64,000 nucleotides of DNA from contig NZ_CP009528.1 of NCBI RefSeq assembly GCF_000970025.1, forward strand, positions 1,165,168-1,229,167, given 5' to 3'. Numbering within the stretch: the stretch's first letter is position 1; each line of letters begins with the position of its first letter. The translations under genes and the position numbers were made by a program. Source of the DNA: Methanosarcina barkeri MS. GTDB taxonomy: Archaea; Halobacteriota; Methanosarcinia; Methanosarcinales; Methanosarcinaceae. Positions 1 to 64,000 of the stretch are shown here, one piece after another. The notes below the pieces were generated by a model that saw nothing but the letters and a program-made list of their open reading frames with translations, was not told where the DNA came from and did no database searches.

Positions 1-1
1 T

Positions 2-604
2 AAGGAACTTGAACCTCTTCCTGGAAGGACCCTTGATGAGACAATTGAAATGAGCATCATGCAGAAGCTCGGAAAGGCCAGAGACGAGACCGGTAACATA
101 GCAGACAGCCATATGGGACTTGAAAACCCGGCAGTTATTATGGCCCGTTCAGGGGCAAGAGGTTCCATCCTGAACCTTACTCAGATGGCGGCCTGTGTTG
201 GTCAGCAGGCAGTGCGTGGTGAACGTATCCGCAGAGGGTATGCAGGCAGGACATTACCTCATTTCCAGAAGGGGGATCTTGGTTCGGACGCCCATGGTTT
301 CGTAAAGGCAAGCTACAAAAGCGGGCTTAACCCGACTGAATATTTCTTCCATGCAATTGGTGGTAGGGAAGGTCTTGTGGACACTGCAGTCAGGACATCA
401 CAATCAGGGTACCTGCAGAGAAGGCTTGTCAATGCGCTCCAGGACTTGGAGGTCCAGTATGACCTTACAGTCAGGGATACCAGAGGTGTGCTCGTGCAGT
501 TTAAGTATGGAGAAGATGGGATTAACCCCACAAAAAGCGATTTCAGCAAACCCGATACAATCCACAGAATTGTCAATTCCGTAGTAAACCGGGAGGTGGC
601 CTGA
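2..604 (+). CDS. rpoA1: RNA polymerase subunit A' (C-terminal part, cut by window edge)
   Basis: The open frame enters from the left edge and runs 200 codons to a TGA at 602-604. It encodes the C-terminal end of the archaeal counterpart of the N-terminal two thirds of bacterial beta-prime. Family-typical stretches are visible: [20 protein letters not shown], a [16 protein letters not shown] block and [20 protein letters not shown], which lie near the bridge helix of the active centre. The first internal ATG (50) is not a start. The stop overlaps the ATG of rpoA2 (TGATGA), so the two halves of the largest subunit are translationally coupled, as in other euryarchaea. Identification is secure; the start lies outside the window. 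Confidence 0.97.
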
Positions 605-1836
605 TGAGTATCAGTGAAAGTACAATCGATAGTATGATAAAGGATCTGCCCCTCCCTTCGAATATCCTTAATACTCTAAGAGAGGATGTCATCAAAGCCG
701 GAGTAAGTAAGAAGGAAATGGAAGAGATTGTAGAACAGGTAATGGAAGAGTATCATACCTCATGCATTGAGCCCTGTGACGCTGCCGGTGTGGTTGCAGC
801 TCAGTCCATAGGGGAGCCGGGTACCCAGATGACAATGCGTACCTTCCACTACGCTGGTGTGGCCGAGATTAACGTTACTCTCGGTCTGCCCCGTCTTATA
901 GAAATTGTGGATGCTCGAAAAATTCCGAGTACTCCTATGATGACAATTGCCCTTTCTAAAGAGAATCCTGAAGATTATGCTTACGACAGGGAAAAGACAA
1001 GAGCTCTTGCCTGGGAGATTGAAGCAACGAAAATTGACCATATCGCTGATGTGACCACTGATCTTTCCCAGATGAAATTGATAATTGACCTGCATGAGAA
1101 GGCGATGGAAGGCAGGAATATTACTATAGATCAGGTAAAAGAAAAGTTCAATGAAGAATTGAACGTAATGGTTACCATTTCCCCGGATATAGATAACCAG
1201 ATTATCATTGCTCCGGGAGAGCCTTCTTACAGGGAGCTTCTCCAGCTTGCAAAAAGTATCCACAATGTCACCCTTAAAGGGATAGAAGGAATCAAACGTG
1301 TGGTAGTCCGCAAGGAAGGAGAAGAATACACACTATATACCGAAGGTTCGGCCCTGCGTGAAGTGCTTCAGTTCGATGGTGTGGACAAGACAAGAACAAG
1401 TACAAATAATATTAACGAAATTTATGAAGTGCTTGGAGTCGAAGCTGCAAGGAATGCGATTATTAAAGAAGCGACAGACACCCTGCGCGAACAGGGTCTT
1501 ACTGTGGATATCCGGCATATTATGCTCGTGGCCGATCTCATGACCTGTGATGGGGAAGTAAAACAGATCGGAAGGCATGGAATTTCAGGTGAAAAGGCAA
1601 GTGTCTTTGCCCGTGCAGCTTTCGAAGTTACGGTAAATCATCTGCTGGATGCAGGGATGCGTGGGGATGTGGATCAGCTCCAGGGGGTCACGGAAAATAT
1701 TATCGTTGGCCAGCCTATCCGTATGGGTACGGGAGACGTGCATCTTATAACCAGAAGAAGAGAGGAAATCGAAGAAGCAGTAAAAGCTGCAGAAGCAGCA
1801 GAAGCAGTAAAAGCTGCAGAAGCAGCAGAAGAGTGA
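604..1836 (+). CDS. rpoA2: RNA polymerase subunit A''
   Basis: A 410-residue protein, the C-terminal third of the largest RNA polymerase subunit. Residues about 59-85 ([16 protein letters not shown], then [10 protein letters not shown]) are the invariant trigger-loop region. A second hallmark, [19 protein letters not shown], lies near residue 320. The ATG overlaps the rpoA1 stop, preceded by GGAGGTGG as ribosome binding site. The last 20 residues are an odd low-complexity tail: the nine-residue unit AVKAAEAAE occurs twice (27-nt repeat, about 1773-1826). The core ends before this at the usual [10 protein letters not shown], so the tail looks like a lineage-specific microsatellite expansion. 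Confidence 0.97.
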
Positions 1837-2091
1837 AAGGTTTCAGGGCAAAAAACTTGAAACTCAACCTATAATTATTTAAATTCGTAGCCTGATAGAA
1901 GACCACTTCAGATCAGGTATATATTACCTTTACGAAACTTGGAAAATCCTGATGCAGAAACTCGAGTCTGCTAGGCTCATAACCAGAAAATAAATATAAG
2001 GCATCAGGTATTTAGAGTACCATATATTCACCGAGCTTGGAAAATCTTTATTAGGAAAGAGATAGAGTAGACGAGCTCATTTGAGACAGAG
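1837..2091. other. Spacer with a degenerate duplication
   Basis: The 255-nt spacer between rpoA2 and rpl30e has no credible gene. Two related segments of about 75 nt follow each other (about 1911-1982 and 2002-2081). Each starts with ATCAGGTAT, contains CTTGGAAAATC and ends with GCTCAT. This points to an old tandem duplication of leader sequence. A promoter or processing site could lie here, but I see no clear TATA box. Confidence 0.4.
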
Positions 2092-2094
2092 TTG

Positions 2095-2391
2095 ATGAAA
2101 ATGAAGATCAATGTTGATAAATCTCTTATCAAGGCTGTGAAAACAGGAAATGTAATAGTTGGAGCCAAACGGACCGTGGATGCAGCTAAAGATGGTTCTG
2201 CAAAAATGGTGGTCCTGGCATCAAACTGCCCCGAAGAAATTAAAACGAAAGTTCAGGCAACAAATGTCCCTGTCCTGGAATACGAAGGTACAAGTGTGGA
2301 ACTCGGGCCCATATGTGGTAAGCCCTTTACGATTGCAGCCATGGCAATCCTCGATGTAGGAGAATCCGATATTCTGGCTGCTACAGTTTAA
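2095..2391 (+). CDS. rpl30e: Large-subunit ribosomal protein L30e
   Basis: A 98-residue archaeal L30e homologue, a member of the L7Ae/L30e/S12e kink-turn-binding fold. Hallmarks are [17 protein letters not shown] near the N-terminus, [12 protein letters not shown] in the middle and [20 protein letters not shown] near the end. Starts possible are TTG at 2092 or ATG at 2095; ATG is preferred, and neither has a strong ribosome binding site. It sits between rpoA2 and nusA, the conserved euryarchaeal order, and belongs to the ribosome's large subunit. Confidence 0.93.
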
Positions 2392-2411
2392 TAGAAGGAG
2401 TTGGCAACGTC

Positions 2412-2837
2412 TTGGGTGAAATAAGACTTACTGCAGAAAGCATCCAGTACATTGCGTTATTTGAAAATATGACAAGAGCTAAAATCCTCGACTGTATCCC
2501 TGAAGAGGAAAGGCTCGTATATGTCGTAAAACAGGGTGATATGGGACTTGCTATAGGCAGAAATGGGGAGAATATAAACCGTGTTAAAAAGGCTCTGGAC
2601 AAACCAATAGAACTTGTGGAATATTCAGATGAACCTGTCACCTTCCTGAAGAACGCCTTCGGACCTGTGTCCGTGAGTTCGGTAAACATTATAACCAAAA
2701 ATGGCAAGCGATTAGCTTATGTAGAGGTACCCAATAAAGAGAAGGGGCTTGCCATAGGCCGCAATGGGAAAAATATAGAAAAAGTAAAGATGCTTGCCCG
2801 TCGCCATCATAATATAGAAGATGTGATCCTGCAGTAA
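2412..2837 (+). CDS. nusA: NusA-like transcription factor (two KH domains)
   Basis: A 141-residue short archaeal NusA. It lacks the S1 and N-terminal domains of bacterial NusA and consists of two KH RNA-binding domains. Both carry the glycine loop: IGRNGENINRVKKAL near residues 53-67 and IGRNGKNIEKVKMLARRH near 115-132. The start is a TTG at 2412, 20 nt after the rpl30e stop, with GAAGGAG (2395-2401) as ribosome binding site. It lies upstream of rps12 as in most euryarchaea and probably binds nascent RNA during elongation. Confidence 0.93.
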   Translation: MGEIRLTAESIQYIALFENMTRAKILDCIPEEERLVYVVKQGDMGLAIGRNGENINRVKKALDKPIELVEYSDEPVTFLKNAFGPVSVSSVNIITKNGKRLAYVEVPNKEKGLAIGRNGKNIEKVKMLARRHHNIEDVILQ

Positions 2838-2865
2838 TCTAACTTAATTTACATTGATCCATTAA

Positions 2866-3935
<1,070 letters not shown>

Positions 3936-4003
3936 TTGCTTATGCGGGTTGCCTCGATATAAGAAATTTAAATCTAGATTACATTTGTTTAAAAGGTATT
4001 AGC

Positions 4004-6196
4004 ATGGGACGAAGGAAGAAGATGGTCGAGCGCGTAACTACGCTCATGAGTGAACCGACAAAGATCAGAAATATCGGGATCGTTGCGCACATCGACCACG
4101 GAAAAACTACATTATCGGACAACCTATTAGCCGGTGCCGGCATGATTTCGAAGGAACTTGCAGGCAGACAGTTATTCATGGATTCCGACGAAGAGGAACA
4201 GGAAAGAGGTATCACTATCGATTCCTCTAACGTTTCCATGGTTCACAATTTTGATAATGAAGACTACCTGATTAACCTGATCGATACCCCAGGACACGTT
4301 GACTTTGGTGGGGACGTCACTCGTGCCATGAGAGCTGTGGACGGAGCTGTTGTTGTCGTGGACGCAGTTGAAGGTACAATGCCCCAGACCGAAACTGTGC
4401 TGAGGCAGGCACTCAGGGAACATGTCAGACCTGTACTTTTCGTTAACAAGGTCGACAGGCTAATCAACGAGCTCCAGGTTGATTCCCAGGAAATGCAGAT
4501 CCGTCTTGGAAAAGTCATTGATCACGTGAACAAGCTCATCAAGAACATGAACCCTGAAAAATACAAGGAAGGTTGGAGAGTCGATGCTGCAGCCGGAACT
4601 GTTGCTTTTGGGTCAGCTCTTTATAACTGGGCAATCAGTGTGCCCATGATGAAGAAAACAGGGGTCTCTTTTAGGGATGTATATGATTACTGTAAGGCTG
4701 GAGACATGAAGTCCCTGGCAGAAAAGTGTCCTCTGCACGAAGCTGTTCTTGATATGGTTATTCACTTCCTGCCAAATCCTCTTGAAGCCCAGAAGGACAG
4801 AGTAAAGGTAATCTGGCATGGAGACGAGAACTCTGAAATCGGAACTTCAATGACCCATGCAAATGCAGACGGAGACCTTGCCTTCATGGTAACTGACATT
4901 TCAGTTGACCCACACGCAGGTGAAGTTGCAACAGGAAGGCTATTCAGCGGTTCTTTCAGCCGTGGTATGGAGGTCTTTACCTCAGGAACTGCAAAGAAAA
5001 GCAGAGTTCAGCAGGTCAGTATCTTCATGGGTCCGGAAAGGCTTGAAGTGGACAAGATTCCTGCAGGAAACATTGCTGCAGTTACCGGTTTAAAAGATGC
5101 AATCGTAGGGTCCACAGTAACGACCCTTGAGGGCATGGAGCCTTTCGAAAGCATCAGGCACGTGAGTGAACCTGTAGTGACTGTGGCGGTAGAAGCAAAG
5201 CATACCAAAGACCTGCCCAAATTAATCGAAGTACTCAGACAGGTTGCAAAGGAAGACCCGACTCTTCAGATCACTCTTGATGAGGAAACCGGGGAACACC
5301 TGATGGCAGGTATGGGAGAACTTCACCTTGAGGTTATTGCCCACAGGATCGAAAGGGACAAGAATGTGGAAATTACCACAAGCAAGCCAATTGTCGTTTA
5401 TAGGGAAACCATTAAGAAGAAGATCGAACCTGTAGAAGGAAAGTCTCCAAACAGGCATAACAGGTTCTATATCTATGTGGAACCCCTTGATCTTGAGATT
5501 GTCAGTGCTATCAAAGCCGGCGATATCCATATGAATCTGCCCGAGCTTGAACGCAGGCAGAAACTCATCGATCTCGGAATGAATAAAGAAGAAGCAAAAG
5601 GCATTGTCGGGATCTTCAATTCCAATATCTTCATTGATATGACCAAAGGTATCCAGTACCTGAACGAGACAATGGAACTCATACTTGATGGGTTTGAGGA
5701 AGTCATGCGTGCAGGTCCGCTCACAAGGGAACCTGTAGCAAACGTGAAATGTGTGCTTGTAGATGCAAAGCTTCACGAAGACGCAATTCACAGAGGTCCG
5801 GCTCAGGTTATTCCAGCTTCAAGGCAGGCAATTCAGGCAGGCATGCTTATGGCAGATGACACTCTGCTCGAACCTTATCAGAAGGTTTTTGTTCAGGTGC
5901 CCCAGCTTTTAATGGGTGGTGCAACAAAGGAACTTCAGGGCCGCCGTGGAATTATCCTTAACATGAGTACGGAAGGAGACCTGGCAATTATTGAGGCCAG
6001 AGTGCCTGTAGCTGAGATGTTTGGATTTGCAGGTGAGATCAGGTCTGCAACTGAAGGACGTGCTATGTGGAGCACCGAATTCGGAGGCTTTGATATTGTG
6101 CCTACCAGCATTCAGAATGACATTGTAGGCCAGATTAGAGAAAGGAAGGGCTTGAAGAAAGAATTGCCCAAGGCTTCTGACTTCCTTTCAATGTAA
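4004..6196 (+). CDS. fusA: Translation elongation factor EF-2
   Basis: A 730-residue archaeal EF-2, the GTPase that drives ribosomal translocation. GTP-binding motifs are AHIDHGKT (residues 28-35), [16 protein letters not shown] and NKVD. Domain IV contains [18 protein letters not shown], where the His of IHRGPAQ is the diphthamide site. Length and domain order fit the family. It follows rps7 after a 68-nt spacer in the standard archaeal str operon. Identification is secure. Confidence 0.98.
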
Positions 6197-6538
6197 GCGG
6201 AATCTCTTCCGCTTTTCCTTAATATTACCTATCCTCAGACAGGATAGACAAGAGCACCCGGACCGATCTGGAAGGGAAGAGCATCCCTATCGGTTCGGGA
6301 ATACGGCCAATCGGAAAACTTTAAAATAAGGTATGCCTATATTGGGAAAAGCAGTCCAGACTACTGGAAATATATAAAGTGGCGGTTCACGAAGGTATCC
6401 AAAAAAGGAAAACTGACAATATTGATCGGATAAAAGAATATAGAAAAGATGAGCCAATATTGAGATCCGCCCTAATCTTAATATAGTAAATATTTGATAT
6501 ACGAATGAAACTCATCCATAATTACAGGAGATTATAAT
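6197..6538 (+). promoter_or_regulatory. Leader region upstream of tuf, probable promoter
   Basis: The 342-nt gap between fusA and tuf has no gene. An A/T-rich box TATATAAA at about 6371-6378 is a fair archaeal TATA candidate and would give a leader of roughly 140 nt. AGGAG at 6528-6532 just before the tuf ATG is the ribosome binding site. An extra promoter for the abundant EF-1A is plausible, but the exact start site is inference. Confidence 0.4.
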
Positions 6539-7807
6539 ATGGCATCTGATAAACCGCACATGAACTTAGCAGTGATTGGTCACATTGACCACGGAAAATC
6601 AACATTTGTAGGACGCTTAATGTACGAAGCAGGAGCTGTACCTGCACACGTTATCGAGAAGTATAAGGAAGAAGCAAAGCAGAAGGGCAAGGAATCCTTC
6701 GCCTTCGCATGGGTTATGGACTCTCTTAAGGAAGAGCGTGAAAGAGGTATCACAATTGACATCGCTCACAAGAGATTTGACACAGATAAGTTCTACTTCA
6801 CAGTAGTAGACTGTCCAGGCCACCGTGACTTCGTAAAGAACATGATCACAGGTGCTTCCCAGGCTGACGCCGCTGTCCTTGTTGTTGCAGCTCCTGACGG
6901 TGTAATGGCCCAGACTAAGGAACACATTTTCCTTTCCAGAACTCTTGGTATCAACCAGCTTATTGTTGCAGTCAACAAGATGGATGCAGTTGAATACAGC
7001 GAGAAGAGATACAAGGAAGTTGTCGAGCAGGTCTCCGGTATCCTTAAGATGATCGGGTTCAAGCCAAGTGATATTCCATTTGTCCCAACCTCTGCATTCT
7101 ACGGCGACAATGTTGTAAATCACAGTGAAAAGACCCCCTGGTATAAGGGAGTAACTATGATGGAAGCTCTTAACAACCTCAAAGTGCCAGAAAAACCATC
7201 CACCCTTCCTCTCAGGATCCCTGTGGAAGATGCATACACAATTTCCGGTATCGGAACCGTGCCTGTAGGCAGAGTCGAAACCGGTACCATGAAGAAGGGC
7301 GACAAGGTAGTCTTCATGCCAGGCGGAGCATCCGGTGAAGTTAAGTCCATTGAGATGCACCATGAAGAAATTCCACAGGCCCTTCCAGGAGACAACATTG
7401 GCTGGAACGTTCGTGGTATCGGCAAGGCCGATGTCCGCAGAGGAGACGTTTGTGGCCATACTGACAACCCACCAAAAGTAGCTGATACGTTTGTAGGACA
7501 GATTGTCGTTCTGCAGCACCCATCCGCAATCACTGCCGGATACACTCCTGTTTTCCACGCCCACACTTCCCAGATCGCATGCCAGCTGATCGAGCTTAAC
7601 AAGAAGCTGGACCCGAAGACCGGGCAGGTAAAGGAAGAAAACCCGACCTTCCTTAAGGCCGGAGATGCAGCAGTCGTTACCATCAAACCAACAAAGCCGA
7701 TGGTTATCGAGCCAGTAAAAGAAATTCCACAGCTCGGCAGGTTCGCTATCCGTGATATGGGTATGACAATTGCCGCCGGCATGTGTATGAGTGTTAAACA
7801 GAAGTAA
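6539..7807 (+). CDS. tuf: Translation elongation factor EF-1A
   Basis: A 422-residue archaeal EF-1 alpha, which delivers aminoacyl-tRNA to the ribosome. GTPase motifs are GHIDHGKST (residues 14-22), [21 protein letters not shown] and NKMD; domains II and III follow ([21 protein letters not shown]). The start ATG follows AGGAGATTATAAT. The next gene, rps10, begins 36 nt after the stop, and tuf-rps10 is the usual archaeal pair. Confidence 0.98.
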
Positions 7808-8152
<345 letters not shown>

Positions 8153-8655
8153 ACGAGAAATAGAGACAGGCTACAGAAATCTTCTGTACCCGGTCTTGCA
8201 AACCTCTTTTCCACTTCTTTACTTTAGAATAGATTATTTTCCTCAGTATAAATTTATGAGGAATCTGCCGGCGGCCGTCAACTCAGACGCCCTCTCCGCC
8301 AGCGTTTCTGCAAATTTTATCTTCTTGTAAATCTGATCTTGCTTAAATATGGGTTTGCAGATATTTTCCTTAATGGCATCTTTTTTTACTCATTTTTCCT
8401 TATTTTACCTTTTTTCCCTTATTCCTCTTTTTCTTTATTTTCATTCGAACACCCCGCTAGCTTGCTGCGGGGATGGAAAACTTCCCCGAGAACCATTGTT
8501 AAATAACTACCTTATATTTTTAGCTACATTTGTACTGTAAATGAAACTCAGACATGCAAACCATTGTGTCTATAGAATAAAATACCACATGGTTTTTTGT
8601 ATGAAATATCGGAAAAAACTTCTTTTAGATGCTGAAATCATTAGTTTTTTGAAAA
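8153..8655. other. Non-coding gap after the ribosomal operon, with one GC hairpin
   Basis: About 500 nt with no gene I can support; a hydrophobic 63-codon frame at 8349 looks accidental (T-rich DNA). At 8452-8472 CCCCGC and GCGGGG form a six-pair GC stem around a nine-nt loop, standing out in otherwise T-rich sequence. It is about 300 nt from rps10, so a role as terminator or processing site is only a guess. Confidence 0.35.
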
Positions 8656-9770
8656 CTATACACTTTGGAATTGGTGAAAAATACTGTTGATCTCGTTTCG
8701 AGAACTGTCGTAGATTAGCTTTTTTTCGATAGGCACGGAATCGGCAGACATCAAAGAAATCTGCTTTGCCTGGTTATTTTTCAGAGTTGCCGGGTTTTCG
8801 AGGGTATAAAGATGATATTCAAAAAGAGCTTCTTCGGAAAAGGGCGTCTGCGATGCCGCTTCACCAGCCACGGCTTTTTCTTCAGTACGCAGAGTCGCGG
8901 GCTGAGAAACACGGTTTATCTGACCTGAAACGAGTTTCAATACTGCGTTTTCAAAGGTCATTCCTGCCCTATTGTCACAATATTAACTCATCCTCGAAGG
9001 TCAGCTTCGGTATTCTCCGCATTACTCATCAGGACATAAGCCGCTTTCCAGCTTATACCGCTCGTCAGGTAGGAAATCATAAGTTTACGGGTTCCAGATA
9101 CAGGAGAATAAATCTGCCATATCAGTGCAGGCTTTATCGAAAGTCCTGATGAATCTGCAAGCTCGATTTTTGAAAAAGCCTCAAGTACCACAACTTTTTT
9201 TGCTTTAGTCTCAAGGACAACGCTATTTCCTGTATGGCTCAACAGTATACCGGTGTACGTTTCGCCGTTTCTGTTAGTTACATTAACTTCTCTGCCAAGG
9301 TATTTCTCAAGCAGGTTCGAACTGCTTAAAAGATCGTATTCATAGTTTTGCTCAAGTAAAACAGTGTCCTTATTTTCAGGATCTTTGATTATAACAGAGC
9401 CGGGATCAATTCTGGAAGTAATATCCGTGTATTTAACCTGATTGACCCCATTATCGAGGTTGATTTCTCGCCTTTCTTTCACAAGGGCAATCCCCTGCTC
9501 ATAAATAGTTAGCTCAAGATCCTTACCGGCTTCGATCTTTCCTGCTTCAATACTTCCTGCTTCAACATTTCCAGAAGCCAGAATACCCGATGGAGATGCA
9601 GCTGGAATTTCCACAGAGATTACTTAATTTGACCCGACTGGATTCTTTTCGCTGCCGGACAGATTTGCCTGAGCAATGCTTTCTGGATTTGGAGACATAT
9701 AAGCTGAAAAAAGTAATGCAAGCCCAATAAGCACTGTAATGATCCATAAAAAGTATTTCCCCACTCTCAT
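8656..9770 (-). pseudogene. Broken DUF4139-type exported protein
   Basis: Read from 9770, the product starts with a signal-like segment (MRVGKYFLWIITVLIGLAL) and continues into a DUF4139 protein: ELTIYEQGIALVKERREI, SGTRKLMISYLTSGISWKA and, after a break, MTFENAVLKLVSGQINRV and EYHLYTLENPATLKNNQ. Disablements I can see are a TAA in frame about 49 codons in (before VISVEIPAAS), a TGA where the family has Trp near 8988, a 1-nt loss a few codons later, and loss of the C-terminal half, ending at 8656. The remaining text is clear enough to reconstruct. Its original function is unknown. Confidence 0.8.
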
Positions 9771-9841
9771 GTATAATTAATTAGGGCCTGATTTATATAT
9801 ACATAATTTTTGTGTTCTTTTAGATATTGAACTGTGGGTTT

Positions 9842-10075
9842 TTAATTTCCTGCTGGATGTCGGACTAACAATGCAAGAATAAGGCACAATATCGTCGGAA
9901 TAATCAACAGAAACATTGTATCAGAAAGCGACCCAATCAGATCAGCAGTCCATTCGATAACCGCGGCTCCTATTCCTCCAGCACCCATACAAAGCCCGAG
10001 AATAAAGCCTGATGCGAAAGCGACGTTTTTTGGAGGAGTTCCTGCGTCATTGTAACCGATGTCACATCGCAGAAA
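9842..10075 (-). pseudogene. C-terminal remnant of an MFS transporter
   Basis: The minus strand encodes a last transmembrane pair, NVAFASGFILGLCMGAGGIG followed by AAVIEWTADLIGS and a hydrophobic helix, ending in TAA at 9842. It resembles the end of fosmidomycin-resistance-like major facilitator proteins. Just upstream the reading VTMTQELL lies in another frame, so a 1-nt deletion separates the two parts, and nothing further upstream is recognisable. Family assignment rests on the short conserved stretch only. Confidence 0.55.
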
Positions 10076-10367
10076 CAGATAAAAACAGTTGCATTAATGG
10101 TAATCCCTTCCTGGATGCATGTAATTCTTTTGATATATTATCTCGATAAATTAGACAATTGCCTGGGTATATAAAAGAATAGCTAAAGTATAACTTACAG
10201 TAAATTTTTTGTTTACTTTCCTGGAAATTGAGATTCGGGTCTTCGTGGTTTCGTGCGGATGACAATCTTCAGATTAAACAGGGTGAGTGATAAAGCTCTC
10301 TGTAGATATTTAAGGCCTTAAGTCCACAACTTGAGTACACAAAACTACGAAGAATAAAAAAGATTAA

Positions 10368-11102
10368 TCAAGTCTGGCTTCTTTTCTTTGCAAGAACCAT
10401 ATGTGGAGGCTGGATATAACCTGCTTCATGACCAGACGGATCATTCCGTTCCAAAAACGCATCATAATCTTTCAAAAATCTCCATGAAACGGCCTCAAAC
10501 CCATGAGATTGTGCAAGGGCAGTTATCCTCTCAGGTGTATTGTTTTTTGCAAGGGGCAGATTCGGCTTAACACCAGAATACAATTCATTAAACTTTTCAT
10601 AACGACTGCTTTTCTTCTCTGTCCCATCAGGGTTCTGGAACCACAAACCATCAACTATCATCATAAGGCCACCGTCTTTTAAAAGCCGGCAACACTCACT
10701 CATAAACTTATCCGGTTGAGGCAGAGTCCAGAGAAGATACTTGCTCAAAACGAAATCATACTCTCCGTCATTTAGAGGAATTTCTTCTGCATCTCCCTGT
10801 ACTAACGAAACATCTACACCTTTTTCTTTTGCATTTTCTGCTGCTTTTTCAAGCATATTTTCTGACAAATCAACACCGGTTACATCATGTCCCATTGTGG
10901 CAAGAGATATTGCAAGAAGCCCAGTACCTGTTCCAACTTCTACTGCACGGATTTTTTTGTCCGTTAGCAGAATTTCAGAAAAAACAGATTTCCAAATTTC
11001 CATTTCCTCATCCATACATTTGGCATATTCTGTGTGATAATCAGAACTCCTGTAGTCCCAGTATTCTAAGATTTTATCTTTCATTTCTAATATTTCATTC
11101 AT
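10368..11102 (-). CDS. Class I SAM-dependent methyltransferase
   Basis: A 244-residue Rossmann-fold methyltransferase. Motif I is VEVGTGTGLLAISLA, followed by the acidic residue at the end of strand 2 (VTGVDLSENML) and a QGDAEEIPL segment, typical of the UbiE/Methyltransf_11 group. The start at 11102 has GAGGGA upstream. It is clearly paralogous to the methyltransferase at 15533: both have LLWTLPQPDKF/LLWTLTDHDKF, F-SECCR and DG-WFQ. It stands alone on the minus strand about 0.9 kb from the importer cluster on the other strand. Substrate unknown; a link to the importer is inferred from the paralogy. Confidence 0.85.
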   Translation of the reverse strand: MNEILEMKDKILEYWDYRSSDYHTEYAKCMDEEMEIWKSVFSEILLTDKKIRAVEVGTGTGLLAISLATMGHDVTGVDLSENMLEKAAENAKEKGVDVSLVQGDAEEIPLNDGEYDFVLSKYLLWTLPQPDKFMSECCRLLKDGGLMMIVDGLWFQNPDGTEKKSSRYEKFNELYSGVKPNLPLAKNNTPERITALAQSHGFEAVSWRFLKDYDAFLERNDPSGHEAGYIQPPHMVLAKKRSQT

Positions 11103-11520
11103 TTTCTATCCCTCAAATAAAATTGGCATTAAACTGTCTCTATCAGAACAACATGTTATTCAGAGCGAAAAAGTTTGTAACAGAATTGATTGGGATTAAC
11201 GGCATCTCATCCTGAATAACTGCTGAACCTCGTCATAAAGTGACTTTGTCATAAAGTGCGTAACGATAGTTGATATTCTGAAAGCTGATGACAGTCCGTG
11301 ATTTTGGTATCTTTTTTAATAAAATTACATCTGCATAGTAATAATAAAACACTAATTGATATTACTCTTTATAAAGATTGTGCATTTAAATCATCATAAT
11401 TAACAATAAATTATTAACTATACTCTTTATTTCATAATCTAAATAATATATTTAACTACTAATTTATATCCCGATTATGTATGGGATTCTAAATAGTAGG
11501 AATGAACACAGGTGGTTTAA
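11103..11520. other. AT-rich intergenic region
   Basis: About 400 nt between two divergent methyltransferase sequences. It is strongly AT-rich towards 11340-11470, with several TATA-like stretches, and probably holds promoters for both directions. No gene or repeat array is evident. Confidence 0.35.
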
Positions 11521-11905
11521 ATGGCGGATGCCACCTTAAAAAAGAGATCAGAAATTACTGGGATGAAGGAACCTGGAATTATGACTGTTTACGTAAACCA
11601 TGGAATGAAGATCGAGGGTGAAAGAGAGTTCTGGAAAGAAGCTTTTTCCATCAAACTGCCTAAAAATCTTGCCTAAAAGACCTATAGATGTTCTGGATGT
11701 TGATGCGGAACCGGTACAATGGGATTAGTTCTTCTGAGATGGAACATCGTGTCGGGACACCGTGTCAAGGAAATTGATTCTTCAGAAAATATAAAGAGTA
11801 TTGGGCGAGAAAAGGCAAAATATCCGGGCTTTCAGTGACATTTGAAATAGGAAATTCTGAACAAAATCACCGATACGGTTTACTGGACCGTTTCTATTTC
11901 AAAAA
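11521..11905 (+). pseudogene. Broken class I methyltransferase
   Basis: Reading in several frames gives the parts of a SAM methyltransferase: RNYWDEGTWNYDCLRKPWNE, then after a frameshift EREFWKEAFSIKLPKNL, a stop, PIDVLDV, and after another shift CGTGTMGLVLLR (motif I) and GHRVKEIDSSENI. Later parts (PGFSVTFEIGN) are still readable. At least two frameshifts and one stop make it non-functional. It is the third methyltransferase sequence around the importer cluster, beside the genes at 10368 and 15533. Confidence 0.7.
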
Positions 11906-12015
11906 ACTAAAAATTTTATCAAATTTTCTGCATAACTATAAAATAAAATCACACAATTTAAATATACATTATATATAACTTAGTTAAAAATAGTGTTAAT
12001 ATCTATTAAATATTT

Positions 12016-13614
12016 ATGCATATTGGTGTGTTAATGGTGAAACTCAACATTTCAAAAATAAAACTCTCCATCCCTGCCATTGCCGTAATTCTGATTGTAG
12101 CGCTGCTCTGTGCAGGATGTGTTGATGAGACTAAAGAGGCGTCTAAAGAAAAAGTCCTTCGTGTAGTTTTTAACGAAGGCCCCGATACCGGCGGCAGTCT
12201 TGACCCTGCCAATGGCTGGACAGGGTGGTATGTCCATCAGGCAGGCATATATGAAACCCTGTTCTACTATGACGCAGACATGAATCTCATGCCTAAACTC
12301 GCAACAGGCTATAAACAGTTAAACAATACAGAATGGGAGATTCAGCTCCGCAAGAATGTAACCTTCCATGACGGGACAAAAATGGATGCGGATGCGGTTC
12401 TCTTTTCACTGAACAGAGTACTTGACCCATCAAACAGCAGATCATCAGAGTATTCCTTCATCAAAGATGTACAAAAAACCGGGGATTACACCATTGTTAT
12501 TGAAACCAATGGCACTTGCGCTCCACTAATTTCATCCCTTGTAGACCCTATCATGTCCATTGTAAGTCCTAAAGCCAGTGATCTTGACAAAGAGCCAGTT
12601 GGAACTGGACCCTTCAAGTTTGTGTCCTTCGAACCGAGTACAAGCCTTGAACTCGAAAAGAATCCTGATTACTGGGGTGGGGAAGCAAAAGTTGACCGTG
12701 TGCTCATTCAGTATAATAAAGACAGCACAGCCAGGACCATGCTGATAAAATCAGGCGATGTAGACATTGCCAGAGACCCACTACAGAGCGAGTATTCAGC
12801 ACTTAAGAATAATCCTGATATAAACGTCACTTCCAAAGAAACTCTGCGTACGTACTTCCTTTATGTAAATGGCGGCAAAGCACCATTCAATGACACCAGG
12901 GTCCGCCAGGGCCTCTCTTATGCGATCAACCGTCAGGAAATCGTGGATACAGCACTTGAAGGAGTCTCCGGTATCCCGGCAACGGGAGTATTCACAAATA
13001 CCATGCCCTGGAACGCAAACGACCAGATTAAATCCTACGAATATAACCCTGAAAAAGCTCTGGAACTCTTCGAAGAAGCAGGAATCACAAAAGGGCAGGA
13101 CGGCAAACTCTACTACAACGGGAAGCCCTTCACCGTTGAAATCCAGACCTACACAAAACGTGCAGCTCTTCAGCCGAGTGCGGAAGTAATTGCCTCAGAA
13201 CTGGAAAAAATTGGCATCACCTCAAAGGTCACAATTCTGGAAAGTGCTGCACTTAAAGAAAGCGCTCTTGCAGGAACATATGATTTATCACTCAGTGCAT
13301 GGAACACGGCCCCGATCGGAGATCCCGATTATTTCCTCTCAACCCATTTCCTCTCTACCGGAAGCTATGCATCAGGCTGGCTCCGATATTCAAATCCTCA
13401 GGTAGACGAATGGATTCTCGAAGCAAGAAACGAATCTGACACAGAGAAACGGGCCGAACTATATGATAAGGTCCAGGAACAGATTCAGGAAGATGCACCA
13501 GTATTGCCAGTCTTCTATGCCAACGAAATTTATGCTCTGTCCTCGAATGTTGAAGGCTTTGTGATGTATCCAAATGAGTACACAATCATCACCAAGGACA
13601 TAGGATTTGCATAA
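12016..13614 (+). CDS. Opp/Nik-type ABC importer, substrate-binding lipoprotein 1
   Basis: A family 5 extracellular solute-binding protein of up to 532 residues. The N-terminus is a lipoprotein signal with lipobox LCAGC (Cys35), so the protein is membrane-anchored outside the cell. Family motifs are WEIQLRKNVTFHDGTKM, EPVGTGPFKF, NPDYWGG and DTRVRQGLSYAINR. ATG at 12016 or 12034 may be the start; the latter leaves a normal-length signal. The GW-x5-GIYETLF segment after the N-terminus resembles NikA/CntA-like metal or metallophore binders more than classic peptide binders, but the ligand cannot be told from sequence. It is about 65 percent identical by eye to the next binding protein. Confidence 0.92.
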   Translation: MHIGVLMVKLNISKIKLSIPAIAVILIVALLCAGCVDETKEASKEKVLRVVFNEGPDTGGSLDPANGWTGWYVHQAGIYETLFYYDADMNLMPKLATGYKQLNNTEWEIQLRKNVTFHDGTKMDADAVLFSLNRVLDPSNSRSSEYSFIKDVQKTGDYTIVIETNGTCAPLISSLVDPIMSIVSPKASDLDKEPVGTGPFKFVSFEPSTSLELEKNPDYWGGEAKVDRVLIQYNKDSTARTMLIKSGDVDIARDPLQSEYSALKNNPDINVTSKETLRTYFLYVNGGKAPFNDTRVRQGLSYAINRQEIVDTALEGVSGIPATGVFTNTMPWNANDQIKSYEYNPEKALELFEEAGITKGQDGKLYYNGKPFTVEIQTYTKRAALQPSAEVIASELEKIGITSKVTILESAALKESALAGTYDLSLSAWNTAPIGDPDYFLSTHFLSTGSYASGWLRYSNPQVDEWILEARNESDTEKRAELYDKVQEQIQEDAPVLPVFYANEIYALSSNVEGFVMYPNEYTIITKDIGFA

Positions 13615-13962
13615 ATTTTCAGGAGGAAGTAAGGAAAAGCTACCGTTTACAGGCAGTAGGTTTGATGTTATTTGTAGAAAGATATGCCCCCGGAGGAGAG
13701 ATCAGCAAAGGATAAAAGCTTCAAAGCTTCCGCAGCAAAGTTCTGGTGGGTCTCTCCTTTTAAGGCAACAACATGCCGTGAACAATCTCTGAAATAACAG
13801 GATGATGTTTGGAAACGGATATTTTCAAGGGTTTTTTCATCCCGGAAAAATCAGTGAAGTGAATAATGGAGATTGATGTTGTTTTATCCGGGCTGGATAG
13901 TTACGATATGCTGTATTACCCAGCCGGATAATTACAATTTTTTGACTGGAAGAGGTATTGAC
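13615..13962. other. Spacer between the two binding-protein genes
   Basis: A 348-nt spacer. A short frame at 13684-13797 has no recognisable similarity and I do not call it. The notable element is a dyad near the 3' end, listed separately. Separate regulation of the second binding protein is therefore possible. Confidence 0.35.
13884..13931 (+). promoter_or_regulatory. Inverted repeat upstream of binding protein 2
   Basis: TTATCCGGGCTGG (13884-13896) and CCAGCCGGATAA (13920-13931) pair over 12 bp with one bulged G, around a 23-nt loop, ending 32 nt before the GTG start. It could be a stem-loop in the leader RNA, a terminator of read-through, or a dimeric regulator's operator. It does not match the GTATGA-N16-TCATAC consensus of E. 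coli NikR. The dyad is seen; its function is not. Confidence 0.5.
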
Positions 13963-15522
13963 GTGGCGTTTAAGGTGAAGTTATCATTTGTCTGTACTGC
14001 AGTTTTTTTTATTGCAATCGTCATCTGTTCGGGTTGTGTTCAGACAGAGGGTTCTGAAGAAAAAGTTCTTCGCGTAGCTCTCACGACTGGCCCTGATACA
14101 GGAGGAAGCCTTGATCCTTCCATTTCATGGGAAGGCTGGCCTATGCGAAGAACCGGAATCTATGAGACGCTCTTCTCTTACGACGAAAATATGAGTCTAC
14201 AGCCTGAACTTGCAACAGGCTATAAACAGCTAAATGATACATCATGGGAAATTCAGCTCCGCAAGAATGTAACCTTCCATGACGGAACAAAAATGAATGC
14301 TGACGCCGTAATTTATTCCATCAACAGAGTTCTTAACTCATCAAACAGCCGTTCTGCAGAATACTCTTTTATCAAAGGCGTCTACAAAACCGATGACTAT
14401 ACAATCGTTGTGGAAACAAATGAAACATACGCGCCAGCGATTCTCATGTTCACAGACACCATTATGTCCATTGTAAGTCCTACCAGTGATCTCGACAAAG
14501 AGCCAGTCGGAACAGGACCATACAAGTTTGTCTCATTTGAGCCTGGTGCCAGTATAGAACTGGTAAAGAATCCTGATTACTGGGGTGGAGAGCCAAAAAT
14601 TGACAGGATAATTATTCAGTACAGCAAAGATGCCGCTGCAAGAACTCTTCTGCTCAAATCAGGCGATGTTGACATTACAAGAGATGTCCTGCAAAGCGAG
14701 TACACAACTCTTGAAGCTGATCCTGATATTAATATCGTATCCCGAGAAACGCTTAGAACCTATTTCATGTACATTAACGAAGGAAAAGCACCATTCGATG
14801 ATGTAAGGGTTCGCCAGGCACTCAATTATGTAATTAACCGCCAGGAGATTGTCGATACAGCCCTCGAAGGCGTTGCCGGCTCTCCAGCAATCGGAATATT
14901 CCCTGACATCATGCCATGGAGTGCGAACGACAAGATTGAAGCCTACGATTATAACCCTGAAAAAGCTTTGAAACTCTTTGCTGAGGCAGGAATCACGCAG
15001 GGAAGTGATGGTAGACTCTATTACAACGGTAAGCCGTTCGCAATTGAAATTCAGACCTATACAAAACAGGCAGCACACCAGCCAATGGCAGAAGTAATTG
15101 CCGCCCAGTTTGAAAAAATCGGCATTACCACTACAATAAAAATTGCCGAAACAAGTTCAATTAGCGCTGACGCGGTAGCCGGAAATTATGACCTTGCACT
15201 CTATTCCTGGGGTGTCGCACCTGTAGGAGACCCTGACTATTTCGTTTCTAGCCACTTCCTTTCAAACGGAACCTATGCATCAACATGGTTACGCTATTCT
15301 AATCCTCAGGTTGATAAGTGGATTCTTGAAGCAAGGGCTGAGACAGACAAAGAAAAACGTGCAGAACTCTACGAAATGATTCAGGAACAGGTCCAGAATG
15401 ATGCGGTATTGGTCTGTATCGCATACAAGAACGAAATTGACGGGCTCTCCCCCAATCTCAAAGGTTTTGAAATTTATCCAAATGAATACACGTTCATTAC
15501 AAAGGAAATGGAACTTGCCTGA
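13963..15522 (+). CDS. Opp/Nik-type ABC importer, substrate-binding lipoprotein 2
   Basis: A 519-residue paralogue of the protein at 12016, with the same motifs (WEIQLRKNVTFHDGTKM, EPVGTGPYKF, NPDYWGG, DVRVRQALNYVINR) and lipobox ICSGC (Cys25). The frame is open from 13873, but GTG at 13963 sits seven nt after GGAAGAGG and starts directly with a signal peptide, so I prefer it. The stop is 11 nt before the methyltransferase ATG, placing it in the same operon as the permeases. Two binding proteins probably share one permease and differ in ligand or affinity. Confidence 0.92.
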   Translation: MAFKVKLSFVCTAVFFIAIVICSGCVQTEGSEEKVLRVALTTGPDTGGSLDPSISWEGWPMRRTGIYETLFSYDENMSLQPELATGYKQLNDTSWEIQLRKNVTFHDGTKMNADAVIYSINRVLNSSNSRSAEYSFIKGVYKTDDYTIVVETNETYAPAILMFTDTIMSIVSPTSDLDKEPVGTGPYKFVSFEPGASIELVKNPDYWGGEPKIDRIIIQYSKDAAARTLLLKSGDVDITRDVLQSEYTTLEADPDINIVSRETLRTYFMYINEGKAPFDDVRVRQALNYVINRQEIVDTALEGVAGSPAIGIFPDIMPWSANDKIEAYDYNPEKALKLFAEAGITQGSDGRLYYNGKPFAIEIQTYTKQAAHQPMAEVIAAQFEKIGITTTIKIAETSSISADAVAGNYDLALYSWGVAPVGDPDYFVSSHFLSNGTYASTWLRYSNPQVDKWILEARAETDKEKRAELYEMIQEQVQNDAVLVCIAYKNEIDGLSPNLKGFEIYPNEYTFITKEMELA

Positions 15523-15532
15523 GGGATTAAAA

Positions 15533-16225
15533 ATGAAAGACAAAATTACAGCACACTGGAATAAGATCAGTCCAAATTACCGGAAAATGTATCGTGACCA
15601 CCTTGACGAAGAGATTCTCCTGATGCAAAACCTCTTTTTAGATAAGCTGCCAGCTGGTAAAAAACTCAATGTCCTTGATATCGGAACAGGGCCTGGCATC
15701 CAGGCATTTGTTTTTGCTGACATGGGACACAATGTCACTGCTCTTGATATCTCGGAAGAGATGCTTGCACGTGCAAGAGAAGGGGCAAAGAACCGTAATT
15801 TGTCAATTAAGTTTGTTGAAGGTGATGGAGAAAACCTGCCTTTTGAAAACAATACGTTTGACATTATCGTAAACATGCACCTTCTCTGGACGCTCACAGA
15901 CCATGACAAATTCTTTAGTGAATGCTGCCGCGTTCTGGTACCAGAGGGCAGGATTCTTGCAATTGACGGTCAATGGTTCCAGCCAGGATACGTTTCAAAC
16001 AGGAATTACAATCCGGAAGAACGAAATCACGATGAATTAATTGAGTATCTTCCGCTTTATGACAGCAACTCACCTGAAATGATTACAGCTATCATGGAAA
16101 ATAACGGGTTTTCGGAGGTCTCCTGGAAATATCTTCCTGAGTATGCAGAGTATATGAAAAGATGTGATCCGGAAGGTTATGACTATTTATCTGTTCCATA
16201 TCTCGCTACTGGAATAAAATGTTGA
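15533..16225 (+). CDS. Class I SAM-dependent methyltransferase inside the importer operon
   Basis: A 230-residue methyltransferase. Motif I is VLDIGTGPGIQAFVFA, then VTALDISEEML and FVEGDGENLPF. The ATG at 15533 follows GAGGGATTAAAA, which decides the start over the longer open frame. It is 10 nt downstream of binding protein 2 and 10 nt upstream of a 51-codon gene, so it is an integral operon member. A methyltransferase inside an Opp/Nik-type importer operon suggests modification of the imported molecule or synthesis of a secreted chelator. Substrate is unknown, and the similar gene at 10368 may do a related step. Confidence 0.88.
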   Translation: MKDKITAHWNKISPNYRKMYRDHLDEEILLMQNLFLDKLPAGKKLNVLDIGTGPGIQAFVFADMGHNVTALDISEEMLARAREGAKNRNLSIKFVEGDGENLPFENNTFDIIVNMHLLWTLTDHDKFFSECCRVLVPEGRILAIDGQWFQPGYVSNRNYNPEERNHDELIEYLPLYDSNSPEMITAIMENNGFSEVSWKYLPEYAEYMKRCDPEGYDYLSVPYLATGIKC

Positions 16226-16235
16226 GGAATTTAAA

Positions 16236-16391
16236 ATGGAATACAAAATTGCAGATGATAGATATTGTTCATTTTTGCTGAAATGTGATCCAAAAGAATA
16301 TGCAGCATCATACTCGGCATCATACCTGGAACTTCTGGATCTCATCTCTGCAAGAAAGAGTGGAAGTTTTCCAGAGGCACTGAAATGCTAA
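16236..16391 (+). CDS. Small 51-residue protein of the importer operon
   Basis: A short gene in the gap between methyltransferase and permease. ATG at 16236 is preceded by GAGGA (16224-16228, seven nt spacing) and the frame runs 51 codons to TAA at 16389-16391, overlapping the permease start (16385) by 7 nt. The product has three Cys (11, 17 and 51), begins MEYKIADDRYCSFLLKCDPK and is not hydrophobic. Residues about 10-32 resemble the methyltransferase C-terminus (KCDPKEY against RCDPEGY), so it could be a degraded duplicate of that tail or a partner protein. Ribosome binding site, tight spacing and overlap support translation. Confidence 0.6.
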   Translation: MEYKIADDRYCSFLLKCDPKEYAASYSASYLELLDLISARKSGSFPEALKC

Positions 16392-17335
16392 ATGAGTATT
16401 TCATCCGCCGGGCTCTGTATCTCATCCCGGTCCTCATATTTACCTCATTCATGAGTTTTTCACTCATCTACATCGCGCCGGGAGACCCAGCAGAGATTAT
16501 GATGACGAGTCCCTCTGGTGGATATGATGAAGCAGCTGTTGAAGCTTTCCGTGTAGCCCACGGGCTTGACCAGCCGTTTTACATCCAGTATCTGAACTGG
16601 CTCAAAGGCGCAGCTGTCGGAGATTTTGGCTACTCGTACATGAGTGAACAGCCGGTATTTGATACTGTTCTGACCGCATTCAAAAATACGCTGAAACTTT
16701 CCGTTCTCGCGCTTGCAATTGCTCTTGTTATCGCTGTCCCTCTCGGCGTAGTCTCAGCTCTGAAACATAACACCATTGTTGACGACGCCTGTCGCTTTGG
16801 TGCTCTTCTCGGAGTGTCCATACCGAACTTTTGGCAGGCCTATCTGATGATAATTCTCTTCTCGGTAATCATCCACTGGCTCCCAGCATCCGGATTCGGA
16901 CACGGGACAGACATCAGCTACATGATTCTGCCGGCGGCTGTTCTTGGGACAGGGTCAGCGGCTGTAATGATGCGGATGATCCGTTCAAGCATGCTGGATG
17001 TCATGGGAAAAGAGTATATTCAGACCGCACGCGGAAAAGGGCTTTCTGAAAAAATCGTTGTTATCAGACACGCATTGAAAAATGCACTTGTTCCGGTTAT
17101 TACCGTGGTTGGTCTGTCGATTGGTTTTCTCTTAAACGGCTCGGTTGTTGTTGAGACAATTTTCGGATGGTCAGGTATTGGAAATCTTGTGGTGAATTCA
17201 ATTCTTTCCCACGATTATATGATGGTACAGGGTTCGGTGCTCTTTGTTGCAGTTATTTTCCTTCTGACCAATTTCTTTGTAGATCTTGTCTATGTTTGGG
17301 CAAACCCGGAGATACGTTATGATAAAACTTCTTAA
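16385..17335 (+). CDS. Opp/Nik-type ABC importer permease 1
   Basis: A 316-residue NikB/DppB-like membrane protein with about six transmembrane helices. The N-terminus YFIRRALYLIPVLIFTSFM and the cytoplasmic EAA loop (RTARGKGLSEKIVVIRHALK, from around residue 220) are diagnostic of the binding-protein-dependent permease family. The start overlaps the preceding micro-ORF. It pairs with permease 2 to form the translocation channel. Confidence 0.94.
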   Translation: MLNEYFIRRALYLIPVLIFTSFMSFSLIYIAPGDPAEIMMTSPSGGYDEAAVEAFRVAHGLDQPFYIQYLNWLKGAAVGDFGYSYMSEQPVFDTVLTAFKNTLKLSVLALAIALVIAVPLGVVSALKHNTIVDDACRFGALLGVSIPNFWQAYLMIILFSVIIHWLPASGFGHGTDISYMILPAAVLGTGSAAVMMRMIRSSMLDVMGKEYIQTARGKGLSEKIVVIRHALKNALVPVITVVGLSIGFLLNGSVVVETIFGWSGIGNLVVNSILSHDYMMVQGSVLFVAVIFLLTNFFVDLVYVWANPEIRYDKTS

Positions 17336-18158
17336 AAATCGGCAGATCATTATCTCCCTGATGATTCTTGGTGGGCTTATTTTCATGGCCATGTTTGCCG
17401 GTGTTTTAGCTCCTTATGATTACATGGAAAAGGATCTGCAAAACCGTCTTCAGCCTCCGTCTTCTGACCACCTGTTCGGAACCGATAACCTTGGCCGCGA
17501 TATCCTGACAATGGTGATGTACGGTGCACGGACATCCCTTTTCGTCGGGTTTGTGGTTGTCAGCGTTTCGCTTGCAATAGGAATGACATTTGGCGTTCTG
17601 TCAGGGTATTACGGCGGGTGGCTGGATGAGATTATCATGAGGCTGACGGATAGTTTCCTTGCTTTTCCGTCGATGTTTCTGGCACTTGCAATTACTGCGT
17701 TTCTGGGACAGGGGATGGAAAACATGATGCTTGCTTTAATTGTTGTCGAATGGACTGTGTTTGCAAGAGTTGCACGCGGTTCAACACTTGATGTAAAGAC
17801 AAAAGGCTACGTTCAAGCATCCAGGTGGGTTGGTGCTTCAAACACTTATGTGATGATAAAGCATGTTCTTCCAAACATTATCTCTCCGGTTTTGATTATG
17901 GCATCGCTTGGAATCGGGAATGTAATTTTGGCAGCGGCCGGTTTAAGTTTCCTTGGGCTTGGGGTGCAGCCGTCAACACCGGAATGGGGTGCAATGCTGA
18001 ATGCAGGCCGTACATATTTCACAACTGCTCCCTGGCTGATGCTTTTCCCGGGGCTTTTTATAATGATAACTGTTCTTGCATTCAACTACTTCGGCGATGG
18101 GTTGCGGGATGTACTTGACCAGAAAATGAAAAATATTGAACTTGAAGGGAGGTTCTGA
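17319..18158 (+). CDS. Opp/Nik-type ABC importer permease 2
   Basis: A 279-residue NikC/DppC-like permease. It has an N-terminal helix, the YDYMEKDLQNRLQPPSSDH segment, HLFGTDNLGRDILTMVMYGA, and the EAA loop VQASRWVGASNTYVMIKHVL. ATG at 17319, after a CCCGGAGA ribosome binding site, overlaps permease 1 by 17 nt; the longer frame from 17286 has no ribosome binding site. The gene ends one nt before the next start. Confidence 0.94.
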   Translation: MIKLLKNRQIIISLMILGGLIFMAMFAGVLAPYDYMEKDLQNRLQPPSSDHLFGTDNLGRDILTMVMYGARTSLFVGFVVVSVSLAIGMTFGVLSGYYGGWLDEIIMRLTDSFLAFPSMFLALAITAFLGQGMENMMLALIVVEWTVFARVARGSTLDVKTKGYVQASRWVGASNTYVMIKHVLPNIISPVLIMASLGIGNVILAAAGLSFLGLGVQPSTPEWGAMLNAGRTYFTTAPWLMLFPGLFIMITVLAFNYFGDGLRDVLDQKMKNIELEGRF

Positions 18159-18159
18159 T

Positions 18160-19098
18160 ATGCCTGATTTATTGCTGAAAGTATCCGGCGTTTCTGTAGC
18201 AATCCCAACCGGGCAGGGAGCAGTTCATGCGGTTGATGATGCGACGTTTTCGATTAACAAACACGAGATATTTTCACTGATTGGGGAGTCAGGTAGCGGT
18301 AAATCAATTCTTGGCCAGGCAATAATGCGGCTGCTTCCTCCAAATGCGGTGTTTTCCGGGAAAGTGGAACTTGACGGTACGGAAATCTCAGCACTTTCCG
18401 ATAAGGAAATGCAGAAAGTCCGCGGCAAAATAGTTGCATCAATTGCCCAGAACCCATATCTTGCAATGAACCCCGGAATGAGGGTTGGCACTCAGATTGC
18501 AGAGCCGATGCAGGCACATCTTGGAATGAGCAAAGAGGATGCAAAGGCCAGGACATTTCGGGCTCTGAAGTATTTTGACATCATCCCTCCTGAAGTGAGG
18601 GGAAAGGAGTACCCGTTTCAGTACAGTGGTGGAATGTTGCAGAGGGCAATGGTTGCAATGGGAACGGCTGCAGATCCTGAACTTATTATTGCTGATGAAC
18701 CAACAAAAGGCATTGATGTGCTTAAGAAGCGCAATATTGCAGCAATATTTCAGAAAGTTGCCTCGGACGGCTGTGCGTTTCTTTTAATTACGCATGATGT
18801 AGGTTTTGCCCGGGCGATGTCAGACAGAATCGCGGTAAATTACTGCGGGCAGATTATAGAGATTGCAGGAAAGGATGCGTTTTTCAAAGACCCTCTGCAC
18901 CCGTATTCAAAAGCGCTTCTGGACGCAGTGCCTGAGCGCGGTATGCACCCGATCCCAGGCTCGTCGCCTTCGATGATTGAAGTGCCTGAAGGCTGCAGAT
19001 TTCATTCTCGATGCCCGCATAAAACGGACAGGTGCCTGAAGAATCCGCCGATTGTGGATATTAACGGAAGATGTGTGAGGTGCTGGCTGTATGCTTAA
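18160..19098 (+). CDS. Opp/Nik-type ABC importer ATPase 1
   Basis: A 312-residue DppD/NikD-like ATP-binding subunit. Walker A is GESGSGKS, the signature is YSGGMLQR and Walker B ends LIIADEPTKG. The C-terminal oligopeptide/dipeptide domain has a cysteine set, CRFHSRCPHKTDRC followed by two more Cys in RCVRCW, similar to the iron-sulfur-binding set reported in some Dpp ATPases. ATG at 18160 follows GGAGGTTCTGAT. It forms the motor with ATPase 2. Confidence 0.94.
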   Translation: MPDLLLKVSGVSVAIPTGQGAVHAVDDATFSINKHEIFSLIGESGSGKSILGQAIMRLLPPNAVFSGKVELDGTEISALSDKEMQKVRGKIVASIAQNPYLAMNPGMRVGTQIAEPMQAHLGMSKEDAKARTFRALKYFDIIPPEVRGKEYPFQYSGGMLQRAMVAMGTAADPELIIADEPTKGIDVLKKRNIAAIFQKVASDGCAFLLITHDVGFARAMSDRIAVNYCGQIIEIAGKDAFFKDPLHPYSKALLDAVPERGMHPIPGSSPSMIEVPEGCRFHSRCPHKTDRCLKNPPIVDINGRCVRCWLYA

Positions 19099-20008
19099 GG
19101 CAGAGAACCTGCATTACGTTTACACATCAGGACTGATCAAAACCGTCAAAAAAACAGCCGTTTGCGGCGTTGATCTTGAGGTTTGTTCGGGCGAGACGGT
19201 GGCTATTGTCGGGGAGTCGGGATGTGGAAAGTCAACACTTGCAAAGATGCTTGTCCAACAACTTGAGCCGCTTTCAGGGAAAGTGTTTTTCAACGGGACG
19301 AAGCTTACTGGAATGAGCTGGAAGAATCTCCGGAAGTTTATGGGAAAAATCCAGCTGATTCCCCAGAACCCAGATGATGTGGTTGATCCGAGATGGACAG
19401 TTGAACGGTCGGTTGCCGAGCCATTAATGATTTGTGGAGTTTTTTCCCAAGAAGAAATTTTGGTAAATGTAGATGCTCTGTTTGCAGAGGTAGGGCTTTC
19501 TGCGGAGCACAAGATACGATACCCGCATGAGCTGTCAGGAGGGGAACTGCAAAGGGTAGTAATTGCCAGGGCGCTTGCTCTGAAGCCTGAGTTGCTGGTC
19601 TGTGACGAAGCGACCTCGATGCTTGATGTGTCGGTGCAGGCGTTTATTGTGACGATGCTCAAAGAGATTCAGAAAAGACGCGGTCTCAGTTTGGTGTTTA
19701 TTACGCACGACTTGGAGGCAGCGAAGGCTGTTTCGGACCGAGTACTGGTGATGTATGCAGGTGAGATTGTGGAGGAGGGGAAGGATGTGTTTGACCGGCC
19801 TCTGCATCCTTATACGCGTGCTCTTCTGAATGCAGCACAGTATATGTCGCTTGAAGTTGTGGTGCCGGAAGAGTTTGGAGAGCTGCCTGATGGTTTTTCA
19901 GGCTGTTCCTACTACAGATTGTGCAGGGAGAAAACGGACGCGTGTAAAAAGCCGCAGAAACTACAGGATGTTTCGGGGAGATTGGTGAGGTGCTGGAAAT
20001 CAAAGTGA
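19091..20008 (+). CDS. Opp/Nik-type ABC importer ATPase 2
   Basis: A 305-residue DppF/NikE-like ATP-binding subunit. Walker A is GESGCGKS, the signature LSGGELQR and Walker B LLVCDEATSMLD. The C-terminal tail keeps CSYYRLCREKTDAC and a final Cys. The ATG overlaps the end of ATPase 1 by eight nt. It is the last gene of the importer operon. Confidence 0.94.
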   Translation: MLKAENLHYVYTSGLIKTVKKTAVCGVDLEVCSGETVAIVGESGCGKSTLAKMLVQQLEPLSGKVFFNGTKLTGMSWKNLRKFMGKIQLIPQNPDDVVDPRWTVERSVAEPLMICGVFSQEEILVNVDALFAEVGLSAEHKIRYPHELSGGELQRVVIARALALKPELLVCDEATSMLDVSVQAFIVTMLKEIQKRRGLSLVFITHDLEAAKAVSDRVLVMYAGEIVEEGKDVFDRPLHPYTRALLNAAQYMSLEVVVPEEFGELPDGFSGCSYYRLCREKTDACKKPQKLQDVSGRLVRCWKSK

Positions 20009-20453
20009 TGCAATCCAAACAATTAATCTGGAAAATATGGAAACTCTGCGTAACTGCAGTAGCTGGAGATACTTGACAAAATCCTGCCTGAAGGATGAAA
20101 AATTTTGCATTTGACTTCTTCCATCATTCGACTGCCTTCATCATTTGACTTCTTCCATCATTCGCTTGCTTCCATTGCTCGGACAGAAAATTATCAGGGT
20201 GGAAGAAGGAAAATTCCAAAATACAAGACTAAAAAACCGAGGAATTAAGAATGGATTCTTCGCAAGAGCGTCTTAAACTAAATGAATTTGAAAAAATTTA
20301 ATACAAAAAATTTAAATATGTTGCTAGAGAATTCTACAGTTTTTCTGTCTTATAAATACCATAATTAAGTCTGAACTGTTAGATCCAGGCTTACAGGCAT
20401 CTAGAAAGTCTTTATAGAATTAAAAATATAAATTCTATAAAATTAAAGACATC
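20009..20453. other. Intergenic region after the importer operon
   Basis: About 445 nt without a gene. ATTTGACTTCTTCCATCATT occurs twice (about 20111 and 20144). The last 150 nt are strongly AT-rich. No clear terminator hairpin is visible after the ATPase stop. Confidence 0.35.
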
Positions 20454-20852
20454 TTATTTTAGCAGTTTTAAAGCATCCCTGCAAGCTGCTACGGCAGGTG
20501 CCCCTGAGGTTATGAATATAACATCCATAACTTCCATTATTTCTTCTTTGGTAGCTCCATTCTTGAGTGCACTCTGCATCTGCACAACCGTACACCTTTC
20601 ACACTGCTTGGATGCAACAACAGCAAGGGCGATAAGGATTTTCACCTTTGCAGGTAGAGCGCCATCTGACAGTAATTTTTTGTCGCATCTGCTATATTTT
20701 TTAAGGGATTCACTGTCAAGTTCTCCAAGGATCTCAAGAATGTGCGGGGTAAAACCCAGCTTCTCGCTCATACTTTTCAGTAACTCTTCGTGTTCAAACT
20801 CTCCGTGCTCTTCGTGATGTCTTTCATGACTTCCTTCCCCATGTTCTCCCAT
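20454..20852 (-). CDS. Carboxymuconolactone decarboxylase (AhpD)-family protein
   Basis: A 132-residue CMD/AhpD-fold protein. The conserved active-site CxxC is [16 protein letters not shown], followed by [20 protein letters not shown]. Family members act in peroxide reduction or as gamma-carboxymuconolactone decarboxylases; a redox role is more likely in a methanogen. The first 25 residues are unusual, rich in His and Glu ([15 protein letters not shown]), and could bind a metal. It is transcribed alone, convergent with the importer. Confidence 0.85.
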
Positions 20853-21011
20853 GGCTGTTAACCCCCACTATAATTCAACTGATTATTTGTATATTCGTAT
20901 AATATTATCTGTATATATGTTATTTATCTATTCCTGAGAATTCGTAGTCTCTAACTTAAGCACTTACTTTATAACCATGGAAGACACGGAAAGTATGGAA
21001 GAATTGTGCCT

Positions 21012-21122
21012 CAATTTCCTTTGTCATTTCCTTTACCAATTTCCTTTGTCATTTCCTTTACCAATTTCCTTTGTCATTTCCTTTACCAATTTCCTTTGTC
21101 ATTTCCTTTACCAATTTCCTTT
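21012..21122. repeat. 25-nt tandem repeat array
   Basis: Four and a half copies of a 25-nt unit start at 21012, 21037, 21062, 21087 and 21112. Each begins CAATTTCCTTTGTC and ends TTTCCTTTAC, with essentially no divergence. The array lies about 80 nt beyond the stop of the TrmB-like gene. Identity between copies implies recent expansion. Confidence 0.95.
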
Positions 21123-21203
21123 ATTCTGTGTTTTCCGCGATTTCCGTGGTTGATTTTTCACTTCAGATCGGTGAAGATATTTTGGTCCTTGACGACGGAA
21201 AAC

Positions 21204-22025
21204 TTACCTTTCAGCAGCTTTTTCAAGATCAAACTCTTCTCCCTCATTCCAGAGGAGTTCGAATTCCTTACCCAGATTTTTTGCAAGCCCCGCATCCCAG
21301 ATTTTCACAACCGAAAGGACGCGGTCATTGTCCAGGGGATGGAGCTGAAATAGCACCACAATACTGTCATCAACAATACCGAAACAGGAATTAAAGTTCT
21401 GAACAAGCCTTATTTCTATGCCTTTTTTGAATTTACCGAAACTATCTTCTCCCAGCAGTGAAAGCATAGAAGAAAGAGCTGTAAAACGATGAGATCCCAG
21501 CAGCTTGATTTTAACCCCGCGGTCAATAGCTTTTGATATCTCAGGCAGCAGGCTAGAAATGATAGGCATTCCAAAGGCAGGAGGAATTATATCTATAGAC
21601 TTTTTTACTTCTCCATAGATGGAAACGGCAAACTTCCTGATTTCGGACTCGGTTATAGCAGTCGTCCAGAAAACCTCGTCTTTTCGTTTCTGAACCGGCA
21701 TAGTTTTCAGAACTTGTTTTGCTTCTTGAACAAAGCCCTTTAAGACCTTTATTTCTTTTTCAAACTCGGATTTTCGCTTTTCAAAAAAGAGATCTAATGC
21801 TATTTCAGGATCAACTGCCCTGAACTTTTTAGGTCTTGAAGTCTGGACTTCTACAAAACCTTTTCCTGCCAGCGATTCAAGAACGGTATATATCTTTCCA
21901 TAGGGTACATCAGCGTCCCTGCCGATGTGATTTGCTCCGGAGATCCCGAGTTTCAAGAGAGAAAGATATGTAGCTGCTTCATAAGCACTCAGCCCTATGT
22001 CTTGAAGAAGCCTTTTCTTTTGCAT
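21204..22025 (-). CDS. TrmB-family transcriptional regulator
   Basis: A 273-residue TrmB/SugTR-type regulator. The N-terminal winged helix is visible in DIGLSAYEAATYLSLLKLG and VPYGKIYTVLESLAGKGFVE, followed by a coiled segment and the C-terminal effector-associated domain (WTTAITESEIRKFAV, IDRGVKIKLLG). The frame is open from 22076, but ATG at 22025 gives the family start MQKKRLLQDIGLS. Targets are unknown; it stands alone beside decayed genes. Confidence 0.88.
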   Translation of the reverse strand: MQKKRLLQDIGLSAYEAATYLSLLKLGISGANHIGRDADVPYGKIYTVLESLAGKGFVEVQTSRPKKFRAVDPEIALDLFFEKRKSEFEKEIKVLKGFVQEAKQVLKTMPVQKRKDEVFWTTAITESEIRKFAVSIYGEVKKSIDIIPPAFGMPIISSLLPEISKAIDRGVKIKLLGSHRFTALSSMLSLLGEDSFGKFKKGIEIRLVQNFNSCFGIVDDSIVVLFQLHPLDNDRVLSVVKIWDAGLAKNLGKEFELLWNEGEEFDLEKAAER

Positions 22026-22086
22026 ACAGAATTCAATTCCTGATATCTTAAAAGTTTTTTGAAAAATAACTTCCAAATCCGGAAAA

Positions 22087-22242
22087 TGAATCCTGTACCC
22101 GATAGCAGATGCCTGCCTCTCACAGGCTAACCAGAAATATTTGCTGGAGTCCTTTGAAGCTGCAGAAACTGAAATAATAGGTCCAGAAAAACATGAGGAG
22201 TTCCATAGAAGGGGGCTTGATTCTAAAATTGAACTGGATTAA
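22087..22242 (+). pseudogene. C-terminal remnant of a hemerythrin-like protein
   Basis: The plus strand encodes ILYPIADACLSQANQKYLLE and later EIIGPEKHEEFHRRGLDS, ending with TAA at 22240-22242. This is the last part of a hemerythrin HHE-type domain: the (L)YP-x-A-x-x-LS pattern and the KHEEFH helix match. A TGA directly precedes the first residue and the four-helix N-terminal part is missing, so it is a fragment. Confidence 0.6.
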
Positions 22243-22273
22243 TTGAACTGGATTAGCCTTGAATCAGTTTAGG

Positions 22274-22620
22274 AAAGCAGCGGTACATACTCATACTGCA
22301 TGTTGTGCTTGAGTGGGAGGAGATAGCTGGTGTCTTCGCCTGCCCCGCAGGTGAAGCAGTGGATGAAGATACCTTTTTTCCTGGGTTGAGTTTCTGCTCT
22401 TTCCCGGTTCAATTCGACGGTATGTCTTTCTTCGACTGAGATTGCGCCTTCGGGACAAGATGCCAAGACAGAATCCCCATACCGTCACAGAGTTTTCCTC
22501 GGATACGACCTTTGCTTTTCAGTTAATGATTTTAATAGCACCTTCGGCACAGAATGCAACATATTTTCCGTGGCCTGTGCATTTCTTTTCGTCAATTTTT
22601 ACTATCATTCGTTTTACCAT
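22274..22620 (-). pseudogene. Broken 4Fe-4S ferredoxin-like protein
   Basis: From 22620 the frame reads KRMIVKIDEKKCTGHGKYVA, then FCAEGAIKII, a TGA, KAKVVSEE, and after frame changes CPEGAISVEERHTVEL and KGIFIHCFTCGAGED. CPEGAI(S) in the second half and CAEGAIKI in the first are ferredoxin-like cluster regions. One in-frame stop and at least one frameshift separate them. It is inactive and lies between two other broken genes. Confidence 0.65.
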
Positions 22621-22718
22621 TTAACCAACTCCCCTCAATATATTCAAACTAAAAATATATTTTAATTGCCCAACGCAGTGAAATTTCAGAATAAGATGGC
22701 GTTGAGCAAGAGTTACAT

Positions 22719-23147
22719 TCAAAGGTCCGGCAAATATCCTTCTCTGTACAGTATTTTCTTATAGTCGCCTATTAATTTGCACAGTTTGCGAGTATAATTT
22801 ATAAAGTCCGTGCCTGTATCTCCTTTGAACAACAGCTTTTCAGCTTTTTCCAGAAAATCAGGATAAACAAGTACCAGCTCTTCTTTTGTGTGCAGGAACA
22901 GAGCTGAAAAATCCCTGTGGATGCTCATGCTTCTCTGGAGCAGTTCCATATCCAGGGTCTTTTCAGATATATAGTCTTTGAACTTCGTGTAAGCATAAAA
23001 GTTTGCAATATTATGGTTTAAGGAATTTAATATCGAATACAGAATATTGTCCGTGTTTGGAAGGGGAATGTCACGAAGCTCAAGGTCCGCACCTTCGTAA
23101 TTTTCATCTTCTTCAATATTCCTGTCTCGAGTTATATCATGGCTCAT
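22719..23147 (-). CDS. Conserved-looking hypothetical protein (142 residues)
   Basis: An intact 142-residue frame from ATG 23147. The N-terminus is acidic (ERD-like: DRNIEEDENYEGADLELRD), the rest is helical, rich in Leu and Lys, with no Cys pair, signal peptide or membrane helix. I do not recognise the family. Codon use and length support a real gene. Neighbours are broken genes, so context says little. Confidence 0.6.
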   Translation of the reverse strand: MSHDITRDRNIEEDENYEGADLELRDIPLPNTDNILYSILNSLNHNIANFYAYTKFKDYISEKTLDMELLQRSMSIHRDFSALFLHTKEELVLVYPDFLEKAEKLLFKGDTGTDFINYTRKLCKLIGDYKKILYREGYLPDL

Positions 23148-23299
23148 TTTATTACCCTAGTTTATTCATAAGTTATATTTTCATCATAGAATTTTAATAC
23201 AATTTTTATCATAGAATTTTAAATGCAAGAAACATAAAAACGATACCGTGCACCTGATAAAGTTTAACTCTCGTTTCCAGGTGCGGAAACAATCCCTAG

Positions 23300-23718
23300 C
23301 TATTGCGTCAGACCAAGAAGATTAGCTTCACTCCACAACTCATGAGTCTTACCGTCCTTAATACGGAAAATCTCTATTCCATTCATGGTTATCAGCTTGT
23401 CTGTAGCCGGGAATCCCATGAAACTACCTCTGGTACACTGCGATCTGTAAAACGCGCAGTAACGGCATTATCCTTTGCAATCATATCCTCAACTGTAACA
23501 TTTAGGTGTTCTAAGGCTGCCCTACATGCAGTGATTAGTTCATTTATTCCCTCGACTCCCGTAGAAGAAAGAAAAGGAATATGTATAGCAAAGTCAGGTG
23601 ATAGTAACTCGTCAGCAGCACTTATATTTCCTTTAGAAGGGCCTTTTTCAAAAAATCGGCGAACTATTGCCTTGTTTTCTTCTGTAAACATATTTCCCTC
23701 TAGACCGATTTCCCTCAT
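23300..23718 (-). pseudogene. SnoaL-like/ester-cyclase-like protein with frameshift
   Basis: The 108-codon frame from 23718 carries ENKAIVRRFFEKG and ISAADELLSPDFAIHIP, then ADELL/ALEHLNVTVEDMI, and ends at a TGA about 23392. The missing C-terminus is readable in another frame down to TAG at 23300: GFPATDKLITMNGIEIFRIK, then DGKTHELWSEAN. That tail is typical of SnoaL-like proteins, so a 1-nt change near 23440 has broken the gene. If it is a sequencing error, the gene would be intact. Confidence 0.75.
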
Positions 23719-23780
23719 TTGCGCGTTTATCTGCTCGACTTTTGACGTACTTCTTGCCTATAAATCTTTTTATCAAAAGT

Positions 23781-24000
23781 TGTCTTTGGTGGTGATTTGT
23801 CTTCACTAGTGATTTGTCTTCAATAGTAACTTATCTTCAATAGTAAGTTATTTTCAATAGTGAACTATCTTCAATAGTGAACTATCTTCAATAGTAACTT
23901 ATCTTTTATAGTGAATTGTCTTCAATAGTGAATTGTCTTCAATAGTAAGTTATTTTCAATAGTTAACTATCTTCAATAGTAACTTATCTTCAGTGATGAG
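23781..24000. repeat. 17-nt tandem repeat array
   Basis: Nearly 13 copies of a strict 17-nt unit, consensus TATCTTCAATAGTRAAC, starting at 23781 and every 17 nt to 23985. Copies differ at a few positions but the spacing never slips. The last copy contains the stop codon (23990-23992) of the CGGC-domain gene. The array probably expanded outward from the gene's 3' end. Confidence 0.95.
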
Positions 24001-24334
24001 TACCTTCCACAATCTTTATTCCTGCATCCTGAATCGTCTTTTTTATATTATCAAGGTTAGGGCACTTAGAATAAGTGTCTTCCATAAGCATACAGGAGCT
24101 GAGGTGTACAGCATCAAGGCCATACTTTTTGAGGGTATTTACCAGACGGTACACTCTTCTGCCCGAACAGCCTCCACACGTGAAAAAGGCTATCATCTGA
24201 GTGTTTTCATTGTAGGCCTCAAAGTGTGACTTTCTTTCGTTGAAAGCTTTAAAGCAGCCTACTCCCGGACAGGTTTCCGAGACAATTTCACAGCGCACAA
24301 CCGCTATTTTTGTAGGTTTTGCGTTTTCTTCCAT
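23990..24334 (-). CDS. CGGC-domain (DUF1847-like) cysteine-rich protein
   Basis: A 114-residue protein of the CGGC family. Cys positions: VRCEIVSETCPGVGC, FFTCGGCSGRR, LSSCMLMEDTYSKCP. Such small proteins are thought to bind metal or a cluster, but their function is not established. It stands 40 nt upstream of nothing else on its strand; the cupin gene lies behind it with a 52-nt gap in the same direction. Confidence 0.82.
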   Translation of the reverse strand: MEENAKPTKIAVVRCEIVSETCPGVGCFKAFNERKSHFEAYNENTQMIAFFTCGGCSGRRVYRLVNTLKKYGLDAVHLSSCMLMEDTYSKCPNLDNIKKTIQDAGIKIVEGTHH

Positions 24335-24386
24335 TTATGCCTCGCTTTGAACCATTTCGACAGCCGTTCTTACATTTGCTTTACAT

Positions 24387-24725
24387 TTAGAGCATACGTG
24401 TAGCTTCGGTTTGTCTTGGTGCCTTTACGACCAGTACCCTGAAAATCCCATCTCCCGGATTCAGAAGACGATGGGGAATTCTTGCAGGGCTCTCAATCAG
24501 CATATCCCGGCTAACTTCCTGTTGTTCATCGCCAATTTCAACAATACCTTTTCCTTCAAGAATGTAGAAAAAGACATCTGTGGGAGTCATATGCTTTTTT
24601 AAAGCTTCCCCTGGCTTAAGCTCTATATGTACCGCCTGGGCGTGTTCGGTATTGTAGAGCATCCGGACACTCACATTGTGAGGGTTCGGTTTTTCAGGTG
24701 AGGATTTCATCTCGGTAACTTTCAT
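24387..24725 (-). CDS. Small cupin-domain protein
   Basis: A 112-residue single cupin. Typical parts are IELKPGEALKKHMTPTDVFF, YILEGKGIVEIGDEQQEV, and a second motif PARIPHRLLNPGD. ATG at 24725 follows GGGGAGAATTA, which decides it over ATG 24746. It precedes the CGGC-domain gene by 52 nt and may form a two-gene operon. Substrate or bound ligand is unknown; two possible metal His in each motif are partly conserved. Confidence 0.82.
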   Translation of the reverse strand: MKVTEMKSSPEKPNPHNVSVRMLYNTEHAQAVHIELKPGEALKKHMTPTDVFFYILEGKGIVEIGDEQQEVSRDMLIESPARIPHRLLNPGDGIFRVLVVKAPRQTEATRML

Positions 24726-25220
24726 TAATTCTCCCCTTTTGACCATATTTTTTTATTTTTCGGCATTATGCTTTGACCTAGCATTATGCCTTAACACCGT
24801 GCCTTAGTATTATACCGACCAGGTTTATGAGAATCGTTCGGATGTTTTTGATTACGCTTTATATTATATATGTTACTCTGAATCCGTTTATCATGTATGT
24901 CATTCTGATATCCGTCTATAGTATATATTATTCTAAATCCGTCTATCATGTATGCCATTCTGATATCCATCTATAGTATATGTTATTATAGTATATGTTA
25001 TTATGATATCCGTCCCATATATGCCTGGTCGGTATAAGTTTTCCCACTACTTTGAAAAGTGTTATGAATTTCAATCCCTGAAACTCTGGATTTGTCTTGG
25101 TTTAAGATTTGGTTAAGAGTTTACAGGGGAAACATTTTGAATGGGAACAGATCCGAAAGCACTCAATGCTGAATAAAGCAATTTAAGAGCTGTAAATGAC
25201 ACATGCAAACTTATCTGGTT
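24726..25220. repeat. Gap with an AT-rich interspersed repeat (about 24855-25018)
   Basis: No gene in about 495 nt. Between 24855 and 25018 the phrases TATGTTATTCTGAATCCGTC and TATGCCATTCTGATATCC, each followed by TATA-rich spacers, alternate and recur with a period near 30-33 nt (double unit about 64 nt). Copies are imperfect. Near the end a shorter TATAGTATATGTTAT doublet appears. No CRISPR-like spacers. Confidence 0.6.
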
Positions 25221-25880
25221 TTACAGGCCTACCTGGGATTTAAAACTCTCAAGTCCCATGCCTTCAATGAACTTTCCAAGCCTCTTTTTCGTGCCAGAGC
25301 TTTTATAGAAAGTAACAATTCTATCGATTGTGTCAAGAACTTCCTCTTCTGACAGGTTTTTTGCAACAACCTCGGCAAGTCTTGGACTTGCAGCTGCAGC
25401 ACCTCCTACCATCAGGGTATATCCTTTAGCAGTACCCATTACCCCTATGTCCTTAATTGCAGGCTCAGAGCAAGAGTTCGGACAACCGGAAACTGCCATC
25501 TTGAACTTGGAAGGCATCGACATTCCGTGGTATTTTTCATCCAGTTTAAGACCTAGACCTACAGCATCCTGTTTTCCTTGCTTGCAGAAAGTAGTCCCGG
25601 GACAGAACTTTACACTTCTTACGCAAAGCCCTACAGCTGCGCCGGGTTTCATGTCCAGATCAGCCCATGCATTATCAAGGTCTTCCTCCTTTAGACCCAC
25701 GATTGCAATCCTCTGGGCAGAAGTCATCTTAAGGGCAGCAGCTCCATATTTTTCTGCAACGTCGGCTATCTTCCTGAGGGTGTTAGGGTCCGCAATTCCT
25801 CCTGGGATATGAGGGGCGATTGCATAGGTTTCACGGTCTCTCTGAACGATTGCACCTTTTTCCGGTAAGTTGTCTTTCAT
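25221..25880 (-). CDS. Small sulfite/nitrite reductase-like protein (Dsr-LP type)
   Basis: A 219-residue one-module siroheme/4Fe-4S reductase. The ligand set CPGTTFC and CPNSC is complete (CKQGKQDAVGLGLKLDEK follows the first). LKMTSAQRIAIVGL and VGLCVRSVKFCPG are also family-typical. ATG 25880 gives MKDNLPEKGAIV; upstream in-frame codons (to 25961) look unlike the family. Group I dissimilatory-reductase-like proteins of this size are common in methanogens; function is unclear. It is divergent from the HxlR regulator across an AT-rich 258-nt spacer. Confidence 0.85.
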   Translation of the reverse strand: MKDNLPEKGAIVQRDRETYAIAPHIPGGIADPNTLRKIADVAEKYGAAALKMTSAQRIAIVGLKEEDLDNAWADLDMKPGAAVGLCVRSVKFCPGTTFCKQGKQDAVGLGLKLDEKYHGMSMPSKFKMAVSGCPNSCSEPAIKDIGVMGTAKGYTLMVGGAAAASPRLAEVVAKNLSEEEVLDTIDRIVTFYKSSGTKKRLGKFIEGMGLESFKSQVGL

Positions 25881-26138
25881 GGTTATCACACTCTCCATAC
25901 TTTGCAAATTTCCGATCGGGTTAATTTTCCGGCAGTTCTGACAATATAGCCCGCATCCCACTCTCGAGTTCCGTCTCTTGAGTATAGATCCACTTTTATG
26001 TTTTGCCAGATACAGGAAAACTTTTACAGGAAATTAATACAATTTTGTTTTATAAAATATGTTATATACTAATATTCTTTTAATACTAGTATATTAGAGA
26101 TATTAATTTATATATTTGACAGTTTCTATGTTTATACT

Positions 26139-26495
26139 ATGAAAGACTGCACAGTCTACAAGACCATGAATATCATAGGGAAAAGATGGACAATTCATAT
26201 CCTTCTGGAGCTGTACAAGGGGGAAAAAAGGGAAAAGCGCTTTAATGAGCTCAAAAGGAAACTCGGCTACATAACACCCAAAATTCTCTCTGAAAGACTG
26301 ACAGAGCTGGAAACTGAAGGCATGATTGAAAAGAAGGTTGATCATTCCACAAATCCTCCTAAATCTGAGTATTACCTGACCGAAAGCGGAATGGATTTCG
26401 TGAAAATAATACAGGAAATTAAACGCTGGGGGCTGAAGTGGAAATTCCAGAATGAAGAATGCGAAAAGGCTATTTGCATGTACTGTGAGCACTAA
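26139..26495 (+). CDS. HxlR-family transcriptional regulator
   Basis: A 118-residue winged-helix protein. Family pattern: TMNIIGKRWTIHILLELYKG, RFNELKRKLGYITPKILSER, LTELETEGMIEKKVD, then KSEYYLTESGMDF. It has four Cys (CTVYK at the N-terminus, and NEECEKAICMYC at the end), so redox or metal sensing is possible. Adjacent and divergent to the sulfite-reductase-like gene, which is its most likely target. Confidence 0.88.
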   Translation: MKDCTVYKTMNIIGKRWTIHILLELYKGEKREKRFNELKRKLGYITPKILSERLTELETEGMIEKKVDHSTNPPKSEYYLTESGMDFVKIIQEIKRWGLKWKFQNEECEKAICMYCEH

Positions 26496-26803
26496 ACCGT
26501 AACTAAGTAACGAGAATCCTAAAACGTAAATATGCGAGAAAAAACAAGGGCATTGACAAAGGCAGTGGGACCTCCACTCGTCCAGTTTATCTATGCTTGT
26601 AGCAGTTAAATGTCCTCTAAATGTCCTTTAAATGTCCTTTAAAGGTTTTGTAATGAGCTTCTCTTTATCCAATCAAATTTTTCCAGATTTTGCTTCTTTT
26701 CTGTTTTATAAAATCGGAGTTTGTTATGTGTAAATATTTAAGCTCTAAAATATAATCTGAATATAATCTGAATATAATCTGAATATAATTCGGAAGGCCA
26801 TTA
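26496..26803. repeat. Spacer with two 11-nt tandem repeats
   Basis: TAAATGTCCTT-type units repeat three times at about 26607-26645, and the 11-nt unit TATAATCTGAA repeats four times at about 26750-26790 just before the acyl-CoA synthetase gene. The second array is AT-rich enough to contain its TATA box. No gene is visible. Confidence 0.7.
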
Positions 26804-28174
26804 ATGACCACTGAAGAACAAATTGACTTTTTCTTCAAGCCTGAAAGCATAGCTCTGATAGGGGCCTCACCAAACCCTGAAAAACTTTCCTGCACAATCC
26901 TGGAAAACCTCCTGAAAATGGGGTTTCAGGGAAATATATATCCCATAAATCCGGGTTACCAGGAAATCAGGGGGCTTAAATGTTATCCGGCTTCGAACGA
27001 GATAAAGGACAAAATAGACATTGCAATTTTTGCAGTTCCAGCTTCTACTGTCCTTGAAATCCTCAATGGCCCTGTGGAAAATATAAAAGGAGCAATAATT
27101 GTCAGTTCAGGTTTTAGGGAAATTGGACCTGAAGAAAAGGAAATGGAAGTCCGCCTGAAAGAGATTTTAAAAACTAAAAAGATCCGGGCTATGGGGCCGA
27201 ATTGCCTTGGGATCTACGATACAGCTTCAAAAGTGGATACATTTTTTATAAGCAGCGATAAGGTCGAAAGACCTTCAAAAGGTGGGGTTTCGGTACTTAC
27301 TCAGAGTGGCTCTTTTGCCGCTATGATTATGGACGAAATGGCAAACGAGGGAGCAGGGGTTGCACGGGTAGTAAGTTATGGAAATAAAGTGGATGTGGAC
27401 GAAAGTGACTGCCTTGAATTCCTGGCAGGAGACGAAGCAACAAAAGCCGTTGCTCTTTATATTGAGGATGTTGAAAACGGACGCAGGTTCCTTGCTGCTG
27501 CTTCCAGATGTGTGCAAAAGAAGCCGGTAGTGGCTCTCAAAGTCGGAAAACGGGAGCCAGGCGCAAAAGCCGCGAGTTCTCATACAGGGGCTGTCAGCGG
27601 GAGATATGAGGCTTATGAAGCCGCTTTCAGAAAAGCAGGTATAATAGAAGTTGAGAGCTATGAAGCATTAAAAGACGCCTGCAAAGTCCTGAACAGGTAT
27701 CCGCTGGTAAAAGGGAAAAGGGTCCTCATAATAACTGACGGAGGAGGGATTGGAATTTCCATCGCTGATGCCTGTGAAGAGGCTGGGCTCAGGGTTCCTG
27801 ATATTTCCATAGAAGCTGTTAGCAAACTGAGGAAGAAACTCCCTACTTTTGCTTCCGTAAGAAATCCTGTTGATCTGACAGGCAGCGTAAAGGACGAACA
27901 CTACGTTGATGCTCTACAGGAAGCTTTTGGTGAAGAATATGACCTTGCAATAGTGAGCCTGCTATGGGGTCCGCCTCTTCTTTCCAAAGGGGTCGCGGAA
28001 AAAATCAGAGCTTTTGCCAGTAATTGTGCAAAACCAGTCCTAATATGTTCACCGGGTGGAAGATTCAGCAGGGAAATGGCTTCGGCTTTTATAGCTATTG
28101 GAATGCCGGTCTTTTTTACCCCGGAGAGCGCGGTCAGGGCGGCAGTGGTACTGTGCGGAGGGAAAATAAACTGA
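26804..28174 (+). CDS. ADP-forming acyl-CoA synthetase, alpha-type subunit
   Basis: A 456-residue NDP-forming acyl-CoA synthetase alpha chain. CoA-binding domain: IALIGASPNPEKLSCTILEN, GNIYPINPGYQEIRGLKCYP, VPASTVLE, MGPNCLGIYD. The CoA-ligase domains follow with VSVLTQSGSFAAM and the phosphohistidine region KAASSHTGAVSG. These enzymes make ATP from acyl-CoA, ADP and phosphate. The grasp (beta) subunit is not fused or adjacent. ATG is preceded by GGAAGG. Confidence 0.9.
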   Translation: MTTEEQIDFFFKPESIALIGASPNPEKLSCTILENLLKMGFQGNIYPINPGYQEIRGLKCYPASNEIKDKIDIAIFAVPASTVLEILNGPVENIKGAIIVSSGFREIGPEEKEMEVRLKEILKTKKIRAMGPNCLGIYDTASKVDTFFISSDKVERPSKGGVSVLTQSGSFAAMIMDEMANEGAGVARVVSYGNKVDVDESDCLEFLAGDEATKAVALYIEDVENGRRFLAAASRCVQKKPVVALKVGKREPGAKAASSHTGAVSGRYEAYEAAFRKAGIIEVESYEALKDACKVLNRYPLVKGKRVLIITDGGGIGISIADACEEAGLRVPDISIEAVSKLRKKLPTFASVRNPVDLTGSVKDEHYVDALQEAFGEEYDLAIVSLLWGPPLLSKGVAEKIRAFASNCAKPVLICSPGGRFSREMASAFIAIGMPVFFTPESAVRAAVVLCGGKIN

Positions 28175-28295
28175 AAATTGATCTGAGGTTCAGAAATCCT
28201 GAATAACCTGGAGTTCAGAAACCCTAACTAACTAACTTAAAAAGTAAGGAGTGATAAATTGGAATCTCACATAAAGCTTACACAAATCCGGCAGG

Positions 28296-29429
28296 TTACA
28301 CAAAGCCCGGCGCCGAAGAAAAGATCGACCAGCGCCTGTACGCCATAGCTTGCTTAACTCGTTTTACGGCAAGCTGGACTGCAGCTTCCCTTGGGAGGAT
28401 TCCTTTCTTTTTTGCAGTTTCCAGTATCTGAGCCGTGTTTTTTCTAACTTTTTCTTCAATTGACCCGAAAGCTGCGTACTGTGTGGCTCCCTGATACTCT
28501 GCAGCAGCACAGATCACGCCGCCTGCGTTTGCGATAAAATCCGGGATGTAGAGAATACCTGCCTCGTAGAGGATTTTTTCAGCTTTTCCTGTGATCGGAA
28601 TGTTTGCTCCCTCAATAATCAGTTTAGCGTCCAAAAGATGAACATTATTCTCGTTGATCACGTCCGGACGGGCTGCTGGAATCCAGATATCGCAGGGAAT
28701 GGCAATAACGGCATTACTGTCAAGCTTTTTTCCTCCAGGGTATTCAATCACACTTTTTCCTTCTTTCTTAAGCATGATCAGGGTATCCACATCAAGACCA
28801 TAGGGATCATAAACCGTACCTCTGGAGTCAGCGGCTCCTACGATAATCGCTCCTCTCTGTGTAAGGAAGCGAGCAGCATGTCTCCCAACTGCTCCGAAGC
28901 CCTGAACAACCACGCGGGCATCCTTCAGCTCGAAGTCACAGTACTGCAATGCCACTTCGGTAGCCTGCGCAAGCCCCCAACCTGTGGCTCCTACTTCATC
29001 CAGAGGAATTCCTCCAACCTCGCAGGGAAGGCCTACCACCCTTCCGATCTCATCTTTTATGCAGGCCATGCAGATTTCGTCTGTTCCCATGTCAGGGGCG
29101 AAGATATATTCTTCCTCATACCTGAGGGCACTGGCAAGTGCTCTAAGCATCTGGCTTTTCTTTTCCTGCGGCATTCGCGGATCCCCGTAGATGACAACCT
29201 TACCGCCCCCATGAGGAAGATCTGCAGCCGCATTCTTAAGGGTCATGGTTCTTGCCAGCCTGAAACATTCTTCAGTACTTATATCCGGGGCCATCCTGAC
29301 CCCTCCAATAGCAGGCCCTCGTGCTATATTGTCCACGACAAGAACCGCTTTCAGGTCAGCAGACGGTTCGTAAACATGGATGATCTTAAATGGCCCAAGT
29401 TCATCCGCAAATCTGAACATGTTCTCCAT
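28296..29429 (-). CDS. Glu/Leu/Phe/Val-type dehydrogenase
   Basis: A 377-residue amino-acid dehydrogenase. The N-terminal domain has GPAIGGVRMAPDISTEECFR and the catalytic KNAAADLPHGGGKVVIYGDP; the Rossmann domain has VVQGFGAVGRHAARFL. The length, shorter than the classic 410-450, and the MAPDISTEECFRLAR pattern are closer to leucine/valine-type enzymes than to hexameric GDH, so the exact substrate is open. ATG has GGAGATAAAATT upstream. It is convergent with the synthetase gene. Confidence 0.88.
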   Translation of the reverse strand: MENMFRFADELGPFKIIHVYEPSADLKAVLVVDNIARGPAIGGVRMAPDISTEECFRLARTMTLKNAAADLPHGGGKVVIYGDPRMPQEKKSQMLRALASALRYEEEYIFAPDMGTDEICMACIKDEIGRVVGLPCEVGGIPLDEVGATGWGLAQATEVALQYCDFELKDARVVVQGFGAVGRHAARFLTQRGAIIVGAADSRGTVYDPYGLDVDTLIMLKKEGKSVIEYPGGKKLDSNAVIAIPCDIWIPAARPDVINENNVHLLDAKLIIEGANIPITGKAEKILYEAGILYIPDFIANAGGVICAAAEYQGATQYAAFGSIEEKVRKNTAQILETAKKKGILPREAAVQLAVKRVKQAMAYRRWSIFSSAPGFV

Positions 29430-29608
29430 TAATTTTATCTCCCTCTTTTCCCCTCTTTTACCAATACCCTTAATTTCATTTATATCTAATTTTTTTATAA
29501 ACCCTGCTAGTTTTGAGTCGGTAAGCTATTAAGACATTGAATATTTTTTCCAGATTTTTTCCTTCCAGGTTTTTATTTTTCAGAACTAATGTTTCTTATT
29601 TTTCAGAA

Positions 29609-30871
29609 CTAATTACTCATTATCCAGTTGTGTATAATTACCCATAAATCACGAGAATTATAATCAAGGGCTATGCTACCGTGACCCTGGTTCTTCCAGC
29701 TTATGGAAGTAACCTTATCATTTATTTTTCCGACTTCGTTTTTGTACCACCAGGAACCGTAGTCACTGAAACCTCCCCCAAGCCCTATATAAAGAACAGG
29801 TGAGCTTATTCTTGAAAAGTCAATCTTATAGCCTTTCACATTTCCCATCAGTCCGGCCATATAAAGATCCAGATGCTTAGGTGCGTAAGGAACAGCCCCT
29901 CCGGTTAAGGTCAAGTTAAGTAACCTGTTTTCATCAACATAGTAAAGGCCGTCCAGATCTCCGCTCCAGTAGTGATAATTCGGAGTATAGGGATATGCAT
30001 TGAATGTATGAGTCTGAGTAGCTATAAGCCGGAAAAATTGTATGTTTGTAAGGTCAGGTTGAAAAACAGATTCTCGGTCAGGATCGGTTAAAGCCATACT
30101 GGCTATCTGCATCATGAAAGCCATATTGCTGCCGTTATAGACCCTGTTTTCCAAACATCTGGAGATAGTATCAAATTCCTGTGCCTGAGCTCTTATTAAC
30201 TCCGAATGTTTAGGCTCGTACTTAATAATGATATCAACAGGTACCATTCTGCTAACCGAACCTAAAACAAGGTTTTGGTATTTGCTAGCTCCGTAAGCGG
30301 TAAGGATCAAAGCTCCATGACTGTGGCCAATTGCCGTAACTTCGATCTCCTCTGCCGCTTTATCACTCAGGAAAGCTGTATGAATTTTCGACACAGCGAT
30401 GCCGTTGTATGTATCATTCAGGTAATTGTCAATGGTCCAGTTTTTCATGTAACTGAAATCGGTCTCATTTACCGGAACATTTGTCTCTCTTCGATCCAGA
30501 ATATATGTACTGTATCCTAGCTGAGCATAGTATATTGCCATATCGGAATAGAAACTTTCAGTCAAAGCCTGCCCGGGCAGGATTATTAAATTTTTATTTT
30601 GAGCTGTGCTCCAGACGCTCTTTTCTTTTACATAGTTGGTGAGTACAATGTAGTCATATTCTTTGGATCCAACCTTTATCTTAAGCTTATACTCTGCCAC
30701 ATCGCCGCAAACAAGGCCAACCCTATTGCTTTTCACTAAGGGAGAGTACATACCCGGTACTTGGAACAAAGCAGGATTATGGAAAAAAACCCCCAGTTTA
30801 TCTGATTGAGTAAATAGGGTCTCGGTTTTATTTTCAGTGTTGATCGTTAATGGTGCTACTTGGGTCTTCAT
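29609..30871 (-). CDS. Alpha/beta hydrolase
   Basis: A 420-residue hydrolase. The nucleophile elbow is AIGHSHGALILTAYG; a late NQGHGSIALD segment gives the His. Residues around LIILPGQALTES give the oxyanion region. There is no clear signal peptide. The N-terminal 100 residues are a beta-rich extra domain. The ATG follows AGGTGAGAAG. Esterase, lipase or peptidase activity is possible; I cannot tell which. Single gene. Confidence 0.8.
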   Translation of the reverse strand: MKTQVAPLTINTENKTETLFTQSDKLGVFFHNPALFQVPGMYSPLVKSNRVGLVCGDVAEYKLKIKVGSKEYDYIVLTNYVKEKSVWSTAQNKNLIILPGQALTESFYSDMAIYYAQLGYSTYILDRRETNVPVNETDFSYMKNWTIDNYLNDTYNGIAVSKIHTAFLSDKAAEEIEVTAIGHSHGALILTAYGASKYQNLVLGSVSRMVPVDIIIKYEPKHSELIRAQAQEFDTISRCLENRVYNGSNMAFMMQIASMALTDPDRESVFQPDLTNIQFFRLIATQTHTFNAYPYTPNYHYWSGDLDGLYYVDENRLLNLTLTGGAVPYAPKHLDLYMAGLMGNVKGYKIDFSRISSPVLYIGLGGGFSDYGSWWYKNEVGKINDKVTSISWKNQGHGSIALDYNSRDLWVIIHNWIMSN

Positions 30872-31552
30872 CTTCTCACCTTTGTAAGATTCCCGAGTTA
30901 GGTTCTAGACTCGAGAATCCATATTTTTGTAAAGCCAGGCGGGCTAATTTTCAGTTTTGACTTCAAATTGTGGTAGCGTAAAACAGTAAAAAGCAAGTCC
31001 ATAAGGCTAAAAACCAAGACCTGAAGACATGATAACGTAGGAATCGTTTATCACCAGGAACGGCATATAAAGCCAGGATCAAGTCATTCGGTTTTCAATT
31101 TATATGCTTCAGTCATAAAATTTTGATTAATCAATCACATTATTTTATATAGATATAATTTGTGGTTTGAAATTTTAACTAAATTTTATTTGAATGTTTG
31201 CATCTGTGTATGAGATAAATATTCACAGAAACGCAGGGAGCCAGGTGTACAAATACTGCAGAAAAAAATGACTACAAAACTGTAAATCTCTTGGGAAAAG
31301 GTACATACTTAAAATACTGTCACATTAAATCACATTTATCATCTGCCATTACTGTGAAATGTGCATGGGATATTTAGGATATTCTCAAAAAAATCCGAAA
31401 ATAAATTAAACAAAGATGCTCATTACGTGCTGGAAAATATTGATTTAAAGTAAACTTTTCTCTGTAAAAATCAACAATGAGAATTTTAAAAAAAATTATT
31501 TCAAAAAGCTATTGTACAGGTAATTTAATACCCCTGAAAGGAGGTATCAAAA
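30872..31552. other. Intergenic region without visible genes
   Basis: About 680 nt, increasingly AT-rich. TTTTATATAGATATAATTT near 31140 could carry promoters. A strong AGGAGG ribosome binding site at about 31540 belongs to the next gene. No repeat or structured element stands out. Confidence 0.35.
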
Positions 31553-32338
31553 TTGAAAAAATATTTGCTCATGCTATTTATGTCGATTTTTATTTTTGGG
31601 GCTGTACTCTCAATTACTGTTGCCGGTGCAGCCGATAACCCAGTAGTAAATGAAACGGCATCAAAGGTTTTAAAGACCAACGAATGTGTCAATAAATCTA
31701 CTAATCAATCCGCATCACAAAATCAGACATGCAACATAAGCCAGAATGAGTCCATAAACCAGAATGAACCTGCGGCAGAAACTCCTGTGGCTGAACAGAA
31801 GTTCAGGGTGGGACCGACTGTTGTATTGAGGCCGGTTAATGATGTCATAACCAAAGACGAAGATGGCCTTGTTGAACTCTATGTTGATAATCCATCCCTC
31901 AATGATGTGACTCTGAATGTGGATGCAAGGATTAGCGTACCCTCTGGAATTCATGTATATGGACAGGATTTTGCTCAGACCGGTGCAGCAGGTACAGCTT
32001 ACGGAACATTTTCAGTGCCCCCAGGAAGCGCTCGAACAATTTCTATTGATCTCAAAGGAGATAAAGTAGGCTCCTATACGGTACATTTCAGTGGTCTCTA
32101 CTGGCCTGGAGACAATAAAGACAGTTACAACCCTATTTCACTCAGCCATCCCTTTGAAGTCAATGAAGCTTCCGAAAATCCCGAAGAAGCTCCCAGTTCT
32201 GATGATAATGGAGATACCGAAACCAAAGAGACTGGAGGAGTAAAAGCTGAAGGACAGGGTTCATTTAGCGCTCCCGGATTTGGAATATTAATTGCAGCTA
32301 TAGGCCTTTTAGGAGTTTATGCTATTAAAAGGAAGTAA
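31553..32338 (+). CDS. Exported surface protein with PGF-CTERM-like anchor
   Basis: A 261-residue secreted protein: signal peptide (MSIFIFGAVLSITVAGA), an Asn/Gln/Ser-rich linker with many N-glycosylation sequons (NQSAS, NQTCN, NESIN), a beta-rich domain of roughly 130 residues, an acidic Ser/Thr/Glu linker, and a C-terminal APGFGILIAAIGLLG helix plus basic tail. That tail fits the PGF-CTERM pattern recognised by archaeosortase. TTG at 31553 follows AAGGAGGTATCAAAA. Likely cell-surface; role unknown. Confidence 0.82.
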   Translation: MKKYLLMLFMSIFIFGAVLSITVAGAADNPVVNETASKVLKTNECVNKSTNQSASQNQTCNISQNESINQNEPAAETPVAEQKFRVGPTVVLRPVNDVITKDEDGLVELYVDNPSLNDVTLNVDARISVPSGIHVYGQDFAQTGAAGTAYGTFSVPPGSARTISIDLKGDKVGSYTVHFSGLYWPGDNKDSYNPISLSHPFEVNEASENPEEAPSSDDNGDTETKETGGVKAEGQGSFSAPGFGILIAAIGLLGVYAIKRK

Positions 32339-32500
32339 AATCAGGTTAAAAAAGCGTTTAAACGCGATTGCGGGGAAAATACATACATTTTTCCTTTTTT
32401 AAATTTTTGTAGTTAAGAAAGGCATCCGTAATCCAGAGAAACCTTTCATTTAAGCTTATACCGGATATTTACAGACGGCAAGCCCAAAAAAGGTGATAGA

Positions 32501-33622
32501 ATGTCTGAGAGGGCTATTTTAAAAACTCTAATAGTTTATCTCTTGATTGGTTGTTTCCTGGTAAGTAACATTTCATGTGTATGTGCGTCATCTGATATTT
32601 CGGCAAATTCTTACGAGAATAAAACAGAGGTTTCAGAAGAAAAGCAGTCTTTAGAGGAGGTTCAAGACTCCGATGAGCAGTTAAAATCCTCTGAAAATGC
32701 AGACATGCAAAGCTCAGAAAATAATGAGTCCGAAAGCGAAGGAACTCAGCCCACTAAAAATACGGAGATAACATCTGATGAAGAGACCGAAACAAATCTC
32801 TCGGAAAATACGGAAATAGAACCTGATGATGAAACCGAAACAAATTCTTCAAAAGATACAAGAGTGAAATCAATCGAGGCAACCGAAACAAATTACTCGG
32901 AAAATAACGAAACCGTGTCCTCCGATAACCCGGAAAATCAGTCTTCAGTGGATGAGGATGTCGGAACCGAAGGTACTGAAAATCAAACTTCAGGAGATAT
33001 AGGAGTCGCAGAGGATATAGAGAACGATTCTTCGCATCGCACAGGAAATTCGTATCATATCGAACATTCAGAGTACACTATAGTAGAGAATAACACATAT
33101 GTACAACACGAACCTGTAAAAAAAGAGGCTTTGGAAAGTTCAGGATCAACTGAAAATTCAAAATCTGCTGCACCGCCCTCTGCAAGTGTCAATCTTCACG
33201 GTGAAAAGACTAGGGTTGTTTCTGGAGAAGACATTCTGCTCAAGCTTTCAGCCGTTAATCTTATCACAAAACCTGTCATGCACGTCCAGGTCATAATAAT
33301 TCCACCTTCAGGAATGAGCGTCTCTTCCTCGGAGTTTGTCCAGTCTGGTGCAGGACAGTATACGACAACCTACGAGCTTGAACCCGGACAGGGCAGGGAC
33401 ATTGAAGTAAGGATTGAAACCAACCAGCCTGGAGACTTTAATGTTGAGGGAAGGGTGGTTTATTATTTTGGGGAAGATACTGAAAATGCCGAAGATTATA
33501 CGCTTAATCTACCTATAAAGGTCGAAACAAAATCGTATCCTGTAGAAGAATCCTTACCTGGATTTAGACTGACGAGCCTGGTATTCGTATTAGTAGCGGC
33601 ATTTATCTTAAAAAGACGTTAA
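32501..33622 (+). CDS. Acidic surface protein with PGF-CTERM-like anchor
   Basis: A 373-residue secreted protein related in plan to the preceding one. A signal peptide (LIVYLLIGCFLVSNISCVCA) is followed by a long Glu/Ser/Thr/Asn-rich, repetitive region (repeats of the type TEIxxDxETETN), then a beta-rich domain near 220-340 with VIIIPPSGMSVSSSEFVQSG, parallel to IHVYGQDFAQTG of its neighbour, and a LPGFRLTSLVFVLVAAF tail and basic end. The two genes look like an ancient duplication. ATG has AAAAGGTGAT upstream. Confidence 0.82.
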   Translation: MSERAILKTLIVYLLIGCFLVSNISCVCASSDISANSYENKTEVSEEKQSLEEVQDSDEQLKSSENADMQSSENNESESEGTQPTKNTEITSDEETETNLSENTEIEPDDETETNSSKDTRVKSIEATETNYSENNETVSSDNPENQSSVDEDVGTEGTENQTSGDIGVAEDIENDSSHRTGNSYHIEHSEYTIVENNTYVQHEPVKKEALESSGSTENSKSAAPPSASVNLHGEKTRVVSGEDILLKLSAVNLITKPVMHVQVIIIPPSGMSVSSSEFVQSGAGQYTTTYELEPGQGRDIEVRIETNQPGDFNVEGRVVYYFGEDTENAEDYTLNLPIKVETKSYPVEESLPGFRLTSLVFVLVAAFILKRR

Positions 33623-33624
33623 TA

Positions 33625-33729
33625 TAAAAATATGCAACGTATGTAAAAATATGCAACGTATGTAAAAATATGCAACGTATGTAAAAATATGCAACGTATG
33701 TAAAAATATGCAACCTATATAAAAATATT
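33625..33729. repeat. 19-nt tandem repeat array
   Basis: Five full copies of the 19-nt unit TAAAAATATGCAACGTATG (33625, 33644, 33663, 33682, 33701) and a partial sixth. Only the last full copy diverges. The array begins two nt after the TAA of the preceding surface-protein gene. Confidence 0.95.
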
Positions 33730-34369
33730 ATAAGCATATGAAAATATGCCAAACAGAACTTATAAAATTACTTATGAGAACAGTTTTATAATTCTGAGTG
33801 TACAAAAATCAAAAGTTGCCTGTTCCACAGGCAACTGCATAAGCCACGAATCATATGAGGCCTTTAAGATGGCTTGTGGATTCATGGAGCAGGTCATTTT
33901 GCTCTCCAAAATTCAGCCTGCGTTAACTTCTATTTTCTCGATAAAAACCGTAAATAGTCGACTTTTTCTATAACTTTAAGACTCTTCTCTTTTTTAAGGC
34001 AACCGAGTTTGGTGTTGACTTTTGTTATGAGCATTTTTGGTTGAGTTATCTTGCACATTCAAACTCCTTCACAAAACTGCTTACAACCAGATATCCTGCG
34101 TCTATCTAGGATGATTCCCACCCTCTATATTATTGACGTTTGTGTAGCCTGCGTTTACCAAAAGTTTGCTCGTATTGACACTTCGGCTTCCGGCCTTATA
34201 ATAGACAAGGATCTATCTTCAGTTGCTGCAATGCAATGTGTGATCACGAGAAAAAAAGAGAATCATGAAACTAAGGTTTCTGATCACTACCCTAATTTCA
34301 TGCGGATGTATTTTCGTCTTAAATCCAGGTTGAAGGCCAGAAATGTATATGTCAGTTTTTAATCCTTTT
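33730..34369. other. Intergenic region between surface protein and kup
   Basis: Frames at 33746 (75 codons) and 34051 (103 codons) exist, but neither has a ribosome binding site or recognisable motif; I do not call them. The right end is the kup 3' end. I see no tRNA or other structured RNA. Confidence 0.35.
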
Positions 34370-36181
34370 TTACATTTCGAACCTTGTCATAACCCCATGC
34401 AGTTCATCAGTAGGGAGCTTGTAAAACTGGACAAAGGAAGGCGATACTTTTTTAATTATGGAAAAGATTCTCCAGATTATATTATTGGTAAAGATATCTT
34501 CTACTCCGTAGAAGATGGTTTTTTCACCAATGCCCTGGTCTTTAAGGATCTTTTCAACATCAACAATCTCCATATATCCTGCTCGTATCTCCAAAATTTT
34601 TAACCCTTTTGCCGGTTCTTTTGTGAACGAGGTTTCTATTCCGAAAGGACTGTCTGACTTGATAATGGAAATAAAAATGTTGTTTTCGTAAATGATGTTG
34701 TTTTTAAACATTACATGGGAAATATACTGGGGAATTCTTTCAATGTCGCGTGTAAAGAAGAGGGCAGTCCCCATAATTTTATTTTGAGTAGCATAGACCT
34801 GCCTGTATTTTTCAAGAAAATCTTTGGACTTCATTAGCTTCATCAACTTATACAGCTTCTTTTGTCCCGACGTGTATATAAGTATAAGAGAGAGGATGAA
34901 AAGTGCTATGATGACTGACCAGTAACCTCCGTGAGGGATTTTATAGCTATTTGAGAGAAGGAACACTACATCAATAAACGTTATAAATAGCGAAATAATA
35001 GCTTTGGTTATGTTTTTTCTGTGATAAAATATCGAAGTCATCATTATGCCCGTAATAGACATGGTTCCTGTAACTGCCAGGCCGTATGCAGCTGCAAGTC
35101 TGTTCGATTCTCTGAATATAAGCATCATAAATAATACAGCAACGAGGAGTAACCAGTTTACGGTACTTATGTAGATTTGGGACTTAAATACCCCGGAGGT
35201 GTAATCAATCTTCAGCATTGGAATTATCCGGGTTGTTATTCCCTGATATACTATAGAGAACATGCTACTTATCATAGCCTGAGAAGCGATAATTGTAGCT
35301 ACGATGCTCAGGAGGAGGAACGGAATATAAAAAATGTTTGCCTGCTGGTTTATCATCTGATACAAAAAATTTGTCGAACCCGGGTTTCGGATAAGAAATG
35401 CACCCTGCCCGAGATAATTTAAAACCAATGCTACAAATACGAATCTCCAGGCTTTTAAGATAGGCTCTCTTCCCAGGTGTCCCATATCAGCATATAATGC
35501 TTCACCTCCTGTAGCGCACAGGATGACTTCGGATAGTACAAAAAATCCTATAATCCCGTTATCCAGAAGGAACCTGATAGCATAATAAGGATTGATGGCT
35601 TTAAGTACTTCTGGTGTATAGAAAATAGAGGCGACACCTGAAAATCCGATAGCTGCAAACCATAGAACCATTATAGGTCCAAAAACCCATGTAATTTTTT
35701 CTATTCCTTTGCTCTGAACTGAAAAAAGTGCTATTGCAATTACGGCAGAAATAAGTATAATAGTTCCCTGACCTATGTTTTCGAACTGAGGAATGATTCG
35801 CAAACCCTCGACTGCGCTCAGAATACTTATTGCAGGGGTAATTACTCCATCTCCCATGAGGAAAGATGTTCCTATATAAGCTAACAATGTGACCAGAGCT
35901 ACATTCCTACTTGACTTGAGCAGAGGAACGAGTATTTCTTTTAAGACTATTGTACCTCCTTCCCCTTTTTTACCCAGACTCATTGCAAGCCAGGCGTATT
36001 CCATAGTCACAAGTACGATAAGTGTCCAGATAATTAACGATAAAACTCCTATGATGTGAGTGTGTGTAGGTCTTGTTAGAAGGAAAATAACGGTCAAAGT
36101 ATAAATGGGGCTTGTCCCAATATCTCCAAAAACAAGACCCATAGACTTTACTACTTCTCTGAACTCTGACTTGGAAAACAT
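34370..36181 (-). CDS. kup: KUP-family potassium uptake transporter
   Basis: A 603-residue potassium/proton symporter. The N-terminal LVFGDIGTSPIYTLTVIF and GEGGTIVLKEIL are diagnostic, followed by about twelve membrane helices and a C-terminal cytosolic domain. ATG at 36181 follows AAAAAGGTGAATATT and beats the GTG at 36190. Nearby, a fragment of a second kup copy (36426-36556) shows a longer C-terminus than this gene, which ends RFEM at its stop, so the present C-terminus may be slightly truncated. Confidence 0.93.
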   Translation of the reverse strand: MFSKSEFREVVKSMGLVFGDIGTSPIYTLTVIFLLTRPTHTHIIGVLSLIIWTLIVLVTMEYAWLAMSLGKKGEGGTIVLKEILVPLLKSSRNVALVTLLAYIGTSFLMGDGVITPAISILSAVEGLRIIPQFENIGQGTIILISAVIAIALFSVQSKGIEKITWVFGPIMVLWFAAIGFSGVASIFYTPEVLKAINPYYAIRFLLDNGIIGFFVLSEVILCATGGEALYADMGHLGREPILKAWRFVFVALVLNYLGQGAFLIRNPGSTNFLYQMINQQANIFYIPFLLLSIVATIIASQAMISSMFSIVYQGITTRIIPMLKIDYTSGVFKSQIYISTVNWLLLVAVLFMMLIFRESNRLAAAYGLAVTGTMSITGIMMTSIFYHRKNITKAIISLFITFIDVVFLLSNSYKIPHGGYWSVIIALFILSLILIYTSGQKKLYKLMKLMKSKDFLEKYRQVYATQNKIMGTALFFTRDIERIPQYISHVMFKNNIIYENNIFISIIKSDSPFGIETSFTKEPAKGLKILEIRAGYMEIVDVEKILKDQGIGEKTIFYGVEDIFTNNIIWRIFSIIKKVSPSFVQFYKLPTDELHGVMTRFEM

Positions 36182-36425
36182 AATATTCACCTTTTTGTTC
36201 CAGAAATTTGCACAAAGATAAAATTTGAAATAAAAGTTTCACGCGTTAAGCCCTAGGATGATAAATCGTGATCTTTTCTACCCATAAGAAAAAAGGAAAC
36301 TGATTCTTTTTAAAACCTTGATTTTTATATATTACTGTTTTCATATTGCTTTCGTCTCTATATGTGGTCAATAAGCCTAACAGTAAATAGCGGTTCAATG
36401 AAATATGGTCTTGAGTATTACTTTT

Positions 36426-36556
36426 TTATATATAAAACTCATGACCCTCTCCATATAAATGAAGATTCCACATCTCAAATCTTGTTATAACCCCTGGAAG
36501 TTCTTTAGTGTAAGACTTGTAGAACTGAGCAAAAGAAGATGACAGCTTTTTGATTA
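36426..36556 (-). pseudogene. C-terminal remnant of a second kup gene
   Basis: The minus strand encodes VIKKLSSSFAQFYKS, YTKELPGVITRFEM and then WNLHLYGEGHEFYI before TAA. The first part aligns with the end of the intact Kup (IIKKVSPSFVQFYKL, then ELHGVMTRFEM). Nothing of the body remains. This implies a former tandem kup pair; the fragment also shows an extra 15-residue tail missing in the intact gene. Confidence 0.85.
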
Positions 36557-36726
36557 CAAGACAGCTTTTTGATTATAATATTGATCTATTGAGATACCAT
36601 TTCAAACAGGATATTTGTTGAATAAAGATTTCTAATGAGGGATGATGCCTGTTCAAGATAATTAATAGGTACTGACGAAAAAAGATACAAGTTTCTATGG
36701 ATTTAATCCGGCATGATATCTGTTAT

Positions 36727-36843
36727 AGGACTTACGCACTTGAGGACCAAAATCAATTACGTCAAAGATTGTGGATTAAAGTCATGCTTTAGACATTTAA
36801 CGGTTTAATACTGCTGATTCTTCAGTTCAACTACGTAAGTCCT
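36727..36843. mobile_element. 117-bp MITE with ends related to the insertion sequence at 40326
   Basis: Ends are AGGACTTACGCACTTGAGG and, read inwards on the other strand, AGGACTTACGTAGTTGAAC. The insertion sequence at 40326-41462 ends AGGASTTACGCAGTT. Flanks CTGTTAT (36720-36726) and ATGTTAT (36844-36850) match in six of seven positions, consistent with a 7-bp target duplication like the IS. It has no coding capacity, so it would need that transposase in trans. Confidence 0.8.
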
Positions 36844-36844
36844 A

Positions 36845-36930
36845 TGTTATATCCTGAAATAATTTCGCAAATTCAAAACCATTTGAAAGTTCAATATACA
36901 CGATACAACAGCAAACGGCGCAAAAAGTTA
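36845..36930 (-). repeat. Dispersed 80-bp block, copy 1
   Basis: Read on the minus strand it matches blocks at 56631-56711 and 58318-58394: AACTTTTTGCGCCGTTTGCT, a TGAACTTTCAAA core, a GTTTTGAATTTGCGAAAT segment, then ATTTCAGGATATAA. It sits on the promoter side of the kup remnant and directly abuts the MITE. Confidence 0.75.
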
Positions 36931-37347
36931 AACGTTAAGCAAGTTTCAATTCTGTTTTGGTATTGTGAAATAATCATGTAAAATAAAACAAGTTAGAAGT
37001 TGGAGTAAAATAGTGGGTCAGCTGTATTATAAACATATAACCAAAATAAAAAAATTTAAAAAGCTAAATAATTTAGGGATAAAACACATATTCTTTCATG
37101 GAAATTTGGAAAAAACAATCAGGAAAATAGTGTAATTTATCAGACATCTGCGAAAAATGGGCTAAAATATGAACATTTTTATAATTCGTTTCATCTCTGA
37201 GCACTAAAAACGATACCGGTTTATTGTTGTGGAAGGTTTTGTCAGCCCAGAGAGATAAAAATCCCTATATCAGATAAGATCTATTTTTATCCCATTTATA
37301 TACTCGATTCGTTTTAAATTCCAGAAGATCATGCAGGAGTGAAATTA

Positions 37348-37536
37348 TTGAGCTCCAGAGCTCCATATCAGGTTTCCGGAAAGTCTAAAAGAAAAAACAT
37401 TTTATGCCTTATAGGTCTGCATAAATGGAAAAGAAGCGGCGGCTTGAATATTTATTCTTCAAATGTAAGAGAAAAGTATTTCGTATGTATGCGCTGCGGT
37501 AAGACAAAAATAGTTTATGAACCAAAAAACGAATAA
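37348..37536 (+). CDS. Small zinc-ribbon-like protein
   Basis: A 62-residue protein with the pattern CLIGLHKWKRSGG followed by YFVCMRCGKTKIVYE; Cys, His and the CxxC would form a short zinc ribbon. The start is TTG 37348, eight nt after AGGAG (37335-37339); GTG 37339 overlaps that ribosome binding site. Function unknown. It is transcribed alone. Confidence 0.6.
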   Translation: MSSRAPYQVSGKSKRKNILCLIGLHKWKRSGGLNIYSSNVREKYFVCMRCGKTKIVYEPKNE

Positions 37537-37851
37537 AATTCCAGAAAAACTTAAAAAAGAAAACTAATCTTTACCTGCTGATCTGATTCTTACTTATAAG
37601 TGGGTTATACTAGCTCAATTATTTATATGTTTCTATTAATTTTTTTTAATCCCATTAAATTGACACCTTAATTATGAAGGCGTTTATATAAAGAGCTCTC
37701 TGCTAACGAAAAATTTAAGTCCACGAGCCTGCAAAGATCTCCTTTGTTTTTGTAAATTTTCCAGTTTTATGTTCTCAGGTTATTAGTGGGTTCAGAACTT
37801 ATTAGCGCCAGAAAAACTATATAATTTCATATCACAAATTATTTTGATAAC
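37537..37851. other. AT-rich intergenic region with a probable promoter
   Basis: No gene in 315 nt. The stretch AACTATATAATTTCATAT at about 37815-37833 would be a TATA-type promoter about 25 nt before the start of the next transcript, which would then be nearly leaderless for the ATG at 37852. Promoter assignment is inference. Confidence 0.4.
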
Positions 37852-39165
37852 ATGCAAAATTTTGACAACAGACAAACATTAGAGCCCCTATCTATGATCT
37901 GCAGTCATCATAATTTTTTTCAAAATGCTCCAGACTTAATCTCCAGAGATATTTTCACCTGCTGTTTCATGGGAGACAGTGAAATTAAACTCATCTCCGG
38001 ACCCACTCATGCAGGTAAAACCACCTTCATGAGTCAGGTTGCCAGTAACCTGGTTGGAGTAAAAATTTATATTGATTTTGAAGATAGTCAGGTACGGGCG
38101 TTGGGACCTGGAGATTTACAGGCTATTGAGGAGACTGCAGCCGAAATCCGTAAAAAAGAAACTGAAGACGGAGCAGGACGAGTTTTCTATTTTTTTGATG
38201 AAATCCAGAATCTTCAGGGCTGGGAAAACTGGGTTGACAGGCTTCACAGGCAGGGAGCAGAAATTTATCTAACTTCATCGAGATCAAAATTAATAAATGA
38301 GTTTTCTTCCAGGTTTTCAGGAAGATCTAAAATTTTAAGGCTTTTTCCGTTCTCTTTTAGGGAATACCTGCAGATTAAAGGTAATAGAATAGCAGAGCCG
38401 AACTTTCTAACGCCTTCAAGCAGTGATGAACTGTTATGTATGTTTTTCCAGTATTTCGAAAACGGTGGTTTCCCAGATGTAATAAAAAACAATGATATAA
38501 GTCTGTCCCGAAAATATTTTGAAGAAGAGCTGCAAAAAGGGGCTGCAGCCGGGTATGATATCCAGAAGTTAAAAAAGATTGCCGTATTCCTGATTTCGAA
38601 CATGGCTTCGGAATACTCCTCCGATACCCTGAAAAAAGTTAGTGGACTCGAGAGCGAGGAACTTGTAGACACCTATCTGGACTATCTAGAAGACATTTTC
38701 TTACTGTATAGGGTCCCAAAACACAACAACCTCCAGGAAAGCGGGAAGGAAAAAGACATTCCCCGTAAGATTTATTCAGGTGATACTGGAATTTTCAAAG
38801 CAGTATATCCCGGTTATCCTGACAGCCTTGGGCTGAGATTTGAGAACCTTGTGTTCCTTGAACTGCTGAGAAGGGAAAAACAGGTATTCTACTTCCGGAA
38901 CAAAAGAGAATGTGATTTTGTTACTAAGGAAAAAGACAGCCAGAACGTTTCGGCGGCAATTCAGGTCTCGGTTTGCTTCGGAAACCCTGTAGTGAGGGAA
39001 AGAGAAATTCTGGGTCTTACGGAAGCCCTTGATGAGTACGGCCTTGAAGAAGGGCTTATCCTGACAATGGACGAGGAAGAGATCATCATAGCTGACAGCA
39101 AAGATGGAAAAAAAATAATCATGGTTAAATCAGTGTGGAAATGGATGCTGGAATACAGAAAATGA
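37852..39165 (+). CDS. AAA-type ATPase of the DUF4143-containing family
   Basis: A 437-residue protein. Walker A is ISGPTHAGKTT (residues 48-58), Walker B YFFDEIQNL near 123-131, then LTSSRSKLI and a FPFSFREYLQI segment. The C-terminal part (YSGDTGIFKAVYPG, GLRFENLVFLELLRR, YFRNKRECDFV) is a DUF4143 domain with a PD-(D/E)xK nuclease-like ECDFV core. Such proteins are abundant in archaea; a role in toxin-like or DNA-related functions is unproven. Transcribed alone. Confidence 0.85.
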   Translation: MQNFDNRQTLEPLSMICSHHNFFQNAPDLISRDIFTCCFMGDSEIKLISGPTHAGKTTFMSQVASNLVGVKIYIDFEDSQVRALGPGDLQAIEETAAEIRKKETEDGAGRVFYFFDEIQNLQGWENWVDRLHRQGAEIYLTSSRSKLINEFSSRFSGRSKILRLFPFSFREYLQIKGNRIAEPNFLTPSSSDELLCMFFQYFENGGFPDVIKNNDISLSRKYFEEELQKGAAAGYDIQKLKKIAVFLISNMASEYSSDTLKKVSGLESEELVDTYLDYLEDIFLLYRVPKHNNLQESGKEKDIPRKIYSGDTGIFKAVYPGYPDSLGLRFENLVFLELLRREKQVFYFRNKRECDFVTKEKDSQNVSAAIQVSVCFGNPVVREREILGLTEALDEYGLEEGLILTMDEEEIIIADSKDGKKIIMVKSVWKWMLEYRK

Positions 39166-40325
39166 AGAGCAAAAAGAAGGGCACTGCTATTTATTATTTA
39201 TCAAGCCTATCCTGAAGCGATATGATGTTAAAATTATAAATTTGCGTCCATGTCCTTCTATGAAATTCTCATATATTTCAGCTAATAAAAAGAAGAACCT
39301 GAAAGGTTCTATCTTCTGAAATTTTAAGCACAATGGTGTCACACTGGGATAACTCACTCCGCTAGAAGAACGGCTTCTTGCTTCTTTGCAGTCTTTAGTT
39401 CGTTTTTCTGTAAGTGGCTCCATATAGGCACATACAGGAGGAGCACAACAAAACCAACTGCTGTGGCAATCCACCCGCTTTCCAGAGTGCTGATATATAT
39501 TATCCCAATAAGGAAGAAGGGGATGTTCAGAATTCCGGTTGCAAGAGCTATCTCAGTCCAGCCACGGGGAGCTTTGAAGGGTCTTTCCAGTTTTGAAAAT
39601 TCAGGATCCTTTTTCGATTTTACATAGGCAAAGAGACTCATCCCATTTGCGACAATGTATCCAACTGCAGAAGCTGAGAGAATTGCAGTCGGACTTCCAA
39701 GAAGGATCAGACACATGTTAAAGAGACCATCTGCGATCATCGCATTCACAGGGTTCCCGTTAGCGTTCAGTTTTCCAAAGATAGATGGAAGATTACCTTC
39801 AATTGCCATTGAATATATCGACCTTGCCGAGGATAAAAAGGCGGTCTGGATGATCAGGATCATAGCTGCAACCAGCATGAGAATCGCAATCGAGCCTCCA
39901 ATAGGGCCTAAAGAAAGTTTTGCAAGGGGAAGCATCGGAGAGATAGGGTCTGCAAGTACGCCTTTAACTCCGAGAGCCCCTATAACCGAGGTCTGGACAA
40001 GCACATAGAGCACAAGGCAAATCAGGCCGCAGACAAGCAGAGCTTTTGGTGTATCTGTATTTGGGTTCTTATACTCTGGCCCAAATATTGCTGCGCTTTC
40101 CCAGGCAACAGCACTCCATTCGGCCATTGCGAAAAGCCCTAGAATAATTAAGATATGCTTCAGATCCCAGCTCCAGTCCTGGGGCAGCCAGGCTCCTGTA
40201 ATATTGGTAAGTTGGAAGTCTCCAGTAAAGAATGGAGCAAGGGTGATAACAACCAGGGGCAACAGGGATACCACAGCTAGAATATACCCAAGTTTTGCTC
40301 CGTTTTTGAGCCCTTTGGAGTTTAT

Positions 40326-41462
40326 AGGAGTTACGCAGTTGGCTCCTAGCATATTGTTTTTTCCAAACTTTCAAATATTTGAATTAATTTAACGTGTATT
40401 GGGGATTCCTTAAGTATTCTGTCACTGCCACTCTTCTAATTTTCATAGCACTTTCAAACCAGGATATTCCACTTTTGATTCTTTGTAATTCCAGTCTAAG
40501 AAAAGCTCTTAATGAGAACATTATATGTGCTCTTTGTGATTCTTCCTTTCTTGCCTGACATTTTTCGACACCACAGAACTGTTTTATTCCCCTATGATAT
40601 TCCTCAATTTTCCATGACTTCTTTGCCAAATCTTCACGTTTTGCTTCATCCATCTCTTGCACATCTGTAACCCAGTGTTGCGTGTCTCCATTTTTTGAAA
40701 CTATCCTAAACACCTTTACAAATCCATATGCTTTGAGGTGAACCACACGTCCTTTTGGAGGAATATCTACTGTTTCAAGTGGCACATTTCCCTTGTTGTC
40801 AGGATTTACCAAACGATTATTTTTCAATCTTGTAAGGAAATGCCACTCTTTCTGTCTAATGGCTTTAAGGTTTTTCACACTTGCATACCATGTATCAAAT
40901 AAAACGAATTTGGGATTAAAACCACGTTCTTCGGCCTTGTCAAGCATATCACGGAAATGGTCATTCTTTGTTTTGTCGTCTACATCGATGTTATAAATTC
41001 GAAAATCGATAGGTATAACGGTTGTACCGTCAGTCCAAACTAAGGTAACCAGGCCTATTCCCTTTACAGTACGATGATGTTTTCCACTCCACATACGACG
41101 AACAAAAGCAATTTCTTCTGCGTATGGTTTATCTAATGTTGAATCATCAACAATTAGGTATCCTCCCTTAAGCTTGACATAACTTTTTACTTCCTCCCAT
41201 AGTGCTTCCGTGTCTGGAGGTTGCCTTTGAAGGCAACGAGTAAAAGCATCATGAGAAGGAGCATTAGCTATGTCTGGATAACATCTAGCAGCTTCAGTAC
41301 AGCTAAAAACGTTAGAAGCCGCAATGAGAAAATTAATGTAGTCAATGTCGGTACACTTAGGTGGATTTATGTCCATAACTCCGTACGTTTTTAGAGAAAC
41401 ACTAAGCCATAAGTATATTTATAAAGATATCAAGTTTTCGGCATTTTAACTGCGTAAGTCCT
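40326..41462. mobile_element. 1137-bp insertion sequence of the IS4/IS701-like DDE group
   Basis: Ends AGGAGTTACGCAGTT (40326) and, inverted, AGGACTTACGCAGTT (41462) form near-perfect terminal repeats, with a 7-bp direct duplication outside. It holds one transposase gene on the minus strand. Family assignment beyond the DDE superfamily is uncertain. Confidence 0.93.
40384..41376 (-). CDS. DDE transposase of the insertion sequence
   Basis: A 330-residue transposase. Catalytic residues are placed in LIVDDSTLDKPYA (first Asp), VLFDTWYAS (second Asp) and KIEEYHRGIKQFCG (Glu in a Y-x2-x-E-like helix). There is an N-terminal helical domain. It looks intact, and could act on the related MITE at 36727. 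The gene has no frameshift and no internal stop. Confidence 0.9.
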   Translation of the reverse strand: MDINPPKCTDIDYINFLIAASNVFSCTEAARCYPDIANAPSHDAFTRCLQRQPPDTEALWEEVKSYVKLKGGYLIVDDSTLDKPYAEEIAFVRRMWSGKHHRTVKGIGLVTLVWTDGTTVIPIDFRIYNIDVDDKTKNDHFRDMLDKAEERGFNPKFVLFDTWYASVKNLKAIRQKEWHFLTRLKNNRLVNPDNKGNVPLETVDIPPKGRVVHLKAYGFVKVFRIVSKNGDTQHWVTDVQEMDEAKREDLAKKSWKIEEYHRGIKQFCGVEKCQARKEESQRAHIMFSLRAFLRLELQRIKSGISWFESAMKIRRVAVTEYLRNPQYTLN

Positions 41463-42045
41463 AGTTTATAATGATCATGTACCCAAATACAAGCGCTCCG
41501 ACTATCAGGTTGAAAAAGGTCTGGGGAATAACGCTAAAGATAGGAAGCAGTCCGTGGAGATAATCCCCTATCAGGATCGCATAGATTCCAATTACCGGGC
41601 TCCAGCCTAACCAGTAACTCCAGGCACTGAAACCTCCTATGAATTTTCCCATCAGCCTGGATTTTTCGCTTGTGTTGTTACCTGTATTCGAACCAAAAAC
41701 AATCTGGGTATAACCTGGTAGTCCTGAAGCCTTGGGTAAAACAGTTGCAAGCTCTCCGAACGAAATATTCTGGAAAAAACCTAGAAGAACGGTTAAGCCC
41801 CATATTATTATTGAAAAAGCCCAGACATAATTGGTGAGGTAGCCTATGGAAGGCAGAATCAATAAAGGAACACCAAGGGCTATTGCAAGTCCCTGTTTCC
41901 AGTCAATGCTTCTCTTAAGTTCTTTTAGCTCGCAGTTTGCCCTGCTGCACTCTTCTGCAGATTTCCAATCTATTTGAGTGTGATTTTGATGATTAGCAGG
42001 ATTATTATGATTGTCCATAAAATCGCCTTCTTCCAACTCCTTTTT

Positions 42046-43449
42046 TCAGGCAATCTGCTTTCTGAAGAGGTTGCAGGAATTAATCTTAATACCGAGCAAC
42101 TTTTCGATGTTCATCTTTGCAGCAATACCTTTTGCAGCGCCTGGTACTGACGTTATAATACCAATATCGAGTTCCTCACGCAGTTCACGCATAACGTGCT
42201 CATCTACAAGGTCCATCTTGTCGACCCCAAGTTTCTTTGCAACGTACTCTTTTGCCTCGCCTATGCGCATATTCTTTGAGAACTCCATTCTTGCAACCAG
42301 GTCTCCTGCAGCTCTTATTCCAGTCATACCTGAAGCCATTATGTGGGAAATCGGCATACCCATTGGGTCGCCGACTCCGATCTATATGCCGTCGACGCCT
42401 GCGATTTCGACCATTGCCTTGCTTGCTCTGGTAACCGCATCAATTGGAGGTGTTTCGAGCATGGGAATTCCGCCAACTCCCATACCCATATTTACATGAC
42501 AGGGGATTGGAGAAGCTCCTACGGCAGCCTTGATGAAAGTAACTGCACGAGCAAGGTTCCAGGCTGAGGTCTTGCTGGTATTGGTGTTGCATACTGGTCC
42601 AAATACATTTGCTCCGGCTTTTGCAACAAGCGGAGCCTGTTCATGCGGCCATAAACCTGCGAGCCGTACTCCATTATATTCCAGTTCTCCGTGCATACCG
42701 AGTACCATCTCGCCAGCCATTCCGGCTTCAATATACATATCAGAAAACTCTTTTCTAAGGGCCTGGATTGCATAAAGTGTGCCGTACATATCTCCGTCGC
42801 CTGCTGCGCCGGTTGTATCAAAGTTAACTCCATCGGCCCCTGAAGCAAAAAGTTTCTGCATAACCCAAACAGTGTCTCTAGTAAGGTGTTCGGCAGCGTG
42901 TTCCATAGATTCTTTTGCTTTGTCAATCTTGAATAGCTTCATAAGGTCGCCAGGGTTCTCAAAAGGTCCATCAGGTGTGTAGTAAAGTCCCATATTGGGC
43001 ATCGCACCGTAAAACAGTGGAATAACCATGTTCTGCTGGCAGACTTCCATTGCCTGGCACTCGTTTGATACGACAGGTTTTACCGGCTTGAAACTGTAAT
43101 CAATATGCCCGAGTTCCATTGTATCAGCACCAAAAGCACGCTCGTGCGTCATGCAGCCAACTAAACGGCTGGAAGGAATACCAACACCACTGTTGCCCTG
43201 GTCACCGTCAAGTCTAATGGTACCGATGTCGTGTGTCACAGGAATTTCCATACCCTGTTCGACACTAACAGTCTTGCCGGGCATCATGAGGATCTCTGCA
43301 AGCTTGTCCATTTCATTGGCATTGAGGTCAGGGATCTCTCCAAGGTCAGCAGCGTTTGCAGTACCGGCCTCGATCTCTTCCATTATTTTTTCTTTGGTAA
43401 GGTAGACACGTTTTCCGTCTCCCATTCTCAAAGCGTATTCAGTTGCCAT
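42046..43449 (-). CDS. mtbB: Dimethylamine methyltransferase with pyrrolysine
   Basis: The enzyme methylates the corrinoid protein MtbC with a methyl group from dimethylamine. The frame from ATG 43449 meets an in-frame TAG at 42382-42384 (codon 356) inside [19 protein letters not shown] and continues intact to TGA at 42046. The 467-residue product, with pyrrolysine at 356, has the family length. A single conserved stop in the known pyrrolysine position is translation by UAG decoding, not a mutation. Ribosome binding site GGAGAATTAAAAAA is upstream; mtbC ends 63 nt before. The tRNA-Pyl and PylRS genes are not in this window. Confidence 0.97.
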
Positions 43450-43512
43450 TTTTTTAATTCTCCTTTTGACAAACTTAGTTTAGACTATGTCGATTTTATT
43501 GAGAGTTGAGGC

Positions 43513-44157
43513 TCATAGCAGCATTTCCTTTGCTTTTGCCACGGCTTCGCTTGCGTTTTCAGCATAGCAGTCTGCACCTATCTTGTCAGCCCAGGACTGG
43601 GTTGCAGGGGCTCCGCCTACCATAACCTTTACTTTGCCTCTGAGCCCTTCTTCCTTGAGGAGTTCAATTACATCTCTCTGCCCCTGAAGGGTTGTCGTCA
43701 TAAGGGCGGAAATTCCGATAATATCAGCATTAACTGCCTTTGCCTTTTCTACGAAATTCCTTGTAGGCACATCCCTGCCAAGATCATAAACTTCAAAACC
43801 AGAAGACTGGAGCATAGTAGAGACTATTGACTTGCCGATATCGTGAACGTCGCCCTCGACGGTTCCGTTTACGATAACTCCCAGTTTCTTGCTCTCTGTC
43901 CCTGCCGGAAGTTCAGCTTCAAGCACTTTAACCCCTGCTGTCATTGCATCAGCAGCCATCATTACATGGGGCAGGAAAAGTTTCCCTCTCTCAAAGAGAA
44001 TTCCTACCTGGTTCATGCCTGCAGAAAGACCTTTGTCAATGATCTCAGCAGGTTCCATGACCTTTTTTGCTTTCTCGACAGCTGCGAGCACTGCATCTTT
44101 TTTACAGGAGATTACCGCATCAGCAATCTCGAGGAGTAATCCTTCTGTATCTGCCAT
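43513..44157 (-). CDS. mtbC: Dimethylamine corrinoid protein
   Basis: A 214-residue corrinoid protein that accepts the methyl group from dimethylamine via MtbB. The B12-binding motif GDVHDIGKSIV includes the axial His, followed by a Rossmann-like domain with VYDLGRDVP, IIGISALMTTT and VKVMVGGAPAT. The frame is open from 44208, but ATG 44157 gives the family start MADTEGLLLEIADAV with GAAGGGA upstream. First gene of the mtbC-mtbB-permease operon. Confidence 0.95.
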   Translation of the reverse strand: MADTEGLLLEIADAVISCKKDAVLAAVEKAKKVMEPAEIIDKGLSAGMNQVGILFERGKLFLPHVMMAADAMTAGVKVLEAELPAGTESKKLGVIVNGTVEGDVHDIGKSIVSTMLQSSGFEVYDLGRDVPTRNFVEKAKAVNADIIGISALMTTTLQGQRDVIELLKEEGLRGKVKVMVGGAPATQSWADKIGADCYAENASEAVAKAKEMLL

Positions 44158-44708
44158 TTTTTCTGTCCCTTCTTTATCTGAAAATAACTGACATTTTTCT
44201 TCTGTCATTTACTCGGAAGACGGTAAGTTAGTTCCTATTACTATTATATATACCTTCCTAAAAGTATATAATAAGATATCAAAAATATAAAGAAAACATT
44301 TAAAAAATGGTGAAAATCATGTTAAAAATTTTATATGACTTTCACTTTTTTAAAAACATCGAAATGTCTAAAATATCTTTGATACTTAGAAATTTCGGAA
44401 ATTTATACTGTTTGTAGCTCCTCAGCTTAGCATTCTTCAGTGACATTATCTTTCCAGAGATCAAGTATATATTTCATTATCAAAAATAGGAGTATTATAG
44501 GGGAGTGAAGAAAATAGTGTACTGTCCTTAAGATAAGGGGACCTGGAGAGTCTTTCTGGAAGAAAACAGAATACGCTATTTTTCTATTCATACTAATTGG
44601 AAGTCTCTGGTTACTTCATTACAAATTAATGTAATTGATGAATAACATATTTACCTAAAACAACTCACATAATTCTATAAAGTAAAAATTATACTAAGGG
44701 GAAGGGGT
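44158..44708. other. Intergenic region upstream of mtbC
   Basis: About 550 nt between divergent genes. Several AT-rich boxes (TATATAATAAG near 44266; TATTATATATACC near 44243) could be minus-strand TATA elements for the mtbC operon, which in known methylamine genes has a long leader. No hairpin or repeat is obvious. Confidence 0.4.
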
Positions 44709-45449
44709 ATGGAAGTAGAAAGTAGAGCAAAGATGGAAAAAACGCATACAAAGCCAAAGAATGCTTGGGAAAATTTTTTTAAAGATAAAACACACGGGGG
44801 GCACAGATATTCATCTGAGGAGTTTCTTGCTATGGAAGCCAGGGAAAAATTATTCCACCTTGACGGAGGCAAAACGCTTCTTGACTTCGGTTGCGGCTCT
44901 GCAGAACTCCTTACCTACTATGCTCTTGAATATGAACAGCTTTTAGGAGTGGATTTTTCCCCATCCATGCTTGGCGAAGCAAGTAAAAGAATTAGGGAAA
45001 GAAAATGTAATAACATTGATCTTATTCTTGCTGATCATGAAATACTCTGGGAAAACCTGGACTCAACCTTTGATCGAATAACTGCAGCCGGAGTAATCCA
45101 GTACTTATCTTTTCAAGAAATTGACGCCTTTATTGCCAAAGCATCAGAACATCTCAATTCAGATGGTAAAATGGTCTTTTTTGACATACTGGACCCGCGA
45201 TTATACCCATTGTGGAAGTTAGGAGTATTTGCACCGAATGCAGGGCTTTTAAAAGCTTTGTACAGAATGAGTTGTGATTTTCAGAATTCAATATTGGCGG
45301 CCTTAAAAAACCGTCCGAGAAACATTTACGGTTTTACTCATAATCCTTATAAAATCCAGAAAATTGCAAACAAACACGGTTTTGAGATGCGCTATATACA
45401 ATCAATGTACTACGAATATAAGTATCATGCAATAATGTTTCGGACTTAA
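44709..45449 (+). CDS. Class I SAM-dependent methyltransferase
   Basis: A 246-residue methyltransferase. Motif I is LLDFGCGSAELLTYYA, the post-I region LLGVDFSPSML, and motif-like ILADHEILWENL. The ATG follows AAGGGGAAGGGGTATG. Substrate is unknown and it is not similar enough to the importer-linked pair to group them. It is divergent from the mtb operon. Confidence 0.85.
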   Translation: MEVESRAKMEKTHTKPKNAWENFFKDKTHGGHRYSSEEFLAMEAREKLFHLDGGKTLLDFGCGSAELLTYYALEYEQLLGVDFSPSMLGEASKRIRERKCNNIDLILADHEILWENLDSTFDRITAAGVIQYLSFQEIDAFIAKASEHLNSDGKMVFFDILDPRLYPLWKLGVFAPNAGLLKALYRMSCDFQNSILAALKNRPRNIYGFTHNPYKIQKIANKHGFEMRYIQSMYYEYKYHAIMFRT

Positions 45450-45549
45450 GCGGGAATGCACTGGAATTAAACTTCACCTAATAACAGGCCAAGTTTGTCT
45501 AATAGTCGAACTATGTCTAATAATACTGTGTCATTTATGCTGTGATCAG

Positions 45550-45650
45550 ATCAGTATTCTATATTAGACCAGTATTCTATATTAGACCAGTATTCTATAT
45601 TAGACCAGTATTCTATATTAGACCAGTATTCTATATTAGACCAGTATTAT
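45550..45650. repeat. 18-nt tandem repeat array
   Basis: ACCAGTATTCTATATTAG repeats every 18 nt at about 45550, 45568, 45586, 45604 and 45622, with a partial copy after. The copies are near-identical. The array ends six nt before the stop of the radical SAM gene on the opposite strand. Confidence 0.93.
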
Positions 45651-45655
45651 CTTTA

Positions 45656-46744
45656 TCAGACAAGTAAATCTTCAATCCCTGCCTCTCTCACAATATCGAT
45701 CGCCTTAGCCTCTTCTTCCGGAGTCAAGCGGCGTCCAATCTCTGGATACTCCATAGCCCGATAGCATGGCCTGTACTGGAACATGAGATTGAACCTGATT
45801 TGCGGGATATTTTTTGCAACCCATTCGGCAATCGGCCTTGTACAGCATTCCAGATGGCCCGGCAGGACAAGATGGCGAAGGAGAATTTCTGAGGTTTTGT
45901 AGGCGAATTCGAAATTTGGTTGCACGATTTCCAGGTAATTTTTTATTTTTGAGTATTTCCTGGCGCATATATCGTTTCCGTACTTGAAATCTCCAAGGTA
46001 AACGTCTACAACCCCTTCGAGGATTTCTGCAATTTCCGGGGAATGATACATATTTGAGTTCCATACCACAGGCGTATTTACAGAGATTTTCCGGACTATT
46101 TTAAGGACAGTATGAGCGTGCGGAGTCGGGGTAACGAAATTTACGTTTCTTGCCCCATGCATTCTCCGAAGGCTGATCAGTTTTGCAAGTTTCTTTGGCT
46201 CAATTCGAATTCCGGTGTCAGGACAGGTTGAAATATCCCAGTTCTGGCAGTAAACACAGGCAAAAGTACAGCCTGTAAAAAAGATCGTGTGAGATGGTAC
46301 AAGCTCAGGCTCTTCTCCCATGTGCAGGAACTCAGAAGCGTAATTTGAAAGGTCTGTAAGCCTGCAGAAGCCTTTTTCGCCAGCTTTCCTGTTAACCTCA
46401 CAGCGCCAACCGCAGCACTGGCATTTTTCCAGCATTTTGCCCACAATCTCAACTTTAAGGTCAAGAAGAGAGGGACTGGCTTTTGGAAGTTCCAGAAAGC
46501 TTCTGGTAAAAAATGCTAGCCTGTCATTTGCATTTTTATAGTCAAGGGCTTCCGCGGCTTCTAGTTCAAGGTCTTCTTTGAGTTTTCGGTACTTTTCGAT
46601 CTCATTACCATGAATTTTCCTGAGTTCTTCAAGCTGCATGCCTGGATCAAACTGGACCGGAATTCTTTCGGTTATCTTAAAAAAGGCAGGCATTTCATCT
46701 CTCTGCACCTTGAAGTAACGTTTCAGGTACTTCGAAGCTGCCAT
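45656..46744 (-). CDS. Radical SAM protein, PflX-like
   Basis: A 362-residue radical SAM protein of the COG1313 (PflX-like) group. The cluster motif is CTFACVYC (Cys 159, 163, 166). Upstream a cysteine set CQCCGWRC with a later Cys in EKGFCRL (residues 108-127) resembles an auxiliary cluster site. Ending GRRLTPEEEAKAIDIVREAG is family-like. Function is unassigned; related proteins are proposed activases. Single gene. Confidence 0.86.
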   Translation of the reverse strand: MAASKYLKRYFKVQRDEMPAFFKITERIPVQFDPGMQLEELRKIHGNEIEKYRKLKEDLELEAAEALDYKNANDRLAFFTRSFLELPKASPSLLDLKVEIVGKMLEKCQCCGWRCEVNRKAGEKGFCRLTDLSNYASEFLHMGEEPELVPSHTIFFTGCTFACVYCQNWDISTCPDTGIRIEPKKLAKLISLRRMHGARNVNFVTPTPHAHTVLKIVRKISVNTPVVWNSNMYHSPEIAEILEGVVDVYLGDFKYGNDICARKYSKIKNYLEIVQPNFEFAYKTSEILLRHLVLPGHLECCTRPIAEWVAKNIPQIRFNLMFQYRPCYRAMEYPEIGRRLTPEEEAKAIDIVREAGIEDLLV

Positions 46745-47258
46745 ACTGAAATATTATTCCACATGGGTTAAAGGCTTATTGTTCGTTTCTTCCGGGTTTC
46801 AATTTTAATATCCGGTTCTGGTTTTTAGTTCTGGTTTTTAGTTCTGGTTTTTAGTTTTGATTTTCAGTTTTGATTTTCAGTTTTGATTTTCAGTTTTGAT
46901 TTTCAGTTTTGATTTTCAGTTTTGATTTTCAGTTTTGATTTTCAGTTTTGATTTTCAGTTTTGATTTTCAGTTTTGATTTTCAGTCCAGACTTTTAATTC
47001 AGATTTTCAGTTTTGATTTCCAGTCCAGACTTTTAATTCAGATTTTCAGTCCAGATTTATAATTTTTGATTTTTAATTTCTGCTCTTGCTGGTTTATTTA
47101 ATCTGAGTTTACTATTCATTATTGTATTTTTTAGAAACGAATAGTCTTTTCCAGGCTTTTTGCAAGCAAGGTTATAAGAAGAAAAAGGCTTTTTACACTT
47201 TTTGACTTTTATCCTTACGGTAACTCTAAATATTTACATAAGCAGGTTGGGAACAAAA
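46745..47258. repeat. 13-nt tandem repeat array
   Basis: From 46815 the 13-nt unit GTTCTGGTTTTTA occurs three times, then GTTTTGATTTTCA occurs ten times to 46983, followed by longer composite units (GTCCAGACTTTTAATTCAG) to about 47055. Copy-to-copy identity is nearly complete. The array lies upstream of the radical SAM gene and about 200 nt before the SMR exporter; the rest of the gap holds AT-rich DNA. Confidence 0.93.
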
Positions 47259-47576
47259 ATGGAATGGTTTTTCCTTTTTATTGCAGGTCTTTTTGAAGCA
47301 GCCTGGGCAATCGGGCTGAAATATACAGAAGGTTTCACGAGGCTTTATCCAAGCATTCTTACCGTCGTGTGCATGTTTCTTAGCTTCTATTTTCTTTCCC
47401 AGTCCCTGAAGACTCTGCCAATAGGAACCGGCTATGCAATCTGGACCGGAATCGGGATTATAGGCACTACGATTCTTGGTGTCCTGCTCTTTAATGAACC
47501 CATGGATTTTGCCAGGGCTTTCTGCATTATTCTTATATTCTCAGGGATAATCGGGCTCAAAATAATTTCTCCATAA
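47259..47576 (+). CDS. SMR-family exporter of the Gdx/SugE type
   Basis: A 105-residue small multidrug resistance protein with four membrane helices. GLFEAAWAIGLKYTEGF at residues 9-25 contains the essential Glu and fits the guanidinium exporter (Gdx, formerly SugE) subtype, not EmrE. ATG at 47259 gives the family start MEWFFLFIAGL; the longer frame from 47202 is unlikely. No guanidine riboswitch-like leader is apparent. Confidence 0.85.
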   Translation: MEWFFLFIAGLFEAAWAIGLKYTEGFTRLYPSILTVVCMFLSFYFLSQSLKTLPIGTGYAIWTGIGIIGTTILGVLLFNEPMDFARAFCIILIFSGIIGLKIISP

Positions 47577-47732
47577 CCATTTGCAGAATTCCTGTTCTTT
47601 TTCAGGTCTTTTCCTGTACTACTGGAAGGAGACCTTTTTTCTGCAGTCGGGGGCCAAAAATTAAAAACCTGCAAGACAATTTATCATGGGATTAAACCCG
47701 AGGGCTGTTTCAGTTCCGATTTTTCTTACCTT

Positions 47733-48659
47733 TTGATCAAGTGGTCAAAAATTAGCTTTAAAGGTGCGGTGCCCGCGGGAGACTTTTGGGGGAATATTCT
47801 GGTTACGCTTGACAGCACGACAATTAGTCTCTGGGATTTGATGTCCCTTCTGTTTGTACTTCTGTTTCTTTATGCAATAATCTACCCGCAGTCGCAGCTA
47901 AAACAAATCCGGTTGCGGCGCATGGCAAAACTGAAAACTATGGAAAAGAGCCACGGCTGCAAGGTGCTCACTATGATTCACAGACGGGAGGCAATCTCTC
48001 TTTTCGGGCTGCCTGCCTACCAGTACATAGATGAGGAAGACGCCGAGCAGATCCTGCGCTGGATAAGAAAATACAAGGATTACCCGCTTGAGCTGATCCT
48101 GCACACGCCTGGCGGTCAGCTCCATTCCAGTATCCAGATTGCACGCGCCCTGCGGCGGCACCCGAAAAACACGAAAGTAATTATCCCTCACTATTCGATG
48201 TCAGGAGGCACAATTATCGCCCTTGCAGCAAATGAAATCGTGATGGATAAGGATGCGGTTATCGGACCAATCGATCCCCAGATAGGAGACTTTATTCGTG
48301 GGATGTACCCTGCTCCCTCATGGATATATGCTGCAGAAACAAAAAAGGAAAAGTCCGATGATATCACCCTTGTTATGAGTGATATCTCAAGAAAAGCCCT
48401 CAAATTCACCAGAAATGTTGCAAAAGAGCTTCTTGAAGGCAAAATCCAGCCAGGCCCGGCTGGGGAAAGCAGGCTCGATGAAGTGGTCGAAAAATTGGTC
48501 AGCGGAGAAATGATCCACAGCACTCCACTCTCAGCCGGCGAGGCAAAAGAAATAGGGCTTGCTGTCAGTACGGATTTTCCGGAGGACGTGCATGAATTTA
48601 TGAAACTTTTCAAGCCTGTAAAAAAGAGTGTGGAATATGTGGAATCAAGTTCTTCATAA
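47733..48659 (+). CDS. Membrane-anchored Clp-class serine protease (SDH/DUF114 family)
   Basis: A 308-residue protein with one N-terminal membrane helix (residues 32-52) and a ClpP/SppA-like domain. ELILHTPGGQLHSSIQIARA and HYSMSGGTIIALAANEIVMD carry the oxyanion and catalytic Ser, GPIDPQIGDF the following loop. The family (PF01972-like) includes archaeal signal-peptide or membrane-protein proteases of unknown target. The start is a TTG at 47733 by frame extent; it is uncertain. Confidence 0.82.
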   Translation: MIKWSKISFKGAVPAGDFWGNILVTLDSTTISLWDLMSLLFVLLFLYAIIYPQSQLKQIRLRRMAKLKTMEKSHGCKVLTMIHRREAISLFGLPAYQYIDEEDAEQILRWIRKYKDYPLELILHTPGGQLHSSIQIARALRRHPKNTKVIIPHYSMSGGTIIALAANEIVMDKDAVIGPIDPQIGDFIRGMYPAPSWIYAAETKKEKSDDITLVMSDISRKALKFTRNVAKELLEGKIQPGPAGESRLDEVVEKLVSGEMIHSTPLSAGEAKEIGLAVSTDFPEDVHEFMKLFKPVKKSVEYVESSSS

Positions 48660-48822
48660 ACGGAAGAAGATAAAAATGGAGGAAGATAAGAGCGAGGAAG
48701 ATCAGACATCAGAACTTTTCTGTATAAATAAAGTTTCAATATGGGAACTTTCATACATAATAAATTTTTGGCGTTAGAAGGTTCGAGGCTTGAAGAAAGG
48801 TCCGGAACTAGAAGGGCTTCAA

Positions 48823-49506
48823 ATGAATGTCAGTAGAGTTACCCGGTCAAAACAGTCAGCTAAAAAAACTTATGACAGACTGAGCAAATGGTAAGACTTC
48901 TTTGCCGGCCCTTTTGAAATAAATTTCAGAGATGCCGGGATGCATAAACTGAATGTCGCTCCGGGATAAATTATTCTTGAAATAGGCTTTGGCACGGGAC
49001 AGTGTATCCTCGAAATTGCCCGAGCTGTCGGAAATTCGGGAAGAGTCTACGGAATTGATATCTTGGAAGGAATGTGTAACATTACTCAATCGAAGGTCGA
49101 AAAAACTTGTTTTTCAGGAAGGGTATAACTTGTATGTGGAGATGCTATTAAGCTTCCTTTCTCGGGCAGTTTCTTTAACGCTATCTTCATGAGCTTTACC
49201 CTTGAGTTTTTTGCCACTCCTGAGATCCCTGAGGTATTGAAGGAATGCCTGAGAGTACTTAAAAAAGACGGAAGGCTCTGTGTTGTTGCCATGAACCAGA
49301 AAGATGACCCTACTCTGATGATAAAGCTCTACGAATGGGCCCACAGAAAATTTCCAACTTTTGTCGACTGCAGACCGATTTTTGTCCGGAAAACTCTAGA
49401 AGAGTCCTGTTTTCCTGTTCTTGACTCAGTTGAAATTTTCGCATGGGGTTTGCCAATTGAAGTAGTCCTTTCCAAAATATGTAAAGAGAATTCCAAAAGA
49501 TCTTAA
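48823..49506 (+). pseudogene. Class I methyltransferase broken by three TAA stops
   Basis: From ATG 48823 a single frame runs to 49506 but contains TAA at 48892, 48967 and 49126. The text between them is intact: KKTYDRLSKW, DFFAGPFEIN, IILEIGFGTGQCILEIARA (motif I), GNSGRVYGIDILEGM, GDAIKLPFSGSFF, VLKKDGRLCVVAMN. The first stop replaces a Tyr-type codon of the family KWYDF. No frameshifts are needed, so this is nonsense decay rather than poor sequence. Its tail continues into the tandem array. Confidence 0.82.
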
Positions 49507-49627
49507 ATGAATCCCAAAAGATGTAAAGGCAATTCCAAAAGATCTTAAATGAATTCCAAAAGATATTAATTGAATTCCAAAAGATCTTAAATGAATTCCA
49601 AAAGATGTAAAGGCAATTCCAAAAAGG
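49468..49627. repeat. 21-nt tandem repeat array
   Basis: Seven and a half copies of a 21-nt unit of the form AATTCCAAAAGATCTTAAATG, alternating with GTAAAGGC-type variants, start at about 49468, inside the last codons of the broken methyltransferase, and reach 49627. The pseudogene's C-terminal residues are thus repeat-derived. The next gene's stop is at 49664. Confidence 0.92.
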
Positions 49628-49663
49628 GTTGAAATAAAAGCTTGATTGAAACAATCAAAAATT

Positions 49664-51547
49664 TCAAACTTTTTTCGCCTTTTTTACCTTCGCATTCTCT
49701 TCACTCAACCCTGCCCATATAACCTTATACTCTAGCTGTTCAAGCACAGGATAGTAAAGGCTGCGGTCAAGCCTGAAACTTTCAAAAACCTTTACTGCGT
49801 CGGCGTAAGTTTCTACTGCTCCCGGTCTTTCAAGTTCTTGATCTATTCTTTCAAGTAGCTGCCTGTGGATTAAATAATTTTCAAGGAGTATGTAATCTTG
49901 ATATTTCTCCAGATCTTCGACTTTTCTGGATTCCCTGAGTTCCTCTAAACCCCTTGATTTTTCGAACTCTCCAGTTCTTTCTGATTCTCTGATTTTTCCT
50001 AACTCTCCGATTTCTTCCAGTTCTCCGGCTTTTGCAAGCCTATCTGCAACTACTTCCTTTAAGGCATCTGGCAAAACTCTTTTTCCGGCTGCGATTTCCT
50101 CAAGATTTACAAGTTCTCCTGAAATTGGAAATTCCATTTCCTCCAGTCTTGACCGGTCTTCTGAAAGCTTTTTTTCCTCGTACTTTCTGAGTATCTGCAT
50201 GACTTTATTTGCCGGGATTTTTTTGTCAAAGAAGATTACTTCCTGCGAAGGGAAATCCTTTTCAGAACACTTGAGTTTTCTATCAATCAGGAGAATCACA
50301 GGTTCCTTTACTTGCTTGAGCTTCTCAATCTTATTTTCCAAATATTCGGGAGTCCAGAAGCCCACTATTTCCAGATATACCCTCATCCCGTCCCTCTGGA
50401 GAGAGAAGTCCGGGACAAAAGCGTATTTTCCGGCTTTAAGAATCGTTGGCTCCCTTTTTATTTTCCAGCTTCCCAAACTGAGGCTCCCAAACATCTGCTC
50501 AAGTGTGCTGTCATAGGCAGCTTCTTCGGCATCGATTTCCTCAATCCTGGCTTCTTTTTCAGCTTCTTCTCCGGCTTTTTTCCCGGTTTCTTCCCCAGCT
50601 TCATATTTTTCTATTTTTTCTTTAATTTGAAGCTCTGGCGAAAGGGTCTCAGGGTACACGGCTGCTTCAGGAGTGATTTTGAAAAACTTTTCCGAGTCAT
50701 CAAGGGTAAAATTCAGGATGCGCTTTCCCTGGTAGCCTTTGTGAAGAATGCCTGCCTTGAGCCTCCAGCCTTTTGACCTCAGCAGCGCAGGAAAGATTTT
50801 TGCAAAGGAATTCCCATAGCGTTCGGATATCCGAAAAAGAGAAGCAGGCCCGTCAAGATGCAGGTGGACAGCTTTTAATTCTTCGAAATTTTCTCTGGTT
50901 TTTCCTTCCTTTTCTTCTTTTTCTCTATTGATTCCTCTATCGATTTTGCCTCTTTCCTCGTCAGCATCTTCAAGGGAATACATAAGCCCTGAACGAAGGA
51001 TTTTCCAGAGGATTTTCTGAAAATCGCCTTTTATCCAGATGTCGAGGTCAACTGCACGGAAAAGCAGGGTCTGGGTAAGGGAAATGTTATACTGTTTTAG
51101 AAGTTCTGCAGGATAAATGGGTACAAAACTTTTGACTATCTGGTTTTCTTCAAGATCCGCCCAGAGTGCCTTTTCAAGTTCCTTTGCCGAAATTGAAAGT
51201 TTTTTTGCAGCTTTTTGCAGCGCCTCTTTTCTCTCGGCAGGAGAAAGTGCCATGCCTTCGCAGGCTTCAAAAACCGTTTCCCTCGCCAGAGAAGGGTCAA
51301 CAGCTGCATCCGTTTCTATAGCGGTGCGCCTTCCAAGCAGCTGGGAAAGTCCCCTGATAAAACGGTAATTCATTTCTTCGTAACCATCAAGTTCAGCCAG
51401 AAGATCCCCATAAGTTTTTCCGATATGCTGCTCGAAAGTTTCTATCAGAAGCCTTGCAAGTTCCAGTTTTTCGGGGTCAAAAGCTGCGTATACAGGCTTT
51501 ATTTTTCCTCCGGAGAGGCGGGTTACAAGAAGATCAGACGTGAGCAG
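49664..51547 (-). CDS. Bax1-like nuclease (DUF790), partner of XPB
   Basis: A 627-residue DUF790 protein, archaeal Bax1, which binds XPB helicase in nucleotide excision repair. The first ATG is 51373, but conserved sequence begins 58 codons upstream (LLTSDLLVTRLSGGKIKPVY) at a CTG (51545-51547). The frame is closed by a TGA 11 codons before it, and no ATG, GTG or TTG lies between. GGAGG at 51556-51560, eight nt before the CTG, supports that start and lies in the helicase coding end. The PDFSLQRDGMRVYLEIVGFW segment is the PD-(D/E)xK-like nuclease core. Confidence 0.85.
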   Translation of the reverse strand: MLTSDLLVTRLSGGKIKPVYAAFDPEKLELARLLIETFEQHIGKTYGDLLAELDGYEEMNYRFIRGLSQLLGRRTAIETDAAVDPSLARETVFEACEGMALSPAERKEALQKAAKKLSISAKELEKALWADLEENQIVKSFVPIYPAELLKQYNISLTQTLLFRAVDLDIWIKGDFQKILWKILRSGLMYSLEDADEERGKIDRGINREKEEKEGKTRENFEELKAVHLHLDGPASLFRISERYGNSFAKIFPALLRSKGWRLKAGILHKGYQGKRILNFTLDDSEKFFKITPEAAVYPETLSPELQIKEKIEKYEAGEETGKKAGEEAEKEARIEEIDAEEAAYDSTLEQMFGSLSLGSWKIKREPTILKAGKYAFVPDFSLQRDGMRVYLEIVGFWTPEYLENKIEKLKQVKEPVILLIDRKLKCSEKDFPSQEVIFFDKKIPANKVMQILRKYEEKKLSEDRSRLEEMEFPISGELVNLEEIAAGKRVLPDALKEVVADRLAKAGELEEIGELGKIRESERTGEFEKSRGLEELRESRKVEDLEKYQDYILLENYLIHRQLLERIDQELERPGAVETYADAVKVFESFRLDRSLYYPVLEQLEYKVIWAGLSEENAKVKKAKKV

Positions 51548-53039
51548 AAGAGCCGCCTCCGAGATTTTTTTCTTTCTTCATCCGGCTTTCCTTTCCAGAT
51601 TCTTTCTTTATCTGGTTTTCTTTTCCTGATTTTGTCTTCATCTGATTTTCTTGCGCTGATCTTCCAGAGCCTTTTCGGTTTGAAACAGCTTCTTCTCTTC
51701 TCCTGGCAGTTCCGGCTTCGGTTGTTTCTTCGGATATAATTTCGTAGAGTATAGCTTCTTTTCCTTCTTTCTTTCTGAGGATCCTTCCCAGGCGCTGGAT
51801 ATATGCTAATTTGCTCCCTGTACCGCTTGCTATAATTCCTATGTTTGCCTCAGGGACATCTATGCCCTCGTCAAGAACCTTTGAAGTAACTACAGCCCTG
51901 TATTTTCCTTCCTTGAACTTCTCGAGGATGGAATTCCTTTCTTTTGCAGGCGTTCTGTAGGTGATTGCAGGGATAAGAAATTCCCTGGAAATTCGGTGGA
52001 CAAGCCGGTTATGTTCCGTAAAAATGAAGATCCTGTCTTCTCGGTGTTTATTCAGGATCTCTTTTAACTTTTCAATTTTAGACTCCGTGTTAAAAGCAAG
52101 TTCTCTTGCTGCGTTTCTTGCAAGAAGGGCTTTTCTGGCTTCAGGGTCTCTCCCGCTTCTCATAACCAGTTTCTGAAAGTCCCTTGGCCCACGAAGAATC
52201 ATCCCGGTTTTCCGAAGATAATCTGTATAAACCGAATGACATTTGTCGTATTCTTTTCTTTCCTCGTCCGTAAGTGCAGCAGCTATCCGTTTTATCCTGT
52301 AAGGGGCAAGGTGGCTGCCTGCAAGTTCTGAGACATGCTTTTCGTAGACTTTTCCCCCTACAAGCCTGTTAAGCTCTGAGTGTAACTCATCTTCCCGTTC
52401 GTAAGTGGCTGTCAGTCCAAGCCTGTAAGGCGCTGCGGAAAATTCGGCAATGCTCCTGTATCCGGCGGCAGGCAGGTGATGAACTTCATCAAAAACAAGG
52501 AGACCGAACCTGTTCCCAAGTGTTTCGGCGTGAATATAAGCAGAGTCGTATGTTGAAACGGTTATCGGAAGAATTTTCTTCTCCCCGCCCCCAAGCTTTC
52601 CGATTTCCATCATAAAAGCTTCTTCAAGCTGTTTTTTCCATTGTTCAAGCAGATCAAGCGTCGGGACAACCACAAGGGCAGGGGTATTACAGCCTGCAAT
52701 TGCGCTGATTCCAACAAGGGTTTTTCCGCTTCCTGTTGGAAGGACAAGCACTCCCCATCTATTATTTTCTCCCCAGGTCACAAGAGCTTCGGCCTGATAA
52801 TCCCTTAATTTAAGTTTCTTTCCAGACGCTTCATAAGCTGCTGCCAGATCAGGACAGGGAAGGAGGTCAAGCACTTCATCTTCAAATAGAATCTTAGAAT
52901 TTTTCAGATAATCTGTTATGTCTCTGTAATAAAGAGCAAGAGCTCTAAAATTTCCGCTTCTTTCATCCCAGACTGCATTGGGAACTCTCACATTACCTTC
53001 TATAAGAAGCGTTCCCTGCTTGAAGCTAATTTTGATCAT
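51534..53039 (-). CDS. XPB-like superfamily 2 helicase
   Basis: A 501-residue helicase. Walker A VLPTGSGKTLVG (residues 99-110), DEVH box (184-187), GLTATYERED with the RED motif of XPB, and motif VI QRLGRILRKK. The tail is low-complexity, rich in Gly/Lys/Glu and Gln. It ends 14 nt inside the bax1 start. The pair Bax1-XPB unwinds and incises DNA at damage. Transcribed in the order xpb-bax1. Confidence 0.92.
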   Translation of the reverse strand: MIKISFKQGTLLIEGNVRVPNAVWDERSGNFRALALYYRDITDYLKNSKILFEDEVLDLLPCPDLAAAYEASGKKLKLRDYQAEALVTWGENNRWGVLVLPTGSGKTLVGISAIAGCNTPALVVVPTLDLLEQWKKQLEEAFMMEIGKLGGGEKKILPITVSTYDSAYIHAETLGNRFGLLVFDEVHHLPAAGYRSIAEFSAAPYRLGLTATYEREDELHSELNRLVGGKVYEKHVSELAGSHLAPYRIKRIAAALTDEERKEYDKCHSVYTDYLRKTGMILRGPRDFQKLVMRSGRDPEARKALLARNAARELAFNTESKIEKLKEILNKHREDRIFIFTEHNRLVHRISREFLIPAITYRTPAKERNSILEKFKEGKYRAVVTSKVLDEGIDVPEANIGIIASGTGSKLAYIQRLGRILRKKEGKEAILYEIISEETTEAGTARRREEAVSNRKGSGRSAQENQMKTKSGKENQIKKESGKESRMKKEKNLGGGSSAHV

Positions 53040-53617
53040 TGTTTATTAAAAGTTTGGACATTATATATAATAATGGAGGTAAGTCTATACATTATTTTCT
53101 AATAGCTGGCTGGCACTTAATCTTGATTTATTAGTTGCATGGAATAACGAAATGAGAAACAGTTGGCAATTGAAACTAAGGTTAAAATGAATTTAACATT
53201 TAACCATTTAACTTTAAGGTGAGAAGTCCCCTTCCTTGGTAATTTATGGCGAAAGCCGGAAAGTGGCAGATGGGGATGTATTCTCTTCAAATTATATGGG
53301 GTAAAAGTAAATTTCATGGTATCTTCTTCAAATTGAGTGAAAATCTCTCACTTTCATACTTGCAGAAAATTTACAAATTTTGCCAGGTCCGAGAAACAAC
53401 CTCAAGTAATGCATTCAACTTAACAACTGTATATCAAAATTGTTGTATATTTTTCGAGTTGGGAAATTCTCCCTTTAATTTGAAGAGGATACCATTTAAC
53501 CTTAAAAGCAAATTTACTAACATTAGATCTAAGTTGGTTTTAAGATCAGTTCACTGTTTTAACTAAATAAATATTTATGTGTAGTTGGAGTAATCCTATC
53601 TATCAGGATGTGACTAC
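53040..53617. other. AT-rich intergenic region
   Basis: About 580 nt without a gene I accept; frames at 53117 and 53246 lack a ribosome binding site and known motif. A short repeated TTCTTCAAATT-type phrase occurs around 53281 and 53320. Promoters for both neighbours should lie here. Confidence 0.3.
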
Positions 53618-54004
53618 ATGGATAAATTCATCAAAGATAAAATAAATCAGAGCATAAACGATAGAGTGCAGCATCATTCTCGATTTTTAGAGAATTGTAA
53701 TACTTATAATTCTTTTCTTAAATTAGAAACGAAAGCATTTGAAGCTGGTTGCCTTTCACGGAAACATAAGGAACTAATGGCTCTATCTATTTCCATTGTT
53801 ACTAAATGTGAGCCCTGTATTGAATGGCATGTTCAACAGGCTTGCTTAGCAGGTGCATCAGATAAAGAGATATATGAGACTATTGATGTGGCCATCGAAA
53901 TGGGAGGTGGACCCGCTGCCGCTTACTCACGATTTGCATTGAATGCATTGGATTTTCACAAAGAAGAAAGTTCGGATAATAAGAAATCCGGTAAACAAGC
54001 CTGA
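53618..54004 (+). CDS. Carboxymuconolactone decarboxylase (AhpD)-family protein
   Basis: A 128-residue CMD-fold protein. The redox CxxC with its His is KCEPCIEWHVQQACLAGASD, followed by EIYETIDVAIEMGGGP. The family includes AhpD-like alkyl hydroperoxidases. It is the second CMD protein in the window (other at 20454), not close in sequence. Transcribed alone. Confidence 0.85.
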   Translation: MDKFIKDKINQSINDRVQHHSRFLENCNTYNSFLKLETKAFEAGCLSRKHKELMALSISIVTKCEPCIEWHVQQACLAGASDKEIYETIDVAIEMGGGPAAAYSRFALNALDFHKEESSDNKKSGKQA

Positions 54005-54149
54005 AGAAGGAAAAAGATAGACGAGAAAGATACTTTCACTTGATGCAAATACCTGATTGCTTTTTTCCTTTTGTTCAGGTTATTTATAGTTTTATTCCAA
54101 TATAAACACTAAAAAATTTATCTTTATCGTCAAGTGGGGGCGTAATAAA

Positions 54150-54338
54150 TTGATACATCTATGGGAGTATGATTCTCGCAAGCTTAACGGCTTAAACTTG
54201 CCGCAGATGATGAGCGAACTTGAAAGGATAGGAAATGAAGGCTGGGAACTGGTTCTGATAAGAAACGATATCAATGAAGAAGGCAGGGTAACTGCCATTT
54301 TCAAGCGGAAAAAAGAGAGTGAGACTATAGCTTTATAA
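54150..54338 (+). CDS. Small DUF4177-like protein
   Basis: A 62-residue protein. The pattern LNLPQMMSELERIGNEGWEL, then VLIRNDINEEGRVTAIFKRK, resembles the DUF4177 fold. Start is TTG 54150, preceded by AAGTGGGGGCG. Function unknown. Confidence 0.55.
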   Translation: MIHLWEYDSRKLNGLNLPQMMSELERIGNEGWELVLIRNDINEEGRVTAIFKRKKESETIAL

Positions 54339-54589
54339 CTCTATTTTTCATTTTTTTATCTTTTACTAATTTATTGATAGGCTTAAACCCTATTTCGGGT
54401 AAATTAAAGCAATTATCTTATCGGGTTTTTCAGAATTTTTTCAGTCTACCAGTTTTGTAACCAGTTTTGTAAAAATTAGTTTTATATTTTTACCGCATAT
54501 TTGGAAAAATAAACACAAGTGAATTCTAACTTCAGCATAGATTTTCTGCCAGGTTTGAAACCCTTAACAGTTTTATTTAGAAAAGAGCT

Positions 54590-54780
54590 GCGTTCCCACC
54601 TGAAAAATTCTGGAAGTTCCGAACGGCACTTATTAGGTCTTGTTCAGGAAGAGGTTTAGTATTGGACTCACGGGTTGCGAGCTTCTTATCTCTTCACTTT
54701 TAGAGTAGATTTTTCGGAGTAGGCGTTGAAGTATTTCTTGTGGAATAGGTCTTGCTATGTGGTCTTGTAGATGAGAACGC
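54590..54780 (-). ncRNA. Candidate structured RNA, copy A
   Basis: A 191-nt segment read on the minus strand from 54780. It opens with GCGTTCTCATC and closes with GGTGGGAACGC, which pair over 11 positions with two G-T wobbles. Copy B pairs perfectly. A TATA box (minus, 54803-54810) lies about 26 nt upstream of 54780, as for archaeal start sites. Internal conserved blocks are CCTACTCCGAAAAA, CTCGCAACCCG, AAACCTCTTCC and CCGTTCGGAACTTCC. A T-run (CTCTTTTC) follows. No reading frame is shared. I do not recognise a known RNA family. Confidence 0.6.
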
Positions 54781-54802
54781 AAGTTATACTATGCTCTCAC
54801 TC

Positions 54803-54810
54803 TATATAAT
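54803..54810 (-). promoter_or_regulatory. TATA box of candidate RNA A
   Basis: Plus-strand TATATAAT (minus ATTATATA), centred about 26 nt upstream of the inferred start at 54780. The identical box is at the same distance in copy B, and the surrounding TTATACTATGC is shared, which is the main reason to think of RNA genes. Confidence 0.55.
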
Positions 54811-55020
54811 ATTTTTAATAAATAATATTATTTTAACTCTATTTTGTTGGTATACGTATCTAATTTTTCTTTACTGGTTTAACCTTATAGCATTAAGCTA
54901 CAGTACCTGATGTAACTGAATGTAAATACTAAAAATGATTGCCTGTAAGGTAACAAGAAAAAGGTCAACTCGTTCTAAAAGGATGATTTACCTGAGATCC
55001 GGTAGCAGATAATCTTTCTT

Positions 55021-55125
55021 TAAGAGAACTGAGTTTAAGAGAACTGAGTTTAAGAAAACTGAATTTAAGAGAATTGAGTTTAAGAGAATTGAGTTTAAAA
55101 GAATTGAATTTAAGAGAATAGAGTT
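55021..55125. repeat. 15-nt tandem repeat array
   Basis: Seven copies of the 15-nt unit TAAGAGAACTGAGTT with minor variants (TAAGAAAACTGAATT, TAAAAGAATTGAATT), starting at 55021 and every 15 nt. It lies between the two RNA candidates. Confidence 0.95.
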
Positions 55126-55460
55126 TTAGTCAATTATTAAGTTGACTAACTGATCTTAACTAAAGAAAAAACCGCAGAAAGCAGGAGATCATGGAAAAAC
55201 TCTGTACTAAAGAGACCACGGAAAAACTCTGTACTAAAAACGTTTCTGGGGTTTTCGCTCAAGTCTTTTTTTAAAAAGCTTGCGGAAAAGCAGTTTTTTG
55301 AAAAGGCTTAAAGAACTCGGGTGGATAATGGTGTCGAATCAATAGCAAATTCAGATATAATCGATTGTAATTATTCAAAGTTATTAAATTTTTGAGGATT
55401 GATATGATACTAAGGATATGAAATTCGTAAAGTTCCTAAACACTTTTTTAAAATGAGGTG

Positions 55461-55648
55461 GCGTTCTCATCCGAAAAACCTGGGAGTTCCGAACGGTATT
55501 CAAGAGACTCACTTTATTATAGTTGGGGAAGAGGTTTGAGGTACTTGACTTATGCGTTGCGAGTTTCTCTTTCTATATCCCTTTATTATAGAGTAATTTT
55601 CTGGAGTAGGTGCTCTTTGCTAGTGGGGTGTTAAAGGGATGAGAACGC
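55461..55648 (-). ncRNA. Candidate structured RNA, copy B
   Basis: A 188-nt segment, homologous to copy A, read from 55648. Ends GCGTTCTCATC and GATGAGAACGC form a perfect 11-bp helix. Shared blocks are CCTACTCCAGAAAA, CTCGCAACGC, AAACCTCTTCC and CCGTTCGGAACTCCC; similarity extends 60 nt upstream past the promoter box. A TATA box (minus, 55671-55678) is about 26 nt upstream. ACCTCATTTT after the helix gives a short T-run. The copies are roughly 70 percent identical with many loop differences. Confidence 0.6.
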
Positions 55649-55670
55649 AATTTATACTATGCAGTTATTA

Positions 55671-55678
55671 TATATAAT
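55671..55678 (-). promoter_or_regulatory. TATA box of candidate RNA B
   Basis: Plus-strand TATATAAT (minus ATTATATA), centred about 26 nt upstream of the inferred start at 55648; same sequence and spacing as in copy A. Confidence 0.55.
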
Positions 55679-55998
55679 ATTTTTAACAGTTAATCTTATT
55701 TTATTTCTCTTTTTTTGTGTATCTTTCTAACATAAGTTCATTAAACGAATGCTTATTTCATTAATTTAATAGTCATATAACCGCGTAAATTACGCGAGGA
55801 AACATCTCAAAATGTTGAGAATGATGAGGGGGATATCGTTCCAAAATGAAAAAATTCCGGAATAAGAAAATTCAGTAAAAGTAATTGCATATGAAATTGG
55901 CCTTTAGTTGTAGGTAAAATCGGCTTGAAGTTGCAGGTGAAATCAGCCTGAAGTGCAACTTACCTCATACGGATGTTATTATTGGAACTCCTCTTTTT

Positions 55999-56290
55999 TC
56001 AAGATGAGAGCTTTTCAAAATACTGCTTTATCAACGGTTCATATTCTTCAAACAGGTCTTCGATATAGGTCTGGCTGTACCTGAATCCTTTTTTAGAGCC
56101 GTTTGTATAAAAAGTGATTATAACCGCTCCCACAGCCATTAAAATAATATTGAACCTGTAGGTCAATGTAGTTCTGAGTTTTAAAAAATGTCTCCATTCC
56201 GGGAAGAAAATAAGCAAACTCGTAGGCATCGAATAAAATCATGAGCAGGAAAAGAAAGGCAAATCTCTCAGCTATTATTAAGAGCCGCAA
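55999..56290 (-). pseudogene. Small membrane protein, probably frameshifted
   Basis: Two overlapping frames read as one protein: RLLIIAERFAFLFLLMILFD and DAYEFAYFLPGMETFFKTQ from 56290, then after a shift IILMAVGAVIITFYTNGSKK and EDLFEEYEPLIKQYFEKLSS ending at 55999. Together they give two membrane helices and an acidic tail. A 1-nt shift near 56150 separates them. It may be a decayed gene or a sequence error; family unknown. Confidence 0.4.
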
Positions 56291-56842
56291 AAGCCCTTAA
56301 TAGTGCTTCAAATAAGTTTTATATTTTACCAGCACGAGCTCAAAAAACATGTAAATCCTTCCCATTATTGGGCTTTCACGCTAACTATATTGTAAATGTT
56401 ACTAAAATACTATTCCAATAATTTTTGAAATTTGGAAAGTGGGAAGAATCCGAAAGGTGTAAAGAATCCGAAAAACGTGATAGTTCGCAGGAGAAACCCA
56501 GATTTCCGGAATAAAAACAGTAAGCAATTCGGTATAGTTTGATTTTACTCAAATAAGATGAATGCACTTGTTTTTTCGGAATTGATCAAAGATTCGCTAC
56601 TAAAATTAAGTTGGAATTCACTCAAAATTTAACTTATGTGTCGCATGCTCTTTTATAAGGTATTAAACTTTCATAGAGTTTTTAATCTGCGAAATAATTT
56701 CAGGATACAATAAATCAAAAGACTGATCTATTATTCAACACAATAATAAAGTTTAAATTGTTTGGATGCAGATTTTATAAGCATTAGTACTTCATATATT
56801 GTCCCTTAAATTACATTTTATCTTGCGATTAGGAAGTTCATA
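56291..56842. other. AT-rich intergenic region with a dispersed block
   Basis: About 550 nt without a gene. GAATCCGAAA-type words recur at 56445-56475. The only larger structure is block copy 2 (56631-56711), listed separately. Confidence 0.35.
56631..56711 (+). repeat. Dispersed 80-bp block, copy 2
   Basis: AACTTATGTGTCGCATGCTC, a TATTAAACTTTCATAG core, GTTTTTAATCTGCGAAAT, then AATTTCAGGATACAATA. It matches copies at 36845 (minus) and 58318. It ends 131 nt before the start of the membrane protein gene. Confidence 0.8.
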
Positions 56843-58060
56843 ATGCAATCAGCCGGTTTCTACATTTTCATTCTAGTTCATTCTTCAATTGCCGCTACTA
56901 TGTATTATAAGCTTGAGGTAAAAAGTTCATTTGATGAATTGAATCAAATATTTGCACGTAACAAATCTAATGAATACAAAAAATTAAATTACTTGCTTCA
57001 AAACCTAAGTAAAAAAACAAATGTCGAATTTGCAATTTATAATTCAAAATTTGGAAGAAAGTTATCTATTATTTCATTTATGGTGGCTAGTACTTTTTTA
57101 TTTGCTTTAGCTGCATATGGAAACATTATCCTTTTATTAATAGGATTTATTTTATTCTTACCTGAAATTTACATATATTCAAAAAAAGCTACTACTTTTT
57201 TGAAACAAAGTCCTATTCATAATTTGGTTGTTAAAAAGTGGATAAACTTAACAACTAGCTTTATGTCTGATTTTTTATTTAATCTTGCGAGTAAGTATCT
57301 CAAGTTTTTATCTTATAACTTCGTCATTCTTATTTTGATATTCCTTTTCTGGTTTTTTTTGCAGAAAATTTTTCTGTCAGAAAATGGATTAAACTTTGAT
57401 AGTTTCTTGTCAGGTACAGCTAAAAATATGATTAATACAACGATTAATACAACAGTACTTTATGATGATAAACCGCTAGATGTAATATCTGGGAATAAGT
57501 TATCGTTTTCTGGAATTTTATTTACTCTAAGTATCGGTGGGGCAATTATTTTTTCATTAGTTGATAATTACAATGAACAAAAGGAAACAATTAATCAAAA
57601 CGTTTTTGAAATTAAAAAACATTACCAAAAATGGTTTCAATCTAAAAAAAATAGTCTTAATTTTGATCTCAGTAAATACGACGAATTTAACTCTGCTGTT
57701 AGTTATCTTCGAGATGAATTTAATACCTATGTGCAACTAAAGAACAATGTTTTAATATATCGTTTAACTAAAGGCTTAATGGTTATCATTTATTCAATGG
57801 GAATTTTTGTAATAATAGGGTCAGATTGGATAATTAGTCTTATTTTTAAACTATTTCCTATTGTTTCAACTATTTTTATTTTTTTGATTTTTTACCTTTT
57901 TTATTGCTTTAAAAACTCTACTTTTTACTCTATAGGAAAGACAAATATTTCTTCAGAAAGAAATCACACTATTTATGAATTTATAGATACCTCACAAGGC
58001 AATTACGGTGAAACAATTATTGATAAAAGAAATTACATGGTTGAGCCGATACATAAATAA
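56843..58060 (+). CDS. Unknown AT-rich membrane protein
   Basis: A 405-residue protein with roughly six membrane segments (about residues 72-110, 155-185, 215-240, 312-365) and a charged middle that could be cytosolic (ENQ... EIKKHYQKWFQ). I do not recognise the family. Base composition (rich in A/T, Ile, Lys, Asn, Phe) differs sharply from the housekeeping genes, suggesting transfer. It precedes the HNH and SIR2-like genes in the same orientation, each with its own promoter region. Confidence 0.7.
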   Translation: MQSAGFYIFILVHSSIAATMYYKLEVKSSFDELNQIFARNKSNEYKKLNYLLQNLSKKTNVEFAIYNSKFGRKLSIISFMVASTFLFALAAYGNIILLLIGFILFLPEIYIYSKKATTFLKQSPIHNLVVKKWINLTTSFMSDFLFNLASKYLKFLSYNFVILILIFLFWFFLQKIFLSENGLNFDSFLSGTAKNMINTTINTTVLYDDKPLDVISGNKLSFSGILFTLSIGGAIIFSLVDNYNEQKETINQNVFEIKKHYQKWFQSKKNSLNFDLSKYDEFNSAVSYLRDEFNTYVQLKNNVLIYRLTKGLMVIIYSMGIFVIIGSDWIISLIFKLFPIVSTIFIFLIFYLFYCFKNSTFYSIGKTNISSERNHTIYEFIDTSQGNYGETIIDKRNYMVEPIHK

Positions 58061-58064
58061 TCTT

Positions 58065-58100
58065 GGATCTTCGCTATTTCATATGAGTAACTCAAATTTT
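58065..58100 (+). repeat. Degenerate end of an ISL3-like element
   Basis: GGATCTTCGCTATTTCATAT, then GAGTAAC, resembles the left end of the MITE at 58129 (GGCTCTTCGCTGTTACGTAT, then GGGTTG) in the same direction. It is probably the scar of an older or partial element. Confidence 0.45.
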
Positions 58101-58128
58101 AGTTTTCCTAATTTTAGATAGATAATAA

Positions 58129-58307
58129 GGCTCTTCGCTGTTACGTATGGGTTGAAAATAATTGATTAGTTAGAAAGTATTCAGGCCAAATAGGAAAATA
58201 TCAAGTCTGAATGTAATTTTCAGCAACAACTGTTTTTATATTTAATATATTCAACTCAAAAATTTAGGAATGAAATATAAGTTACCCACTAGAAACAGCG
58301 AAGAGCC
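58129..58307. mobile_element. 179-bp MITE-like element with ISL3-type ends
   Basis: Left end GGCTCTTCGCTGTTACGTAT and right end, inverted, GGCTCTTCGCTGTTTCTAGT form terminal repeats of about 26 bp. ISL3-family elements commonly begin GGCTCTTCG. No coding capacity inside and no intact 8-bp duplication outside. It could also form a long hairpin RNA. Confidence 0.65.
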
Positions 58308-58317
58308 TTAAGCACTT

Positions 58318-58394
58318 AACTTTTGCGTTGTCTGCTTGTATCATATATTAAACTTTCAAAGTTTTTAATCTACCAAATAATTTTGGGATAAAAC
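58318..58394 (+). repeat. Dispersed 80-bp block, copy 3
   Basis: AACTTTTGCGTTGTCTGCTT, ATATTAAACTTTCAAAG, TTTTTAATCTACCAAATAAT and TTTGGGATAAAACA. It starts 10 nt after the MITE and lies 191 nt before the HNH start. Compare copies at 36845 and 56631. Confidence 0.8.
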
Positions 58395-58585
58395 AATCGT
58401 TTCTGATTATTTGACTATATGAAAATATACATAAACAATCCCATATTCAGAACTTTATTCAGTAAAATGTAAAATAGTAAATTGAATACTAAGCTTTTAC
58501 CAGAAGTCACCGAAAGTGAGTCATGGTGGAAGTTTTGGTAAGATTTGGACTACCAGTTAGTAAATATATGAAAGGTGGTTTACAG

Positions 58586-59407
58586 ATGGAAAGGCGGTAC
58601 TTGAAGGAATCTAATGGTCATTATGAAGTAGATATTGATATCTCTGTGGATGAGTGGAAGTCGATGCTTCAAAATCATGAAATTTTTTACGAAAACGCAT
58701 TGGATATGGTTTTGAAGTGGTATAATGAAGTTGGCCATCAAGCAACTGCTAATACAGTAAAGGAAAAATATTCACCTGAATTGAAACGTCCTCCATATAA
58801 CGGAATTGTCAAAGAATTAACTAGAAGGATTCTAAAACATTTGAATCGATTTGAAGTAATTGGTACTACAGGTAAAAAATCAGTATTCATCGTACCATTT
58901 GAAGGATGGTATGTTGACTACAAAAGACCTAATAAAGGATTCGTTTGGAAATTGAGAGATGAGTTGGTTCAAGCTTTAGAAGAAGTTGGTATGGTAGATA
59001 GACAAATATTTCTATCTAAAGAATACTTAGATAAAAAAGAGCAAGAAAATATTAACAAAGCGTTTCAGTTGTCTATATATGAATTGGAAAAAAAGATAGA
59101 TGCTAAAACAAAAAAGCAAACTCTGAAAACCACATCTGCAGCTTCGGTAAGATATGACCGAGATCCTGACGTTTCCGCTCTTGCGTTGAAGAAAGCTAAT
59201 GGTTATTGTCAACTTTGTGGTAACTTAGCTCCATTTTTAAAAAAAGATGGAACTCCTTTTTTGGAAGTTCATCACATCCGATGGTTGTCAGAAGGCGGGG
59301 TTGATGACAAAACGAATACTGTTGCTTTATGCCCTAATTGTCATCGTAAGATGCACATTTTAGACTTGCAGGATGATAGAGATTTCCTTATTAACTCAAT
59401 AAAATAA
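58586..59407 (+). CDS. HNH endonuclease
   Basis: A 273-residue protein with a C-terminal HNH nuclease domain: CQLC (208-211), LEVHHIRWLSEGG with the HH at 229-230, and CPNCHRKMH from 249. Four Cys form a structural zinc site. The first 150 residues form a separate helical, likely DNA-binding domain. ATG at 58586 follows AGGTGGTTTACAG; the longer frame from 58523 is less likely. HNH proteins of this layout occur as restriction or homing-type nucleases; target unknown. AT-rich like its neighbours. Confidence 0.85.
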   Translation: MERRYLKESNGHYEVDIDISVDEWKSMLQNHEIFYENALDMVLKWYNEVGHQATANTVKEKYSPELKRPPYNGIVKELTRRILKHLNRFEVIGTTGKKSVFIVPFEGWYVDYKRPNKGFVWKLRDELVQALEEVGMVDRQIFLSKEYLDKKEQENINKAFQLSIYELEKKIDAKTKKQTLKTTSAASVRYDRDPDVSALALKKANGYCQLCGNLAPFLKKDGTPFLEVHHIRWLSEGGVDDKTNTVALCPNCHRKMHILDLQDDRDFLINSIK

Positions 59408-59692
59408 ATAATAGAATTGGATAATTATTAATTTTTTTGATTTAGTATAACTTGTTACTCTCTCATTTTTTCAACATATTTAACCTATGTTTTTCTAAAC
59501 TTATTCATTCAATATACTGGAGGAGTATATGAGTTATGAATAGTTGCCCTTTAATCAACTGCAAAAAATAGTACGAAAAACATAGTAAACAGTAAACATA
59601 ACATTAAGAGCCTTATCTAGACATGAAAGCAAAAACAGACTATAATTTAAAAAACATTATATGTGATCGTATGTTACCAAATAGTGATTAAG
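59408..59692. other. Intergenic region between HNH and SIR2-like genes
   Basis: About 285 nt, strongly AT-rich, with no gene, hairpin or recognised repeat. GGAGGAGTATATGAG at about 59520 looks like an orphan ribosome binding site with ATG, but the frame closes within a few codons. Confidence 0.35.
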
Positions 59693-60835
59693 ATGAGTAA
59701 TAAAAATACTGGTTCTATGTATGCTGAAAACATATTATTATTAGGAGCTGGTTTTACTAAAAATTTTGGCGGTCTATTAGCAAGTGAAATGTGGGCTGAA
59801 ATATTTAATAATGAAAAAATTCAGGCTCAACCGAGAATTAAAAAATTAATGCTTAATAATTTCGATTATGAATCAGTTTATTACTCTGTGCTAGAAGGAT
59901 TAGAAGACAAAGAAAGTTTATTGCCAACTTTAAAATTTAAACGTAAAGAAAAAGACGCCATCCAAGAGGCCACGAAAGCTGCATACGACACCATAGACGA
60001 AACTCTTTTAAGGCGATTAAGAAAATACCCAGAAATAGAATGGATTCACAACACTGATACATTATTTTTTAATTTTGGCAATACAAAAAATAAAAGTTTT
60101 ATCTTTACACTGAATCAAGATTTGTTTATTGAAAGATTTTACCAAAATCCTCTTGAGCCTAGAGATCCTACCAAAATCTATATTCTTAGACTTTGTATTC
60201 CTGGAATTGATAAATATCCAGTATGGTATATGAATAGAGATTCTTTTTATGATTTTATTCCATTTTCAACTGATGAAGAAAGAGAACAATTCTATAATTT
60301 AAAAAAGGAAGATTATTATCTACTACCTAACGAAGATGTATTAAATTCTAGAAAAGAAAATCTGTTGAAAAAAGAAAGTTATTTTCTGATAAAGCTCCAC
60401 GGGTCATATAATTGGATTAGTTCTAATGGATCAAAATCAATGGTTATCGGCAGGGGCAAAACTGAACAGATTAATAATGAACCTTTATTGAGATTTTATT
60501 TTGACACTTTTAAAGAAGTACTTTCACAGGATAAACGTCGTTTATTAGTAATAGGTTATGGTTTTGGCGATGAACATATTAACAGTGTAATATCTAATGC
60601 TGTTAAAAATCATGGACTTAAAATTTATATCCTTTCGCCAGAGTCACCAAAAAGTTTTAAAGAAAAATTATGTGATGGATGCGGAAAGTCTAAAGATATT
60701 ATTAATATATGGAACGGAGTTTCAGGTTACTTCCAATGTGTAGAAGATGTTTTATTAAAGGATACATATGGTAATCAATCTGAAAAAGAGCATTTTTATA
60801 ATGTATTCTTCGGTAAAAACAACTGGAAGTTATAA
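59693..60835 (+). CDS. SIR2-like (NADase-type) protein
   Basis: A 380-residue SIR2-domain protein. Signature regions: LLLGAGFTKNFGG (NAD loop, residues 15-27), FTLNQD (138-143), IKLHGSYNW (around 233-241), VIGYGFGDEHIN. This matches the SIR2_2-type domain of antiphage and Argonaute-associated NADases, not the classic deacetylase with its zinc ribbon, though CDGCGKS late in the chain is a lone CxxC. ATG at 59693 follows the open frame from 59663. Isolated, AT-rich, next to HNH; a defence role is likely but unproven. Confidence 0.82.
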   Translation: MSNKNTGSMYAENILLLGAGFTKNFGGLLASEMWAEIFNNEKIQAQPRIKKLMLNNFDYESVYYSVLEGLEDKESLLPTLKFKRKEKDAIQEATKAAYDTIDETLLRRLRKYPEIEWIHNTDTLFFNFGNTKNKSFIFTLNQDLFIERFYQNPLEPRDPTKIYILRLCIPGIDKYPVWYMNRDSFYDFIPFSTDEEREQFYNLKKEDYYLLPNEDVLNSRKENLLKKESYFLIKLHGSYNWISSNGSKSMVIGRGKTEQINNEPLLRFYFDTFKEVLSQDKRRLLVIGYGFGDEHINSVISNAVKNHGLKIYILSPESPKSFKEKLCDGCGKSKDIINIWNGVSGYFQCVEDVLLKDTYGNQSEKEHFYNVFFGKNNWKL

Positions 60836-60983
60836 CATAAAATGATTACTTATTAACTTCTAACTTCCTTTTGATTGAAGTAATTCATGTGATTTTTTGT
60901 AATTTTTTTGATTACAACTCTGCCAGACATCCAATACTAATAGAAATTCAATTCTGTAAGAAAGCCATACCTGTCCAGAAAGT

Positions 60984-61778
60984 TCACCCCTGAATAATTC
61001 CATCTTTCAACCTTATTACTCTGTCTGCGTATTCGGCATGCCATTCTTCATGTGTAACCATTACAATTGTCTGTCCTTTTTCCTGATTGAATTTCTCGAA
61101 AAGGTCAAGGACTTCCTTTGAGGTCTGGGAATCCAGATTAGCACAGGGCTCGTCTGCAAAAAGGACTTCTGGGGAATGGGCAAGGGCTCTGGCTATTGAG
61201 ACTCTCTGCTGCTGGCCGCCGCTCATCTTGGAAGGGAGTTGCTGAAGGCGGTCGCCAAGCCCAACTGCGGAAAGAATTTCTGCGGCTGCGGATTCACATT
61301 CGGTTTTACTTTTGCCCTGCATTATAAGGGAGATATAGACATTTTCCATAGCATTGAGCTCGGGAAGTAAAGCATAGTCCTGAAAGACATAGCCCAGGTT
61401 ATGCAACCTGAATTTGCCTTTTTCGCTGTCTGAAAGTCTGGAGGTATCCGTACCGTCTATAATGACTTTTCCCGAATTTGGGGTATCAAGCAGGCCGAGC
61501 TGGTTCAGAAGAGTGGTTTTGCCTGAACCACTAGGGCCCATGATTGCAATGAACTCTCCACGCCGGATTCTTACATTTACGCTGCGCAGGGCCCGGACCT
61601 CTACCTCTCCCATCTTGAAGGTTCGCACGATATCGATACCCTCTATAATAGTATCTATAATAGTATCCTCTGTCGGTTTTTGGATTTCATCCGTACTTTT
61701 TATTGCTTCCTCAGTCTGCTTTTGGATTATTTCCATAGTTTTTACTGCTTCTTCAGCCTGCTTTTGGATTATTTCCAT
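60984..61778 (-). CDS. LolD/MacB-type ABC transporter ATPase
   Basis: A 264-residue ATPase. Walker A GPSGSGKTTLLNQLGLLD, signature SGGQQQRVSIARAL, Walker B LFADEPCANLD. The core begins near IIEGIDIVRTFKMGEVEVRA; the first about 47 residues are a repeat-rich extension (MEIIQKQAEEAVKT, MEIIQKQTEEAIKST, DEIQKPTEDTI), not present in typical family members. It is downstream of the permease and likely forms one exporter with it. Confidence 0.92.
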   Translation of the reverse strand: MEIIQKQAEEAVKTMEIIQKQTEEAIKSTDEIQKPTEDTIIDTIIEGIDIVRTFKMGEVEVRALRSVNVRIRRGEFIAIMGPSGSGKTTLLNQLGLLDTPNSGKVIIDGTDTSRLSDSEKGKFRLHNLGYVFQDYALLPELNAMENVYISLIMQGKSKTECESAAAEILSAVGLGDRLQQLPSKMSGGQQQRVSIARALAHSPEVLFADEPCANLDSQTSKEVLDLFEKFNQEKGQTIVMVTHEEWHAEYADRVIRLKDGIIQG

Positions 61779-61816
61779 ATTTTCACCCTTTGTTTTGCCC
61801 CATTTATTTGCCCCAT

Positions 61817-63022
61817 TTATTTGCCCCAGATCAGGTCAAGAAGATCTTTCTGAGCCAGTTTATACGCAGGAATTACCGAGCCCACTACAGAAGAAAGAAA
61901 CAGGAGGACTGCCCGATTTAAGGCTTCTGCATTGTCCAGCTTGAGGCTCATGTCTCCAAGCGGGATTTCTACAGGATGGGAAACCGTATAAGGCACAAGC
62001 CCAAAGCGCATAAACAAGTAGCCAAGTATAACACCCGCGCCTGCGTAAAGCATGGCCTGGAGCACAAAGGATGTAACTATCACGTTTTGTTCTATCCCTA
62101 TTGCTTTCTGAACCCCTATCTGTCTTTTTTTATTCACAATATTTACGTAAATAACCACAAAGATGATCACAAAAGCAATTAGCAGGCCGATTGCATTCAT
62201 AATATTCCTGACCAGCCCAAGTGTGCTTTCGATCAGCCGGAGGAGACCTGCAAATTCATGCCAGGTACGGATATTCTCACTGATGCCAAGAGAAAGGAGC
62301 GCAGTTCTGGTATCGTCCTCAGGTGTACCGTCTGCGGTTTTAACGGCTATTTCCTGAGCAAGGTCCCTGCCCTCAATACCCAGCATTTCTTCAAGGTCAG
62401 CTCTGGTAAGATAGGCTGAGGCATCAGCCATGAAATAGCGCGTTGTATAGATTCCTTTTACCCTGAACTCCCGGGTTACACCTCCGATTGTGAGTTCAAC
62501 GGTATCTCCTACTTCCACACCTCCTAAAGATCTCGAGTCCATGAGGGCTCCGAAACCTCCTGAGACCTCCCTGCCCAGAATAATCTCTCCTTTATCAGGC
62601 CTGCTCAGAAATTCCCCACTTATCATAGCATCTTCAAGGCCTGTTACAAAGATCTCGTCCGCAGGATCTATCCCATAAACCGTAGCTCCTATTTCTTTCT
62701 CTTTATAGCGGACGTTTCCAGTCATTTTCAGGCGAGCTGAGGTCCCTACCACCTGCGGAAGACTTTCTATCTTTTTCTGGAGGGCTGATGCGTCCTCTAT
62801 ATAGCGTTCCTCTTCCTTCGGTTCGACCACGACGTTTCCGGTCTGAAAGTTCACCATAAGTTCATTAAACTTGAGCGTAACCCCAGCCAGCATGCTTGAA
62901 AAAAGCACAAGCTGTATAAAGATCAGGGTCAGGACGAAAACTGTAAAGATTGTAATCCCTTTATTGCCCCTGGTTATGGAGCGACTGGCAAGGAAGAAGG
63001 AAACTCTCGCTTTTTCGAGCAT
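61817..63022 (-). CDS. FtsX/MacB-type ABC transporter permease
   Basis: A 401-residue permease with the four-helix plan: one helix near the N-terminus (ITIFTVFVLTLIFIQLVLFS), a large extracellular domain, and three C-terminal helices, the last followed by a basic end. It is 38 nt upstream of the ATPase start. Related systems move lipids, lipoproteins or peptides, or transduce signals. Confidence 0.9.
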   Translation of the reverse strand: MLEKARVSFFLASRSITRGNKGITIFTVFVLTLIFIQLVLFSSMLAGVTLKFNELMVNFQTGNVVVEPKEEERYIEDASALQKKIESLPQVVGTSARLKMTGNVRYKEKEIGATVYGIDPADEIFVTGLEDAMISGEFLSRPDKGEIILGREVSGGFGALMDSRSLGGVEVGDTVELTIGGVTREFRVKGIYTTRYFMADASAYLTRADLEEMLGIEGRDLAQEIAVKTADGTPEDDTRTALLSLGISENIRTWHEFAGLLRLIESTLGLVRNIMNAIGLLIAFVIIFVVIYVNIVNKKRQIGVQKAIGIEQNVIVTSFVLQAMLYAGAGVILGYLFMRFGLVPYTVSHPVEIPLGDMSLKLDNAEALNRAVLLFLSSVVGSVIPAYKLAQKDLLDLIWGK

Positions 63023-63060
63023 AATAGGCCATCCTTTCTGGTTAATTCCGTTTTCGGGCT

Positions 63061-63150
63061 TGTTTCCTGGATTTTTGTTTTCAAGATTTTTGTTTCCAGG
63101 ATTTTTGTTTCCAGGATTCTTATTTCCAGAATTTTTGTTTCCATGATGCT
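63061..63150. repeat. 15-nt tandem repeat array
   Basis: Six copies of a 15-nt unit, consensus TGTTTCCAGGATTTT, from 63061 to 63150, with substitutions. The array lies in the 134-nt spacer between the CARDB-type gene's stop and the permease start and ends six nt from that stop. Confidence 0.93.
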
Positions 63151-63156
63151 TGGATT

Positions 63157-64000
63157 TTAGAGCTTACCTTTCTTTTTCGTATAAAGAATCACAGCTGCAA
63201 GGACCAGGACGGCTCCAAGAACAATTGGAATAACACTTCCTTCCTGTCTCTTCACATTAAAAGTCAGGTTCTCGCTAACCTGGTGCTCGCCAAAATCATC
63301 CTCATACTCGACCAGCAGGGTTACATTCTGATCACCTGTTTTTTCAGGAGTGAATGTAAAAACTGCAGGAGCATCATCATCCTTATCCAGACGCCCGAGA
63401 AAAGCACTCGTGCTTCCGCTGCCCTCAAGCCCCTCAAGCCTGGCTTTGACTGAGCGAGCTTCCCCTTCCCCAACATTTTCGAGCCTTAAAGTAAGGGATG
63501 CCTGCTGTCCTTTCACAGGTATCTCCGGGTCAAATTTCAGGCTTGAAATATCAATTTGCGCCCTATTAAGTACGTTAATTCCAATTTCCTGGATCTTGTC
63601 TATCTGGAAGGTCTCAGTGTTATTCGAGGCTGTTATCCGCAGTGGAATCCTGTAAGGCTTCACATCAGCATTGCTGCCCAGAAGAAGTTTGAAAGAGAGG
63701 TTTTCGGAACTGCCTGCACTCAGGTTCTCAAAGAAACGGACGTTATCTTCCAGCGGGATTAAAGGTGACGAGCTGTTGAGGTTAAGCATTACCCTGACAT
63801 TTTTTGCGTTCCCGTTTCCTGCATTCTTAACTGATGTCTTCAGATAGAACTCCTGTCCAGGAACTATGGCTCCTGAAGAGAAATTATCCTCATTTACAGG
63901 AAGAATTTCAGTGCTGCTGAGTACAAGGTCCGGGTTTCCTTCCACCCGAATAGGAATTCTTTTAGAAAAACTTGTCCCGCTCTTGTCTTTAATAGTGAAT
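63157..64000 (-). CDS. Surface protein with CARDB/NEW3-type domains (partial)
   Basis: The frame extends past the right edge; at least 280 residues are visible. Repeats of the COG1361/NEW3 type are seen: LYLKTSVKNAGNGNAKNVRV-like stretches (FYLKTSVKNAGNGN), ASLTLRLENVGEGEARSV. The C-terminus has a membrane helix (VIPIVLGAVLVLAAVILY) and a basic KKKGKL tail. This is a membrane-anchored extracellular adhesive or binding protein. It heads the ABC operon and may be its outside partner. The start is outside the window. Confidence 0.85.
   Translation of the reverse strand, partial: FTIKDKSGTSFSKRIPIRVEGNPDLVLSSTEILPVNEDNFSSGAIVPGQEFYLKTSVKNAGNGNAKNVRVMLNLNSSSPLIPLEDNVRFFENLSAGSSENLSFKLLLGSNADVKPYRIPLRITASNNTETFQIDKIQEIGINVLNRAQIDISSLKFDPEIPVKGQQASLTLRLENVGEGEARSVKARLEGLEGSGSTSAFLGRLDKDDDAPAVFTFTPEKTGDQNVTLLVEYEDDFGEHQVSENLTFNVKRQEGSVIPIVLGAVLVLAAVILYTKKKGKL

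Follow-up and report, generated by a model that had tools for sequence, protein, structure and literature searches.

A predicted family of stem-closed, open-loop small RNA genes in Methanosarcina, with a tandem pair in Methanosarcina barkeri MS

To our knowledge, very few archaeal small RNAs (sRNAs) have been characterized, and large paralogous families are almost unknown among them. For Methanosarcina mazei, 199 intergenic sRNAs were reportedly described by Jager in 2009. CsrB and RsmZ of bacteria are sponge RNAs that titrate an RNA-binding protein and carry repeated GGA motifs in hairpin loops, and the Ro-associated Y RNAs have conserved paired ends closing a pyrimidine-rich loop. In M. mazei, known sRNAs use unstructured segments for masking ribosome-binding sites (PMC3510493, PMC5867862), and sRNA154 and sRNA41 are Methanosarcina intergenic sRNAs for which such masking was proposed (PMC5867862, PMC3177094). 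The closest published case to the RNA genes described here is sRNA162/sRNA171 of M. mazei, which are intergenic, have their own promoter and terminator, and give 191-nt primary transcripts (PMC3510493). The alphaproteobacterial 'cuckoo' or anti-Shine-Dalgarno (anti-SD) sRNAs have also been mentioned (PMC10746234).

The window analyzed here is a 64,000-nt stretch of the M. barkeri MS chromosome. Two homologous segments were found on its minus strand where a first-pass annotation had placed them: copy A (54588..54782) and copy B (55459..55650), spans that count the outer A/T pairs. Measured from GCG to CGC, the proposed lengths of 191 nt (A) and 188 nt (B) were matched. Homology held as well, with the identity of about 70 percent corrected by BLASTN to 67% in an alignment of about 245 nt that takes in the promoter. 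In the minus-strand alignment, the copies had in common the promoter region, several interior blocks, and both ends, TTGCGTTCTCATC at the start and GRTGRGAACGC at the finish. Chance does not explain this likeness, as the element was found again in all 31 Methanosarcina genomes searched. Copy B is the upstream member of the tandem and belongs to a barkeri-type clade; it gave a 100% self hit and, with 191.9 bits, the top covariance-model score within its own genome. Copy A, the downstream member (125.9 bits), fell in a separate, well-supported clade of the tree. The closing stem was present in the folds of both. Between them, at 55020-55135, TTTAAGAGAAYTGAG-like units form a short tandem repeat. 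No Rfam 15 family reached the gathering threshold on either RNA, in line with the first-pass annotation, which had matched them to no RNA family; the single match, at E=3.5, falls between the copies and was attributed to chance. The only Rfam match at threshold in the window was the PYLIS_2 pyrrolysine insertion element of mtbB (42285-42384, minus strand, 112 bits). The data support, on sequence grounds, the reading of A and B as homologous noncoding RNA genes on the minus strand, each with an archaeal promoter of its own and a T-run terminator and neither belonging to a known family, because of genus-wide conservation, strand-specific G-U pairing, compensatory stem changes, and sharp conservation boundaries.

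The 'pair' of the first-pass annotation proved to be homologous but to represent two of three copies in its own genome (the third at G000:C2:338843-339074) and two of at least 126 distinct copies in a family. BLASTN detected the family in 31/31 Methanosarcina genomes. A covariance-model search of Methanosarcina genomes, which had been suggested earlier, was run with a model built from a 65-sequence alignment of non-redundant copies. It gave matches in 35 of 112 Methanosarcinaceae genomes, namely all 31 Methanosarcina and 4/4 of one sister genus, and no family match in the other 77 genomes (12 genera). Outside these two genera, loci with the same locus-I gene gave no match to the model either. 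Each Methanosarcina genome carried 1 to 8 copies (usually 3 to 6), the only single-copy genome being an incomplete assembly, and the RNA length was about 190 nt (range 152-231). The 22-base pattern TAGTATAANTTGCGTTCTCATC, which covers the -10 element and the RNA 5' end, matched 25 of 150 genomes of the order when two mismatches were allowed; the matches were confined to two of its 24 genera (Methanosarcina and the sister genus), and the reversed control gave zero matches in the same 150 genomes. Plasmid and phage collections contained no family match, and a role as plasmid or virus cargo was not supported; five pattern matches in IMG/VR were regarded as chance, as the covariance model found nothing there. 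A previously unlisted family of RNA genes of about 190 nt is thus carried by every species searched of Methanosarcina, an important methanogen genus, and the covariance model makes it possible to annotate the family in Methanosarcina genomes. Two genomes (G017 and G022; L074-L083) had 8 and 5 strongly diverged copies, respectively, scoring 20-80 bits. In these copies, the loop was altered while the promoter element and both RNA ends were retained, which suggests a design with constant ends and a variable loop.

The 5' and 3' ends of the RNA are joined by a 13-bp stem (P1) of nearly fixed sequence. Its 5' arm, TTGCGTTCTCATC, lies at 55638..55650 in copy B and 54770..54782 in copy A, and its 3' arm at 55459..55471 in B (GATGAGAACGCCA) and 54589..54601 in A (GGTGGGAACGCA), all on the minus strand. 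The end-to-end pairing noticed at first, of GCGTTCTCATC with GGTGGGAACGC in A and with GATGAGAACGC in B, was confirmed, as was its preservation in copy A through G-U wobbles in the 3' arm. Across the 126 distinct copies, stem pairs 3-13 were standard in 97-100%. Compensatory double changes were observed (e.g., G-C to A-U and U-A to C-G). Among 44 distinct stems, both-side changes occurred at 5 stem pairs, a number reached in 12 of 500 shuffles (shuffle mean 2.4), and in 7 cells, reached in 5 of 500; these shuffles take no account of kinship among copies. In the same 44 stems, 95% of cells were paired, versus 32-48% for slid-stem controls. The 126 copies contained 137 G-U and 11 A-C pairs, an excess that identifies the minus strand as the RNA.

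A TATA box precedes each copy on the minus strand, as had been annotated, and lies at -30..-21: ATATTATATA at 55671..55680 for copy B (1.1-1.8 bits per column over 65 copies) and 54803..54812 for copy A. Between the TATA box and the RNA lies a promoter-proximal element, ATAGTATAA, at -10..-2 (55652..55660 in B, with 1.1-2.0 bits per column, and 54784..54792 in A, from the same 65 copies). The element is family-specific. The TATA box combined with TAGTATAA occurred exactly in the whole genome only at copies A and B; the third copy carries TAGTATGA instead of TAGTATAA. Because of the TATA spacing, the RNA 5' end is probably at G3 of TTGCG, corresponding to 54780 (A) and 55648 (B), the positions proposed in the first-pass annotation. 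The short T-runs noted after both copies were present (minus strand, 55450..55453 for B and 54581..54584 for A) and resembled terminators in the T-tract statistics over copies, with at least four T within 30 nt in 95% of the 65 non-redundant copies versus 29% of the background. In the locus-I copies of one Methanosarcina clade (L043, L059, and others), an inverted repeat, TTATGT-GTT-ACATAA, lies just upstream of the TATA box; it is perfect in the copies displayed and is a possible operator.

Information content over the 65 non-redundant copies climbed at about -45 and dropped after about +15 beyond the stem, so that conservation was limited to the promoter, the RNA, and the T-tract. These boundaries bear on whether the family is a mobile MITE-like element, i.e., a repeat of about 190 bp with 13-bp terminal inverted repeats on which a transposase would act. 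Such an element would account for the inverted-repeat ends, the multiple copies in a genome, and the 8 scattered copies in one of the genomes; nevertheless, conservation passes the repeats by about 45 bp upstream over the promoter, the extension that had already been held to differ from a MITE, and by about 15 bp downstream. The promoter is conserved with the copies, pair 9 is T-G rather than T-A in 74 of 126 copies (a mismatch in a DNA repeat and a pair in RNA), plasmids and phages had no match, and the copies cluster by locus, at loci whose synteny holds throughout the genus and extends to the sister genus. We therefore consider a mobile element hardly credible. By comparison of copies, the family is best described as predicted independent intergenic RNA genes, each with its own TATA promoter, ATAGTATAA element, and T-tract terminator.

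The loop enclosed by the stem is 150-175 nt long and G-poor, with an interior G content of 6-15% depending on the clade. The whole RNA folded better than shuffles (mean z -2.5 to -4.2), as did both window copies (z -2.5 and -2.3), the latter because of the closing stem. Clade by clade, the interior folded like shuffled sequences (mean z -1.6 to 0.6), and thus the term 'structured' used in the first-pass annotation applies to the closing stem only. In these fold models, the RNA is a stem-closed, mostly open loop and not a compact structured RNA. A whole-interior consensus fold was rejected, as RNAalifold recovered the closing stem only, and an R2:R3 pairing from clade-wise folds was discarded for want of clear support. 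A local 5' hairpin (AUCCCUUUA with UAAAGGGAU) was supported in clades I and IIup-barkeri only, when comparisons within and across clades were made. A few short, pyrimidine-rich motifs were conserved in the loop. CUACUCC was exact in 41 of 65 copies, with up to four tandem 12-nt units, and CUCUUCC in 57 of 65, versus 0.03 per shuffled copy, at most once per RNA; CUCNCAACCC, ACCUCA, and CGUUCGGAACUUCCAGG were further conserved blocks. Depletion of the anti-SD core CCTCC was dropped as a sign of selection, since many other pyrimidine pentamers were equally depleted.

Several M. mazei sRNAs were found to carry translated small ORFs (PMC11456600), and the family might by analogy comprise small mRNAs or dual-function RNAs for a short peptide. 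Against this, the longest ORFs in the 65 copies averaged 27 aa versus 23 aa in shuffles, placing the coding potential near the shuffle level, six of the 65 copies had no ATG at all, and indels broke the frames. The earlier statement that A and B share no reading frame was thereby borne out; no conserved protein frame was found, and a coding function is very improbable. With a TATA box, a -10 element, a T-tract, and no conserved frame, the predicted transcription unit has the features of an archaeal intergenic trans-encoded sRNA.

The family, as predicted from sequence, resembles sRNA162/sRNA171 in being intergenic, in having its own promoter and terminator, in occurring as a homologous pair in one genome, and in its length, about 190 nt against 191 nt; its unstructured loop also recalls the unstructured segment by which those sRNAs bind targets (PMC3510493). 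However, sRNA162 has three stem-loops, in contrast to one end-to-end stem here, and is present once each in M. acetivorans and M. barkeri, next to an ArsR regulator (PMC3510493). We found five copies in G001 (5.75 Mb, presumed M. acetivorans), and the flanks of the family are DUF58/BatA, FAD oxidoreductase, and radical SAM/CobW genes, not ArsR. The target-binding bases of sRNA162 (CAC64-66 and CAU79-81) occurred together in no family copy within 5 nt of the expected register. Identity with sRNA162/171 was not supported, given the stem-loop number, copy number, flank, and missing target-binding bases. At about 130 nt and with two loops, sRNA154, which comes from the MM3337/MM3338 intergenic region, differs from the family by description only (PMC5867862, PMC3177094). 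The 'cuckoo' sRNAs are likewise multicopy with pyrimidine-rich unpaired motifs, but an anti-SD assignment was rejected, as the core CCUCC was present in only 1 of 65 copies. The conserved-sequence paired ends around a pyrimidine-rich loop are shared with Y RNAs, about half the length of the family RNA; this candidate was rejected because TROVE/Ro60 (PF05731) was found in none of the 112 Methanosarcinaceae genomes, while the positive control was matched in Deinobacterium. No such RNA is named in the available portions of a published M. acetivorans RNA-seq study (PMC5112694) or of a 37-strain ncRNA survey (PMC4214555). No description of the family turned up in the papers searched. Individual copies may already have been seen as transcripts in M. 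mazei, in the set of Jager 2009 or in the list of 242 sRNAs for that species.

The likeliest explanation, to which we give about an even chance, is a regulator acting in trans, with the open loop as a binding platform for several mRNAs or a protein. In such a mechanism, the fixed stem would protect the RNA ends and would probably serve as a handle for a common protein, and the open loop would offer multiple binding sites. The CUACUCC, CUCUUCCC, and GGAACUUCCAGG loop motifs could contact purine-rich mRNA stretches in the manner of the single-stranded linkers in known Methanosarcina sRNAs. General anti-RBS action was unsupported: against 561 ribosome-binding-site windows (gene starts predicted by a simple rule), the loops of the three copies in the M. 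barkeri genome formed strong predicted duplexes no more often than dinucleotide shuffles did, and sequences complementary to the longest conserved pyrimidine motif were not enriched in the genome (24/17 matches versus 40/30 for the control). A few specific mRNA targets are possible. The analysis pointed to neither a partner mRNA nor a partner protein. Protein binding would explain the near-fixed sequences of the stem and motifs at least as well as base pairing would. The main rival is a protein-binding sponge or RNP scaffold, in which the stem and the repeated CUACUCC/CUCUUCC would titrate an RNA-binding protein in the manner of CsrB/RsmZ and the other loop sequence would matter little. We regard this as a serious but tentative alternative. 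The motifs and the stem hold their primary sequence, lineages differ in motif number, with as many as four exact copies spaced 12 nt apart, while the remaining loop drifts, mRNA pairing was not enriched, and a repeated short motif in several paralogues is also a property of CsrB/RsmZ. On the other hand, no candidate protein emerged, no RNA has more than one CUCUUCC, and several conserved motifs of different sequence go beyond the need of a simple sponge. The motif of CsrB/RsmZ is GGA in hairpin loops, in contrast to CUACUCC/CUCUUCC in an open loop here; we know of no CsrA-type partner for the family, and a literature search for RNA sponges in archaea returned nothing. A bolder and rather doubtful proposal is that co-regulated RNAs with constant ends and variable loops, sharing an RNP and sequestering protein or RNA through the open loop, could constitute a new archaeal class and a counterpart of the CsrB type. 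We would define such a class, with similar reserve, by its own promoter element and sequence-fixed closing stem. Because the hosts are genetically tractable methanogens, the function of the family is amenable to direct experiment.

The family copies occupy three syntenic chromosomal loci with unrelated neighbors, and in the tree (195 columns, with several deep nodes weak) the clades followed the genomic locus, not the species. The paralogues are thus old and separately maintained, their loci having been kept apart since before much of the genus radiated. Locus I, common to Methanosarcina and the sister genus, lies between a radical-SAM gene and a neighborhood of CobW-GTPase, semialdehyde-dehydrogenase, and nickel-insertion-protein genes. 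Locus II is the tandem pair of this window; it is directly downstream of a DUF58/BatA-like VWA operon in relatives and adjoins CMD/XPB genes in barkeri-type genomes. Locus III adjoins genes for an FAD oxidoreductase and an HRQ1/MrfA-type helicase. Intergenic copies beside conserved genes, such as radical-SAM/CobW at locus I, might suggest a cis-acting element (e.g., a leader or antisense RNA of a neighboring gene), but the same RNA stands beside unrelated genes at the three loci with its own promoter and T-tract. As the neighbors differ at each locus, a cis role is very unlikely. For a trans-acting regulator, the common promoter element would make the copies one co-regulated set, and the divergence of the loops among paralogues at the three loci would probably mean different targets or timing. 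Directly downstream of the locus-I RNA, a conserved protein of about 102 aa with weak winged-helix/Sso10a-like similarity is encoded in several species (L100:10308-10613, L103:10492-10797, and L105:10980-11294). In the window, a gene block at 56843-60835, unseen at the corresponding site in the relatives examined, occupies the place of their DUF58/BatA operon; it encodes a 405-aa protein of unknown family, a 294-aa protein weakly similar to IscB and phosphorothioate-DNA restriction nucleases, and a SIR2_2 protein, and it looks like a defense-gene insertion.

What the first reader, a model, noticed from the sequence alone, without database searches (positions are those of the whole stretch)
56843..60835. 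AT-rich accessory island with SIR2-like and HNH proteins
Three solitary plus-strand genes in a gene-poor stretch: an unknown multi-pass membrane protein, an HNH nuclease and a SIR2-type protein with the NAD-binding motifs of antiphage NADases. Composition differs from the core genes, MITE scars separate them. This is a plausible undescribed defence module or a collection of single-gene systems.
Basis: inference. Interest (0 to 1): 0.64.

Follow-up and report, generated by a model that had tools for sequence, protein, structure and literature searches.

The report
Methanosarcina defence-gene swap site
Three unrelated single genes, two of which look like stand-alone antiviral genes (a DNA-cutting enzyme and an NAD-destroying enzyme), sit in a chromosome slot where related methane-making archaea carry other immune-type genes or nothing; this is an ordinary defence-gene slot, not a new three-part system.

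Summary
Three plus-strand genes lie in a 28.7% GC stretch of a Methanosarcina-type genome: a multi-pass membrane protein (A), an HNH protein (B) and a SIR2 protein (C). One MITE is real (58126-58310), and an ~80-bp repeat flanks A. The "module" reading is not supported: among 111 family genomes A and C share only this one, and near-full-length B homologues lie elsewhere. Synteny shows a variable slot between a helicase gene and an ABC transporter: near-empty in two relatives, Shango SngABC in a third, and in a fourth A plus a P-loop/TPR protein where this window has B+C. B is best read as a stand-alone McrA-like, modification-dependent nuclease: EcoKMcrA-like HNH plus an unnamed N-terminal domain that is also fused to two other HNH classes and an McrB-like AAA+ protein, and sits beside Gabija on Klebsiella plasmids. 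C is best read as a stand-alone SIR2 NADase nearest the SIR2 of SIR2-HerA (Nezha), without HerA; active-site Asn/His are conserved, many homologues are decayed, two sit beside defence-type genes. A has no assigned function. No activity was tested. Verdict: new members of known kinds in a defence hotspot; the boldest lead is B's N-terminal domain.

The parts
56843..58060 (+). Gene A: 405-aa multi-pass membrane protein, no family; function unknown
   Evidence: 95% identical orthologue at the same place in G078; dN/dS about 0.44 to G078 and 0.26 to G007
58586..59407 (+). Gene B: HNH nuclease (ORF from 58523; likely start 58586, 273 aa); unnamed N-terminal domain (protein residues about 22-165) plus EcoKMcrA-like HNH (about 207-290)
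59693..60835 (+). Gene C: SIR2-like protein (ORF from 59663; likely start 59693, 380 aa) with GAGFTKNFG, TLNQD, KLHGS and GYGFGDEHIN motifs
58126..58310 (.). MITE with 42-nt terminal inverted repeats, dispersed in the genome; lies inside the segment shared with G078, so it is older than the B+C swap
56635..56715 (+). Direct repeat copy r1, upstream of A; ends where the alignment to the near-empty site of G101 breaks off
58318..58397 (+). Direct repeat copy r2, upstream of B; ends next to the left break of the swapped segment
58397..60958 (.). Swapped segment B+C; G078 has a 919-aa P-loop/TPR protein gene in the same place
56715..60970 (.). Whole stretch absent from G101 (and, from about 56530, from G077)
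51534..53039 (-). Left flank: conserved helicase gene (a match in 30 of 30 genus genomes searched, weak in two)
60984..61778 (-). Right flank: ABC transporter ATPase gene
61817..63022 (-). Right flank: ABC transporter permease gene
55981..56290 (-). Remnant of a membrane-protein gene that is whole in G078, where it ends a MoxR/vWA-type gene run now missing here
   Evidence: MoxR/vWA naming by eye, not by a family search

Best explanation
The stretch is a defence hotspot of the Methanosarcina chromosome, loaded here with independent genes that do not form one system. B is a stand-alone restriction nuclease that most likely reads a DNA modification, or foreign sequence, through its N-terminal domain and cuts nearby with a McrA-type HNH domain. 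C is a stand-alone SIR2 NADase that most likely depletes NAD+ when infection is sensed, arresting the infected cell; how it is triggered without HerA is unknown (own trigger, or a host partner in trans). A is an unrelated membrane protein acquired earlier. Shown: gene content, synteny, domain make-up, conserved motifs, lack of co-occurrence. Inferred: modification dependence, NADase activity, antiviral role.
For: Slot: near-empty in G077 and G101, SngABC (E 6e-71 to 5e-239) in G099, A plus P-loop/TPR protein in G078. Independence: A in 7, C in 8, B in 33 of 111 family genomes, A and C together only in the own genome. B: HNH nearest EcoKMcrA (PDB 6ghc, E 3e-20; hhalign 99% on the HNH part); the N-terminal domain carries a different HNH in 6 of 7 near homologues, an McrB-like AAA+ in G230, and lies beside GajA/GajB on Klebsiella plasmids. 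C: nearest solved relatives are SIR2s of SIR2-HerA, and the poor AlphaFold model has the same top hits; N151, D153, H246 invariant in 5 of 5 long homologues; homologues beside BovA-like (E 7e-56) and PDC-S37/Mokosh-like (E 5e-45) genes; several decayed copies.
Against: No activity data. B's N-terminal domain matches no known modification reader (NEco, DpnI_C; Pfam). C has no HerA partner in the surrounding ORFs, and Nezha needs HerA for immunity (PMC11559045, section 8, read). Only 5 of 30 genus genomes show both flanks close together, and only one of these holds a PADLOC-named full system, so 'hotspot' rests on few cases.
Confidence: 0.62

Rival explanations
1. A, B and C are one undescribed three-gene defence module, A being the membrane effector.
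For: Same strand, same AT-rich stretch, adjacent.
Against: A is kept without B and C in G078, G007 and G079; C is found without A and mostly without B; intergenic gaps hold a MITE and a repeat; A is older in the slot than B+C.
Confidence: 0.04
2. B and C work as a two-gene system (the swapped segment carries exactly these two).
For: B and C lie within one 2.56-kb segment that is replaced as a block relative to G078.
Against: No other genome of 111 has them adjacent; only G096 has a strong B and a C remnant, on different contigs. Each has homologues alone.
Confidence: 0.08
3. C is half of a Nezha-like SIR2-HerA system that uses a host-encoded HerA-type ATPase in trans.
For: C is closest to SIR2s of SIR2-HerA; by eye, relatives G007 and G079 carry a HerA-like ATPase gene elsewhere (no family search made).
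Against: No HerA gene by C or, in the stretches read, by its homologues. Not tested in the own genome.
Confidence: 0.15
4. B is a mobile or solitary HNH gene without a defence role (homing-type endonuclease).
For: HNH domains are common in mobile introns and homing genes (recalled); many PHROGs HNH families match the HNH half.
Against: B's best HNH match is EcoKMcrA, not homing nucleases; the N-terminal domain is shared with an McrB-like protein and sits beside Gabija; no intein or intron context.
Confidence: 0.15

Closest known systems
EcoKMcrA (type IV, E. coli; PDB 6ghc)
   Same: HNH domain: B 210-279 aligns with EcoKMcrA 198-267; similar length and N-reader/C-nuclease layout
   Different: The N-terminal half does not align with EcoKMcrA's NEco domain
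wH-HNH / PUA-wH-HNH and NTD-wH-NTPase type IV enzymes (PMC11037411; abstract, sections 14, 16, 25 and found passages read)
   Same: One reader domain combined with HNH or McrB-like NTPase; wH-HNH length 224-283 aa is close to B's 273
   Different: B's domain does not match DpnI_C: own genome has no hit to PF17726, hhalign probability 0.7%
SIR2 of SIR2-HerA / Nezha (PDB 8j4u, 8su9, 8w9l; PMC11559045)
   Same: Single-domain SIR2 of about 380-415 aa, same Asn and His motif positions
   Different: No HerA beside C
Core defence hotspots with Shango, Pseudomonas aeruginosa (PMC10250203; passages read)
   Same: Fixed core flanks, low GC, variable immune genes, Shango among them
   Different: Here an archaeal slot, seen in only 5 genomes

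Membership tests
Type IV (modification-dependent) McrA-type restriction enzyme, for B | McrA-type HNH nuclease domain | tested here: met
   Pfam HNH 40.4 bits; PADLOC mREase_IV E 2e-21; PDB 6ghc E 3e-20
Type IV (modification-dependent) McrA-type restriction enzyme, for B | Known modification-reading domain (NEco, SRA, EVE, DpnI_C-type wH) | tested here: not met
   No Pfam reader domain, no NEco alignment, no DpnI_C similarity. Therefore B is not filed as a proven member, only as 'works like'
Type IV (modification-dependent) McrA-type restriction enzyme, for B | No cognate methyltransferase beside it | tested here: met
   Between 54339 and 60983 the only ORFs over 100 aa are A, B and C
Type IV (modification-dependent) McrA-type restriction enzyme, for B | Cuts only modified DNA | not testable with these tools
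   Needs the enzyme
Nezha (SIR2-HerA), for C | SIR2 domain with catalytic Asn and His | tested here: met
   N151 and H246 invariant in 5 of 5 and at the positions of the FTTNYD and KLHGS motifs of the SIR2-HerA SIR2
Nezha (SIR2-HerA), for C | HerA ATPase gene next to it | tested here: not met
   No such ORF around C, nor among the ORFs listed by homologues. C is not filed as Nezha
NCBIfam SIR2_antiphage NF042942 | Score over cut-off 500 bits | tested here: not met
   58.9 bits
DSR1/DSR2, Thoeris ThsA, SIR2-APAZ | Long C-terminal helical region, SLOG/STALD, or APAZ domain fused to SIR2 (recalled) | tested here: not met
   C is about 380 aa and only SIR2_2 is found
Three-gene module A-B-C | Co-occurrence and adjacency in other genomes | tested here: not met
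   111 genomes; A and C together only in the own genome
Core defence hotspot | Same flanking core genes, variable content with known defence systems | tested here: met
   5 syntenic genomes of 30, 2 near-empty, 1 with SngABC; small sample

The most novel reading that the evidence does not exclude
B's N-terminal domain is an unnamed DNA-modification reader of its own, shuffled among at least three HNH nuclease lineages and an McrB-like AAA+ motor across archaea and enterobacteria, and travelling with Gabija on conjugative Klebsiella plasmids; C is the type of a SIR2 clade that works without HerA.
Probability: 0.35. Interest if true: 0.55.

Novelty: new member of a known kind. Interest (0 to 1): 0.36.

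Why it matters
Defence in methanogens is little studied (paper searches listed no Methanosarcina SIR2 defence work among 4 and 6 papers). A fixed slot with swapped immune genes gives a place to look for more. B's N-terminal domain, seen in 1365 of 72,556 plasmid records, is a concrete candidate for an unnamed modification reader that can be tested in lab E. coli.

Tried and rejected
Three-gene module: rejected on co-occurrence. Viral homologues: scans of viral contigs gave none for B and C and one for A, in a contig matching the G075 region. B as DpnI_C-type wH enzyme: HMM and hhalign negative; the helix pattern of the poor model still permits a winged helix. B as NEco: only the HNH part aligns. 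Structure of B from one sequence: pLDDT 34, not used. Structure of C with 5 rows: pLDDT 50.6, half unfolded; Foldseek has no match with E <= 0.001, though SIR2-HerA chains rank at the top, so it is weak support only. Nitrile hydratase match of the A4 profile (E 7e-4) fell to E 0.15 with the more diverse profile A8 and was dropped as chance. First blastn for the ~80-bp repeat printed nothing and was rerun as a database search; the near-empty genomes G077 and G101 gave no blast hit there, so their single repeat copy is seen only in the alignment and in the position of the break. A lead not tested: the anti-phage 'HNH endonuclease 3' of E. coli NILS69 (PMC12409345, passages read), also McrA-like by fold, may or may not share B's N-terminal domain.
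Full report
Where it is. The window lies in a 4.57-Mb two-contig genome (G000:C2:1165168-1229167). A pyrrolysine-insertion RNA of mtbB and the genus searches fit Methanosarcina; the name itself is inferred.

The observation. The three ORFs are present as stated. The stretch 56600-60970 has 28.7% GC against 42.9% and 45.6% in the flanks. B is an HNH protein and C a SIR2_2 protein; A has no family. One MITE lies between A and B, and its presence in the segment shared with G078 makes it older than the arrival of B and C. An ~80-bp repeat precedes A and again precedes B; a third, divergent copy lies at 36845-36925, so it is a dispersed element and not unique to this slot.

Do the three belong together? 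In 111 genomes of the family, A has a match in 7, C in 8 and B in 33. For B most of the 33 are matches to the HNH half only; nine genomes, own included, have a match at E <= 1e-50 that covers the N-terminal domain. A and C share only the own genome. B (strong) and A share the own genome and G075, where the A relative is weak and about 374 kb away; B (strong) and C share the own genome and G096, where the C remnant is on another contig. In 344 genomes of the phylum the profiles hit 7 (B N-terminal domain), 4 (C, at E <= 1e-10) and 4 (A). So there is no module.

The slot. Both flanks lie close together in 5 of 30 genus genomes. G077 and G101 run from about 56530 or 56714 straight to 60971, that is, they lack the whole stretch. 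G078 has A (95% identical) and the MITE, but a 919-aa P-loop/TPR protein where this window has B and C, and a 6.8-kb gene run further left of which this window keeps only a remnant. G099 has SngA, SngB and SngC of Shango (E 6e-71, 1e-184, 5e-239) and a UvrD-type helicase of 1102 aa. Its SngA reading contains a masked stretch. This is the pattern called a core defence hotspot in Pseudomonas, where Shango was also found (PMC10250203, passages). The sample is small, and in the other 25 genomes the flanks are apart, on different contigs or incomplete.

B. The HNH half is closest to EcoKMcrA and PADLOC calls it mREase_IV. The N-terminal half is 65-74% identical to seven Methanosarcinaceae homologues, of which six carry a different HNH half. 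More distant copies are joined to an extra segment plus HNH (G007, G008), to HNH (a second gene in this genome) and to an McrB-like AAA+ protein (G230). On plasmids, tblastn finds it in 1365 of 72,556 records, mainly Klebsiella, at under 60% identity; in the two records opened the gene follows an AAA ATPase and a UvrD helicase, and for the one tested these are GajA and GajB (E 1e-102, 1e-46). The three-gene DNA covers at least 80% of the query in 254 plasmid records. In phage records there is one match, at E 7e-4. No solved structure or named reader domain matches. A reader domain shuffled among nucleases and McrB-like motors is what type IV enzymes show (PMC11037411, abstract and sections 14, 16, 25 read), which is why modification-dependent cutting is the preferred reading; the modification is unknown.

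C. C carries GAGFTKNFG, TLNQD, KLHGS and GYGFGDEHIN; N151, D153 and H246 are invariant in the five long sequences aligned. The nearest solved proteins are SIR2s of SIR2-HerA complexes (8j4u E 2e-6, 8yhx E 8e-6, 8w9l E 4e-3; profile E 2e-8, 6e-11, 2e-5). For 8yhx the record says only 'SIR2 family protein'. In Vibrio Nezha, mutating the Asn and His abolishes immunity and deleting herA weakens it (PMC11559045, section 8). C has no HerA neighbour. Of the eight family genomes with matches, G076 (one of two copies), G099, G096, G080 and G060 show broken or partial copies; G000, G042, the second G076 copy and a distant relative in G071 are open. Two neighbours of C homologues are defence-type: a BovA-like CHAT protein in G099 and a PDC-S37/Mokosh-like helicase in a Methanoperedens contig. 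dN/dS is about 0.26-0.36, which speaks for a working protein. All this fits an antiviral NADase with fast turnover; the activity is inferred.

A. A is kept under moderate constraint (dN/dS 0.44 to G078, few changes; 0.26 to G007), occurs singly, in two relatives beside the same leuB-type gene, and in one weak relative inside what looks like a provirus (naming by eye). I assign no mechanism beyond an integral membrane protein with a central conserved transmembrane segment and a cytosolic or periplasmic helical part; a defence role is possible but unsupported.

Verdict. Ordinary in kind: independent, probably defensive single genes in a variable slot. The part most worth a specialist's time is the N-terminal domain of B.

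Noticed in passing
window 54588-54795 and 55459-55662, - strand: Two tandem copies of a ~200-nt conserved non-coding element with a TATA-like box just upstream and complementary ends (GCGTTCTCATC / GATGAGAACGC); a third copy in the genome; kept at this place in G077, G078, G099 and G101, with copies in G087 and G079. No Rfam match up to E 1; 1 of 17 predicted pairs shows compensatory change. Candidate small RNA.
   Followed up: partly
window 42285-42384, - strand: PYLIS_2 pyrrolysine insertion element of mtbB.
   Followed up: no
window 36845-36925, - strand: Third copy of the ~80-bp dispersed repeat, in another AT-rich stretch upstream of a potassium-transporter-like gene (gene name by eye).
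   Followed up: no
window 54989-55135: Imperfect 15-bp tandem repeat, about 8 copies.
   Followed up: no
L116:6174-7418: C homologue of G076 with an extra N-terminal stretch that looks by eye like the start of a leucine-rich-repeat protein.
   Followed up: no
L161:1861-5882: GajA, GajB and an HNH gene with B's N-terminal domain side by side on Klebsiella plasmids; DNA covering at least 80% of it in 254 of 72,556 records.
   Followed up: partly
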